Positions 1-41,499 of a stretch of 41,499 bases of DNA are shown piece after piece. Each line of letters opens with the position of its first letter. Within the stretch, counting starts at the first letter, position 1. The position numbers and the translations under genes are program-made. The notes beneath the pieces are model-generated. The model was not told where the DNA came from. It saw only the letters and a program-made list of their open reading frames with translations, and did not search any database. Source of the DNA: Gemmatimonadota bacterium (GTDB lineage: Bacteria > Gemmatimonadota > Gemmatimonadetes > Gemmatimonadales > Gemmatimonadaceae); assembly GCA_025362095.1 (NCBI GenBank), contig JANYIJ010000004.1:1-41499 (forward strand). The letters are read 5' to 3'.

Positions 1-1
1 C

Positions 2-928
2 ACACCGAATTCCGCGCAATCATTCAAGGTCGCGCTGTTGACCCCAGGGCCGATCTCCGATCAGTCTTGGAATGGAAGCGCATACGCGGGCCTCATGCGT
101 ATCAAAGACAGCATCGCCGGTGCTCGGGTCAGTCACATCCAGACAAAAACCCCTGCGGAGTTCGAAGAAAACTTTCGGCAGTACGGCGCGTCGGGCTACT
201 CGCTGGTGATCGGACACGGATTTGAATTCCAAGACGCTGCAGCGCGCGTCGGTCCGGAGTTCCCGAAAACGATTTACATCACGACCGGTGGAAACACCGT
301 TGGCGCTAACGTCGCGGCGATGAGTTTTTCCTTCGACGAGCCCTCGTATCTCGCGGGAATCGTCGCGGGCGCAATGACGAGGTCCGGCACCATCGGCTGC
401 ATCGGCGGCACAGAGCTCCCGCCGGTGAAAACTGCGTTCGATGCGTTCACCGCAGGCGCCAAGAGTGTGAATCCAAGAGTGAAAGTTCTCGTCTCATACG
501 TCGGGAACTGGGAGGACGCGAGCACGGGTAAGGAACAGGCGCTCGCACAACTCGGACGCGGAGCCGACGTGATCTTTCAGGATGCAGACGCGGCAGGGCT
601 CGGCGCATTTCAGGCCGTGCGCGAGGCGAAGCGCGCGTTCATCATTGGTTCGAACGCGGACCAGAACGCGGTCGCGCCAGAAGTTACGCTCGGCAGCGTC
701 GTCATCGATCTGCCGCACGCATTCATGGTTGTCGCGCGTGAAGTGAAAGGCGGACAATTCAAGCCGCGGGTCGTGAAGCTCGACATGAAGCTCGATGTTG
801 TGCGCTGGACTGTGAACCCAGCGCTCGCCGCGCAGATTCCCGCTGCTGCTGTGCACGCTGTGGATTCCGTGCGCACGCAAATGCTGGCCGGAAAATTCAC
901 GGTGCCCGCATCCACGCCACCGAAATGA
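2..928 (+). CDS. BMP-family ABC transporter substrate-binding protein (5' partial)
   Basis: This is the extracytoplasmic binding protein of an ABC importer, of the BMP/PnrA/Med family that binds nucleosides or purines. The frame is open to the left edge of the window. The first visible codons already encode the family's first beta strand (FKVALLTPGPISDQSWN), so the signal peptide or lipobox lies outside and the TTG at 38 is not the true start. Further family features are the GASGYSLVIGHGFEF segment, GANVAAMSFSFDEPSYLAGIVAG, and the late VIGSNADQN-type ligand-loop region (here IIGSNADQN). The stop overlaps the next gene's ATG (ATGA at 925-928), and the ATPase and permeases follow, so this is the first visible gene of a transporter operon. 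The substrate cannot be read from sequence; nucleosides are inferred from the family. Confidence 0.9.
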   Translation, partial: TPNSAQSFKVALLTPGPISDQSWNGSAYAGLMRIKDSIAGARVSHIQTKTPAEFEENFRQYGASGYSLVIGHGFEFQDAAARVGPEFPKTIYITTGGNTVGANVAAMSFSFDEPSYLAGIVAGAMTRSGTIGCIGGTELPPVKTAFDAFTAGAKSVNPRVKVLVSYVGNWEDASTGKEQALAQLGRGADVIFQDADAAGLGAFQAVREAKRAFIIGSNADQNAVAPEVTLGSVVIDLPHAFMVVAREVKGGQFKPRVVKLDMKLDVVRWTVNPALAAQIPAAAVHAVDSVRTQMLAGKFTVPASTPPK

Positions 929-1704
929 ACGGCGTGCCGCTCGCGACAATTGCGGAGTATCTCGATGCGTTGCTTCGCGTGCGCGAGACGCCCGACTATC
1001 CGCCTGCGCTGAACGGCGTTCAGGTCGAGCATTCGGGGCCGGTCACCAAGATCGCCGCGGCGGTTGATACGTCGGCGCGAACGATAAGAAGCGCGGTGGC
1101 TGCCGGTGCGAATTTCCTGCTCGTACACCACGGGCTGTTCTGGGGCGGCTTGCAACCGCTGACCGGGCCGCTCTACTCACGCGTTCGGCTCCTTCTCGAT
1201 CACGATGTGGCGCTGTATTCCGCGCACCTGCCTCTCGATGCGCACGAGACTTTTGGAAATTCGTTTCTGCTGTCGCGCGAACTTGGACTCGAATCACGCG
1301 GCGGTTTTGCGCGGCACGAAACCATCGACTGCGGCGTGCGCGGCGCAAGCGATATTGCGACCGCTGATCTCGTGTCGCGTCTCGACGCATTCGCGAAGGC
1401 GAATGGCGGCTCCGCGATCGCCAGCGCAATCTCGCCGGCGCGCCGGACGCACCACTGGGCGATCTGCTCCGGAGCAGGCGTCAATGCCGACACCATTCGC
1501 GAAGCGGTCGCGCTTGGCGTCGACACTTTGATCTCCGGTGAAGGTCCACACTGGAGCGCTGTGGACGCCGAAGAAAGGGGGCTCGTGATCGTGTACGCCG
1601 GTCACTACGCCACGGAAACTCTCGGCGTGCGCGCGCTCGCGGAACATTTGTCCGCCAAGTTCAGCGTGCCGTGGACGTTCGTCGCCGCGCCCACCGGGCT
1701 GTGA
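925..1704 (+). CDS. Nif3-like dinuclear metal centre protein (DUF34/YbgI family)
   Basis: A 259-residue protein of the Nif3/YbgI family, a toroid-forming protein with two metal ions per active site. Its reaction is not settled; it is often labelled GTP cyclohydrolase type 2 homolog. Supporting motifs are NGVQVEHSGPVTKIAAAVD near the N-terminus, the metal-ligand LVHHGLFWGG at about residues 66-75, and the C-terminal VYAGHYATETLGVRAL carrying the second His/Glu ligand pair. The length matches the short form without the inserted CutA-like domain. It overlaps the binding protein (ATGA) and the ATPase (GTGA), so it is translationally coupled inside a nucleoside-type transporter operon, an unusual place for this gene. 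Family assignment is firm; function is not. Confidence 0.9.
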   Translation: MNGVPLATIAEYLDALLRVRETPDYPPALNGVQVEHSGPVTKIAAAVDTSARTIRSAVAAGANFLLVHHGLFWGGLQPLTGPLYSRVRLLLDHDVALYSAHLPLDAHETFGNSFLLSRELGLESRGGFARHETIDCGVRGASDIATADLVSRLDAFAKANGGSAIASAISPARRTHHWAICSGAGVNADTIREAVALGVDTLISGEGPHWSAVDAEERGLVIVYAGHYATETLGVRALAEHLSAKFSVPWTFVAAPTGL

Positions 1705-3155
1705 CCGGCGCAGCGCTCGCGCTTTCAGTTCGCGGCTTAACGAAGCGGTTCGGAACCACCGTCGCGCTCGACAACGCGAACTTCGATCTTCGCGCGGGCA
1801 CCGTTCATGCGCTCCTCGGCGAGAATGGCGCCGGAAAGACGACGATGATGCGCGTCGCATTCGGAATGCTGCGACCGGACGCCGGATCGCTCGAGGTGAA
1901 TGGCACGGTCCGTCGCTGGCGCTCAAGCGCTGACGCGATCGCAGCTGGCATTGGAATGGTGCATCAGCACTTCCTGCTCGTCCCCGCCATGACGGTCGCC
2001 GAGAATGTCTCGCTGGGTGATCGCGGATTCTTCAGGGGCTTCGATCCGCGCGCCGCCGCTGATCGCGTTCGCCGTATCGGCGCGGCGACGGGTCTCGTGC
2101 TCGATCCCGCTGCGCGCGCGGCAGATCTCCCTGTTGGAGCGCAGCAACGATTGGAGATCGTCAAAGCTCTCGCCCGCGACGCCAAGATTCTGATTCTCGA
2201 TGAGCCAACCGCAGTTCTCTCGCCCTCCGAGTCGGGCGAGTTATACGCGTGGCTTCGGTCGTTTGCGGCGAGGGAAGGCGCGGTCGTGCTGATCACGCAC
2301 AAGGTTCGCGAGGCGCTCGCCGTTGCCGATGAAGTAACGGTTCTTCGGCGCGGCCGTGCTGTATTGTCGGGATCGTCGAAAACACTCGACGAAGCAGCAA
2401 TCATTGCGGCAATGCTCGGCGGTGCGATATCAACTGACAAACAAGACTCGACCGCGAAGAAAGTTCCGGGCGCACCGCTGATCTCTCTCCAACACGTCTC
2501 GGTGACCGACGAGCGCGGCGTTCGGCTCCTCCGCGATGTGTCGATGGAAGTGCGCGCTGGCGAGATCGTGGGAATTGCCGGCGTCGAGGGTTCCGGACAG
2601 CGCGAGTTGCTTCGCGTGCTCGCTGGCCGGCTTGCGCCGGACGCTGGTGAGGCGCGGATTCCTGCGCGCGTCGGATTTGTGCCGGAGGACCGGCTTAGAG
2701 ATGCGCTCATTCCTACGATGTCGCTCGTCGAGAATCTCGCCTTGAAGGAAGCGGGGAGTCAGCACGGCACGATGCGGTGGGAGGACTATTCCACGCGCGC
2801 GGAAACGGCGGTCCGCGAACACGATGTGCGGACGTCAGGCGTGGAGTCGCCAGCGAGAGCCCTGTCTGGAGGAAACCAGCAGAAGTTCGTGCTCGGCAGG
2901 GAGCTCGAAGGATCTCCCGCTGCGCTGATCGCGGAAAATCCCACGCGCGGACTCGACATTCGCGCGGCCGTGCACATTCTCGACGAGCTTCGCTCGGCGC
3001 GCGCATCCGGGGTGGCCGTGGTGGTCTACTCGAGCGACCTGGACGAAGTGCTCACGCTCGCCGATCGCATGATCGTCTGCTTTGACGGGCGGGCGAGTGC
3101 CACGCCTGTCGACGCAGCCGCTGTGGCTCGCGCGATGTTGGGACTGGCATCGTGA
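1701..3155 (+). CDS. ABC transporter ATP-binding protein, double domain (nucleoside/simple-sugar type)
   Basis: Energises the importer together with the flanking genes. It has two nucleotide-binding domains in one chain. Domain 1 has Walker A GENGAGKTT, Q-loop MVHQHF, and Walker B ILILDEPTAVLSP with an atypical signature (LPVGAQQRLEI), as is usual for the first half of YufO/RbsA-like ATPases. Domain 2 has a Walker A-like GVEGSGQRE, signature LSGGNQQK, and a Walker B whose Glu context is LIAENPTRGLD. I place the start at GTG 1701, whose last two bases open the Nif3 stop codon (GTGA). The ATG at 1671 would force a 34-base overlap and add residues before the conserved LSVRGLTKRFG strand. It overlaps the next permease by GTGA at 3152-3155. 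Confidence 0.93.
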   Translation: MTGAALALSVRGLTKRFGTTVALDNANFDLRAGTVHALLGENGAGKTTMMRVAFGMLRPDAGSLEVNGTVRRWRSSADAIAAGIGMVHQHFLLVPAMTVAENVSLGDRGFFRGFDPRAAADRVRRIGAATGLVLDPAARAADLPVGAQQRLEIVKALARDAKILILDEPTAVLSPSESGELYAWLRSFAAREGAVVLITHKVREALAVADEVTVLRRGRAVLSGSSKTLDEAAIIAAMLGGAISTDKQDSTAKKVPGAPLISLQHVSVTDERGVRLLRDVSMEVRAGEIVGIAGVEGSGQRELLRVLAGRLAPDAGEARIPARVGFVPEDRLRDALIPTMSLVENLALKEAGSQHGTMRWEDYSTRAETAVREHDVRTSGVESPARALSGGNQQKFVLGRELEGSPAALIAENPTRGLDIRAAVHILDELRSARASGVAVVVYSSDLDEVLTLADRMIVCFDGRASATPVDAAAVARAMLGLAS

Positions 3156-4222
3156 CGTTCTTTACGCGCGCGGTGCGCTCGCAGGCCGGTGCGAGCGCAG
3201 CGGCTGCGCTGCTGGCGATCGTCGCGGTGACGTTCGTCGTGATGGCGGCGGGATACGACGTATCGCGCGCAGCGGCTGCGCTCTGGGACGGGTCATTCGG
3301 CAGCGCGTACTCCTTTTTTTCCGGAACGCTTCAGCGGGCGACGCCGCTCATCATCGTCGGTCTGGCGGTGGCGGTGGCGTTCAAGGCTGGTGTGCTGAAT
3401 ATCGGCGCCGAGGGACAGTTGTTGTCTGGCGCGGCCGCGACAATCACGGCGGGGCTCGCGATGTCAGGATGGCCGGCGTGGCTTTCGATTCCGCTCGAGC
3501 TGTTAGCCGGAATGGTGGCGGGAGCGGTCTGGGCCGGAATCGCGGCAGTGCTCAAGCGGCGCTTTGGCGTGCTTGAAGTGATCAGCACGCTGATGCTCAA
3601 TTTTGTCGCGCTGTTCGGCGTGAGTTATCTCGTGCACGGCCCGCTTCAAGAACCGACGCACACGTATCCGGAAACCTTGCGCCTCGCCGCGTCAGCGCGA
3701 TTGCCGCTCGTGGTTCCCGGACAACAACTGCACCTCGGATTCGTTTTGGCGATCGCGCTGGGGGTCGCAGCGCACTGGTACATTCGCTCGACGGCCGGCG
3801 GCTTCCGGCTCCGAGTGGCTGGCGAAGGGCCGCTCGCCGCGGCGAGCGCCGGGCGCGTGAAGGTCGATCAAGTGCTGTTCGGTGCATTTCTCGCGAGCGG
3901 GGCGATCGCCGGTCTGGGAGGTGCAGTGCAGGTGACGGGCGTGACGTACAAACTGTACGAGCTCATCTCACCCGGATACGGCTACACCGCGATCGCCGTG
4001 GCGTTGCTGGCGCGACTCAGCCCGTTCGGCGTGATCATCGCCGGCGTGTTTTTTGGCGGGCTCGAAGCCGGCGGCGCGGGTATGCAGCGTGACGCCGGTG
4101 TGCCTGCGGGTTTCGTCTACGTGATCGAGGCCCTCGTGATCCTCGGTGTTTTGGCCGTTGATCGCGCCCGAACTCTGGCTGCCGAGCGCGCGCCGCGCGT
4201 GATGGGAGAGACCGAAGTATGA
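3152..4222 (+). CDS. ABC transporter permease (BmpC/YufP type)
   Basis: Membrane permease subunit of the BMP transporter (356 residues). It has about eight or nine hydrophobic segments. The family-typical motif VAVAFKAGVLNIGAEGQ at about residues 72-88 is present, as is the permease coupling-loop region FGVLEVISTLMLNF. The start is GTG 3152, overlapping the ATPase stop; the end overlaps the second permease (ATGA at 4219). It pairs with the following permease as a heterodimer, as in YufP/YufQ. Substrate specificity cannot be deduced. Confidence 0.92.
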   Translation: MTFFTRAVRSQAGASAAAALLAIVAVTFVVMAAGYDVSRAAAALWDGSFGSAYSFFSGTLQRATPLIIVGLAVAVAFKAGVLNIGAEGQLLSGAAATITAGLAMSGWPAWLSIPLELLAGMVAGAVWAGIAAVLKRRFGVLEVISTLMLNFVALFGVSYLVHGPLQEPTHTYPETLRLAASARLPLVVPGQQLHLGFVLAIALGVAAHWYIRSTAGGFRLRVAGEGPLAAASAGRVKVDQVLFGAFLASGAIAGLGGAVQVTGVTYKLYELISPGYGYTAIAVALLARLSPFGVIIAGVFFGGLEAGGAGMQRDAGVPAGFVYVIEALVILGVLAVDRARTLAAERAPRVMGETEV

Positions 4223-5133
4223 GTGGTGGCGCGACAGCGGCCTTTCTCGAGTCCGGCATGCGCTTCGCGACGCCGCTCGCGTACGCCGCGCTCGGTGAGC
4301 TCGTCGTCGAACGCGCTGGAGTCATCAACATCGGACTCGAGGGTGCGATCATCGGCGGCGCGTTTGGCGCGCTCGTATTCGCCGGCGCGGGAAGCGTGGC
4401 CCTCGGTTTCGTTGGGGCTGCGGCGGCCGGCACACTCGTGGCCACGCTGTTCGCATTCTTCGTCGTGACGCTGCGCACAGACCAGATCATCACCGGAACC
4501 GCGCTGAGCATGCTGGGGCTCGGGCTCACCGGCACGCTGTATCGCACGATTTACGGCAGCTCGGGGGCGTCGCTCCACACGCCGACTATTTCTCCCGTCG
4601 CGGTGCCGGTGCTGAGCGCGATTCCGATCGTTGGCCCAGCGCTATTCGATCAGCCGGTCGTGACGTACGCGCTGTATGCAATCGTGCCACTGCTCGCGTG
4701 CTGGTTCTATCGATCGTCAGCGGGACTCGCGCTCCGCGCGGTTGGAGAACATCCGGAAGCGGCGCTGGGTGCGGGCATCTCGCCGGCGCGCGTGCAGTGG
4801 GCGGCGATTCTTTTCGGCGGAGCGATGGGCGGCATTGCGGGTGGAACGCTGGTGCTCGCGCAGGTCGGAACGTTCGCCGAAGGAATGTCCGCCGGTCGCG
4901 GCTTCATCGCGATCGCGATCGTCGTGCTGGGACGCTGGTCGCCGCTGGGAGTTGCCGTGGCAGCCGTAGTGTTCGGCGCCGCGAGCGCACTGCAAACGCT
5001 TGCGCAGGCGACTGGGTGGTCGATGCCGTATCAGCTGCCGCTCGCGTTTCCCTATTTGCTCACGCTGGTTCTCCTCGCGACAGCGCGCGCGCGAACGGCG
5101 GCGCCGTCCGCGCTTGGCAAGCGTCTGCCCTAA
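4219..5133 (+). CDS. ABC transporter permease (BmpD/YufQ type)
   Basis: Second membrane subunit (304 residues) of the importer. The motif ELVVERAGVINIGLEGAII near residues 27-45 is the diagnostic signature of YufQ-type permeases and mirrors the NIGAEG motif of its partner. Around eight hydrophobic helices follow; GEHPEAALGAGISPARVQW is the cytoplasmic loop that contacts the ATPase. It starts with ATG inside the preceding stop (ATGA). It is the last gene of the operon: its stop at 5131-5133 overlaps the stop of a convergent gene on the other strand, so the two transcripts terminate into each other. Confidence 0.92.
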   Translation: MSGGATAAFLESGMRFATPLAYAALGELVVERAGVINIGLEGAIIGGAFGALVFAGAGSVALGFVGAAAAGTLVATLFAFFVVTLRTDQIITGTALSMLGLGLTGTLYRTIYGSSGASLHTPTISPVAVPVLSAIPIVGPALFDQPVVTYALYAIVPLLACWFYRSSAGLALRAVGEHPEAALGAGISPARVQWAAILFGGAMGGIAGGTLVLAQVGTFAEGMSAGRGFIAIAIVVLGRWSPLGVAVAAVVFGAASALQTLAQATGWSMPYQLPLAFPYLLTLVLLATARARTAAPSALGKRLP

Positions 5134-6035
5134 GGGTTCGCGCAGGGAAGCGACGCGCTCGACCAGTGCACGCTCCAAATTCCCGGTGCCGTGCGCTCGA
5201 CGATCTCCACCTGCAATCCCGCGTCGCCCTCGCGCACGATCGCAACCGCGGGCTTCGATCCATGCAGCTGCAGCGCCGCGAGCAGGTCCATTCCCTCCAC
5301 CCGATCTTCCGGTCCGGCGACCGTTTCCCAGAACGCCGTGCGCCACTGCACCGGATTTGAGGCGGGCTCGGGTTCTGCAATCAGAATGCTCGCCTGCGCG
5401 CGCGGGTTGGATTCGACGTTCAGCGAACGCATCGCGATCGCGACGAGAATCGTCGTGCTATCGGCGAGCTGAAACCGCCACGCGTCACGCACTACAATCG
5501 GCAATCCTCGAAATGGTGCGGATGAGGAATCTTCCGGAATCGCGCTCACCAGGCGGCTGACGCGGGCAACGGTGGCCGCCGAATCGCGCGGCAGCAGTTC
5601 GCCCACGCCGTCGATTCCTATTGGCGTCGCGATTCCCGGCGCGAGAGCAAGCGACCAGCCGCCTGGCACCGAACGCCCGTCGGCAGCGACGATCGACGCG
5701 TTGCGTCGCCACGCACACGATCGCATGACGGTGCCTGGGCGCAGGGTGGCCTCAGTCGTGTGGTCATCGTGGTTGAACAGTTCGATCACCCGCTCGGCCG
5801 TCGCCGACGTGTCGCGCACGAACAGCACGGGCGTGCCACCGTCAAGCGAAGGCGTCGCGAGCAGCGCACCGAGCTCGTCGTCCCACGGCTTCGCCGCGGC
5901 GATCGCAGCGTGACTCGTTGCTAGCGACGTGGACGCGATCGACGACCGCGCGTGTCCTTCTGTCACGGACGTCTTCGCGCGCTCACATGCCGCGGCAAAA
6001 AATGCGCAACTGAGAAGCAGCGCGCGGTGATTCAT
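5130..6035 (-). CDS. predicted lipoprotein of unknown function
   Basis: I do not recognise this protein (301 residues from the chosen ATG at 6035). The N-terminus is MNHRALLLSCAFFAAAC, a short charged start, hydrophobic core and a Cys after AAA, consistent with a signal-peptidase II site although -3 is Ala rather than the preferred Leu. The mature part has no obvious membrane segment and no enzymatic motif I can name. An upstream in-frame ATG at 6053 would put six extra residues before the signal peptide, so 6035 is preferred; it also overlaps the stop of the upstream gene (ATGA at 6032-6035). It is the third gene of a pilin-led minus-strand set, so a role at the envelope or pilus is possible but unproven. 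Confidence 0.75.
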   Translation of the reverse strand: MNHRALLLSCAFFAAACERAKTSVTEGHARSSIASTSLATSHAAIAAAKPWDDELGALLATPSLDGGTPVLFVRDTSATAERVIELFNHDDHTTEATLRPGTVMRSCAWRRNASIVAADGRSVPGGWSLALAPGIATPIGIDGVGELLPRDSAATVARVSRLVSAIPEDSSSAPFRGLPIVVRDAWRFQLADSTTILVAIAMRSLNVESNPRAQASILIAEPEPASNPVQWRTAFWETVAGPEDRVEGMDLLAALQLHGSKPAVAIVREGDAGLQVEIVERTAPGIWSVHWSSASLPCANP

Positions 6036-6262
6036 GCGAGCGGCGGCAGCCACGGGCCTACAAGATCCCAGTGCCAGGCGTCACGACGAACGCGATCGCG
6101 CGGATCGCGCAGCGGCTTGTACTGAAGGCGGTCGGGGTTGAGGCCAACCGCGCGCCCGTAGGCGACGAGCAACTCGCGGTTGCTCGAAACGAGATGCGCC
6201 ATGCGCCGACCCATCCAGAGGTGACGGTGCAGCCAGAGTCCGCCGGACATCGCGTGCGTCAT
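6032..6262 (-). CDS. small DUF4031-like protein
   Basis: A 76-residue protein: its core WMGRRMAHLVSSNRELLVAY followed by GRAVGLNPDRLQYKP and a late WHWDL resembles DUF4031 (pattern GRRWxHLVSD, then an alanine/leucine-rich helix, then HYDV). No function is known for that family. The open frame extends further upstream to 6388 but would run into the pilin gene. Candidate starts are ATG 6262 and ATG 6250; a GAGGGA tract directly abuts 6262 and sits 12 bases before 6250, so 6250 may be used. It lies 53 bases downstream of the pilin stop and its TGA overlaps the following lipoprotein start. The family call is by eye and tentative. Confidence 0.55.
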   Translation of the reverse strand: MTHAMSGGLWLHRHLWMGRRMAHLVSSNRELLVAYGRAVGLNPDRLQYKPLRDPRDRVRRDAWHWDLVGPWLPPLA

Positions 6263-6315
6263 TCCCTCGCGGCGGTTCTTGAACTCACGCCACCGAACCG
6301 ACAACGACGCGAGAA

Positions 6316-6699
6316 CTACTGACAGCCGATGAGACCTTCGACCGTCGCGGGCGCCTGCATGAGCACGTTGCCAACATAGATAGCGCACGTGAGCGGGAAC
6401 GACTGCGGATGCGTGGCGGTCGCGGACCAGCCGGATGCGGTGGCGTTGGTGATGCTCAACACGACGCCCGGTGAGGTCTGAAGGACGAGCGACCCGATCA
6501 CGGAGGTGTACGAGTCGTTGTCGAAGAGATACGCCTCTTCGGCCGACGCAAGGTTGCGCAGGTCTGACTTGATCGCGGTGACCATGGCCTTACCCTTGGT
6601 ATTCGAGAACTTCGGAATCGCGATCATCGCCAAAACGCCGATGATCACGACAACGATAAGAAGCTCGATGAGGGTGAAGCCTGCGCGTTTGACTGCCAT
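6316..6699 (-). CDS. type IV pilin-like prepilin (PilA/pseudopilin)
   Basis: A 127-residue prepilin. The short leader MAVKRAG is followed by the prepilin peptidase site and helix GFTLIELLIVVVIIGVLAMI, with mature Phe1 and Glu5 intact, as needed for processing and filament assembly. The region after the helix (AIPKFSNTKGKAMVTAIKSDLRNLASAEEAYL) is typical of major pilins of delta-proteobacterial/Geobacter-like and Gemmatimonadota type. The C-terminal domain is short, with Cys near residues 104 and 126 that could form the D-region disulfide. A purine-rich GGGA stands just before the ATG. No assembly ATPase or platform gene is in the window, so the machinery is elsewhere. It could be a type II pseudopilin; the length favours a pilin. 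Confidence 0.9.
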   Translation of the reverse strand: MAVKRAGFTLIELLIVVVIIGVLAMIAIPKFSNTKGKAMVTAIKSDLRNLASAEEAYLFDNDSYTSVIGSLVLQTSPGVVLSITNATASGWSATATHPQSFPLTCAIYVGNVLMQAPATVEGLIGCQ

Positions 6700-6938
6700 G
6701 TCCCGTCTCGGTACTCCCTAGTCGCTCTGTGTCGGTTGGACCCACATGAAGAAGTCTGTACCCCGTCGTCTGGTCCGGCAACTGTGCCTATTCACTGGCA
6801 ATCACTGGGCCGCGCTATTTACGATTCTGTAACTCCTGTTAAGGCAATGGGTTGCATTGATGATTGCCTGGATTCGCGTGTTAGTCTGGTGTTCTTTTCG
6901 CTATGAATCTGGCAGTCTGCAATTGGTCAAAACGCATA
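6700..6938. other. intergenic region between polA and the pilin gene
   Basis: This 239-base stretch between the polA stop and the pilin start carries no credible coding frame. It is clearly more AT-rich than its surroundings (for example around 6811-6900), as expected of a promoter region for the minus-strand pilin operon. I looked for a sigma-54 GG-N10-GC element and found no convincing match, and no hairpin with a U tract. Confidence 0.4.
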
Positions 6939-9854
6939 CTATAGCTTCGTTTCGAGCCAGTTTACCCCCGTGCCGACATCCACCACCAAGGGCACATCGA
7001 GCCTAACCGCGGTGGTCATTTCGTGCACAACGAGCTCTTGAAGATCGGGCAGTTCGTCTGATGTTGTTTCAAAGACGAGCTCGTCGTGAACCTGCAACAG
7101 CATGCGGCTGTCCATTTTCTTCGCTATTAGCGCATCGTGAATTTTGATCATGGCGACCTTGATCAGGTCGGCTGCGGAGCCTTGAAGCGGTGAGTTCTGG
7201 GCGATTCGTTCGCCGAACGCGCGGATGTTGAAGTTCCTGTCCTTGAGTTCTGGGATATAGCGCCGGCGTTTGAAAATCGTTTCGACGTATCCCACTTCTC
7301 TCGCGTGCTCGACGCTCGAGTCGAGGAACTTTCGGACCCCGGCGAAGCGTTCGAAGTAGGTATCGATGAACGCCTTCGCCTCGGCGTGTTCGACTTTTAT
7401 CTGGCGCGAGAGCGAGTGCGCACCCTGTCCGTAGATCGTCGCGAAATTGATCGTCTTTGCGCGACTGCGCATTTCCGACGTGACGTCGCCGATTTCCACG
7501 CCGAAGATGATCGACGCCGTCTGCCGGTGAATGTCTCCTCCAGCCCGAAATGCTTCGACGAACGCAGGGTCGTGAGACAGGTGCGCGAGAAGACGCAGCT
7601 CGATCTGCGAGTAGTCGGCCGCGAGCATCGTCCATCCGGCCTGCGGAATGAAACCGCGGCGAATGTCTTTTCCGAGCTGCCTGCGAATCGGAATATTCTG
7701 AAGATTCGGATCGCTCGACGACAACCGGCCGGTGCTTGCCACCGTTTGGCTGTACGACGTGTGCAGGCGACCGTCGGCGGGATTCACCAGTCCCGGCAGA
7801 ATGTCGAGATAGGTGTTTTCGAGCTTCGAGAGTTCGCGGTATTCCATCAAGAGCGTCGGAAGCACGTGCCCCTCGTCGGCCAGTTCCTGCAGCACCGACA
7901 CATCGGTGCTCGGCCCGGTGGACGTTTTCTTTTTGACCGGCATGCCGAGCTTTCCGAACATGATCGCAGCCAGCTGTTTGTTGGACGCGATATTGAATTC
8001 TTCGCCTGCGGTTTCGTAGATCTGCTTCTCGACCTGTTCGCGCTCCCTCATGAAGCGCGACTTGAGCGAATGAAACCACGGAATGTCGATCGTGATACCG
8101 TGCCACTCCATCTCTGAGAGCACCGTGATGAGCGGAAGCTCGAGGTCGTGCAGGAGTTTTATGGTCGCTTCGACTTCGGCAAGTTTCGGCTCGAGCAGTT
8201 GCCGCAGACGGAACGTCAGATCCGCGCCCGCGCCTGAATAGTCGCGCGCGGCGACGATCGGCACTTCGTCGAACGGAATTTGATTCTTGCCCTTGCCCGT
8301 GAGTTCGTCGAAGCCGGTCATCGGCAATTGCAGGAACTCGAGCGCAAGCGCATCGAGCGCGTGCGACCTGCGCCCCGGGTCGAGCAGAAAACTGGCGAGC
8401 ATTGAATCGAAGTCGAGCCCCGCCAGTTCCACGCGCGCGCGGCGCAGCACGAGCAGATCGTTTTTCGCGTTGTGTCCGGTCTTCTTGACCTTCGGGTCCG
8501 CGAGAAGGGCGCGGAGTGGTTCCATTTCCGGCGACAGAATCGGGGGAAGATTCTTCACCGGGAGCGGCCCTTCGGCGAGCATTCGCGCGGCGATGCTCGA
8601 CGTCGCCGCCCTTTCGCTCGTCTTCAGCGATGCTCCGAGCGCGAGGTCACCCTGCGCTGATTCGCGCTGGCGATGCGCGAACGGCAGATAAAACGATTCG
8701 CCCGGCGCGGTCGCGATTGAAATGCTCACGAGATTCGCGCGCAGTGGAGTGATGATCGGCGGCGCTCCGGCCTCCAGAACCGTTTCCGTGTTCACCGCGA
8801 TGAACGGCGCGCTGCGGGCGCGGACGACGAGCGCATTCACTTCTTCAACGGTGTCGACCACCACGTAGTTCCTCGCCACCTGCGGCACCTGCGGCGCAGC
8901 CGAAGAACTCTCCTCGCCGGCCGACGGAGCCGGTGCCGCCGGTGGATCTCCCGCGAGCGCAGCCGCTTCCTGCGCGTTCCCTCGAAACTCGAGTTCGACG
9001 AACAGGTCGCGGAGCCGGTTCCAATCCGGCGTCTCGATCGCGAGGGTTTTCAGGTCAAGCGTCATGGCGAGATCTTCTTTGATCGTCACGAGCTCTTTCG
9101 ACAGCACTCCGTTCGCCCCGAATTCGATGAGCGCGTTTCGCGCGCGCGTGGGCTCGACCTCTGCGACGTGCGCGAGAATCGACTCGAGCGGCCCCCATTT
9201 CTCGATCAGCGCGTGCGCGGTTTTCTCACCGATGCCCTTCACGCCCGGAATGTTGTCGGAGGTGTCGCCGAGTAGCGCGAGGTAATCGATTACCCGCTCC
9301 GGCTGCACACCAAGGCGCTCGCGTGCGTTGTCGAGGTCGTACCATTTTTCCGTAGTGAAGCCCGGACGGCCGTGCCACGGATTGAGGATCCAGATTCCTT
9401 TGTCGATGAGCTGCACGAAGTCTTTGTCGCCGGAAACGATCACGGCGTTCACGCCTTTCGCCGCAGCCTGCTTTGCGAGCGTGCCGATGACGTCATCCGC
9501 TTCGTAGCCCTCGAGAGAGAGCACGGGAATCTTGAACGCCTCGAGTATTTGCGTGATCCGCTCAACGCCGGTGTCGAAATCCGCCTGCATCTCGGGCTCG
9601 AGCCGCTCACGCGTCGCTTTGTATTCCGGATAGCGTTCGTGCCGGAATGAGAGGCCGGCGTCGTGCACCCAGCCGAGGTACTCCGGCTTGTGCTTCTCGA
9701 TGAGACGTTTGAGGAAATCGTGCGCGCCGCGCGCTATCGACGTGTTCTCCCCTTTGCTGTTGACGAGCGGCTGGGCGCCGTAAGCGAAGAAGGCGCGATA
9801 AATCAGCGCGTAGCCATCAACCAAAAAGAGTCGCGGACCCGGGGCGGGGAGCAT
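6939..9854 (-). CDS. polA: DNA polymerase I, with a degenerate proofreading site
   Basis: Full-length 971-residue Pol I for Okazaki fragment processing and repair. Residues 1-300 are the 5'-3' (FEN-type) nuclease: FLVDGYALIYRAFFA, YEADDVIGTLA, SGDKDFVQL and LLGDTSDNIPGVKGIGEKTA. The 3'-5' exonuclease-like domain spans about 330-560, and the polymerase domain 570-971 has DYSQIELRLLAHLS (motif A), RSRAKTINFATIYGQG (motif B) and LLQVHDELVFE (motif C). In the exonuclease domain the first catalytic Asp is Asn355 (AVNTET) and the Asp expected in the YxxxD motif is Gly543 (DYSGAGAD), while Glu357 and Asp466 remain. Proofreading is therefore probably weak or lost, as in Taq and Bacillus Pol I. A TTAAGT hexamer seven bases before the ATG suggests a leaderless mRNA. 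Confidence 0.97.
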   Translation of the reverse strand: MLPAPGPRLFLVDGYALIYRAFFAYGAQPLVNSKGENTSIARGAHDFLKRLIEKHKPEYLGWVHDAGLSFRHERYPEYKATRERLEPEMQADFDTGVERITQILEAFKIPVLSLEGYEADDVIGTLAKQAAAKGVNAVIVSGDKDFVQLIDKGIWILNPWHGRPGFTTEKWYDLDNARERLGVQPERVIDYLALLGDTSDNIPGVKGIGEKTAHALIEKWGPLESILAHVAEVEPTRARNALIEFGANGVLSKELVTIKEDLAMTLDLKTLAIETPDWNRLRDLFVELEFRGNAQEAAALAGDPPAAPAPSAGEESSSAAPQVPQVARNYVVVDTVEEVNALVVRARSAPFIAVNTETVLEAGAPPIITPLRANLVSISIATAPGESFYLPFAHRQRESAQGDLALGASLKTSERAATSSIAARMLAEGPLPVKNLPPILSPEMEPLRALLADPKVKKTGHNAKNDLLVLRRARVELAGLDFDSMLASFLLDPGRRSHALDALALEFLQLPMTGFDELTGKGKNQIPFDEVPIVAARDYSGAGADLTFRLRQLLEPKLAEVEATIKLLHDLELPLITVLSEMEWHGITIDIPWFHSLKSRFMREREQVEKQIYETAGEEFNIASNKQLAAIMFGKLGMPVKKKTSTGPSTDVSVLQELADEGHVLPTLLMEYRELSKLENTYLDILPGLVNPADGRLHTSYSQTVASTGRLSSSDPNLQNIPIRRQLGKDIRRGFIPQAGWTMLAADYSQIELRLLAHLSHDPAFVEAFRAGGDIHRQTASIIFGVEIGDVTSEMRSRAKTINFATIYGQGAHSLSRQIKVEHAEAKAFIDTYFERFAGVRKFLDSSVEHAREVGYVETIFKRRRYIPELKDRNFNIRAFGERIAQNSPLQGSAADLIKVAMIKIHDALIAKKMDSRMLLQVHDELVFETTSDELPDLQELVVHEMTTAVRLDVPLVVDVGTGVNWLETKL

Positions 9855-9873
9855 GGCTGGAACTTAATGCGCC

Positions 9874-9906
9874 GCGGGCCCGGCCATCTGTGTCGGCTGG
9901 GCCCGC
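9874..9906 (-). terminator. strong GC hairpin after the cold-shock gene
   Basis: Inverted repeat GCGGGCCC (9874-9881) and GGGCCCGC (9899-9906), extended inward by a G-U wobble and GCC/GGC, giving a 12-pair stem with a 9-base loop. It lies 34 bases past the cold-shock gene stop and just before polA. There is no U tract, so it may be an intrinsic terminator of weak type, a processing/protective stem, or both. Confidence 0.5.
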
Positions 9907-9940
9907 AACGATCGGCTCTCGAGTGGAGTGTGTTGGAGCG

Positions 9941-10141
9941 TCAGGCCTTCATGACTGTGTTGGCAGCAAGCCCCTTCTCTCCCGTCTTGAGCTCGAACTC
10001 CACCTGTTGACCTTCTGCGAGAGTTTTGAATCCGTCCATCTGAATCGCTGAAAAGTGGACGAACACATCCTCGCCCTGCTCTTGCTCAATGAATCCGTAT
10101 CCTTTGGTGTCATTGAACCACTTCACCTTTCCCTTCGCCAT
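9941..10141 (-). CDS. cold-shock domain protein (CspA family)
   Basis: A 66-residue single cold-shock domain, a beta-barrel RNA/DNA-binding chaperone that melts mRNA structure. RNP1 is KGYGFI and RNP2 is VFVHF, preceded by the standard KGKVKWFND. The length equals that of classical Csp proteins. The ATG at 10141 has GGGAG upstream at a good distance. The leader is about 70 bases if the promoter at 10220-10249 is used, long enough for the structured 5' UTR that makes csp mRNAs temperature-responsive. It is followed by a strong hairpin. Which paralog it corresponds to cannot be decided. Confidence 0.95.
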
Positions 10142-10219
10142 CGTTCGACTCCCGCGGTACTCCTTCGGTGCAACTGTCCCTCGCGTCGACTCGGCGACCA
10201 GCGTCTCGTCCGCACCTAT

Positions 10220-10249
10220 TTCTTACGCTTTTCCGGCCCCGGTTGTCAA
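10220..10249 (-). promoter_or_regulatory. candidate sigma-70-type promoter of the cold-shock gene
   Basis: On the minus strand there is a perfect TTGACA at 10249-10244, an 18-base spacer, then TAAGAA at 10225-10220 as a weak -10. The -35 overlaps the stop codon of the upstream membrane kinase gene, giving the cold-shock gene its own promoter. Confidence 0.5.
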
Positions 10250-10863
10250 GCGAGAAGCTGCGCGATGGCTCCGGTAGCGGCCGCAATTCGAAGGTTGTCG
10301 TCGATTCTGACCGGCCACGCTTCGGCAACAGCGGCCATCGCAGCGATCGCGAGTGCGATTGGCGGCGGGTAGCCGGCGAGGATCCACACGCCGGCGAAGG
10401 ACGCCGCGAAACATCCGATCGAGCCGGCGACGGTCTTGTCGCCTCTCTCCTGGCCCGCGCTCGATGGTCTGTCGGTCCATCTGCCGACGATGGTGGCCGC
10501 GGGATCGCCGACGGTCGCACACCACATAGCGGCGATCGCGGGGCTCCGTGAAAACACGACCACTGCAGCGAGGCATGAAAGCGCCAGCCATGTGGCGCCG
10601 GTAATGCCGGTTTTTTCGCGGGGTCGCAAGAGCGGTCCGAAAATGCGGTCGAACGCGGCACGAACGGACGTGTTCGACCTGCGCAGCAGCTCGATCAAAA
10701 GCGCGAGAGCGCTCGCCCCGGCGAGCGCGGCTATGATCATCGCACGCGATGCTCCGAGCATGTAAGCGGCCGGAAATGCGGCCGCCGAAAGGTGCAGCGC
10801 TTTTCGAACAGCTTCGTGCCGCGAGAGCGGCGTTGAGCTCAGCGCGTGACCCGGCGACGCCAC
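10246..10863 (-). CDS. SEC59/VTE5-like membrane lipid kinase (dolichol/phytol/diacylglycerol kinase family)
   Basis: A 205-residue polytopic membrane protein. It has the hallmarks of the SEC59/DGK1/VTE5 CTP-dependent lipid kinase family: an N-terminal RHEAVRKALHLSAA, then IELLRRSN, then TGATWLALS, then VGDPAATIVGRW with the GD pair, followed by DKTVAGSIGCF. About five hydrophobic helices are visible. It probably phosphorylates a polyprenol or diacylglycerol, but the substrate is unknown. The start is GTG 10863, overlapping the upstream GWxTD gene by 25 bases and suggesting coupling. No other lipid gene lies nearby. Confidence 0.8.
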   Translation of the reverse strand: MASPGHALSSTPLSRHEAVRKALHLSAAAFPAAYMLGASRAMIIAALAGASALALLIELLRRSNTSVRAAFDRIFGPLLRPREKTGITGATWLALSCLAAVVVFSRSPAIAAMWCATVGDPAATIVGRWTDRPSSAGQERGDKTVAGSIGCFAASFAGVWILAGYPPPIALAIAAMAAVAEAWPVRIDDNLRIAAATGAIAQLLA

Positions 10864-12260
10864 GCGTTCTCGAACGCGACTGCGCTGCTGTTCGTCATCC
10901 GCCAGTGGCCGAACTCCTGCTGTTCGGTGAACACCAGCTGGATCTGAAGGTTGCGATACTCCCAGATCTGCGAGCGAAGTCGCTGCGACGGGTCCGCAGG
11001 AGCGCCTTGCTCGTATCGCTGGTCCGGCTCTCCGAGTCCGAGCAACACTTTCCCGCGATCCGTCAGCCAGCCCGGAACGCCCTCCTCGCGGAATTCAACA
11101 TTCGCCCTGTTCAGCCGCAGGAAATAATCGCGCAGTGCCTCGGCGCCACCGGTGAGCGTTGCGTTGTCTTTCACGAAGCTAGACCACGCCGATGGCCTGA
11201 ACTCCGGGGCCGTATCGCGCAGCGACTTGATCCTCGACGGCAGCGCGAACCACTTCAAGTAGTTGAGCATCTCGTCGTACGTCGCGACGGGCAGCTCATC
11301 GCCGAATCCAACGAACACTGCGGCGCGCGTTGTGTCGCGCATGCCGGTCTGCCACACTGAGACGACCGCGGGGCCGATGCCCGTGCGGGCGATGGGCACG
11401 TAGAGGACGCCGCTGTAGAGGGTTTGGCGACGCACAAGCGAAACCGTATCACTGAACAGCATGCGGCCGGTTTCGGTACGCACGGCGATGTTGAGCGGGA
11501 GGCGAGCGCCGGCGGCAGTGCCGTAGCCCTCGAGATACAGGCCCACGAGGCTGTCGCGACCGAACGTCGCAGTCGCTGCTGGGTTCGTCACGACACGCGG
11601 CAGCGAGTCGAGTGCGGTCCGCTGATAAACTCGCGCAAATGCGACGGGAGTGCTCAGTGAGCCGGCGCTGAGCGTCGGCACAACGAGCGTGACTTCGTCG
11701 GAGCCGTTCTTCGAGCTCCCGTCGTCGCGCACGTTCACCGAAAGGCTGTAGCGACCAGGCTTGAGCGTGAGCAGTTCTTGATAGATCACACTTTCGTCGA
11801 GACGCGACGTTTCCTTGTAGCTCGCGACGAGCACGCTTTCGTGCGCTTCGATCTGCTTCACCGTCTCGGAGCCGTTTCGCAGCGTGAGCGAAACCGTGTA
11901 GCCCGCGCGGAAGCGATCGGTCTCACGGCCGAACGTGAGGTTCCCGTTCGCAAGTGTGATCGCGACGATCACGTGGGTCGAGTCTGCAGTCGACGCCGCC
12001 ATGAACGCGACGTTTCCAACGAACGGCATCGGCGCGCCGCGCGCCAGAAGGCCCAGTTCGCGATACAGTTTCACGCCATCGTATTCCGGACCATTCAGTG
12101 CGATCGGCGCGGTGGCCGGAGAACCGCCGCCTGCCCGCGCCGGCGATTGTGCCGGCGATGGTGCCGGCCTCGGCGCCGGCTTGCTTCCTCCGCACGCCCC
12201 CTGAACGAGCAGCAGGGTGAACGGAGCCATCATCGCGAATTGGAACGGCGCTCGTCGCAT
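10839..12260 (-). CDS. GWxTD-domain lipoprotein
   Basis: A 473-residue secreted protein with a C-terminal GWxTD domain (GWLTDRGKVLLGLGEPD at about residue 405 onwards, then the IWEYRNLQIQLVFTEQQEFG strand set). This domain is found in Gemmatimonadota, Acidobacteriota and Bacteroidota; its role is unknown. The N-terminus MRRAPFQFAMMAPFTLLLVQGAC looks like a lipoprotein signal, followed by a Pro/Ala-rich linker (residues 24-50). ATG 12260 is chosen because AGGTG lies five bases upstream; an earlier in-frame ATG at 12299 would place 13 residues before the signal peptide. The middle of the protein is beta-rich with no catalytic motif I can see. Confidence 0.88.
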   Translation of the reverse strand: MRRAPFQFAMMAPFTLLLVQGACGGSKPAPRPAPSPAQSPARAGGGSPATAPIALNGPEYDGVKLYRELGLLARGAPMPFVGNVAFMAASTADSTHVIVAITLANGNLTFGRETDRFRAGYTVSLTLRNGSETVKQIEAHESVLVASYKETSRLDESVIYQELLTLKPGRYSLSVNVRDDGSSKNGSDEVTLVVPTLSAGSLSTPVAFARVYQRTALDSLPRVVTNPAATATFGRDSLVGLYLEGYGTAAGARLPLNIAVRTETGRMLFSDTVSLVRRQTLYSGVLYVPIARTGIGPAVVSVWQTGMRDTTRAAVFVGFGDELPVATYDEMLNYLKWFALPSRIKSLRDTAPEFRPSAWSSFVKDNATLTGGAEALRDYFLRLNRANVEFREEGVPGWLTDRGKVLLGLGEPDQRYEQGAPADPSQRLRSQIWEYRNLQIQLVFTEQQEFGHWRMTNSSAVAFENAWRRRVTR

Positions 12261-12331
12261 CGTTGCACCTGTTTGCGTGAAATCGCTTTGCCTGCGCACT
12301 ACTCTACACTCGCAAGAGGAATTCAGTTCGC

Positions 12332-13291
12332 TTGCTACTCCCGATGACGGCCGTTAGCTTCGCCCGCGTGGCGCGCGACCCTCTCGTCGGAACAACGCTG
12401 TGCGGTTATACCCTCGTCGATCGAGTAGGCGAGGGCGGTACCGCGACCGTCTACCGAGCCCAGCATTCCCAGCACGGCGAAGTCGCCGTGAAAGTTCTGC
12501 GTGAACGCCTCCGTCAGGACAAGACTGCGGTCGCCCGCTTTCTGCGGGAAGCGTCGTTCGGCACACGGGTCCAACATCCGAACGTAGTGCGAACGATCGA
12601 AACTGGGCAGTCCCCCGAAGGTGTGCACTTCCTCTCCATCGAGTGGGCAGCCGGAGAATTGCTTGAGGGTTATGCGAAGCGCAACGCACCGCTTCCGTAC
12701 GACGAGGTCGCGACGATCGTGTTGCAGATCGCGGACGCGGTGAACGCAGCGCATGCGAGCGGAATCGTTCACAGGGATCTCAAGCCCGAGAACCTGATGT
12801 ACGATCCTGTGAACCGAAACGTGAAGCTTCTCGACTTCGGCATTGCGACCGCCACCGACGTGACGCCAGACGAGCGACTGACACGCGCGGGCTTTTTCGT
12901 GGGAAGCCTGCTCTACGTGGCGCCGGAAGCGTTGTCGGGAGAGGTCGTGACGCCCGCCGCCGACCAGTACAGTCTCGCAGGCATCGCGTACCTGCTGCTC
13001 TCGGGCACGCTGCCATACACGGCAAAGGCGCCGCGAGAGATGTTCACGCAACTGCTCTCCATGCCACCCATCGCGCTCAACAAGGCGAAGCCCGGCCTTC
13101 AATTCCCGGCTGCGGTTGAGGCGGTGGTCATGCGCGCGCTCTCGAAGAATCCGAAGGATCGCTACTCTGACGTCGTCGAGTTCGCGAAGGCGCTCGCCCT
13201 GGCGCTCGCCGCCGGACATACCGACGCGGGCGACGGCGGCTTCATGTCAAAGATGAAAGGGCTATTCCGCAACAAGGGAACGCCGAGTTAA
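12332..13291 (+). CDS. soluble Hanks-type serine/threonine protein kinase
   Basis: A 319-residue kinase with a complete catalytic domain: glycine loop GEGGTATVYRA (33-43), VAVKVL with Lys54, HRDLKPEN with Asp149, DFG at 168-170, and an APE-type motif (YVAPEA). It has no transmembrane segment and no PASTA, TPR or WD repeats; the C-terminal tail of some 30 residues is Gly/Lys-rich. It is therefore a cytoplasmic kinase whose sensor input is not encoded in cis. The start may be TTG 12332, with AGAGGA eleven bases upstream, or ATG 12344. It is divergent from the GWxTD gene across 71 bases and overlaps the convergent histidine kinase by four bases. Confidence 0.95.
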   Translation: MLLPMTAVSFARVARDPLVGTTLCGYTLVDRVGEGGTATVYRAQHSQHGEVAVKVLRERLRQDKTAVARFLREASFGTRVQHPNVVRTIETGQSPEGVHFLSIEWAAGELLEGYAKRNAPLPYDEVATIVLQIADAVNAAHASGIVHRDLKPENLMYDPVNRNVKLLDFGIATATDVTPDERLTRAGFFVGSLLYVAPEALSGEVVTPAADQYSLAGIAYLLLSGTLPYTAKAPREMFTQLLSMPPIALNKAKPGLQFPAAVEAVVMRALSKNPKDRYSDVVEFAKALALALAAGHTDAGDGGFMSKMKGLFRNKGTPS

Positions 13292-14214
13292 CTGGGCGCC
13301 GGCTTTTCCCGCTCCGGGCTGTCCGCCGGAAGCCACACCGTAAAAACCGAGCCTCGTCCCTCCACACTCTCCGCGGTGATGTCGCCGTCGAGCATGCGCG
13401 CGAGCCTGCGCGAAATCGCCAGGCCGAGGCCGGTTCCGCGACGCATGGAGTCTCCTCGCGGTCCCGCGTTCACCTGTTCGAATTCTTCGAAAATCCTGCC
13501 GAGATCGGTCGCGGCAACCCCGGTACCGGTGTCCGTCACCTGCAGCGCCACCCAGGGCCCGCCCGTGGCGAGCAAGGGTCGCTGGTTCACCGGTGCCGCG
13601 AACGACGCGAGGTCGCCATCTGACACGAGCGACGCCCGAACCGCGATGCTCCCCTCCGACGTGAACTTGATCGCGTTGCCGAGCAGGTTCACGAGAATCT
13701 GCCGGAGGTGCGTCGGATCGGTCGCAATGCGCGGAAGGGTCGTGGGCACCGCAATCGAAAACACGAGCTTCTTTTCGTTCACGAGCGATTCGACTTCTGA
13801 AGCAACGTCGATCACGAACGGGCGCAACTTGATGAGTTCTGTGTGAACCTCGAGCCTGCCCGCCGCCATTTTCGCGAGGTCGAGCACCTGCTCGACCAGC
13901 TCGCGCAGATGGTTCGCCGATGACTCGATGCGCTCGACCGGCCCGATCTGTCGCGGCGTCAGCTCGCCGTATGCGCCTTCACGCAGCAGGTCGACGAACC
14001 CGACAATTGCCGCGAGCGGCGTCCGCAGCTCGTGTGAGACGTTCGCGAGGAACTCGCTCTTGGCCCGGTTGGCGCGATAGAGCTCGGCAGAGAGCTGCTC
14101 GAGCTCCGCGGAACGCTCCGCCAGGCTGCGCGCCTGCCTGCGCTGACGCGCGAGGCCGGCGAAGATCGCGAGAATCGCAATGGCAACCACGACCCACAGT
14201 ACGGTCGCCGTCAA
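13288..14214 (-). CDS. membrane-anchored sensor histidine kinase
   Basis: A 308-residue histidine kinase with one N-terminal transmembrane helix (residues 5-22), a coiled linker, and a HisKA domain with phospho-acceptor His61 (NVSHELRTPL). The HATPase domain has N-box LLGNAIKFT, G1 DTGTGV and G2 GTGLGLAISRRL. There is no extracytoplasmic sensor domain, so it probably senses membrane or partner-protein state. No response regulator is adjacent, making it an orphan in this window. The start is TTG 14214 with no good ribosome site. It shares a 71-base divergent region with pyrE. Confidence 0.93.
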   Translation of the reverse strand: MTATVLWVVVAIAILAIFAGLARQRRQARSLAERSAELEQLSAELYRANRAKSEFLANVSHELRTPLAAIVGFVDLLREGAYGELTPRQIGPVERIESSANHLRELVEQVLDLAKMAAGRLEVHTELIKLRPFVIDVASEVESLVNEKKLVFSIAVPTTLPRIATDPTHLRQILVNLLGNAIKFTSEGSIAVRASLVSDGDLASFAAPVNQRPLLATGGPWVALQVTDTGTGVAATDLGRIFEEFEQVNAGPRGDSMRRGTGLGLAISRRLARMLDGDITAESVEGRGSVFTVWLPADSPEREKPAPS

Positions 14215-14248
14215 CGTTTGCTCACGTAGATAAATTCACATTCGCGCA

Positions 14249-14277
14249 TTGACGCTCGCATCGCCGCTCCGTAACCT
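14249..14277 (+). promoter_or_regulatory. candidate pyrE promoter, leaderless spacing
   Basis: TTGACG (14249-14254), a 17-base spacer and TAACCT (14272-14277). The ATG at 14286 begins eight bases after the -10, so the predicted transcription start coincides with, or lies within two bases of, the start codon. No Shine-Dalgarno sequence is present, consistent with leaderless translation. Confidence 0.5.
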
Positions 14278-14285
14278 CCGCACTC

Positions 14286-14846
14286 ATGACGCCCCACGAA
14301 CGACTGCTCGAAATGCTCGCGACCCGGTCGGCGCGAACGGGATCCTTCACGCTCGCGTCGGGCCGGCAGTCCAGCCTCTACATCGACGCGCGCCTCACGA
14401 CTATGAGCCCCGACGGTCTCGCGACGATCGGACCGCTCGCCCTCGCGGCGCTGCGCGAATCCGGATGGAACCCAGATGCCGTGGGCGGTCTCACTCTCGG
14501 AGCAGACCCGGTCTCCTACGCTATCGCACACGCGAGCGCGCTTGCCGGCGCGCCGATCCGCTCATTCACCGTGAGGAAGGAAGCGAAGTCGCACGGAACA
14601 GGCAAGCTGATCGAAGGACCGTTTCAATCGGGCGACCGCACTGTCGTCATCGAAGATGTGATCACGACGGGCGGCTCGGCGCTGCGCGCCGTCGAGGCGG
14701 TGCGCGCAGCGGGCGGCGTGGTTCAGGGAGTGCTCGCCGTGGTGGATCGCGAAGAGGGCGGTCGCGAGGCGCTGAACGCCGCGGGCCTCTCCGTTATTGC
14801 TCTCGCGCGCGCCTCGGATATTCTCGCGCGTATGCGCAAGGCGTAG
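14286..14846 (+). CDS. pyrE: orotate phosphoribosyltransferase
   Basis: Converts orotate and PRPP to OMP in de novo pyrimidine synthesis. The 186-residue type I PRTase has the family N-terminal hood (GSFTLASGRQSSLYIDAR), the flexible catalytic loop region VRKEAKSHGTGKLIEG with Lys/His, and the PRPP-binding motif VVIEDVITTGGSA. The length fits PyrE rather than OMP decarboxylase fusions. It stands alone with no other pyr gene adjacent, though upp (uracil salvage) is 10 kb away and the BMP importer 9 kb away. It ends four bases before the convergent AraC-type gene. Confidence 0.96.
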   Translation: MTPHERLLEMLATRSARTGSFTLASGRQSSLYIDARLTTMSPDGLATIGPLALAALRESGWNPDAVGGLTLGADPVSYAIAHASALAGAPIRSFTVRKEAKSHGTGKLIEGPFQSGDRTVVIEDVITTGGSALRAVEAVRAAGGVVQGVLAVVDREEGGREALNAAGLSVIALARASDILARMRKA

Positions 14847-14850
14847 TCAC

Positions 14851-15741
14851 TCACACGGCGGCGGCGTAGGCGAGCGGCACGAGACGCATGCCCGGCCTGA
14901 CCGCGAGCGGGTGCAGTTCGCGCAAGGAGCCAAGATTCGGGTGCACGAGGTCGCGGCGAAACCGCTCAAGCATCCGCTCTCCGTCGTATGTGCACCGGAA
15001 CTCGCCGGCCGTGATGTTCAGCAGTGTGCGCACGTGGCGGCCGAAACTCTGCGGGGAAGAGTAGTCGAGATGGTTGGCCACGTCGGAAATTGAGAGACCG
15101 GGATTCTCAAAGAGCCGCGCGGCGCGCACCAGCCGCGCAAACGCGAGGTATTTTTTTGGCGCCGGCACGCGCGCACGAAAGAAACGGCTCATGAGCGTAC
15201 TCGGCAGCACGTTCAGCCGGCGAGCGAGCTGACGCACGGTGCAGACGCGAAGCTCCGCTGAGAAAAGCGCTTCGAAGAATCGCCAGCAGTCCTCGGGCGC
15301 GCCACGAAGATCGTCGTGCAACACGGCGAGCGCGATGCGGTCGACATCTTTTGTCGCCTCGCGGCCGAGCAGCGCGCGAAGCCGGCCCCAGCCTTCGGGC
15401 TCACGAACATCGATGAGCGTACGAATTCCACAGTTGCCGAGCGCGAGCACCGCTTCCGCGTTCGTGTCGCCTGCGCTCGAAAGCAAAGCTACGGTGGGAA
15501 TGCGCGGAAACGCGCGCACCACCGCGGCCATCTGCGCGGGTTCCTCGCGCACACACCTCCCGACCGAAACGATCACGGCGCTGATTCGCCTCTCTTTGAG
15601 ATCGCGAAGCACTTCGCTGATACTGTCGCGGTGAATCGTCCGGTAGAGTCCGGCGCCGGCGGCATCCACTCGCTGTCGCTCCACCGGTTCGATCATCGTG
15701 GACACGGGAGCAATGCGTATGGCGCTGGACATCGTCGTCAT
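14851..15741 (-). CDS. AraC-type transcriptional regulator with a receiver-like N-terminal domain
   Basis: A 296-residue regulator. The C-terminal third is an AraC/XylS double helix-turn-helix: VRQLARRLNVLPSTLMSRFF (first HTH), RLVRAARLF, then LSISDVANHLDYSSPQSFGR (second HTH) and the characteristic FGRHVRTLL. The N-terminal 130 residues look like an alpha/beta receiver-type fold (AVIVSVGR, PTVALLSS, GIRTLIDV), but the phospho-acceptor Asp cluster expected in true response regulators is not evident, so it may be a pseudo-receiver. ATG 15741 has GAGG upstream. A run of nine C residues on the coding strand lies 12-20 bases before the ATG. Targets are unknown. Confidence 0.9.
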   Translation of the reverse strand: MTTMSSAIRIAPVSTMIEPVERQRVDAAGAGLYRTIHRDSISEVLRDLKERRISAVIVSVGRCVREEPAQMAAVVRAFPRIPTVALLSSAGDTNAEAVLALGNCGIRTLIDVREPEGWGRLRALLGREATKDVDRIALAVLHDDLRGAPEDCWRFFEALFSAELRVCTVRQLARRLNVLPSTLMSRFFRARVPAPKKYLAFARLVRAARLFENPGLSISDVANHLDYSSPQSFGRHVRTLLNITAGEFRCTYDGERMLERFRRDLVHPNLGSLRELHPLAVRPGMRLVPLAYAAAV

Positions 15742-15858
15742 GGTCGCCTCGTGGGGGGGGGTGGATGTGGTCGCCGGAAAGCCTGACGCGATCTTTCGCG
15801 TCGCTCGTCACGGCCTCGTCACCATCCCGTGCACAGAAGCGAACCGCACTGTCACCGC

Positions 15859-15887
15859 CTGCGAACGCGTCGATTCCGGAGTACTAT
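15859..15887 (+). promoter_or_regulatory. candidate rnpB promoter
   Basis: TACTAT at 15882-15887 is a good -10 about 11 bases before the predicted 5' end of the RNase P RNA; the -35 is weak (CTGCGA near 15859, 17-base spacing). Placement relative to the P1 stem is what supports it. Confidence 0.45.
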
Positions 15888-15898
15888 TCGGGAGAGAG

Positions 15899-16280
15899 AT
15901 TCCCTCGGCCGGACGGTCGCGACGCAGTGGCTGGATTTCTGCTTCGAGGAAAGTCCGGGCTCCATGGACAGGCTGCCAGGTAACGCCTGGGCACCGTTAG
16001 CTCGGTGACGGATAGTGCCACAGAAAACAGACCGCCCTCGCGAAAGCGTGGGTAAGGGTGAAAAGGTGGGGTAAGAGCCCACCGCGTTCGTGGCGACACG
16101 GACGGCACGGCAAACCCCAGCTGGAGCAAGGCCGAATAGGCGGCGAGAAGCAGTCCTCTTCGACAGAGACGCCGCGGGTAGGCCGCTAGAGAATGCGGGC
16201 GATCGCATTCCGAGAGAAATGACCGTCCGAAGTTTTTGCAAGAAAGCTTCGACAGAACCCGGCTTACAGGCCGAGGGAAT
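15899..16280 (+). ncRNA. rnpB: RNase P RNA, class A
   Basis: Catalytic RNA that matures tRNA 5' ends. The universally conserved blocks are in order: GAGGAAAGTCCGGGCTCC at about 15946, GCCAGGTAACGCCTGGG, ACAGAAAACAGACCGCC, GGGTAAGGGTGAAAAGGTGG, GGCAAACCCC, AGAGAAATGACCG and the 3' GACAGAACCCGGCTTA. The ends are set by the P1 helix: ATTCCCTCGGCC (15899-15910) pairs perfectly with GGCCGAGGGAAT (16269-16280), 12 pairs. The length of about 382 bases is normal for type A. The protein partner rnpA is about 4 kb away on the same strand. A coding gene begins only 15 bases after the P1 stem. Confidence 0.97.
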
Positions 16281-16294
16281 CCTCTCCCTTCACG

Positions 16295-17167
16295 ATGCGA
16301 ACGAGACTGCGCGCCGTCGTCACTGTTGCGTCCGGATGCTCGCTGCTGCTCGTTGAGGCGGCGTGCCGCAGTGGCGCCGTGCCGAACCAGGTGCTCACCA
16401 AGCCGGCGCCGCCAAGCGCGACAGCGTCCGCTCCAAAAACCGACGGCCCGTGGGCGTTTCGTCCGTCTGCGCAACGGCAGAATTTTGTTATTGATCAAGC
16501 CGCCGTCATCGCGATTCGCCTCGACAGCGCCACTCGCGCCGACACGATCTCGACGCACATCGAGGTCGGTTTCATCACGGCAGCGGGCACGACGAGCGGG
16601 AATGTCGTCGCGTTTCTGGTGCAGGGCGCGGGCCGCGCTGCCGCGGCACCTACGGGCCTCGCGGTCCCCTTCCCTTTTCGCGCGGAATATTCGGCGAGCG
16701 GACAGCAGCTCGGCTTCGCCTCTCCGCGCGACGCGACGCCGTGCTCGTCACTCGCGCTCGCAGCCGCGCAATCGCTGCGCGACCTCTGGTTCAAAACACC
16801 GGATACACTGCGGATCGGAACCGTGTGGAGCGACTCGTCGAGCTACGTCGTGTGTCGCGACGGAATTCCGCTGCGCGCGACAACACGCCGAACGTTTCGC
16901 GTTTCCGGATCCTCGGATCGCGACGGACGGATCGTGTTTACGGTTTCGCGCATTTCGCGATCGACGCTCGAGGGAACCGGCGCACAGTTTGGCGAAGGCG
17001 TCGGTGTGAGCGGCGCCGGCAGCGGGACGCTCGACTATGAGCTGGACACCACGAGTGGAGCGATCGTATCGGCGAAGGGGACGGCCACGCTGGACCTGAC
17101 ACTGCGAAGCCGCGTGCGAACGCAGGTCGTGCGCCAGACGGTGGAGATTCGAATCGCGCGGAGCTAG
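16295..17167 (+). CDS. predicted secreted protein or lipoprotein of unknown function
   Basis: I do not recognise this 290-residue protein. The N-terminus (MRTRLRAVVTVASGCSLLLVEAAC) is a signal peptide; Cys24 after EAA could be a lipidation site, although Glu at -3 is poor, so SPase I cleavage is an alternative. A Pro/Ala/Thr linker follows (residues 33-48), then a beta-rich domain with repeated Thr/Ser strands and no catalytic motif that I can name. The ATG lies 15 bases after the RNase P RNA 3' end; the only purine-rich sequence upstream (GAGGGA at 16273) belongs to the P1 stem and is 16 bases away. The next gene, dnaN, is convergent after 29 bases. Confidence 0.75.
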   Translation: MRTRLRAVVTVASGCSLLLVEAACRSGAVPNQVLTKPAPPSATASAPKTDGPWAFRPSAQRQNFVIDQAAVIAIRLDSATRADTISTHIEVGFITAAGTTSGNVVAFLVQGAGRAAAAPTGLAVPFPFRAEYSASGQQLGFASPRDATPCSSLALAAAQSLRDLWFKTPDTLRIGTVWSDSSSYVVCRDGIPLRATTRRTFRVSGSSDRDGRIVFTVSRISRSTLEGTGAQFGEGVGVSGAGSGTLDYELDTTSGAIVSAKGTATLDLTLRSRVRTQVVRQTVEIRIARS

Positions 17168-17186
17168 TCGCGCATCAGTTGAGTAT

Positions 17187-17207
17187 TCGTCGAGTCTTAG
17201 TCGACGA
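17187..17207. terminator. small symmetric hairpin between convergent genes
   Basis: TCGTCGA (17187-17193) and TCGACGA (17201-17207) with a 7-base loop. It spans the dnaN stop codon and follows the convergent secreted-protein gene by 20 bases, so it could serve both directions. Short and without a U tract; weak evidence. Confidence 0.3.
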
Positions 17208-18309
17208 GTCGCAGCGGCATCAGGAGACAGAGATACTTCGCGGGATCGGACCAGCCCTCGGGTTCGATCGTCGCCGCGCGCTCCGGCGCCCTGAACGTCA
17301 GGCGAACTTCTTCCGTTGGCAGATACCGAAGAATCTCCAGCAGATACGCTGCGTTGAAACCAATGTCGAGCGGATCGCCCTGGTAGCGCACGGGAAGTTC
17401 ATCCTGCGCTTCGCCGAGGTCCGGTGTGCTCACGCTGAACTTCAGCATTCCCGAATTGAACGAGAGGCGAATGCGATGCGTCTGGTCCGACGCCACAACC
17501 GACATGCGCTTGAGCGCGCCGGTAAGCGCGACCTTGTCGATAATCGCGTACTTGTCGTTGTCGCGCGGAATGACCTGATCATACGGCGGATACGGTCCCT
17601 CGATCAGTCGTGTATACACCGCGGTGAACGGCGAGCGGAAGCCGAGGTGGTTCTCTCCCTGCGCAACCTCGAGCTCTTCTTCAGCGGAAAAGAGCCGGCG
17701 GATTTGTTCGAGCGCTTTTGGAGGAATGATCAAATCGCTCGTCGGCGCGGTCGCCGTCTTCACCGGAATCTCCATCTTCGCGAGCCGGTGCCCGTTCGTC
17801 GCGACCATGCGCATGTGTTCCGGCCGAACTTCCCAGAGCACACCGTTGAGGATCGGGCGGCTTTCTTCCGTCGACGCAGCAAACGCGGTGTGTGAGATGA
17901 GTTTCTGAAGATCACCCGACGGAATCCGCAGTGCCTTTTCGAATTTCACCGCGGGGAAACTCGGAAACTCGCTCTTCGGCAGTCCGAGGAGTTTGAATTT
18001 CGAGCGGCCGCATTCGAGCGTGATCCGCTGATCACCGGCTGCAGAAATCTTCACAGGCGCGGGCGGGAGCTCGCGTGCGATCTCGGAAAGTTTTCTTGCC
18101 GGGATAGTGATCGCACCGGCGGCCTCGACGTCCGCGATGACTTCAGTGCTGACCGCGATATCGAGGTCGGTACCGGATATGCGGATTCCCTTCTCCGTTG
18201 TTTGGACGAGAAGGTTTGCCAGTACGGGGAGGGTGGTCTTGGACGGAACCGCCGAAGCGACCGCCGCGAGGCCTTCCTGCAATTTTTCACGCGAGATGGT
18301 GAAACGCAT
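17197..18309 (-). CDS. dnaN: DNA polymerase III beta subunit (sliding clamp)
   Basis: The 370-residue clamp that tethers Pol III and other clamp-binding proteins to DNA. It starts MRFTISREKLQEGLAAVASAVPSKTTLPVLANLLV, the invariant DnaN opening. Three topologically equal domains follow (about 1-125, 126-250, 251-370), with the hydrophobic cleft residues preserved in the C-terminal LMPLRLVD, matching the family's MPMRL ending. It lies 238 bases downstream of dnaA on the same strand, the ancestral dnaA-dnaN order. The usual next genes (recF, gyrB) are absent: the clamp gene instead meets a convergent secreted-protein gene. AGG sits six bases before TAGGGAATG, giving a plausible ribosome site. 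Confidence 0.97.
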   Translation of the reverse strand: MRFTISREKLQEGLAAVASAVPSKTTLPVLANLLVQTTEKGIRISGTDLDIAVSTEVIADVEAAGAITIPARKLSEIARELPPAPVKISAAGDQRITLECGRSKFKLLGLPKSEFPSFPAVKFEKALRIPSGDLQKLISHTAFAASTEESRPILNGVLWEVRPEHMRMVATNGHRLAKMEIPVKTATAPTSDLIIPPKALEQIRRLFSAEEELEVAQGENHLGFRSPFTAVYTRLIEGPYPPYDQVIPRDNDKYAIIDKVALTGALKRMSVVASDQTHRIRLSFNSGMLKFSVSTPDLGEAQDELPVRYQGDPLDIGFNAAYLLEILRYLPTEEVRLTFRAPERAATIEPEGWSDPAKYLCLLMPLRLVD

Positions 18310-18337
18310 TCCCTACCTGAGCCCAGGATGAGGAGGA

Positions 18338-18548
18338 TGTGGATCCCGCGCCTTCTCTAGCACTTACTGGAATTAGATATCAAATCCGCAGTAGAAGTAG
18401 TAAGGCGTGGAAAGGGGAAAAGCAATACAAGTGGTTCTGTTGCTTGGACTTCTCTGTCGTCACCTGATGTGGAGACGATGTGGGAACCGGGGGACTGGCG
18501 GTGCATAGATCTGGCTTTGGATCGACCTACTGGATTCTCTGTGGACTC
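18338..18548. other. candidate chromosomal origin elements in the dnaA-dnaN gap
   Basis: The 237-base gap between dnaN and dnaA holds several same-orientation, imperfect DnaA boxes of form TGTGGnnnn: 18338 (TGTGGATCC, 7 of 9), 18468 (TGTGGAGAC, 7 of 9), 18479 and 18540 (6 of 9). At 18392-18403 lies TAG-AAG-TAG-TAA, four consecutive trinucleotides matching the DnaA-trio consensus. A box-like CGTGGAAAG (18406) is on one side and an AT-rich stretch (18363-18386, with AATTAGATATC) on the other. This is the order box, trios, unwinding element described for bacterial origin unwinding. The boxes are individually weak, so the call rests on the arrangement and location. Confidence 0.5.
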
Positions 18549-19935
18549 AGGGCTCGTGCCGGAGACTTTCCCTCACCTTCTCCACACGGGCGCGGAACGT
18601 GGAATCTTCCTTCATCATCGCCGAAACGCGCTCGAGACTGTGAATGACGGTCGAGTGATCTCGACCGCCGAAGCCTTGTCCAATTTCTACGAGCTGCAAG
18701 CCGAGCAGTTCGCGCGACAGAAACATCGCAACCTGCCGCGGAACAGTGAGCATCTTGGTACGCGTCTTTGATTGAAGCCCTTCGATTGAGACCGCCCACT
18801 CGTGCGCGACGCGCTGCTGAATAAAGCGCATACGATCCTGTCGTGAGGATCGCGGCGGAGCAACATCGTTTGCTTTCAGTTTGTCTCGAAGCGCTTCACG
18901 CGCGAGATCGACCGTGATCACGCGGTGCTTGAGCGAAGCGTACGCGAGCAGCTTGATGATGGAACCTTCGAGTTCGCGAACGTTTGCCTGCACATGATCC
19001 GCTATGAAATGCAGCACGTCGTCTGGAATCGTGTGCTCCAGGTGGTCGACTTGCGCTTTCTGCCGGAGTATCGCGATGCGGTGCTCGAGGTCTGGCTGCG
19101 CAATGTCGGCGACCATTCCCCACTCGAAGCGACTGACAAGCCGTGCCTCCAGGCGCGGAATCTCAGAAGGCGGCCGATCGCTGGTGAGGACGATTTGCCG
19201 GCCGGCCTCATAGACGGCGTTGAACGTATGAAAAAACTCTTCCTGAGTTGTTTCCTTGCCGCCGAGGAAGTGCACGTCGTCAACGAGCAGAAGATCTGTT
19301 TCGCGATAGCGCCGGCGGAAATCGTGCATCGCGCGCCGCGCGATCGACGTGATAACATCGTTCGTGAACTGCTCGGTGCTGATGTACATCACCCTACAGC
19401 CGGGATTGCGGTGCAGAATTTCGTGCGCGATCGCCTGCATGAGGTGGGTTTTTCCCAGCCCAGTGGCGCCGTATATGAAGAGCGGGTTGTAAGTTTTTCC
19501 GGGTGCTTGTGAGACCGCGGTTGCGGCAGCAGTCGCGAGCTCGTTCGACCGTCCGACAACGAACTGATCGAAGATGTACCGGTCGTTCAGAATGCTCAGT
19601 ATGACGCTATTGTCTCTCTTTGCTGGCGCTATACTGGCTCCATTTTGCGGCATGAAAAGATCGATCTGTGATCGAGAAAGCCGCTCGAGCTGAACCTTAA
19701 TCGCGATTTTGAGGGGGTGGCCGAGACAGGGCGGACCAAAACTCTCAAGCAGCGCACTGTGTTTGTTTTCGTTCCAATCGACAGACCACTGGTCCGGCGC
19801 AGTAAGCGTCAGTTCGTTTCCAGTGAACTCCGCCGGGGAGAGTGGAACCAGCCATGTGTTGACAACGTGTTCGGGAAGCTCGGTTCTCGCGCGATCGAGA
19901 AGGCGAGACCAGGCTTCAGCTGCTGTGAGGGTCAT
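18547..19935 (-). CDS. dnaA: chromosomal replication initiator protein
   Basis: DnaA opens the origin. The 462-residue chain contains domain I (AAEAWSRLLDRARTELPEHV, then NTWLVPL), a short linker, the AAA+ core with Walker A GATGLGKTH, Walker B LLVDDVHFL, sensor 1 LTSDRPP and the arginine-finger region RLVSRFEWG, then domain IV with the DNA-recognition GGRDHSTVIHS. The ATG at 19935 is chosen because domain I begins there; the frame stays open to 20034, but the extra 33 residues are not DnaA-like and cover the DnaA boxes. It is divergent from rpmH, a very conserved arrangement. There is no Shine-Dalgarno sequence; a two-codon mini-frame ATG AAA TGA (19940-19932) overlaps the start codon. Confidence 0.97.
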   Translation of the reverse strand: MTLTAAEAWSRLLDRARTELPEHVVNTWLVPLSPAEFTGNELTLTAPDQWSVDWNENKHSALLESFGPPCLGHPLKIAIKVQLERLSRSQIDLFMPQNGASIAPAKRDNSVILSILNDRYIFDQFVVGRSNELATAAATAVSQAPGKTYNPLFIYGATGLGKTHLMQAIAHEILHRNPGCRVMYISTEQFTNDVITSIARRAMHDFRRRYRETDLLLVDDVHFLGGKETTQEEFFHTFNAVYEAGRQIVLTSDRPPSEIPRLEARLVSRFEWGMVADIAQPDLEHRIAILRQKAQVDHLEHTIPDDVLHFIADHVQANVRELEGSIIKLLAYASLKHRVITVDLAREALRDKLKANDVAPPRSSRQDRMRFIQQRVAHEWAVSIEGLQSKTRTKMLTVPRQVAMFLSRELLGLQLVEIGQGFGGRDHSTVIHSLERVSAMMKEDSTFRARVEKVRESLRHEP

Positions 19936-19948
19936 TTCATGCCGAACG

Positions 19949-20014
19949 AGTGTAACAGGCGTGAGCCAGTGTGGATAAGGGCGGGGGCCGATATTACCTG
20001 TCTGATGTGGACAA
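19949..20014 (-). promoter_or_regulatory. DnaA boxes and putative dnaA promoter
   Basis: A perfect consensus DnaA box TTATCCACA (minus strand, 19978-19970) and a one-mismatch box TTGTCCACA (20014-20006) stand in the same orientation upstream of dnaA. The hexamer TACACT (19954-19949) is a plausible -10. The perfect box falls where its -35 region would be, the classic layout for DnaA autorepression. These boxes may also contribute to the origin. Box identity is direct; the promoter is inferred. Confidence 0.6.
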
Positions 20015-20127
20015 GTCAACACTCGTGAGGGCAAGCCAGTGGGGCGGGGACTTGTTGTATCTCCAACGCTCGACTACGTTTAGCGTTCTGTCGTACCACG
20101 CAATGACAAGCATTTTTGGGAGCTGAT

Positions 20128-20292
20128 ATGGGCAAGCCAACTTACCGTCCGCGGAACAAGCGTCGCATCGCAACGCATGGGTTTCGTGCCCGGATGGAGA
20201 CGAAGTGGGGAAGGGAGACGCTGAGCCGCCGTCGCAAGAAGGGGCGCAAGCGTTTGACCGTCAAACTGCCGTCGAAGTACGCGGGCATCTGA
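20128..20292 (+). CDS. rpmH: 50S ribosomal protein L34
   Basis: A 54-residue, strongly basic protein of the large subunit. The family core is clear: [18 protein letters not shown] followed by a Lys/Arg helix and [16 protein letters not shown] lies five bases before the ATG, a good ribosome site. It begins the rpmH-rnpA-yidD-yidC-mnmE cluster, divergent from dnaA. The C-terminal tail PSKYAGI is some seven residues longer than in many L34 proteins. Its stop is followed almost immediately by the rnpA homology, whose frame opens inside this gene. Confidence 0.96.
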
Positions 20293-20299
20293 CCACCGC

Positions 20300-20638
20300 C
20301 CTTTTCCGCGCAGCCAAAGGCTGACGCGGGAAGGCGCGCTCGAGGCGGTCCGCCTGCAAGGGAAGCGAGTCCGAACCGCGCACCTCGAGGTTCGGTACAT
20401 CGCTTCCCTTCTGCGTCATGCCAGGGCTGGCATCATCGTGCCGAAATACTCACACTCCGCCGTCGAACGCAATCGCGTGAAACGCCGGCTCCGTGAAATC
20501 GTACGGCTCGACGTGCTCCCTGCCCTGCCGAATATTGACGTGGTCGTGCGTGCGCTGCCTTCGGCATACACGGCGGACATGTCGGAGCTGCGTGAACAGT
20601 GTGTGCGCGCGTGCGGTCGAATTCAAGGCGCGGCGTGA
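20300..20638 (+). CDS. rnpA: ribonuclease P protein component, start codon not canonical
   Basis: Protein subunit of RNase P, partner of rnpB. RnpA similarity starts at about 20300 ([18 protein letters not shown]), continues through [15 protein letters not shown] to the invariant RNR motif [12 protein letters not shown], and ends at TGA 20636. The frame is open from 20258, inside rpmH, but contains no ATG, GTG or TTG before GTG 20438. That codon would yield only 66 residues and drop the N-terminal helix and first strands. Possible starts are CTG 20321, ACG 20279 or reinitiation after the rpmH stop at 20292; the coordinates given cover the homologous region. The stop overlaps yidD (TGATG). Family call firm, start unresolved. 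Confidence 0.85.
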
Positions 20639-20847
20639 TGCGCCGGGTTCTGGTTTTTTTCGTTCGCACTTATCAGACGGTTCTCTCACCGATGCTTCCA
20701 CCATCGTGCCGCTATTATCCATCGTGCTCTGCGTACGCGATCGAAGCGCTCGAGAAACACGGCGCTGTGCAGGGCAGCTGGCTGGCAGCTCGACGTATCG
20801 CGCGCTGTCATCCTTTTCGGCCCGGCGGATTTGATCCAGTTCCCTAA
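20638..20847 (+). CDS. yidD: membrane protein insertion efficiency factor YidD
   Basis: A 69-residue peripheral membrane protein with an amphipathic N-terminus ([18 protein letters not shown]) and the signature cysteine block [16 protein letters not shown], then the [17 protein letters not shown] ending. YidD assists the YidC/Sec insertion pathway; its gene is almost always located between rnpA and yidC, as here. The ATG overlaps the rnpA stop (TGATG at 20636-20640), implying coupled translation. The earlier in-frame ATG at 20599 lies inside rnpA and adds unrelated residues. Confidence 0.96.
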
Positions 20848-20865
20848 CTCTCGCGCACTTCGCTG

Positions 20866-22506
20866 ATGGATAAGCGCCTTCCGCTCGCGGCCGCACTGAT
20901 CGTACTCGTACTCTTTGGCGTGCCGCTGCTCTTTCCGCGGCCGCCGCTTCCGCCGCGCGCTGTCACTGCAGACTCCGCCGTCAACTTACCCGCGCCAGAC
21001 GCCGCCGCAACGCACACTGTTCCGGTTGGAACACTTCCAAGCGCCATGCGCACTGAACCGCCGGCGCTTCAGAAGGCGGACACGGTCGTCGCGCACACCG
21101 CGGTAAGCACCACGTGGTTCAGCACGCTCGGCGCGGCACCGCTCGCCGTGCAGGCGGACAGCTATCCGGCGCTCAACGGCAAGGGCGGACAAGTCGTGCT
21201 CAAGCACGGGCATGAGCCGTTGATCAGGTTCCGCGTGATCACGCCGGCGGACACCATCGCGTTCGACCGCATGTCGTTTTCGTCGTCGACGAGCGATGGC
21301 GCGAACGGCGCGCGCCTCGTGACGTTCGGCGGATCGAATGGCCCGGTGCAGGCGACCGTCCGCTACGAACTCGTCAATGACAACTATCTCTCGACCGTCA
21401 CCGTCAACGTGACGGGAGCCGCGAGCCCGGCGTTCCTGCTCGTGGATTTGCCCAGCGGATTCGACACACAGGAGGCCGATACGCTCGGCGACATGCGGGC
21501 GCTCGCGTACTCCGTCAAACCGGTCACACAGAGCGCGCGCGGCACGGCGTTCGCGAAGCTCGACTCCGGCGAGAAAAAACTCGAGCCGGGCCCGCTCACT
21601 TGGGTCGTGGCGAAAAGCAAATATTTCCTCGTGGGATTGCTCCAACCGGCCGGCGGCCAGCCGTTTGCCGAAGCGCACCTCGAGGGTGGCGTTCGCACGA
21701 GAAAAGAAGCGACGAACGGATTTGCGACCGCCGTCATCCCGCTCGACAACGGACACGCGGCGTTCGAGATGTATGCGGGTCCGCAGTCGTGGAAACGGCT
21801 GCACGACCTCGGCCGCGAGTTCGAAACGGCGAACCCGTACGGCGGATGGCTGCAGGGCGTCGTGCAGCCGTTCTCGACGATCGTGATGCGCGTGCTGCTC
21901 TGGATGAAGAAAACGACTGGACTCAGCTATGGCTGGGTGCTCGTGATCTTCGGCGTGACCGTGCGACTCGCGATGTGGCCGCTCAACCAGGGCGCGATGC
22001 GCACCAGTCTCAAGATGCAGCGCATCCAGCCCGAGCTCACGGACGTGCAGAAGAAGTGGAAGAACGATCCGCAGAAGCAACAGGCGGAAATCATGCGGGT
22101 GTACAAGGAACACGGGATGAGTCCGTTCAGCGCGTTCTCGGGATGTCTGCCGATGCTGATCCCGATGCCGGTGTTCTTCGCGCTGTTCTTCGTGTTCCAG
22201 AACACGATCGAATTCCGCGGCGTGCCGTTCCTCTGGCTGCACGACATCTCACTGCACGATCCGTACTACATCCTGCCGATCGTGATGGGCCTTTCGATGC
22301 TGTTGATTTCGTGGATTGGAATGCGCAACGCGCCGCCGAATCCGCAGGCCAAGATGATGATGTACATGATGCCGGCAATGTTCGTGCTCATCCTCTTCAA
22401 TACAGCGGCCGGACTCAGCATCTACTATCTCACGCAGAACATCGCCTCGCTGCCACAGCAATGGCTCATCTCGAATGAGCGGGCGAAGGCCACAAAGCCC
22501 GGCTGA
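20866..22506 (+). CDS. yidC: membrane protein insertase YidC
   Basis: A 546-residue insertase for inner-membrane proteins. N-terminal helix (residues 6-24), a long periplasmic beta-supersandwich domain (about 60-320) with a Thr/Pro/Ala-rich lead-in, then the conserved five-helix core. The core has the groove Arg in FGVTVRLAMWPLN, the cytoplasmic coiled loop QKKWKNDPQKQQAEIMRVYKEHG, CLPMLIPMPVFFALFFVF, and the final helices. The large P1 domain is the Gram-negative form, so the organism has a diderm-type YidC. The end overlaps the likely mnmE start region. It lies 18 bases after yidD. Confidence 0.96.
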   Translation: MDKRLPLAAALIVLVLFGVPLLFPRPPLPPRAVTADSAVNLPAPDAAATHTVPVGTLPSAMRTEPPALQKADTVVAHTAVSTTWFSTLGAAPLAVQADSYPALNGKGGQVVLKHGHEPLIRFRVITPADTIAFDRMSFSSSTSDGANGARLVTFGGSNGPVQATVRYELVNDNYLSTVTVNVTGAASPAFLLVDLPSGFDTQEADTLGDMRALAYSVKPVTQSARGTAFAKLDSGEKKLEPGPLTWVVAKSKYFLVGLLQPAGGQPFAEAHLEGGVRTRKEATNGFATAVIPLDNGHAAFEMYAGPQSWKRLHDLGREFETANPYGGWLQGVVQPFSTIVMRVLLWMKKTTGLSYGWVLVIFGVTVRLAMWPLNQGAMRTSLKMQRIQPELTDVQKKWKNDPQKQQAEIMRVYKEHGMSPFSAFSGCLPMLIPMPVFFALFFVFQNTIEFRGVPFLWLHDISLHDPYYILPIVMGLSMLLISWIGMRNAPPNPQAKMMMYMMPAMFVLILFNTAAGLSIYYLTQNIASLPQQWLISNERAKATKPG

Positions 22507-23905
22507 CGCCGTTCCTCTGAAGCCCTTGGCGCCGCGGGTGCGTGAGGACACCATCGCGGCCGTCGCGACGGCTCCGGGGCACGGCGCAATCGCGATCGTT
22601 CGCGTGAGCGGCGCCGACGCGCTGCGGATCTGCCAGCGGATCGCGCGGCCTTACACAGGATGGCCCGTGAATGCGCGCGAAGCGACGCGCTGCCTCATTC
22701 ATGACGTCGACAATCACGGCAGCGCGATCGACGACGGCTTGCTCACGCTGTTCCTGGCGCCGAACTCGTACACCGGCGAAACGGTCATCGAACTCGGCGT
22801 TCATGGCGGCGCGTATGTGCCCGCGGCCGTGTTTGCGGCGCTCGTGCTCGCGGGCGCGCGGCCAGCCGAGCCCGGCGAGTTCACCGAGCGTGCGGTGCTG
22901 AACGGCAAGCTCGACCTGCTGCGCGCAGAAGCGATCGGAGATCTCATCGATGCGCGATCACGCGCCACCCACCGCGCGGCGATGCGACAGCTCGCGGGGG
23001 TTCTCTCGGAGCGCGCCGAGACGCTTCGCTCCGGAGTGGTGCAGATTGAAGCGCTGCTCGCGTACGACGTGGATTTTCCCGGTGAAGACGACGGCGAACT
23101 GCCGCGCCGCCGCGTGCTCGCCGCGTGCGACGCGGTCATTTCACAAATCGAAACGCTGCTCGCAACTGCGCCCGCGGCGATCCTCGGCCGCGAAGGCGCG
23201 ACCGTCGTGCTTGCCGGGCCGCCGAACGCGGGAAAGTCGTCGCTGCTCAACGCGCTGATTGGAGAATCGCGCGTCATCGTGAGCGACACGCCGGGCACCA
23301 CGCGCGACGCGGTGGACGTGCTGCTGGAACACGAGCCGTGGCCGCTTCGCCTCGTCGATACCGCGGGCCTTCGCGACGGCGCGGATCCGGTCGAGCGGCT
23401 CGGGATAGAGGTCAGCGCGCGCTGGCTCGCTCGCGCGCACGTGGTGGTGGCGTGCGCCGAAACCGCCGAAGCGCTCGAGGCGGCAATGGCTGCGATCGCG
23501 AAGCTCTCACCGGCGCCGGTCGTCGGTGCGTTCACCAAAAGTGATTTAGTATCAAAAAGATCACAAATACCGGCGACGCCGTGGCCCGTGGTGGCGGTCA
23601 GCGCGACGAGCGGGGCGGGGCTCGCAGAATTGCTCAATCACGTGACACGCGCCGTGCTCGCGACCACCGCGGTTCCGAATGCCTCCACGCCAGTGATCAC
23701 GCGTGCGCGGCATCGCGCGGCGCTCGAGGGTGCGCGTGCGGAACTCGTGGCGTTCCGAACCGTGTGGCGTGCGGAATTGCTGCCGGCGCCGGTCGCCGCT
23801 GTTCACGTACGCGAAGCGTCGCGGCTCCTCGACGAACTGATCGGCACCGTGGAAGTGGACGACGTTCTCGCGCGGGTGTTCTCGACGTTCTGCGTCGGGA
23901 AATGA
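22475..23905 (+). CDS. mnmE: tRNA modification GTPase MnmE
   Basis: With MnmG it installs the (carboxymethyl)aminomethyl group at U34 of tRNAs. The N-terminal folate-binding domain starts at DTIAAVATAPGHGAIAIVRVSG; the helical domain embeds a G domain with G1 GPPNAGKSS, G2/K-loop VSDTPGTTRD, G3 DTAG and G4 TKSD. It ends with the catalytic FCVGK, the Cys-containing C-terminus that defines MnmE. The ATG at 22475 overlaps yidC by 32 bases; GTG 22538, immediately before EDTIAAVATA, gives the more usual N-terminal length and may be the real start. The usual companions mnmG, rsmG, parA and parB do not follow. Confidence 0.95.
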   Translation: MSGRRPQSPADAVPLKPLAPRVREDTIAAVATAPGHGAIAIVRVSGADALRICQRIARPYTGWPVNAREATRCLIHDVDNHGSAIDDGLLTLFLAPNSYTGETVIELGVHGGAYVPAAVFAALVLAGARPAEPGEFTERAVLNGKLDLLRAEAIGDLIDARSRATHRAAMRQLAGVLSERAETLRSGVVQIEALLAYDVDFPGEDDGELPRRRVLAACDAVISQIETLLATAPAAILGREGATVVLAGPPNAGKSSLLNALIGESRVIVSDTPGTTRDAVDVLLEHEPWPLRLVDTAGLRDGADPVERLGIEVSARWLARAHVVVACAETAEALEAAMAAIAKLSPAPVVGAFTKSDLVSKRSQIPATPWPVVAVSATSGAGLAELLNHVTRAVLATTAVPNASTPVITRARHRAALEGARAELVAFRTVWRAELLPAPVAAVHVREASRLLDELIGTVEVDDVLARVFSTFCVGK

Positions 23906-23924
23906 ACCCGCACCGGCGCGGAAG

Positions 23925-24863
23925 CTACGCCGTTCGGGCCGCGCTGTCGGAGAGCGAAGAAATTTCCAGCGCGCCGGCGCGCAGCGCCCACGGAAGGCCG
24001 CGTTCGGCGATCGCTTCTTCGACCATGCGCGCGCCGAGGAAATAACCGGCGCGCTCCGGCAAAATGTAGCGCTGCACGGTGCGCGACTCGTCGCTCATGC
24101 CGCCTGAGAGATAGCGAAGGCGCAGGCCGAGTCCGGCGCGATCGAGATCGTCCGCGACGGCGCGCGAAAGCACGGCTTCGAGTTCGCGAATGCGCGCGTA
24201 CTGTTTGCGCGCGTAGCCGAAGTATTCCCACGGGGCGTGTCCCGGGCTGAAGCGCTTCGACGCCTGCACCGCGAGGCCCTCGTTCACGAGGTGCTCGCGA
24301 AGCGTCGCGCCGCGCCCGGTTTCCCAGTACGAGTAATAGTCGCCCGCCTCGGCGACGAACTGACGCATGTCGCTGCGGCTGCCCGGCGACGTGTACCGCA
24401 CGCAGTGCGCGATCTCGTGCGCGAGCCACATCGGAATGAGCTCGGGGTCGAGTCCGAGTCCGCGAGTCGTCGGGTTTGCGACGCTCGTGAAGTGTTCGAG
24501 GCAGACGAAGGCGATGCCGCGCCCGCCGACAACCATCTCGCCTGCATTGGCGGCGCCGACGCCCACCATGAGCACGACGTCGATGTTGCTGTCGACTTCG
24601 AAGAGCAGCCGGCACTGCTCCTCGGTCTCGCGGGCGAGCGCGACAACGTCGGTGCGCTCGAGCATCGCGCGCAGATCCCCGCGATCGGCGCGCACGGTGT
24701 CACGCACGACCTCCTGGAAGTGCGGACCCGACGGCTCGATGACGTAATTGTGCCAGTACGCCTCAAGCAGCGGGCGATGCGTTTCGAAGTACCGGAGGTA
24801 TGCGGCGGCCGGGTCAGTGCTTTGCAGTACCGCGAAAAAATCGGGTAGCAGATTTATCAGCAT
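23925..24863 (-). CDS. putative zinc metalloprotease (HExxH, DUF2268-like)
   Basis: A 312-residue protein with a gluzincin-type motif HEIAH in PMWLAHEIAHCVRY, followed some 40 residues later by REHLVNEGLAVQASKRF. The Glu of NEGLA is the expected third zinc ligand, as in DUF2268-type proteins, and a late ERAGYFLGARMVEEAI helix matches the same family. No signal peptide or membrane segment is visible, so it is probably cytoplasmic. The frame is open to 25022, but the extra N-terminal residues are low-complexity and the core starts at ATG 24863 (MLINLLPDFFAVL). It is convergent with mnmE, leaving 19 bases between stops. Substrate unknown; family match by eye. Confidence 0.75.
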   Translation of the reverse strand: MLINLLPDFFAVLQSTDPAAAYLRYFETHRPLLEAYWHNYVIEPSGPHFQEVVRDTVRADRGDLRAMLERTDVVALARETEEQCRLLFEVDSNIDVVLMVGVGAANAGEMVVGGRGIAFVCLEHFTSVANPTTRGLGLDPELIPMWLAHEIAHCVRYTSPGSRSDMRQFVAEAGDYYSYWETGRGATLREHLVNEGLAVQASKRFSPGHAPWEYFGYARKQYARIRELEAVLSRAVADDLDRAGLGLRLRYLSGGMSDESRTVQRYILPERAGYFLGARMVEEAIAERGLPWALRAGALEISSLSDSAARTA

Positions 24864-24943
24864 GAACCGGAAGGAATTTCCTGTGCGCTCGGGGTGCGAC
24901 GACGGGACTGCGTGGGGGCGACGCAACCGCGCGGAATGTACTG

Positions 24944-24969
24944 GTGCTCGTGTTTGCGAACAAGAGCAC
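24944..24969 (-). terminator. hairpin between upp and the metalloprotease gene
   Basis: GTGCTCGTGTT (24944-24954) and AACAAGAGCAC (24959-24969) form an 11-pair stem with one mismatch and a 4-base loop (TGCG), 87 bases after the upp stop. It could end the upp transcript. The rest of the 192-base gap shows no gene. Confidence 0.45.
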
Positions 24970-25055
24970 GTGTAAGCAAGCCAGTCGCCCGGAAGTAGAC
25001 GTTCGCGCGGCCGCGAAGTCACGAACGCAAGCCGCGCCGTGTTACAAAGAGTGCG

Positions 25056-25703
25056 TCAGCGAGTGCCGAATAGACGGTCGCCGGCGTCGCCGAGCCCGGG
25101 AAGAATGTAGCCGCGTTCGTTCAGCTCGCGGTCGAGTGCTGCGCACAAAATCGGCACGTCGGGATGCGCGTCGTGGACGCGCGCGACGCCGAGCGGTGAC
25201 GCGACGAGGCAAAGAAAACGAATGCGGACCGCGCCCGCTTTCTTCAGCGAGTTGATCGCCGCGACGGCGCTGCCGCCGGTGGCGAGCATCGGGTCGAGCA
25301 GCAGAAAATCGCGCTCGCCGGCGTCGGCGGGAATTTTGAAATAGTAGTCTACCGGTTCGAGCGTAGCGTGGTCGCGATAAAGACCGATGTGTCCAACGCG
25401 CGCCGATGGCACGAGCTTGAGGATTCCCTCGACCATGCCGAGTCCCGCGCGGAGGATCGGGACGAGCGTGAGTTTCTTTCCGCTCACGCGCTGTCCGGTC
25501 ATGCGCTCGAGCGGCGTGTCGACCGGCACGGGCTCGAGCGCGAGATCGCTCGTGGCTTCGTACGCCATGAGCATCGCGATCTCGTCGACGAGTTCCTTGA
25601 AGATCTTCTTCGGCGTGCTTTTGTCGCGCAGAATCGTGAGCTTGTGCTGCACGAGCGGATGCCGGACGATCGACAGGCCGGGAAGGGCGGGGGTGGTGGT
25701 CAT
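25056..25703 (-). CDS. upp: uracil phosphoribosyltransferase
   Basis: Salvages uracil with PRPP to UMP. The 215-residue type I PRTase has the Upp opening [38 protein letters not shown], the PRPP motif [13 protein letters not shown], and the uracil-binding C-terminus [21 protein letters not shown]. It starts with ATG 25703 with no Shine-Dalgarno sequence; TAGTAT lies seven bases before the ATG, consistent with a leaderless transcript. It is divergent from the next small gene across only 27 bases. Together with pyrE and the nucleoside-type importer it points to active pyrimidine salvage, though the genes are not in one operon. Confidence 0.97.
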
Positions 25704-25710
25704 GGTGCTG

Positions 25711-25720
25711 ATACTACTAT
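25711..25720. promoter_or_regulatory. overlapping divergent -10 elements
   Basis: In the 27-base gap between divergent start codons, TAGTAT on the minus strand (25716-25711) lies seven bases before the upp ATG, and TACTAT on the plus strand (25715-25720) lies ten bases before the ATG at 25731. The hexamers share two bases, so polymerase binding in the two directions should be mutually exclusive. The -35 boxes would lie inside the opposite genes and are weak. Confidence 0.45.
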
Positions 25721-25730
25721 TTTCGCCATC

Positions 25731-25907
25731 ATGAAAGAATACCAGTCGGTCATCCTGAAATTGACGCAGCGCACGCGCGAGGACGAAGACGCGCTCACGG
25801 ACTTGCTCAACGAGCGCAGCCGCGGCGGCTGGGATCCGGTGATGATGTCACAGGACGAGCTGCGGCTGACGGTAGTATTCTCGAGGCGCGGCGAGCCGGC
25901 GCGGTAG
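25731..25907 (+). CDS. 58-residue DUF4177-like protein
   Basis: A small, complete protein: [13 protein letters not shown], a charged helix ([20 protein letters not shown]), then two strands ending in [12 protein letters not shown]. The order strand, helix with a Leu-Asn-x-x-Gly-Gly-Trp turn, strands, FxR resembles DUF4177, a small domain of unknown function with a GWE/GWD turn. It lies 15 bases before the beta-CASP nuclease gene and probably forms a transcription unit with it, divergent from upp. The codon use is like that of its neighbours and the ATG fits the promoter geometry. Function unknown. Confidence 0.75.
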
Positions 25908-25922
25908 CCGGCACCCGGCCGT

Positions 25923-27320
25923 ATGACGGACATTCAGTTTTATGGCGCGACCCGCGAGGTCACCGGCTCGTGCCATATTCTGCACATCAACGGGCGCACC
26001 GTGCTGCTCGACTGCGGCCTCTTTCAGGGCCATCGCGCGGACGTGCAGAAGAAGAACCAGTCGCTGCCGGCGAAGGTCGCAAGCATCGACGCGATTGTTC
26101 TCTCCCACGCGCACATGGATCACGCGGGCCGCCTTCCGTATCTGGTGCGGGAGGGGTACGCGAAAAACATTTTCGCCACCGGCGCGACGCGCGACCTGTG
26201 CGAAATCATGCTCGCCGACTCCGCGCACATTCAGGAATCGGACGCGGAGTTTTTGTCGCGGCATCACAAAGAACACTTCGATCCTCTGTACGCCGCGCGC
26301 GACGCGATCCGAACGATCGAGCTCATGCAAAGTTTTCCGTACGACCTGTCCTTCGACGTCGTTCCGGGATTGAAGGCGACGTTCGTCGATGCCGGCCATA
26401 TCCTCGGATCGGCGTCGGTGATTCTCGACTGCACGAGCGACGGCGTCACGAAGCGGCTGGTGTTCAGCGGCGACATCGGCCGGAAGGGACTTCCGATCAT
26501 TCGCGATCCAGTGCCGCCCACAGGCGCCCATCAGGTGATTATGGAGAGCACCTACGGCAATCGGGATCACGCGAGTGTCGCGAGCGCGAAGGACGAACTT
26601 GGACGTGTGGTGCGCGAGACAGCGGCGCGCGGCGGCCGCGTGCTCATCCCGGCGTTCGCGGTCGGCCGCACGCAGGAGATCGTGCTGTCGCTTCACGAAC
26701 TCGCCGACGCCGGCTCAATTCCGAGACTCCCGATTTACATCGACAGCCCGCTCGCCACCAAGGCGACGGCGGTGTTCGACGATCATCGCGAGGTGTACGA
26801 CGAAACCGAGCCGTTCATCCGCGCGCAGAAGGACATCCGCTCGGCTCTCTTTCAATTCCCGCTGGTGCAGTACACGCAAAGCGTCGAGGAATCGAAGGCA
26901 CTGAACACTAGACACGGGCCGATGGTCATCATCGCCGCGTCTGGAATGGCGGAGTCCGGGCGAATTCTGCACCATCTGCTGAACGGCGCCGCCGATCCCC
27001 GCAATACGATCCTGATCGTCGGATTCATGGGCGAAGGCACGCTCGGGCGCAGGATCGTCGAGAAGCAGCGCACGATTCGCGTGTACGGCGAGGATGTCGA
27101 GCTTCGCGCGCGGGTCGAGATCATCAACGGCTACAGCGCGCACGCCGATCGCGGCGAACTGCACGGGTGGATCGACGCGGTGCGCGCGGAATCGCCCGCG
27201 CTTTCAGACGTGTGGCTCGTGCACGGCGAGCCCGATGCGCAGGATGCGTTCGCGGCGACGCTCACCGCGAACGGATACAGCACGCACTGTCCTGCGGCCG
27301 GAGCCACGACCGCGGTCTGA
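25923..27320 (+). CDS. beta-CASP metallo-beta-lactamase RNA nuclease (YSH1/CPSF-73 type)
   Basis: A 465-residue member of the MBL-fold RNA-specificity nucleases. The metal site is complete: LDCGLFQG, then SHAHMDHAGRLPYL (HxHxDH), DAGHILGS, FSGDIGR, and the beta-CASP motifs ESTYGNR, VLIPAFAVGRTQEI, IAASGMAESGRI and the C-terminal INGYSAHADRGEL. It probably cleaves or trims RNA in the cytoplasm; it is the bacterial YSH1-like type rather than RNase J, which has a longer C-terminal domain. It follows the 58-residue gene by 15 bases. Specific substrate unknown. Confidence 0.93.
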   Translation: MTDIQFYGATREVTGSCHILHINGRTVLLDCGLFQGHRADVQKKNQSLPAKVASIDAIVLSHAHMDHAGRLPYLVREGYAKNIFATGATRDLCEIMLADSAHIQESDAEFLSRHHKEHFDPLYAARDAIRTIELMQSFPYDLSFDVVPGLKATFVDAGHILGSASVILDCTSDGVTKRLVFSGDIGRKGLPIIRDPVPPTGAHQVIMESTYGNRDHASVASAKDELGRVVRETAARGGRVLIPAFAVGRTQEIVLSLHELADAGSIPRLPIYIDSPLATKATAVFDDHREVYDETEPFIRAQKDIRSALFQFPLVQYTQSVEESKALNTRHGPMVIIAASGMAESGRILHHLLNGAADPRNTILIVGFMGEGTLGRRIVEKQRTIRVYGEDVELRARVEIINGYSAHADRGELHGWIDAVRAESPALSDVWLVHGEPDAQDAFAATLTANGYSTHCPAAGATTAV

Positions 27321-27367
27321 TATCGTAGTCGCGGCGGATGCGCACTACCGCGGACGCGCAGGATTCG

Positions 27368-27373
27368 TAGCTT
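27368..27373 (+). promoter_or_regulatory. -10-like hexamer TAGCTT before the DUF218 gene
   Basis: TAGCTT lies six bases before the ATG at 27380 and no ribosome-binding site is present, consistent with a leaderless transcript starting at the ATG. One of several identical placements in this window. Confidence 0.4.
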
Positions 27374-27379
27374 GCGTCG

Positions 27380-27988
27380 ATGCTTCGCCCGGAACGTCCA
27401 TTCTATTTGCGGCGACGCGTGATCCTCGGTGCGGCCGCGACGATCGCGGCGCTTTGGCTCGTCTCCCTGGGCGCGGTGCTCACATGGGCGCTGCAGGACG
27501 ACGCGCGAAAAGCGGACGCCATCGTGGTGATGGGCGCCGCGCAATACCAAGGAAAGCCGTCCCCCGTGCTTCGTGCGCGCCTCGATCATGCGCTCGCGCT
27601 CTGGCAGCGGGGTTTGGCGCCGCGCCTGGTGCTCACGGGCGGAATCGGAGCCGGCGACACTGTGTCGGAAGCCGCAGTGAGCCGGGTGTACGTGATGAAC
27701 CACGGTGTGCCCGACACCGCGATTCTGCTGGAAAATGAAGGACGCACGTCGTCGCAATCGCTGCGCTCGGCGGTAGATCTGCTTCATGCGCGGGGACTCG
27801 CAACCGCGGTCGTCGTCAGCGATCCCTTCCATATGCTGCGGCTTGAAATACTCGGGCGGAGATATGGCCTCGATCCGTACACGTCTCCCGCGCTTACCGC
27901 GCCCGGTGCGCAGCACCTTCTGCGCCGATGGGGAGATCTCCTCGCAGAGTCGGTCAAGGCTCCGCTGGCGCTGCTCATGGACTGGTAG
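27380..27988 (+). CDS. DUF218 / YdcF-SanA-ElyC family membrane protein
   Basis: A 202-residue protein with one N-terminal transmembrane helix (about residues 13-36) and a periplasmic or cytoplasmic-face DUF218 domain: ADAIVVMGAAQYQGKPSP, a helix with LDHALALWQRG, RLVLTGGIG, ILLENEGRTSSQSLRSAV and VVVSDPFHMLRL. These blocks match the DUF218 pattern (D-x-IVVLG, TGG, E-x-x-s-x-x-T-x-E-N-like, vT-x-x-H-x-x-R). Relatives SanA and ElyC affect envelope integrity and peptidoglycan precursor metabolism. In the conserved block, Ser-Asp-Pro-Phe-His replaces the usual Thr-s-x-x-H. It lies 59 bases after the beta-CASP gene. Confidence 0.88.
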   Translation: MLRPERPFYLRRRVILGAAATIAALWLVSLGAVLTWALQDDARKADAIVVMGAAQYQGKPSPVLRARLDHALALWQRGLAPRLVLTGGIGAGDTVSEAAVSRVYVMNHGVPDTAILLENEGRTSSQSLRSAVDLLHARGLATAVVVSDPFHMLRLEILGRRYGLDPYTSPALTAPGAQHLLRRWGDLLAESVKAPLALLMDW

Positions 27989-28022
27989 CGGACGCGCGAC
28001 GGTTGCATCGCGTCGCGCCGCT

Positions 28023-28028
28023 TAGATT
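28023..28028 (+). promoter_or_regulatory. -10-like hexamer TAGATT before the first M16 gene
   Basis: TAGATT followed by TCCGCCG (seven bases) and the ATG at 28036. The same block, TAGATTTCCGC, precedes the cystathionine beta-synthase gene at 37153. Suggests a leaderless start. Confidence 0.4.
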
Positions 28029-28035
28029 TCCGCCG

Positions 28036-29316
28036 ATGCCGATTCCAGTCGACACATACCGCCTGCCGAACGGGCTCTTCGTCACGCTCTCGGAAGATCA
28101 CTCGGCGCCGATCGTCGCGGTGAACCTCTGGTATCACGTCGGGTCGGCGAACGAGCGCGAAGGACGCACGGGCTTCGCGCACCTGTTCGAGCACATGCTG
28201 TTCCAGGGATCCGAGCACGTGGGCGCAAACGAACACTTCGAACTGGTGCAGCGCGCGGGCGGTACGCTCAACGGGTCGACCTGGCTTGATCGCACCAACT
28301 ATTTCGAAACCGTGCCGTCGAACCAGCTTGCCGTCGCGCTCTGGCTGGAGGCCGATCGGATGGGCGCGCTGCTCCCGGCCATGACGCAGCAGAAACTCGA
28401 TACGCAGCGCGACGTGGTGATGAACGAACGGCGCTGGTCGGTGGACAACCAGCCGTACGGCACGTGGTGGGAGCGGCTTCCCGCGCTCGCCTTTCCGCCG
28501 CCGCATCCATTTCACCATTCGCTGATCGGGTCGTTTGAAGATCTCGCCGCTGCGAGCCTCGACGACATCGAACAATTCTTCCGCACGTTCTACACGCCGG
28601 ACAATGCGGTGCTCACACTCGCGGGTGATTTCGATCCCGCAACCGCGCGCGCAATGATCGTGCAATACTTCGGCGATATTCCGCGCGGCGCGGGGAAGCC
28701 GCCGCTCGCGCCGACTGTTCTGCCGGCGAAGTTCAACGGCTGGCGACGCGAGGTGGTCGAGGACGACGTCATGCTGCCGCGGCTGTACCTCGCGTTTCGC
28801 GCGCCGCCGTTCGGTTCGGACGCGAGCTACGCTGCGAGTGTGTGCGGCGCAGTGCTTGGCATGCGCCGCGGCAGCCGGCTGCACCGCGCACTCGTGCGCG
28901 AACAAGAGGTGGCATCGGAAGCGACGGCGTTCACGTTCGATTTGAGCAAGGGATCAGACCTGCTGATCGTTGATGTCACGGCGCGTCCGGGCGTCAGTGT
29001 CGAACGTCTCGAAGCGGCGGTGGCCGAGCAGATCGACCTGATCCGCGACACGGGTGTGACCACCGCGGAGATCGAGCGCGCCGTTGCGCTGATTGAAACT
29101 GATTTTGTGAAGGCAATGCAGTCAGCTGCCGATCGCGCAGACAAACTTTCGCAGTTCGCGACCTACTTCGGCGATCCCGCGCTCGTCAACGTGCAGGCAG
29201 ATCGCTATCGTGCGGTGACGGCCGAATCGGTGAACGCGTTCGCGCGCGAATCGCTCGGTGAAGACAACAGACTGTCGCTCATATATGTGCCGCGCGCGGG
29301 CGAGGCGGCCGCATGA
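28036..29316 (+). CDS. M16 family zinc peptidase, catalytic subunit
   Basis: A 426-residue M16 (pitrilysin/processing peptidase) protein. The inverted zinc motif HxxEH is intact (AHLFEHMLF, His49, Glu52, His53), and the distal glutamate lies in the QRDVVMNERR helix. Two homologous halves are visible (about 1-220 and 221-426). From ATG 28036 no signal peptide is present, so it appears cytoplasmic; the frame is open 108 bases further upstream but those codons overlap the preceding gene. It overlaps the next gene, an M16 protein without zinc ligands (ATGA at 29313), and together they should form an alpha/beta heterodimer like other two-gene bacterial M16B peptidases. Substrate unknown. Confidence 0.93.
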   Translation: MPIPVDTYRLPNGLFVTLSEDHSAPIVAVNLWYHVGSANEREGRTGFAHLFEHMLFQGSEHVGANEHFELVQRAGGTLNGSTWLDRTNYFETVPSNQLAVALWLEADRMGALLPAMTQQKLDTQRDVVMNERRWSVDNQPYGTWWERLPALAFPPPHPFHHSLIGSFEDLAAASLDDIEQFFRTFYTPDNAVLTLAGDFDPATARAMIVQYFGDIPRGAGKPPLAPTVLPAKFNGWRREVVEDDVMLPRLYLAFRAPPFGSDASYAASVCGAVLGMRRGSRLHRALVREQEVASEATAFTFDLSKGSDLLIVDVTARPGVSVERLEAAVAEQIDLIRDTGVTTAEIERAVALIETDFVKAMQSAADRADKLSQFATYFGDPALVNVQADRYRAVTAESVNAFARESLGEDNRLSLIYVPRAGEAAA

Positions 29317-30686
29317 CGACTGCGCCGCGGCCGACTCCGGGAATTCCGCGGGACTATGCGTTTCCCGCGATCGAACGTTCGCAATTGTCGAACGGCATGC
29401 GGGTCGCGGTAGCGCACCTGCCGCGGCTTCCTCTCGTCACAGTGCTAGCGCTGGTGGACGCCGGCGCCTCGTGTGACGAAACGGGCCGCGAGGGCGCAGC
29501 GTCACTGACGATCTCCACACTTGGCGAAGGAACCACACGACTCGACGGCGCGACGCTGACGGAAAAATTCGAGTCGCTCGGCACGGGGCTTATGAGCTCG
29601 AACGACTGGGACGACGCGACGACACACATCGCCGTGACGCCCGAGCGTCTGGAGTCCGCGATATCGCTGCTCGGAGAAGTCATTCGATCGCCGGCATTCG
29701 CGGAGCGGGATGTGGCGCGACACAAGGCGCAGCGCCTGGCGGAGTTGATGCAACAGCAGGTCGAACCGCGCGGACTCGCAGACGACAAGTTCGCGGAATT
29801 TCTGTTTGTGCCCGGATCGCGCTATGCGCTTCCCGAAGGCGGCAGCATGGCGTCGGTACGCGCCCTCGATACGGCGCAGCTCCGTGCGCTCCACGTCGCG
29901 CGATATGTCCCGGGTGCGACCACACTGGTGTTCGCGGGCGACGTGGCGAACGCGCGGGCGGTGCAGCTTGCGGAACGTGCGTTTGGAGAGTGGAATGGCG
30001 CCGCGCTGCCGCCTGCGAAGGTGGACGACCGGGTGATCGACAGCGGCAGGCGTGTGCACATCGTGAACAAAGCGGGCGCGCCGCAGTCGGAGCTGCGCGT
30101 CGGCCACGGGGGTGTGCCGCGCGGGCACCCGGACTATTTCGCGATCGTCGTGATGAACGCGCTGCTGGGCGGACTGTTCTCGTCGCGAATCAATCTCAAC
30201 CTGCGTGAGCGGAATGCCTACACGTACGGCGCGCGCTCCGCGTTCGAGTGGCGTCGCGGCGCAGGCCCGTTCATGGTGTCGACCGCGGTGAAGACCGAGG
30301 TGTCGGAAGCCGCGACCCGGGAAATTCTGATCGAGATCGGCAAAATGCGCGAAGAGAAGGTGAGCGCGGACGAACTCTCGCTCGCGACGGCGTATCTCGA
30401 TGGCGTGTTCCCCATCCGCTACGAGACGACGAACGCCGTGGCGGAGGCGATCGCGATCGCGCAGGTGTACGGGCTCGGCGACGACTACTACACGCGCTAT
30501 CGGGAACGCATTCGAGCGGTGACGGCTGACGACGTGCTCCGAGCCGCACAGAGCTTTCTGCATCCGGAGAAACTGCTGGTGGTTGCCGTCGGCGATGCGG
30601 CCGCAATTCGCGAGCCGATGGAACAGCTTGGTGCAGGAAGCGTGAGCGTCCATGAGGCGCCTGCGGAAGACGGAGCCCCCGCGTGA
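29313..30686 (+). CDS. M16 family peptidase-like, non-catalytic partner subunit
   Basis: A 457-residue M16 homolog lacking HxxEH: where the catalytic helix should be, it reads EGAASLTISTLGEG. It keeps the C-terminal-half motif LNLRERNAYTYGARS with the Arg/Tyr pair that binds substrate carbonyls in the partner's active site. This is the usual division of labour in M16B heterodimers. The ATG overlaps the catalytic subunit stop and its own stop overlaps the Nudix gene (GTGA at 30683), so the three are translationally coupled. No signal peptide. Confidence 0.92.
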   Translation: MTTAPRPTPGIPRDYAFPAIERSQLSNGMRVAVAHLPRLPLVTVLALVDAGASCDETGREGAASLTISTLGEGTTRLDGATLTEKFESLGTGLMSSNDWDDATTHIAVTPERLESAISLLGEVIRSPAFAERDVARHKAQRLAELMQQQVEPRGLADDKFAEFLFVPGSRYALPEGGSMASVRALDTAQLRALHVARYVPGATTLVFAGDVANARAVQLAERAFGEWNGAALPPAKVDDRVIDSGRRVHIVNKAGAPQSELRVGHGGVPRGHPDYFAIVVMNALLGGLFSSRINLNLRERNAYTYGARSAFEWRRGAGPFMVSTAVKTEVSEAATREILIEIGKMREEKVSADELSLATAYLDGVFPIRYETTNAVAEAIAIAQVYGLGDDYYTRYRERIRAVTADDVLRAAQSFLHPEKLLVVAVGDAAAIREPMEQLGAGSVSVHEAPAEDGAPA

Positions 30687-31234
30687 GCGACGACGCGCGC
30701 ATCAAGAGCACGCGCATACACACTGGACGAGTGATCAACCTCGACGTCGATCTGGTCCGGTATCCGAACGGAGCGACGGGGGAACTCGAAATCATCAGGC
30801 ATCCCGGTGCGTCAGCGATCGTGCCGTTTCTCAGCGATCCCGCCGGCGCGGATCCGCAGGTGCTCCTCCTCAAGCAGTATCGCTACGCTGCGAGCGGAAC
30901 GCTCTATGAGATCCCCGCAGGAAGGCTGGAACCGGGCGAACTTCCCGAAGCGTGCGCGCGGCGCGAACTGCTCGAAGAAACCGGTTGCACCGCGACGTCG
31001 ATGACGCCGCTAACATCGATGTTCACGACGCCGGGATTTACGGACGAGCGCATCCACCTCTTTCTCGCGACCGGAATTACGCGCGGCGAAGCGAGACCCG
31101 AGGCCGATGAGTTCATGGAACTCGAATCCATTCCGCTCTCGAAAGCGCTGCAAATGATTGAGCGCGGCGAGATCCAGGACGCAAAGACGGCGCTCGGCTT
31201 GCTCTTCGCTGCGGGGTTTCGAAGCGGACGCTAG
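30683..31234 (+). CDS. Nudix hydrolase, ADP-ribose pyrophosphatase-like
   Basis: A 183-residue Nudix enzyme. The Nudix box GRLEPGELPEACARRELLEE, followed by TG, fits GX5EX7REUXEEXGU exactly. The preceding VLLLKQYRYAASGTLYEIPAG is typical of ADP-ribose/NDP-sugar pyrophosphatases (NudF/YqkG-like), which hydrolyse ADP-ribose to AMP and ribose 5-phosphate; the exact substrate is inferred. GTG start inside the M16 stop. It ends the M16 unit; a strong hairpin lies 48 bases downstream. Confidence 0.92.
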   Translation: MSDDARIKSTRIHTGRVINLDVDLVRYPNGATGELEIIRHPGASAIVPFLSDPAGADPQVLLLKQYRYAASGTLYEIPAGRLEPGELPEACARRELLEETGCTATSMTPLTSMFTTPGFTDERIHLFLATGITRGEARPEADEFMELESIPLSKALQMIERGEIQDAKTALGLLFAAGFRSGR

Positions 31235-31282
31235 CTGGTCAGGGCTGGCAATTACAATAAGTAGTCGGCGTCGGTGTCCTGT

Positions 31283-31303
31283 CTGGAGGACGGTGTCCTC
31301 CAG
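31283..31303 (+). terminator. perfect 9-pair hairpin after the Nudix gene
   Basis: CTGGAGGAC (31283-31291), loop GGT, GTCCTCCAG (31295-31303). It is not followed by a U tract. It is the most stable local stem in the 217-base gap before the sigma gene and probably marks the end of the M16-Nudix transcript; it could also be part of the sigma gene's leader. Confidence 0.5.
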
Positions 31304-31451
31304 CTTGGCGGACGATCGGTTTGCCAGCCACTTCCGTAACTCATTGTTCTACAGGTTGTTGCGAGTTTGACGCGACGCGCAAAAGCGCGGCACGGCACGT
31401 GCATTCACCTATCGCGGAATCACAGGTTCTCGCTGATCGGAGGATATGCAC

Positions 31452-32093
31452 ATGGGACGCACCGCTCTGAAGGCAGAAGCTCGCATCGCGCCGAAATTCC
31501 GCGCGCTCGCAGATCTTCGCGTGCTGGATGACACGGCGCTGGTCAACGCGTACCTCGAAGGGGAGACCCGCACGTTCGACGTGCTGGTTGAGCGCTACCA
31601 GACGCGCCTTCTGAACTTCGTGTACCGCATCGTCGGCGATCGGGAACGCGCCGAGGATCTGGTGCAGGAAGTTTTCGTGCGCGTTTATCGGCACCTCGCG
31701 CGCTTCGACCGATCGAAGAAGTTTTCGACCTGGATCTATACGATTGCGTCGAACCTCGCGAAGAACGAACTGCGCAATCGCTCGCGCAATCCGCTCGTGC
31801 TTTTCACCTCTATGACGAAGGGCTGGGAGGACGAAGAGCGTCCGCTCGAGTTCGAAGATCCGACCTCAAGGCCGGACGATCTCTTCCGCAAACGTCACGT
31901 GAGGGAGCTGGTCGAGTCGTCGGTGGCGCAGCTGCCGACACATCATCGCGAAGTGTTCGTCCTGCGCGAAATCGAGGGGCGCTCGTACGAAGAGATCGCC
32001 GAGATCACGCACTGCAACCTGGGAACAGTGAAGTCGAGGTTGAATCGGGCACGGAACTCGTTCGCGGAGATCATCGAGCCGTCGCTGCGGTAG
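31452..32093 (+). CDS. ECF-type (sigma-70 family) RNA polymerase sigma factor
   Basis: A 213-residue ECF sigma factor. Region 2 has the sequence FDVLVERYQTRLLNFVYRIV, then AEDLVQEVFVRVYRHL and FSTWIYTIASNLAKNELR; region 4 is VAQLPTHHREVFVLREIEG, then SYEEIAEITHCNLGTVKSRLNRAR. There are no regions 1 or 3, as expected for ECF factors of RpoE type. ATG 31452 is favoured over ATG 31446 because GGAGG (31439-31443) is then eight bases away. The next gene encodes a zinc-binding anti-sigma-like domain, a likely regulator. Target promoters cannot be read here. Confidence 0.95.
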   Translation: MGRTALKAEARIAPKFRALADLRVLDDTALVNAYLEGETRTFDVLVERYQTRLLNFVYRIVGDRERAEDLVQEVFVRVYRHLARFDRSKKFSTWIYTIASNLAKNELRNRSRNPLVLFTSMTKGWEDEERPLEFEDPTSRPDDLFRKRHVRELVESSVAQLPTHHREVFVLREIEGRSYEEIAEITHCNLGTVKSRLNRARNSFAEIIEPSLR

Positions 32094-32127
32094 TGAGGGT
32101 GAGGAGAACTGAATAGATCGTTGGAAA

Positions 32128-32195
32128 TCGGGGTGGGGAATCTGCTGACGGAACCTCTTCTAGTGGGGGAGGGTATCGTAGACGTCCCACCCCGA
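32128..32195 (+). repeat. 10-bp inverted repeat framing the leader of the anti-sigma-like gene
   Basis: TCGGGGTGGG (32128-32137) is the exact reverse complement of CCCACCCCGA (32186-32195), separated by 48 bases. The right arm ends four bases before the ATG at 32200. In RNA it would form a GC-rich stem abutting the start codon; no ribosome-binding sequence is present between stem and ATG. Confidence 0.55.
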
Positions 32196-32199
32196 CCCA

Positions 32200-32496
32200 A
32201 TGGACTGCCCAACTTTCCGCCGTCAGCACCTCCTGTTTTCCGATTCCGCCCTGCCGCCCATTCAGGCGGCTGCGATGAGGGCGCACGCAGACACGTGCGC
32301 TTTTTGCGCGCGCCTGCAGGTGTCGCTCCGCCGCGGACTCATGGTCGTGAGAGGACTGCAGTCAATCACACCGTCGGCAGGGTTCGGCGCACGACTGCGC
32401 GCGGTATATTCCGCCTATGCCACCGTCGACGATGCGCGCCTTCAAGTCGGCGCTCGAACAGAAGAGCTTCGACCGCGTCTATCTCTTTCACGGTGA
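32200..32496 (+). CDS. small zinc-binding anti-sigma (ZAS/zf-HC2-like) protein without membrane helix
   Basis: A 98-residue protein with the ZAS zinc-ligand spacing: Cys3-x25-His29-x3-Cys33-x2-Cys36 (HADTCAFC at 29-36). This exactly matches anti-sigma factors of the RsrA/ChrR/zf-HC2 type. After the zinc helix it continues SITPSAGFGARLRAVYSAYA, a linker seen in such proteins, but it ends without the transmembrane helix or sensor domain usually found. Its last 80 bases (32417-32496) overlap the start of holA in another frame. It lies 106 bases after the ECF sigma gene, so it is probably that factor's soluble regulator; truncation of a longer gene is the alternative. Confidence 0.7.
   Translation: MDCPTFRRQHLLFSDSALPPIQAAAMRAHADTCAFCARLQVSLRRGLMVVRGLQSITPSAGFGARLRAVYSAYATVDDARLQVGARTEELRPRLSLSR
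32405..32410 (+). promoter_or_regulatory. -10-like hexamer TATATT before holA
   Basis: TATATT, then CCGCCT (six bases), then the holA ATG at 32417. Near-consensus -10, no ribosome site; suggests a leaderless holA mRNA whose promoter lies inside the preceding anti-sigma-like gene. Confidence 0.45.
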
Positions 32497-33472
32497 CGAC
32501 GATTACCTGAAGGACGACAAGATCCGCGCGCTGATCGATCGCGCAACGGATCCGGGCACGCGCGACTTCAATCTCGAAGTGAGACGCGCCTCCGACACCG
32601 ACGCGGGCGCGCTGGGGCTCGCGCTGGACTCGCTTCCCATGATGGCGGAGCGCCGCGTGGTGATCGTTCGCGACGTCAATACGTTCAAGAAAGATGCGCG
32701 CGCCGTGCTGTCGAAATATCTCGCCCGCCCGGCGGCCGACACCGTGCTCGTGCTGGTCGTCGCGAGCGGAGCGAAACCGGATGCAGCGCTCATCGAGGCG
32801 TCAACGGCGATCGAATTCCGTCCGCTCACGGAAACCGAGCTCGCGAAATGGGTCGCGCACCACGCCTCGACGCTCGGCCTGAAAATCGAAGCGCGCGCCG
32901 CTGAGTTGCTGTGCACCGCCACGGGCAACGACCTCGCGCTCCTCTCGAGCGAAATCGAGAAACTGCGCAGCTACACCAACGGCGAGCCGGTCGATGAGGC
33001 CGCGATCGAAGCGATCGTCGGCGTGCGGCACGGGGAAACACTCGGCGACCTGCTCGATCTCGTCGCGCAAAGGAACAGCGTGAATGCGATCGCCCTGCTG
33101 GAGCGCGTGCTGGCGCAGCCCAAGACTTCGGGCGTTTCGATCGTGATGGCGCTGACGACGCAAACACTTGCGATCGGCTGGCTGCTCGCGGCGCGCGAGC
33201 GCGGGCTCGCGCAACACCGATTTGAAAGTGAACTCTTCGGCTTGCTCAAGGAGAATCCGTCGTCCATGGTGGGGCGGCCGTGGGGTGAGGCCGTGAAAGC
33301 ATGGGTGCACGCGGTGCGCCATTGGGATCATCCCGCGCTCGACCGTGCGATTTCGCTGCTGCTCGCCGCGGACCTCGCGCTGAAAGACACGCGCATCTCG
33401 TCCGAAGAGCAGCTGCTGACGTCGTTGCTCCTCTCGATGACCGCCGGCGCACCACGCCGCGCGGCGGCGTGA
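32417..33472 (+). CDS. holA: DNA polymerase III delta subunit
   Basis: Delta subunit of the clamp loader, which opens the beta clamp (dnaN, 14 kb away). The 351-residue length and the fold markers match HolA: RVYLFHGDDDYLKDDKIRALI at the N-terminus, LDSLPMMAERRVVIVRDV, then an AAA+-like LLCTATGNDLALLSSEIEKL and the C-terminal collar helices with KDTRISSEEQLLTSLLLSM. It lacks a functional Walker A, as all delta subunits do. It begins inside the end of the anti-sigma-like gene. The next gene starts 16 bases after its stop. Confidence 0.93.
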   Translation: MPPSTMRAFKSALEQKSFDRVYLFHGDDDYLKDDKIRALIDRATDPGTRDFNLEVRRASDTDAGALGLALDSLPMMAERRVVIVRDVNTFKKDARAVLSKYLARPAADTVLVLVVASGAKPDAALIEASTAIEFRPLTETELAKWVAHHASTLGLKIEARAAELLCTATGNDLALLSSEIEKLRSYTNGEPVDEAAIEAIVGVRHGETLGDLLDLVAQRNSVNAIALLERVLAQPKTSGVSIVMALTTQTLAIGWLLAARERGLAQHRFESELFGLLKENPSSMVGRPWGEAVKAWVHAVRHWDHPALDRAISLLLAADLALKDTRISSEEQLLTSLLLSMTAGAPRRAAA

Positions 33473-33487
33473 CGGGGGTTGCCACGC

Positions 33488-34516
33488 ATGAGGGCGCTGC
33501 GATTCGTGATCGCCAGCCTGACGTTTGCGGCGGCGTCTGCGGTGGCGCACGCACAGGGAGGAGGCACGGGTGATTCCACCCTCGCGCGCGTGCTGCGACT
33601 CGCGAGTGACGGCAACGCCGCGGCGGGCCGCGCGCTCGCCGATTCCGTGATCGCCTCCACCAGGGAAGGTTCGCCAGGGTACGTCGACGCGCTGTTCGCA
33701 CGCGCGTCGATTGCCGAGTCAGGCGACGCCGCGCGGAAAGATTATCTGCGCATCGCGGTGGAGTTTTCGACGTCGCCGCGCGCCGAAGACTCGCTGCTGC
33801 GGCTCGCACAAATGGAGATCGCACGCGGCGATCGTGCCGCGGCGAAACAGTACCTCGAGCGACTGGCGCTGGAGCACTCCGGCGGCTCGTCGCGCGCGCA
33901 GGGCGCATACTGGCTCGGGCGCGTGCAAATCGACGAGGGCGCGCTCGCGCAGGCGTGCGCGTCGCTCGCGGAAGCAAAGGCGCACGTCACGAAGTCGGAC
34001 ATCGAGCTCTCGAATCAAATCACCTACTACGCGCGTCCGTGCGTGGCACTCCAGCGCGCAGCGGATTCCGCGCGCGCGGACTCAATCGAAAAAGTGATCA
34101 AGGCGGCGAGAGCGGATTCGGCTGCGCGCGCGGATTCGATTGCCAAGGCTGATGCCGCCGCTGCGAAAGCAGCAGCTGCGGCCAAGAAAAAGGCGAAGGC
34201 AGCGCCGACAAAAACTGCGCCGAAGAAATCCGCGACCAAGAAAAGCGCGCCGGCGGACGAGCTGCCGAAGGCCGAAGCGCCGGTGTCGAAGGGTCCAACG
34301 TGGTCGGCACAGGTGGCCGCGTACGACACACAGGAAGACGCGGAACGGCTCGCGAAGAAACTCGGCGAGCGCGGATACGAAGCGCGCGTCACCAATGAGA
34401 AGCCGTTCAGAGTTCGCGTCGGCCGCTATCCGCGTCGCGCGGAGGCCATCGATCTCGTCGCGAAACTGAAGGACGCGAAGATTACGGCCATCGTTGTGGA
34501 GGCCGAGAAACCGTGA
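33488..34516 (+). CDS. secreted SPOR-domain protein with TPR-like N-terminus
   Basis: A 342-residue envelope protein. Signal peptide MRALRFVIASLTFAAASAVAHA with a probable SPase I site after AHA; helical TPR-like repeats (about 25-180: ARKDYLRIAVEFS, AEDSLLRLAQMEIARGD, AKQYLERLALEHSG, YWLGRVQIDEGAL). A low-complexity Ala/Lys/Asp linker (about 195-260) follows, then a C-terminal SPOR domain (TWSAQVAAYDTQEDAERLAK, ending in FRVRVGRYPRRAEA). SPOR domains bind denuded septal peptidoglycan, so a role in division is plausible. ATG 33488 is preferred over TTG 33479. The stop overlaps mutS (GTGA at 34513). Confidence 0.9.
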   Translation: MRALRFVIASLTFAAASAVAHAQGGGTGDSTLARVLRLASDGNAAAGRALADSVIASTREGSPGYVDALFARASIAESGDAARKDYLRIAVEFSTSPRAEDSLLRLAQMEIARGDRAAAKQYLERLALEHSGGSSRAQGAYWLGRVQIDEGALAQACASLAEAKAHVTKSDIELSNQITYYARPCVALQRAADSARADSIEKVIKAARADSAARADSIAKADAAAAKAAAAAKKKAKAAPTKTAPKKSATKKSAPADELPKAEAPVSKGPTWSAQVAAYDTQEDAERLAKKLGERGYEARVTNEKPFRVRVGRYPRRAEAIDLVAKLKDAKITAIVVEAEKP

Positions 34517-37155
34517 GTCGTGACACCGCGACGCCGCTGATGCAGCAGTACCGCGAGATCAAGGCGCGACACAAGGACGCGATCCTTTTTTTCCGGATGG
34601 GCGATTTCTACGAAATGTTCTACGAAGACGCCGAAACGGCGTCGCGCGCGCTCGGCCTCACACTGACATCGCGCAACAACGGCGGTGCTGCCGAAGTGCC
34701 GCTTGCCGGGGTGCCCGTGCGGGCGGTAAACGAGTATTTGCGGCGACTCGTTCTGCAGGGATTTCGCGTCGCGATCTGCGAGCAGATCGAGGACCCGAAA
34801 CTCGCGAAGGGAATCGTGCGGCGCGCAGTGGTCGAGACGGTCACCCCGGGAGCCTCATTTTCGGATGATTTGCTTGAGGGAGCGAGAAACAACTTTCTGT
34901 GCGCTGTGCAGATCACCGGCAAAAACGTTGGAATCGCTGCAATCGACGTTTCCACCGGTGAATTCAGGCTATTTACAGTACATCAACAGGACATTACAGC
35001 GACACTAGCACGACTGTCGCCCCGAGAAGTTCTTGTGGCGCTAGGACAGGAAGCAGCACAGGACTTGGTTCGCGGACTCGACGTCCTGCTCACCGAGCGT
35101 GAGGGGTGGGAGTTCGAGTCTGCGTCGGCTGGCGATGCGCTCGCCGAGCATTTCGCGGTGAGTTCGCTCGAAGGTTTCGGAATTGACGCGAGCGATGTCC
35201 TCGCCGTGGGCGCGGCCGGTGCGCTGATGCGGTACGTGCGCGAGCTGCTTCCGGCCGGTGTGCCGCATCTGGCGCGGCCCATTATCGAGCGTCCCGGTGG
35301 CGTGATGCCGATCGACGAGATGACGCGCCGGAATCTCGAGCTCGTCGAATCGCTGCGCGGCGGTGACACCGCGGGCACCCTGCTCGGCGTGCTCGACCGC
35401 ACGCAAACGCCGATGGGAGCGCGCCTGCTGCGGCAGTGGGTGCTCGCTCCGCTCACCGATCTAGCCGCGATAAACGCGCGACTCGACGCGGTCGGCGCGC
35501 TCGTGCATGACGCGATCGCGCGCACCGCGCTTCGCACCGCGCTCGATGGCGTGCGCGACGTTGAACGGCTCGCTGGAAAAACGGCCGCGCTGCGCGCGAA
35601 TCCGCGCGACGTGCGCGCGCTCGGCGATTCGCTCGCGCGGCTGCCTCAGGTGGAGGCCGCGCTGAAGCGCATGAGTCTGGCGGGGACGCTCGCTGCGATA
35701 CAGCAGGCGTGGGATGCTTGCGCGGACCTCTCGGCTGAGATCCATCGCGCGCTTGTGGAGCGGCCGCCGGTGTCGATCGGTGAAAGCGAGACGATCGCGC
35801 ACGGCGTCGACGCCGCGCTGGACGAACTCCGGGCGATCGCGACCGGCGGGAAGGACGCCATCGCTCTGCTTCAGTCCGCAGAGCGCGAACGCACGGGCAT
35901 CGGCTCGCTGAAGGTTGGCTACAACAAGGTCTTCGGATATTTCATCGAAATCACCAACGCGAACAGCCACCTCGTGCCGCAGGATTATCAGCGGCGGCAG
36001 ACGCTGACAGGCGCCGAGCGATATGTGACGCCGGCGCTGAAGGAATTCGAGGAGAAGGTGCTGCACGCCACCGAGCGCATCGACGTGCTTGAGCGGCAGC
36101 TATTCGACGCGCTGCGCGCGCGCATAGGCGCGCAGATTGCGCGGCTGCAGCGGGTCGCCGGAACTCTTGCAACGCTCGACGTCCTCGGCACGCTTGCGGA
36201 GGTCGCGAGCCGCGAGGGCTACGTGCGGCCCGATCTGGACGAGGGGTTCGATCTCGAAATCACGGCGGGGCGCCATCCGGTGGTGGAGCGAATGATGCCG
36301 CGCGAGCAATTCATTCCGAATGACGTGCGGCTTGCGGCGGACGCACGGATGATCATCCTCACCGGCCCGAACATGGCCGGAAAAAGTACCATATTGCGAC
36401 AAATTGGGCTGATCGTGCTTATGGCGCAGATGGGCAGCTTCGTCGCGGCGACGCGGGCGCGGGTGGGGATCGCTGACCGCGTGTTCACGCGCGTCGGCGC
36501 GAGCGACAATCTCGTGCGCGGGCAGAGCACGTTCATGGTGGAGATGTCGGAGACGAGCGCCATTTTGCATACGGCGACCGCGCGCAGCCTCGTGCTGCTC
36601 GACGAGATCGGCCGCGGGACGAGCACGTGGGACGGCGTGAGCATCGCGTGGGCGGTGAGCGAGCACCTGCACGAACGGATCGGGTGCAAGACTGTGTTCG
36701 CCACACATTATCACGAGCTCACGCAGCTGGCCGACGAATTCGTATCAGTTCGCAACTATAACGTGGACGTGCGCGAGAGCGGCGACCGCATTCTGTTCCT
36801 CCACCGTTTGAAGCCCGGCGGCGCGGACCGTTCGTACGGCATCGAGGTGGGGCGCCTGGCGGGATTGCCGCAGCCGGTGATCGCGCGGGCCCGGGCGCTG
36901 CTCAAGCTGCTCGAAGGCGAACAGATCGTTGCAGCGCTGAGCGGGAAGGTGGGAATCGCCGCGCGCGCGCCGCGCGGAAACACAGACCAGCTCGCGCTGT
37001 TTGTGAGCGACCAGCCCCATCCCGTGGTGGAGCGGCTGCGCGAGATCGACGTGAACACGCTGACACCGCTCGAAGCGCTCGCGCTGCTCGCGCAGCTCAC
37101 GGTCGAAGCTCGATTGGAGCCAGGAGCCGTCGCCTCGACTGGGGCGCGGTCGTAG
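34513..37155 (+). CDS. mutS: DNA mismatch repair protein MutS
   Basis: Recognises mismatches and recruits MutL. The 880-residue protein carries the mismatch-reading Phe-x-Glu in FRMGDFYEMFYEDA, the connector and lever domains, the clamp (GSLKVGYNKVFGYFIEITNA), and the ATPase with Walker A TGPNMAGKST, STFMVEMSETSAIL, Walker B LVLLDEIGRGTSTWDG and the HYHEL signature of the MutS1 C-terminus. The C-terminal helix region (VNTLTPLEALALLAQL) resembles the tetramerisation/dimerisation tail. The GTG start overlaps the SPOR stop. MutL is not in the window. Combined with the apparently proofreading-poor Pol I, mismatch repair here is intact. Confidence 0.97.
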   Translation: MSRDTATPLMQQYREIKARHKDAILFFRMGDFYEMFYEDAETASRALGLTLTSRNNGGAAEVPLAGVPVRAVNEYLRRLVLQGFRVAICEQIEDPKLAKGIVRRAVVETVTPGASFSDDLLEGARNNFLCAVQITGKNVGIAAIDVSTGEFRLFTVHQQDITATLARLSPREVLVALGQEAAQDLVRGLDVLLTEREGWEFESASAGDALAEHFAVSSLEGFGIDASDVLAVGAAGALMRYVRELLPAGVPHLARPIIERPGGVMPIDEMTRRNLELVESLRGGDTAGTLLGVLDRTQTPMGARLLRQWVLAPLTDLAAINARLDAVGALVHDAIARTALRTALDGVRDVERLAGKTAALRANPRDVRALGDSLARLPQVEAALKRMSLAGTLAAIQQAWDACADLSAEIHRALVERPPVSIGESETIAHGVDAALDELRAIATGGKDAIALLQSAERERTGIGSLKVGYNKVFGYFIEITNANSHLVPQDYQRRQTLTGAERYVTPALKEFEEKVLHATERIDVLERQLFDALRARIGAQIARLQRVAGTLATLDVLGTLAEVASREGYVRPDLDEGFDLEITAGRHPVVERMMPREQFIPNDVRLAADARMIILTGPNMAGKSTILRQIGLIVLMAQMGSFVAATRARVGIADRVFTRVGASDNLVRGQSTFMVEMSETSAILHTATARSLVLLDEIGRGTSTWDGVSIAWAVSEHLHERIGCKTVFATHYHELTQLADEFVSVRNYNVDVRESGDRILFLHRLKPGGADRSYGIEVGRLAGLPQPVIARARALLKLLEGEQIVAALSGKVGIAARAPRGNTDQLALFVSDQPHPVVERLREIDVNTLTPLEALALLAQLTVEARLEPGAVASTGARS

Positions 37156-37158
37156 ATT
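37153..37158 (+). promoter_or_regulatory. -10-like hexamer TAGATT before the cystathionine beta-synthase gene
   Basis: TAGATT begins in the mutS stop codon and is followed by TCCGCG (six bases) and the ATG at 37165. The context TAGATTTCCGC is identical to that before the M16 gene at 28036. Suggests an internal promoter and leaderless mRNA. Confidence 0.4.
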
Positions 37159-37164
37159 TCCGCG

Positions 37165-38565
37165 ATGGCACACGCCGAACGCGACCTCAGGGTCTACGAT
37201 TCCGTTCTCGAGACGATGGGATGGACGCCGCTGATCCGGCTCACGCGCGTCACGCGTGGAATTCTCACGCCGGTGTGGGCGAAAGCCGAAATCTTTAATC
37301 CTGGCGGCTCGGTCAAAGACCGGATCGGCATGCCGATCATCGAGAAGGCGGAGCGCGACGGATCGCTGAAGCCGGGCGGTACGATCGTGGAAGGGACGAG
37401 CGGCAACACGGGCGTCGCGCTCGCAATCGCGGCGGCACTCAAGGGTTACAAATGCATCTTCACGATGCCGGACAAGATGTCGCAGGAAAAAGTCCGGCTC
37501 CTGAAAGCGTACGGCGCCGAAGTCGTGATCACGCCGACCGCGGTGCCACCCGATCATCCCGACAGCTACGTGATGACGGCCAAGCGAATCGCGCACGAAA
37601 CGCCGAACGCAATTCTCGCGAACCAGTTCTACAACCAAGCCAACCCCGACGCGCACTACGCGACAACCGGCCCGGAGCTGTGGGAGCAGACCAAAGGAAA
37701 GATCACACATCTCGTCTGCGGCGCCGGCACCGGCGGAACGATCACCGGAGCGGGTCGTTACCTCAAGGAAAAGAATCCGAAGATCCAGCTGGTGTGCGGC
37801 GATCCCGTTGGATCGATCCTCGCCGAGATGTGGCGGAGCGGCGGCACAAGCAAGCTGGAAGGTGTGCCGTACAAGGTCGAGGGAATCGGGCAGGACAAAA
37901 TTCCGGATACGCTCGATCTCAAGATCATCGACGAGTTTCAAACCGTATCAGACCGCGAGGCGTTCGCGATGGCGCGACGGCTCACGCGCGAAGAAGGATT
38001 GTTCGCCGGCGGGTCGTCCGGTCTGCTCGCGCACGTCGCGATGAGCGTCGCGCGGCGCGTCAGCGATCCCGAGGCGTGTGTCGTGACTTTCCTCTGCGAC
38101 ACCGGCGAGCGCTACCTCTCGAAGCTCTACAACGACGAGTGGATGCGCGAAAACCAGATGATGGACACCGAGAAGGTCACGCTTGGCCACCTGCTCGACG
38201 TAAAAGGCGAACGTTCGCCGGGCGGAGTAATCAGCACGTCGCCCGGCGCGACCGTGCGGCAGGCGCTGCGCCTCATGAGTCAGCATGACATTTCGCAGCT
38301 GCCGGTGATGGACGGCAAGGACTGTGTGGGTTCAGTGAGCGAGAGTGTGCTCAGCGTGCGCGGACTCGAAGATGTGAAGGTGCTCGAGCAGACGGTCGGC
38401 AACACGATGGACTCGCCGTTCCCGGTGGTGGACGCGGATCACTCGATGGACGCGATCGTGAAGCTGCTTTCGAAATCGAACCCCGCCGTGCTCGTGCGCG
38501 AGAAAGGCGAGATTCGCGGGATCGTCACGCGCTCCGACATGCTCCACTATCTGATGGCGCGCTGA
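37165..38565 (+). CDS. cystathionine beta-synthase with C-terminal CBS domain pair
   Basis: A 466-residue PLP enzyme of fold type II. PLP Lys51 lies in NPGGSVKDRIG, the substrate/PLP phosphate loop is EGTSGNTG, and GAGTGGTITGAG is the phosphate-binding glycine loop. The CGDPVGSI segment (D-P-x-G-S) is characteristic of cystathionine beta-synthase rather than O-acetylserine sulfhydrylase. Two CBS motifs (about 345-400 and 405-466) form a regulatory Bateman module. It converts serine plus homocysteine to cystathionine, entering reverse transsulfuration; a cysteine synthase activity cannot be excluded. No partner cystathionine lyase is nearby. Confidence 0.9.
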   Translation: MAHAERDLRVYDSVLETMGWTPLIRLTRVTRGILTPVWAKAEIFNPGGSVKDRIGMPIIEKAERDGSLKPGGTIVEGTSGNTGVALAIAAALKGYKCIFTMPDKMSQEKVRLLKAYGAEVVITPTAVPPDHPDSYVMTAKRIAHETPNAILANQFYNQANPDAHYATTGPELWEQTKGKITHLVCGAGTGGTITGAGRYLKEKNPKIQLVCGDPVGSILAEMWRSGGTSKLEGVPYKVEGIGQDKIPDTLDLKIIDEFQTVSDREAFAMARRLTREEGLFAGGSSGLLAHVAMSVARRVSDPEACVVTFLCDTGERYLSKLYNDEWMRENQMMDTEKVTLGHLLDVKGERSPGGVISTSPGATVRQALRLMSQHDISQLPVMDGKDCVGSVSESVLSVRGLEDVKVLEQTVGNTMDSPFPVVDADHSMDAIVKLLSKSNPAVLVREKGEIRGIVTRSDMLHYLMAR

Positions 38566-38566
38566 A

Positions 38567-39598
38567 GTGAAGATCATGGTGTTGATGGGCGGCACGTCGT
38601 CGGAGCGCGATGTTTCCCTTGCGTCCGGTCTTCGTGTGGCGGAGGCACTGCGTTCGCGCGGGCACACGGTGACCGCGGTCGACACGGTGCGTGGCGCACT
38701 CAGCGAGGGAGAAGAGCGCGCCCTGCTCGCGGGGGGCGTGATGAAAACACTGCCACCAGACCCGCTCGCGCTCGCGCGACTTTCGTCCGAAACGCTGCCA
38801 GCCACGGTTCGCGGTCTCGCCGCCACGCGCGAAACCGACGCCGTGTTCATCGGGCTTCACGGCGGACAGGGCGAGGACGGGACTCTTCAGGCGCTGCTCG
38901 ATCTCACCGGCGTTCCATACACCGGAAGCGGGCACCTCGCGAGCGCGCTCGCGATGGACAAGGATCTCTCCAAGCGGCTCTTTCGCGAGGCGGGCGTGCG
39001 CACGCCGGACTGGCTCATGGCGCCGGCGACGGATGACGAGATCGTGAAAACTCTCGGGCTTCCCGTCATCGTGAAGCCGTCCAAGCAGGGCTCGACGGTG
39101 GGACTCACGCTCGTGAAGCAGCGGGCGGAGCTGCAGGCTGCGATCGTCGAAGCGAACAAACATGACGACGAGGTGATGATCGAGCAGTTCATCGCCGGCC
39201 GGGAACTCACGGTGGGAATCCTCGGCGACGAGCCCCTGCCGGTTGGCGAAATCATTCCAAAACACGAGATCTACGACTACGAGTGCAAGTACACTCCCGG
39301 CATGGCGCGCGAGGAATTTCCGGCGAAAATCTCGCCCGCTGAAACAGCCGCCGCGCAGCAGCAGGCGCTGGCGGCGTTCAGGGCGCTGAAGCTCTCTGGG
39401 TACGCGCGCATTGACTTCCGTATGATGGCGGACGGAACATTCTATTGTCTTGAAGCGAACACACTTCCGGGGATGACGGAACTAAGCCTGATTCCCCAGG
39501 CCGCAGCCGCCGCGGGAATCACCTTTCCCGAACTTTGCGAGCGGATCGTGCAACTGGCGAAAGGTCTCAGGTCGAAGGACTCCGGAGAAACGCGATGA
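38567..39598 (+). CDS. ddl: D-alanine--D-alanine ligase
   Basis: Joins two D-Ala residues for peptidoglycan precursors, with ATP. The 343-residue ATP-grasp enzyme has MGGTSSERDVSLASG, FIGLHGGQGEDGTLQALL and GVPYTGSGHLASALAMDK, the ATP-binding LPVIVKPSKQGSTVGL, FIAGRELTVGIL and the C-terminal substrate/metal loop YCLEANTLPGMTELSL. The start is GTG 38567 (the first codon of MKIMVLMGG), two bases after the previous stop; an ATG at 38576 is less likely. Its stop overlaps the QueE-like gene. It stands outside any mur cluster. Confidence 0.95.
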   Translation: MKIMVLMGGTSSERDVSLASGLRVAEALRSRGHTVTAVDTVRGALSEGEERALLAGGVMKTLPPDPLALARLSSETLPATVRGLAATRETDAVFIGLHGGQGEDGTLQALLDLTGVPYTGSGHLASALAMDKDLSKRLFREAGVRTPDWLMAPATDDEIVKTLGLPVIVKPSKQGSTVGLTLVKQRAELQAAIVEANKHDDEVMIEQFIAGRELTVGILGDEPLPVGEIIPKHEIYDYECKYTPGMAREEFPAKISPAETAAAQQQALAAFRALKLSGYARIDFRMMADGTFYCLEANTLPGMTELSLIPQAAAAAGITFPELCERIVQLAKGLRSKDSGETR

Positions 39599-40257
39599 CG
39601 GGAACACCGATGGCAGCGGCAGCACTGGCGGGAGTTCCGGCCGGCGTCCAGGCACAGGGTGTGTGGGCCGGCCGGCGCCAGCTGTTCGTGCGCTTCGCCG
39701 GCGAAGCAGAAACCGCAACGATGTACACCGCCGCGGCGCTGGTGCGCGAACTCGATCGCCAACTGTCGCGCTCGAAGTTTCATTCGATCGCAATCGGCGG
39801 CCGCGATCCGCTCGCGAACCAGGCGTTCCTGATCGCAGCGCTCGAGACGGCGAAGCCGCCGATTCCCGTGATGCTCGACACCGATGGTCAGCGGCCGGAA
39901 ACGCTCAAGACACTCGCGCCATATCTCGCGCTCGCGCAGGTCACCGTCGATTTCTGGGTTCCGGATTCCACGCTGGCGCACGTGATCGAGTCGATCACAG
40001 AAGCGGCGCGCGCACAGTGCGCGCACGCGCTCGTGCTCTGCCCGCGCGATGACACATCGGACGGACAGGTGCTGCGCGTGATCGAACAAGCGCACGGCGC
40101 GAGCGCGGAAACTCAGGTGATCATTCATCCGCCGGTGCCGGCGGGCGAACAGCCGATGCTCGACCGCCGATGGGCGACGCTGCTCGATCAGGCCATGGCC
40201 ACGCATCTCGACACGCGCCTCGCGCTGCGGATTCCGCCGCCCGCTGGACTGCGATGA
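39595..40257 (+). CDS. QueE-like protein lacking the radical-SAM cysteines
   Basis: A 220-residue protein that aligns by eye, in order, with 7-carboxy-7-deazaguanine synthase (QueE): QAQG at 19-22 for QGEG, LFVRFAG at 30-36, IGGRDP at 67-72 for the SAM-binding TGGEP, DTDG at 95-98 for ETNG, IHPPVP for the VQPM strand and a final LRIPPPAGLR for the QTHKYLNIP tail. The [4Fe-4S] motif CxxxCxxC that should follow FAG is Glu37, Ala41 and Tyr44. The only two cysteines in the chain lie far downstream, so radical SAM chemistry is not possible in the normal way. It is uninterrupted, coupled to ddl and rhomboid by ATGA overlaps, and two genes upstream of queF. Function unknown. Confidence 0.7.
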   Translation: MTGTPMAAAALAGVPAGVQAQGVWAGRRQLFVRFAGEAETATMYTAAALVRELDRQLSRSKFHSIAIGGRDPLANQAFLIAALETAKPPIPVMLDTDGQRPETLKTLAPYLALAQVTVDFWVPDSTLAHVIESITEAARAQCAHALVLCPRDDTSDGQVLRVIEQAHGASAETQVIIHPPVPAGEQPMLDRRWATLLDQAMATHLDTRLALRIPPPAGLR

Positions 40258-41192
40258 GCGAAGACGTTCCGGTCTACGAAGTGCGCGCGCCGGAGGAATC
40301 GGCGTCGCGGGTCACCTCTGCGGTGCAGTGGCTGATCGCGGCGAGCGTCTTCGTCTATTTCATCCAGCTCGCCGTTCTCAATCCGGCCGACGTACAGGCG
40401 ACGCTCGGATTCCAGACGAAAGATCTTGGCCACCAGTGGTGGACGATAGGCACGTATCTGTTCGTGAACGGCGGCTTCTGGCAGCTCGCGCTGAACATGT
40501 ACGCGCTCTGGCTGTTCGGCCCCCGCCTCGAGGCGAAGTGGGGGTCGCGCGAGTTCGTGCGCTTTTTCCTGTTCTGCGGACTGGGAGGCTGGTTCGCCCA
40601 CCTCGTGTTCGTCCCCGGCGAATCGATACTGCTCAGCGCATCATCTGCCGTGTTCGGCGTGATGCTTGCGTCCGCCGCGCTCTGGCCTGATGAACAGCTC
40701 TTCGTCTTCGGCGTGATCCCCACGACCGTGCGCTGGCTTGTGATTTTCCTCGGCGTGCTGAACATCGTCGGCGGCGTGACCGCCACGGGAGCGCAGGGCG
40801 GCATCGCGTATCTCGCGCATGTGGGCGGGCTCGGCGCCGCGTGGCTCTATCTGCACATGACTGCCTCGGCGACTATCGACCGGCTCCGTCAGGGCGTTTC
40901 GCCGGTGCCCGACGAACCGGAGGACGTTCCGCCGCGCGCCGTGCCGCGCGCGATGCCGCGAACCCGCGCGCGCGAACGTGAGCGCGACAACATTGATGAC
41001 GTCGTCGCGCGCAGCAACGAGGCCGTCTCCAAGCGCACGAGCGCGTCGCCGCGCGCCGAGCGCGCGAAGCAGACCGAGCTCACCGCGCTCGATCAGGTGC
41101 TCGACAAGATTTCCGCAAAGGGACTCGACAGCCTCACGAGCGAGGAGCGTCGCCTGCTCAGCGAGGAATCGAAGCGCCGGAGACCGGAATAG
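40254..41192 (+). CDS. rhomboid-like membrane protein with DUF6576-type tail
   Basis: A 312-residue protein with six predicted helices in the first 215 residues. Rhomboid landmarks: the L1-TM2 segment with Asn81 (QLALNMYALWLFGPRLE), the catalytic serine region LLSASSAVFG (Ser130) and the dyad His189 in LAHVGGLGAAW. Relative to the usual GxSG the motif is SASS, and the oxyanion-hole His before Asn81 is Gln77, so it may be a slow, altered or inactive protease. The C-terminal tail holds a Pro/Arg linker and a short helical DUF6576-like domain (LDQVLDKISAKGLDSLTSEE). It overlaps the QueE-like gene (ATGA) and abuts queF. Confidence 0.85.
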   Translation: MSEDVPVYEVRAPEESASRVTSAVQWLIAASVFVYFIQLAVLNPADVQATLGFQTKDLGHQWWTIGTYLFVNGGFWQLALNMYALWLFGPRLEAKWGSREFVRFFLFCGLGGWFAHLVFVPGESILLSASSAVFGVMLASAALWPDEQLFVFGVIPTTVRWLVIFLGVLNIVGGVTATGAQGGIAYLAHVGGLGAAWLYLHMTASATIDRLRQGVSPVPDEPEDVPPRAVPRAMPRTRARERERDNIDDVVARSNEAVSKRTSASPRAERAKQTELTALDQVLDKISAKGLDSLTSEERRLLSEESKRRRPE

Positions 41193-41499
41193 GTGCCAAG
41201 CCCGCAGCTGCTGGAAACTTTTCCGAATCCGTATGCCGACCGGGATTACGAAATTTTCATGACGTGCCCGGAGTTCACGTCACTCTGTCCGCTCGGCGGA
41301 ATCGAGGGCGACGCGGACGAGCTCGCGCTGCTCAAAGGGGGCGCGCCGGATTTCGCGACGATCAGCATCACGTACATCCCGGGCAAGCTCTGCGTGGAAC
41401 TCAAGAGCCTGAAGTTTTATCTCTGGAGTTTTCGCAATGACGGAATTTTCTATGAGCGCGTCGTGAACAGGATTCTCGACGATCTCGTGAAGGTGGTGA
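41193..41499 (+). CDS. queF: NADPH-dependent 7-cyano-7-deazaguanine reductase (3' partial)
   Basis: QueF reduces preQ0 to preQ1 for queuosine. The frame runs from GTG 41193, directly after the rhomboid stop, to the window edge with no stop. Family blocks: [26 protein letters not shown] with catalytic Cys32, [31 protein letters not shown] and a final [12 protein letters not shown]. Compared with Bacillus subtilis QueF, where Cys55 and Asp62 are seven residues apart, the catalytic Cys (32) and Asp (53) here are 21 apart, a 14-residue insertion. The active-site His preceding the conserved Glu is Tyr (FYE). The short, single-domain YkvM-type form is implied. Confidence 0.93.

Follow-up and report, generated by a model that had tools for sequence, protein, structure and literature searches.

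A QueE-like protein without cluster cysteines, preserved beside ddl in Gemmatimonadaceae

QueE enzymes from two bacteria give the background for the protein addressed here. According to a report on the E. coli enzyme (PMC11142719), Q13, E15 and R27 are substrate residues; the single mutants C31A and C35A still make Q-tRNA, C38A and R27A make none, and Q13A, T40A, G94A, S136A and Q189A have a negligible effect. In B. multivorans QueE, Arg27 forms a salt bridge to the substrate carboxylate, as reported in PMC5347944. A second role, in cell division, provides a precedent for a QueE function that is independent of catalysis, as the R27A form of E. coli QueE blocks septation without catalysis. According to the same paper (PMC11142719), this division role depends on the E45-W67 region and is weakened by the mutations E15A, C31A, C35A and K66A; the QueE of B. 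subtilis and P. aeruginosa lack it. A literature search, which covered few subscription journals, found no description of a cysteine-free QueE.

The stretch of DNA analysed (the window) is 41,499 nt long and comes from the forward strand of contig JANYIJ010000004.1, assembly GCA_025362095.1, of a Gemmatimonadota bacterium (Gemmatimonadaceae). Four adjoining genes of the window are of concern:

38567..39598, + strand: ddl, D-alanine--D-alanine ligase (NCBIfam PRK01372.1, E 2.1e-104)
39595..40257, + strand: gene of a QueE-like putative pseudoenzyme, free of the cysteine motif, 220 aa (assigned from the profile, model, conservation and selection results below)
40254..41192, + strand: rhomboid-family membrane protein, with the dyad Ser and His present in this copy (Pfam PF01694, E 4.1e-22)
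41193..41499, + strand: queF (preQ0 reductase), cut by the window end (TIGR03139, E 1.7e-36)

The frame at 39595-40257 is open, its GC3 (0.76) is like that of ddl (0.76) and the rhomboid gene (0.83), and ATGA overlaps join it to ddl on one flank and to the rhomboid gene on the other. The intact frame, normal codon use and two-sided coupling of the original prediction are all borne out. Searches of curated families say little about what the gene encodes. The protein reaches Pfam Radical_SAM (PF04055) at E 0.0054, with 17.4 bits against a cut-off of 29.5, and matches no QueE model of NCBIfam at E<=10, so that the QueE equivalog cut-offs are not reached. Among 20 family members, 14 match PF04055 at E<=1 (best 1.6e-5) and one touches TIGR04508 (E 0.071). 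Against PDB sequences, phmmer with the single protein finds nothing at E<=10, and the family profile finds weak methionine-synthase-type matches alone (E 0.22-0.57).

Comparison of profiles is far more informative. A scan of contigs gave 82 relatives, of which 80 were kept: 59 family members from Gemmatimonadota or related bacteria, and 21 from other taxa, including Desulfuromonadales, Verrucomicrobiota and Hadarchaeota (23-29% identity). All 21 of the latter read QGEGxxxGRRQxFxRF and CxxxCxxC. A profile of this QueE-like clade (A3) was built from 18 of the 21 loci, with L160, L162 and L167 left out, and a family profile (A1) from 20 sequences. The two align end to end in hhalign, with E 2.1e-27 over 210 columns, which is homology to QueE at full length. 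When the comparison was repeated it scored 172, whereas 30 column shuffles reached no more than 19.4 and the reversed profile 18.8. A profile-profile match to QueE had been set beforehand as the test of the proposed relationship, and the outcome is highly significant. Since the A3 loci were picked by a pattern for the GRRQ stretch, this stretch cannot be counted as independent evidence. Trimming the N-terminal motif region from the two profiles leaves a score of 108, and 30 shuffles do not exceed 18.6. Additionally, the A3 profile, built without family members, retrieves the gene within its own genome over residues 45-208 (E 1.4e-11), a region C-terminal to the selecting motif and beyond the GRRQ and cluster stretch; the N-terminus is matched separately at E 5.7e-6.

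The A3 clade would itself have QueE function, judging from its motifs, its fold matches and its family matches below cut-off. The 18 aligned sequences reach E<=0.001 with each of the five NCBIfam QueE models, and they also match NrdG2 and PFLA; in the one member with listed scores, the NCBIfam matches lie below every cut-off. The host bacteria's normal QueE is of another type, Cx14CxxC (the B. multivorans type, 4NJG), which belongs to the same superfamily and is encoded beside queC. Its profile scores 172 against A3 and 32 against A1, and its match to the family profile is confined to a local stretch of 37 columns. The QueE-like gene as a recent duplicate of the host's own QueE was rejected, because the CxxxCxxC QueE of other phyla matches end to end. 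In a tree of 17 family sequences, 19 QueE-like sequences from other taxa (L167 and L173 left out) and 12 chosen Cx14CxxC sequences, the family forms one branch (100/100) on a long stem of 2.24 changes per column, and the Cx14CxxC QueE form a separate branch (100/100); the rooting is arbitrary. A search of 249 genomes of the phylum with the family profile, mostly with 12 candidates scored per genome, found no cysteine-bearing intermediate.

The family and the A3 clade share end-to-end homology, the core order of strands and helices, the GRRQ.F.RF run and the Gln and Arg of the substrate side. The family differs in lacking the cluster cysteines, in reading GRDP for GGEP and DTDG for ETNG, in having lost the DIK Lys and QTH, in adjoining ddl, and in its length of 220 residues, against 228-307 in A3 (L173, at 189, runs to a contig end). 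Conservation was read from 58 family sequences, in which L142 is cut by its contig end and from which L157, a deletion copy, was left out. The main motif positions in the window are as follows:

39649..39651, + strand: Q19, counterpart of the QGEG Gln (E. coli Q13), in 57/58 members
39670..39699, + strand: GRRQLFVRFA, residues 26-35, with R33 the counterpart of Arg27 (E. coli/B. multivorans); G26, R28, Q29, R33, F34 and A35 in 58/58
39703..39726, + strand: EAETATMY, residues 37-44, at the place of the CxxxCxxC loop; A38, E39, T40 and A41 in 58/58
39799..39810, + strand: GRDP, residues 69-72, replacing GGEP; G69 and D71 in 58/58, R70 in 55/58
39877..39897, + strand: DTDGQRP, residues 95-101, replacing ETNGxLP; D97, R100 and P101 in 58/58
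40126..40131, + strand: H178-P179, replacing the QueE Gln-Pro, in 58/58

The QueE landmarks on which the original prediction had been based are thus present, and the signature residues of cluster and SAM are changed. Thirteen of 42 QueE-conserved columns are kept relative to A3, including Q19, G22, the GRRQ.F.RF run, G69, L73, G98 and P179. The Cys columns, the GGEP Glu, the DIK Asp and Lys, the later VK Lys and the QTH Gln and His are changed. Neither CxxxCxxC nor Cx14CxxC occurs in any of the 58 members, none has a Cys at residues 31-50, and 53 contain fewer than three cysteines in the whole protein, i.e., fewer than a three-Cys 4Fe-4S cluster requires. On the SAM side, R212 (51/58) and P214 (48/58) stand opposite the Gln and His of QTH, and neither GGEP nor QTH is present. 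Among substrate residues, the Gln13 counterpart is found in 57/58 and that of Arg27 in 58/58, and that of Glu15 is lost. The QueE-like protein is homologous to QueE but fails the tests that define a QueE enzyme. From what is known of the superfamily, a protein without cluster ligands is very unlikely to perform radical SAM chemistry.

Which residues take the place of the lost cysteines varies with the alignment. Read without gaps, E37, A41 and Y44 lie opposite the three cysteines, as had been proposed. In the merged alignment, E37-A38-E39-T40 face Tyr-Cys-Asp-Thr and the first two cysteines face gaps, and hhalign places the cluster loop differently from both. Accordingly, the assignment of Glu37, Ala41 and Tyr44 does not stand as a fixed pairing, but the absence of the cysteines holds in any alignment. 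The Mg-binding Thr after the third Cys falls opposite the invariant T40 in the merged alignment and opposite A46 in the ungapped reading. Since E39-T40 lies opposite the Mg-holding Asp-Thr in one alignment, Mg binding may survive. The mild effects of single mutants in E. coli make arguments residue by residue soft; here, three cysteines are missing together.

Among 61 related genomes, 20 have an intact copy of the gene and G004 has a copy with an in-frame internal deletion. Among 249 sampled genomes of the phylum, at least 42 match at E<=0.01, 39 of them strongly and three weakly, and these counts are lower bounds, as mostly 12 candidates were scored per genome. All 39 strong matches lie within Gemmatimonadaceae, the family of the window itself. 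One genome holds two matches (G197:C39 and G197:C217), one of which is cut by a contig end; this may be a second copy or an assembly duplicate. The G004 copy (locus L157, contig G004:C106, 4001-4213) has lost about residues 49-193 in frame with both ends fused, and its rhomboid neighbour has Ala at the catalytic Ser.

A survey for a canonical QueE alongside had been suggested as a check, and one is present in 18/20 carriers. These are profile matches to the normal Cx14CxxC QueE elsewhere in the genome, with the sequence read in 16, and the gene adjoins queC in each of the 18, which makes the QueE-like gene a divergent extra copy. The assembly of G010, which is 61% complete and has its queC at 90 bases from the end of a contig, yielded no normal queE. 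The genome of the window (G000, 92% complete) has queF, but neither queC nor normal queE was found there; the lack of these two genes fits one gap in the assembly, the alternative being true absence. Incomplete assembly is the probable reason for the missing queE in both genomes. An incomplete queuosine pathway was also considered as the reason for the QueE-like gene and not accepted, since queC was found in 48/61 genomes, in carriers as well as in non-carriers.

Selection on the gene is clearly purifying. Across all 124 sequence pairs that share at least 68% identity, dN/dS stays within 0.03-0.40 (median 0.17), and within 0.03-0.12 for the ten closest. Additionally, 35 positions are at least 98% identical in the 58 sequences. 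The view that the gene is not decaying is therefore confirmed.

The AlphaFold2 model of the protein has a pLDDT of 88.1 and a pTM of 0.86. In a fold search against the PDB, ranks 1-6 are entries of NifB and viperin (TMq 0.55-0.62, E 3.4e-5 to 9.0e-5), at 11-13% identity; among them is 7bi7, which we take to be NifB. Both NifB and viperin are cluster-binding enzymes. Barrels of KDO8P synthase come next, with similar E and lower TM (0.27-0.41). The model is that of a partial TIM barrel of radical SAM type. In a control, the model of a cysteine-bearing A3 member (pLDDT 92.4) finds B. subtilis QueE at ranks 1-3, and the core order of strands and helices is the same in both models. The expected relation to the QueE barrel is thus supported as to its radical-SAM-like type, but not as to QueE itself, which is not among the best 50 of 1406 fold matches of the family model. 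This suggests that the finer structure of the predicted barrel has diverged from that of QueE.

The near-invariant positions are denser at the mouth of the barrel, in regions drawn by the analyst from the strands of the model. They number 14/52 there against 7/103 on the helices and the opposite face (Fisher p 0.001). Set against all other positions (21/161), the difference shrinks (p 0.03), as the N-terminal segment shows very strong conservation too. Such conservation at the mouth would argue for ligand binding over a bare scaffold. The term "repurposed scaffold" of the original prediction is borne out as regards retention, but may understate what is preserved.

Together, the strong preservation of a QueE relative without cluster cysteines makes it probable that the protein now has a new function. 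The explanation that we favour, with moderate confidence, is a QueE-derived pseudoenzyme or adaptor which is retained, non-radical and ligand-binding. Its retention as a pseudoenzyme agrees with the original prediction and is supported by the profile match, the radical-SAM-like fold, selection and conservation. A CxxxCxxC QueE relative of the GRRQ type would have lost its Fe-S ligands and SAM motifs and then been kept under strong selection in Gemmatimonadaceae, with the protein no longer performing radical SAM chemistry. The remodelled mouth, with the kept Gln19 and Arg33 and the new E39, R70, D71, D97, R100 and H178, may bind a small anionic ligand. With Gln19 and Arg33 retained, a carboxylate resembling a pterin or a 7-deazapurine is a sensible first candidate, so that the ligand could plausibly be a carboxylated pterin or a 7-deazapurine of the preQ0 route. 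Rather than supplying CDG, the protein would on binding act upon a co-translated partner, as a sensor or adaptor; translational coupling suggests that this partner is among Ddl, the rhomboid protein and QueF. As a counterpoint, the segment that contains Gln19 and Arg33 may be conserved because folding requires it, and Glu15 is lost. What is added here to the original prediction is the spread of the gene, the signature of selection, its closeness to the GRRQ CxxxCxxC clade and not to the host QueE, and the remodelled, conserved mouth. In this family a relative of radical SAM enzymes has shed its Fe-S cluster and yet been kept in well-conserved form, and it offers a clean case for studying the conversion of a radical SAM barrel to another use.

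Alternatively, the conserved mouth could belong to a working enzyme that performs a new, non-radical reaction within the inherited barrel, e.g., a lyase or hydrolase using its acid, Arg and His residues. In its favour are the density of near-invariant positions there and the new conserved polar residues that replace the cluster, GGEP and ETNG motifs of QueE. However, the protein matches no enzyme family above a curated cut-off, matches of other members are weak (E up to 1), and no reaction can be named, so that we regard a new enzyme as rather unlikely.

The neighbourhood of the gene raises a further explanation. The ddl gene lies upstream in 59/59 loci (L157 included), a rhomboid gene lies next downstream in 54/59 (four of the five others stop where their contig does), and queF lies within reach in 49/59. 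The QueE-like protein could therefore be a structural partner of the rhomboid, non-catalytic and ligand-free, in a joint membrane module often without protease activity. The ATGA coupling and the constancy of the pair agree with this, as do G002, G013 and G015, which have neither gene at the ddl-queF place. Furthermore, rhomboids beside the gene lack the catalytic Ser or His in 15/53 cases (Ser in 13, only His in two) against 0/13 in genomes without it; the Fisher p of 0.03 ignores shared ancestry, two short rows were dropped, five of the 13 controls come from other families, and three of the 15 losses are Ser-to-Thr. These losses are not phylogenetically independent, however, and the window's rhomboid keeps both residues. 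In L124 no rhomboid gene separates the QueE-like gene from the queF that follows it, and other genomes have the rhomboid alone. A ligand-free structural partner is therefore improbable.

Position two genes before queF is confirmed, but it does not give the independent support for the QueE link that had been claimed, since the cluster exists without the gene. Among the loci listed in a comparison of 17 without the QueE-like gene, ddl is followed directly by queF in at least G002, G013 and G015, and ddl-rhomboid-queF is found in at least G021 and G023. In G020, G024 and G034 a rhomboid follows ddl, with no queF in the stretch examined. The existence of ddl-rhomboid-queF without the gene makes the place near queF weak support for a queuosine role. 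Linkage to queF as proof of such a role was likewise not accepted, ddl and queF being together elsewhere without the gene. The absence from G002, G013 and G015 shows that the lineage can do without it. For annotation, the lesson is not to take a QueE-like gene near queF as a sure sign of queuosine synthesis.

The upstream peptidoglycan gene ddl also invites comparison with the moonlighting of E. coli QueE, of which the family could be a dedicated version. A block of septation by R27A without catalysis, as described in PMC11142719, and the presence of ddl in every locus would fit. However, the counterpart of the E45-W67 insert is an alignment gap in the family and the cysteines corresponding to C31 and C35 are absent, features that the E. 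coli role needs or uses; that role is also lacking in the QueE of B. subtilis and P. aeruginosa. A division role thus has only a slim chance. A decaying or chance reading frame without function, to which the G004 deletion and the several genomes without the gene might point, is already refuted by the purifying dN/dS in 124/124 pairs and the 35 near-identical positions, and has virtually no probability left.

A bolder extension of ligand binding can be drawn from the gene order, and we consider it very doubtful. In it, ddl, the QueE-like gene, the rhomboid gene and queF would form a signalling module of dead enzymes, in which a metabolite of the 7-deazaguanine route is sensed at the old active site and relayed, via a rhomboid-like protein that is protease-dead in some lineages, to the supply of cell-wall precursors. 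If true, the queuosine status of tRNA would be coupled to envelope growth. As a separate observation on ddl, no match at E<=1e-30 was found in G006, G016, G018, G027 and G077, of which G016, G018 and G077 are 97-100% complete.
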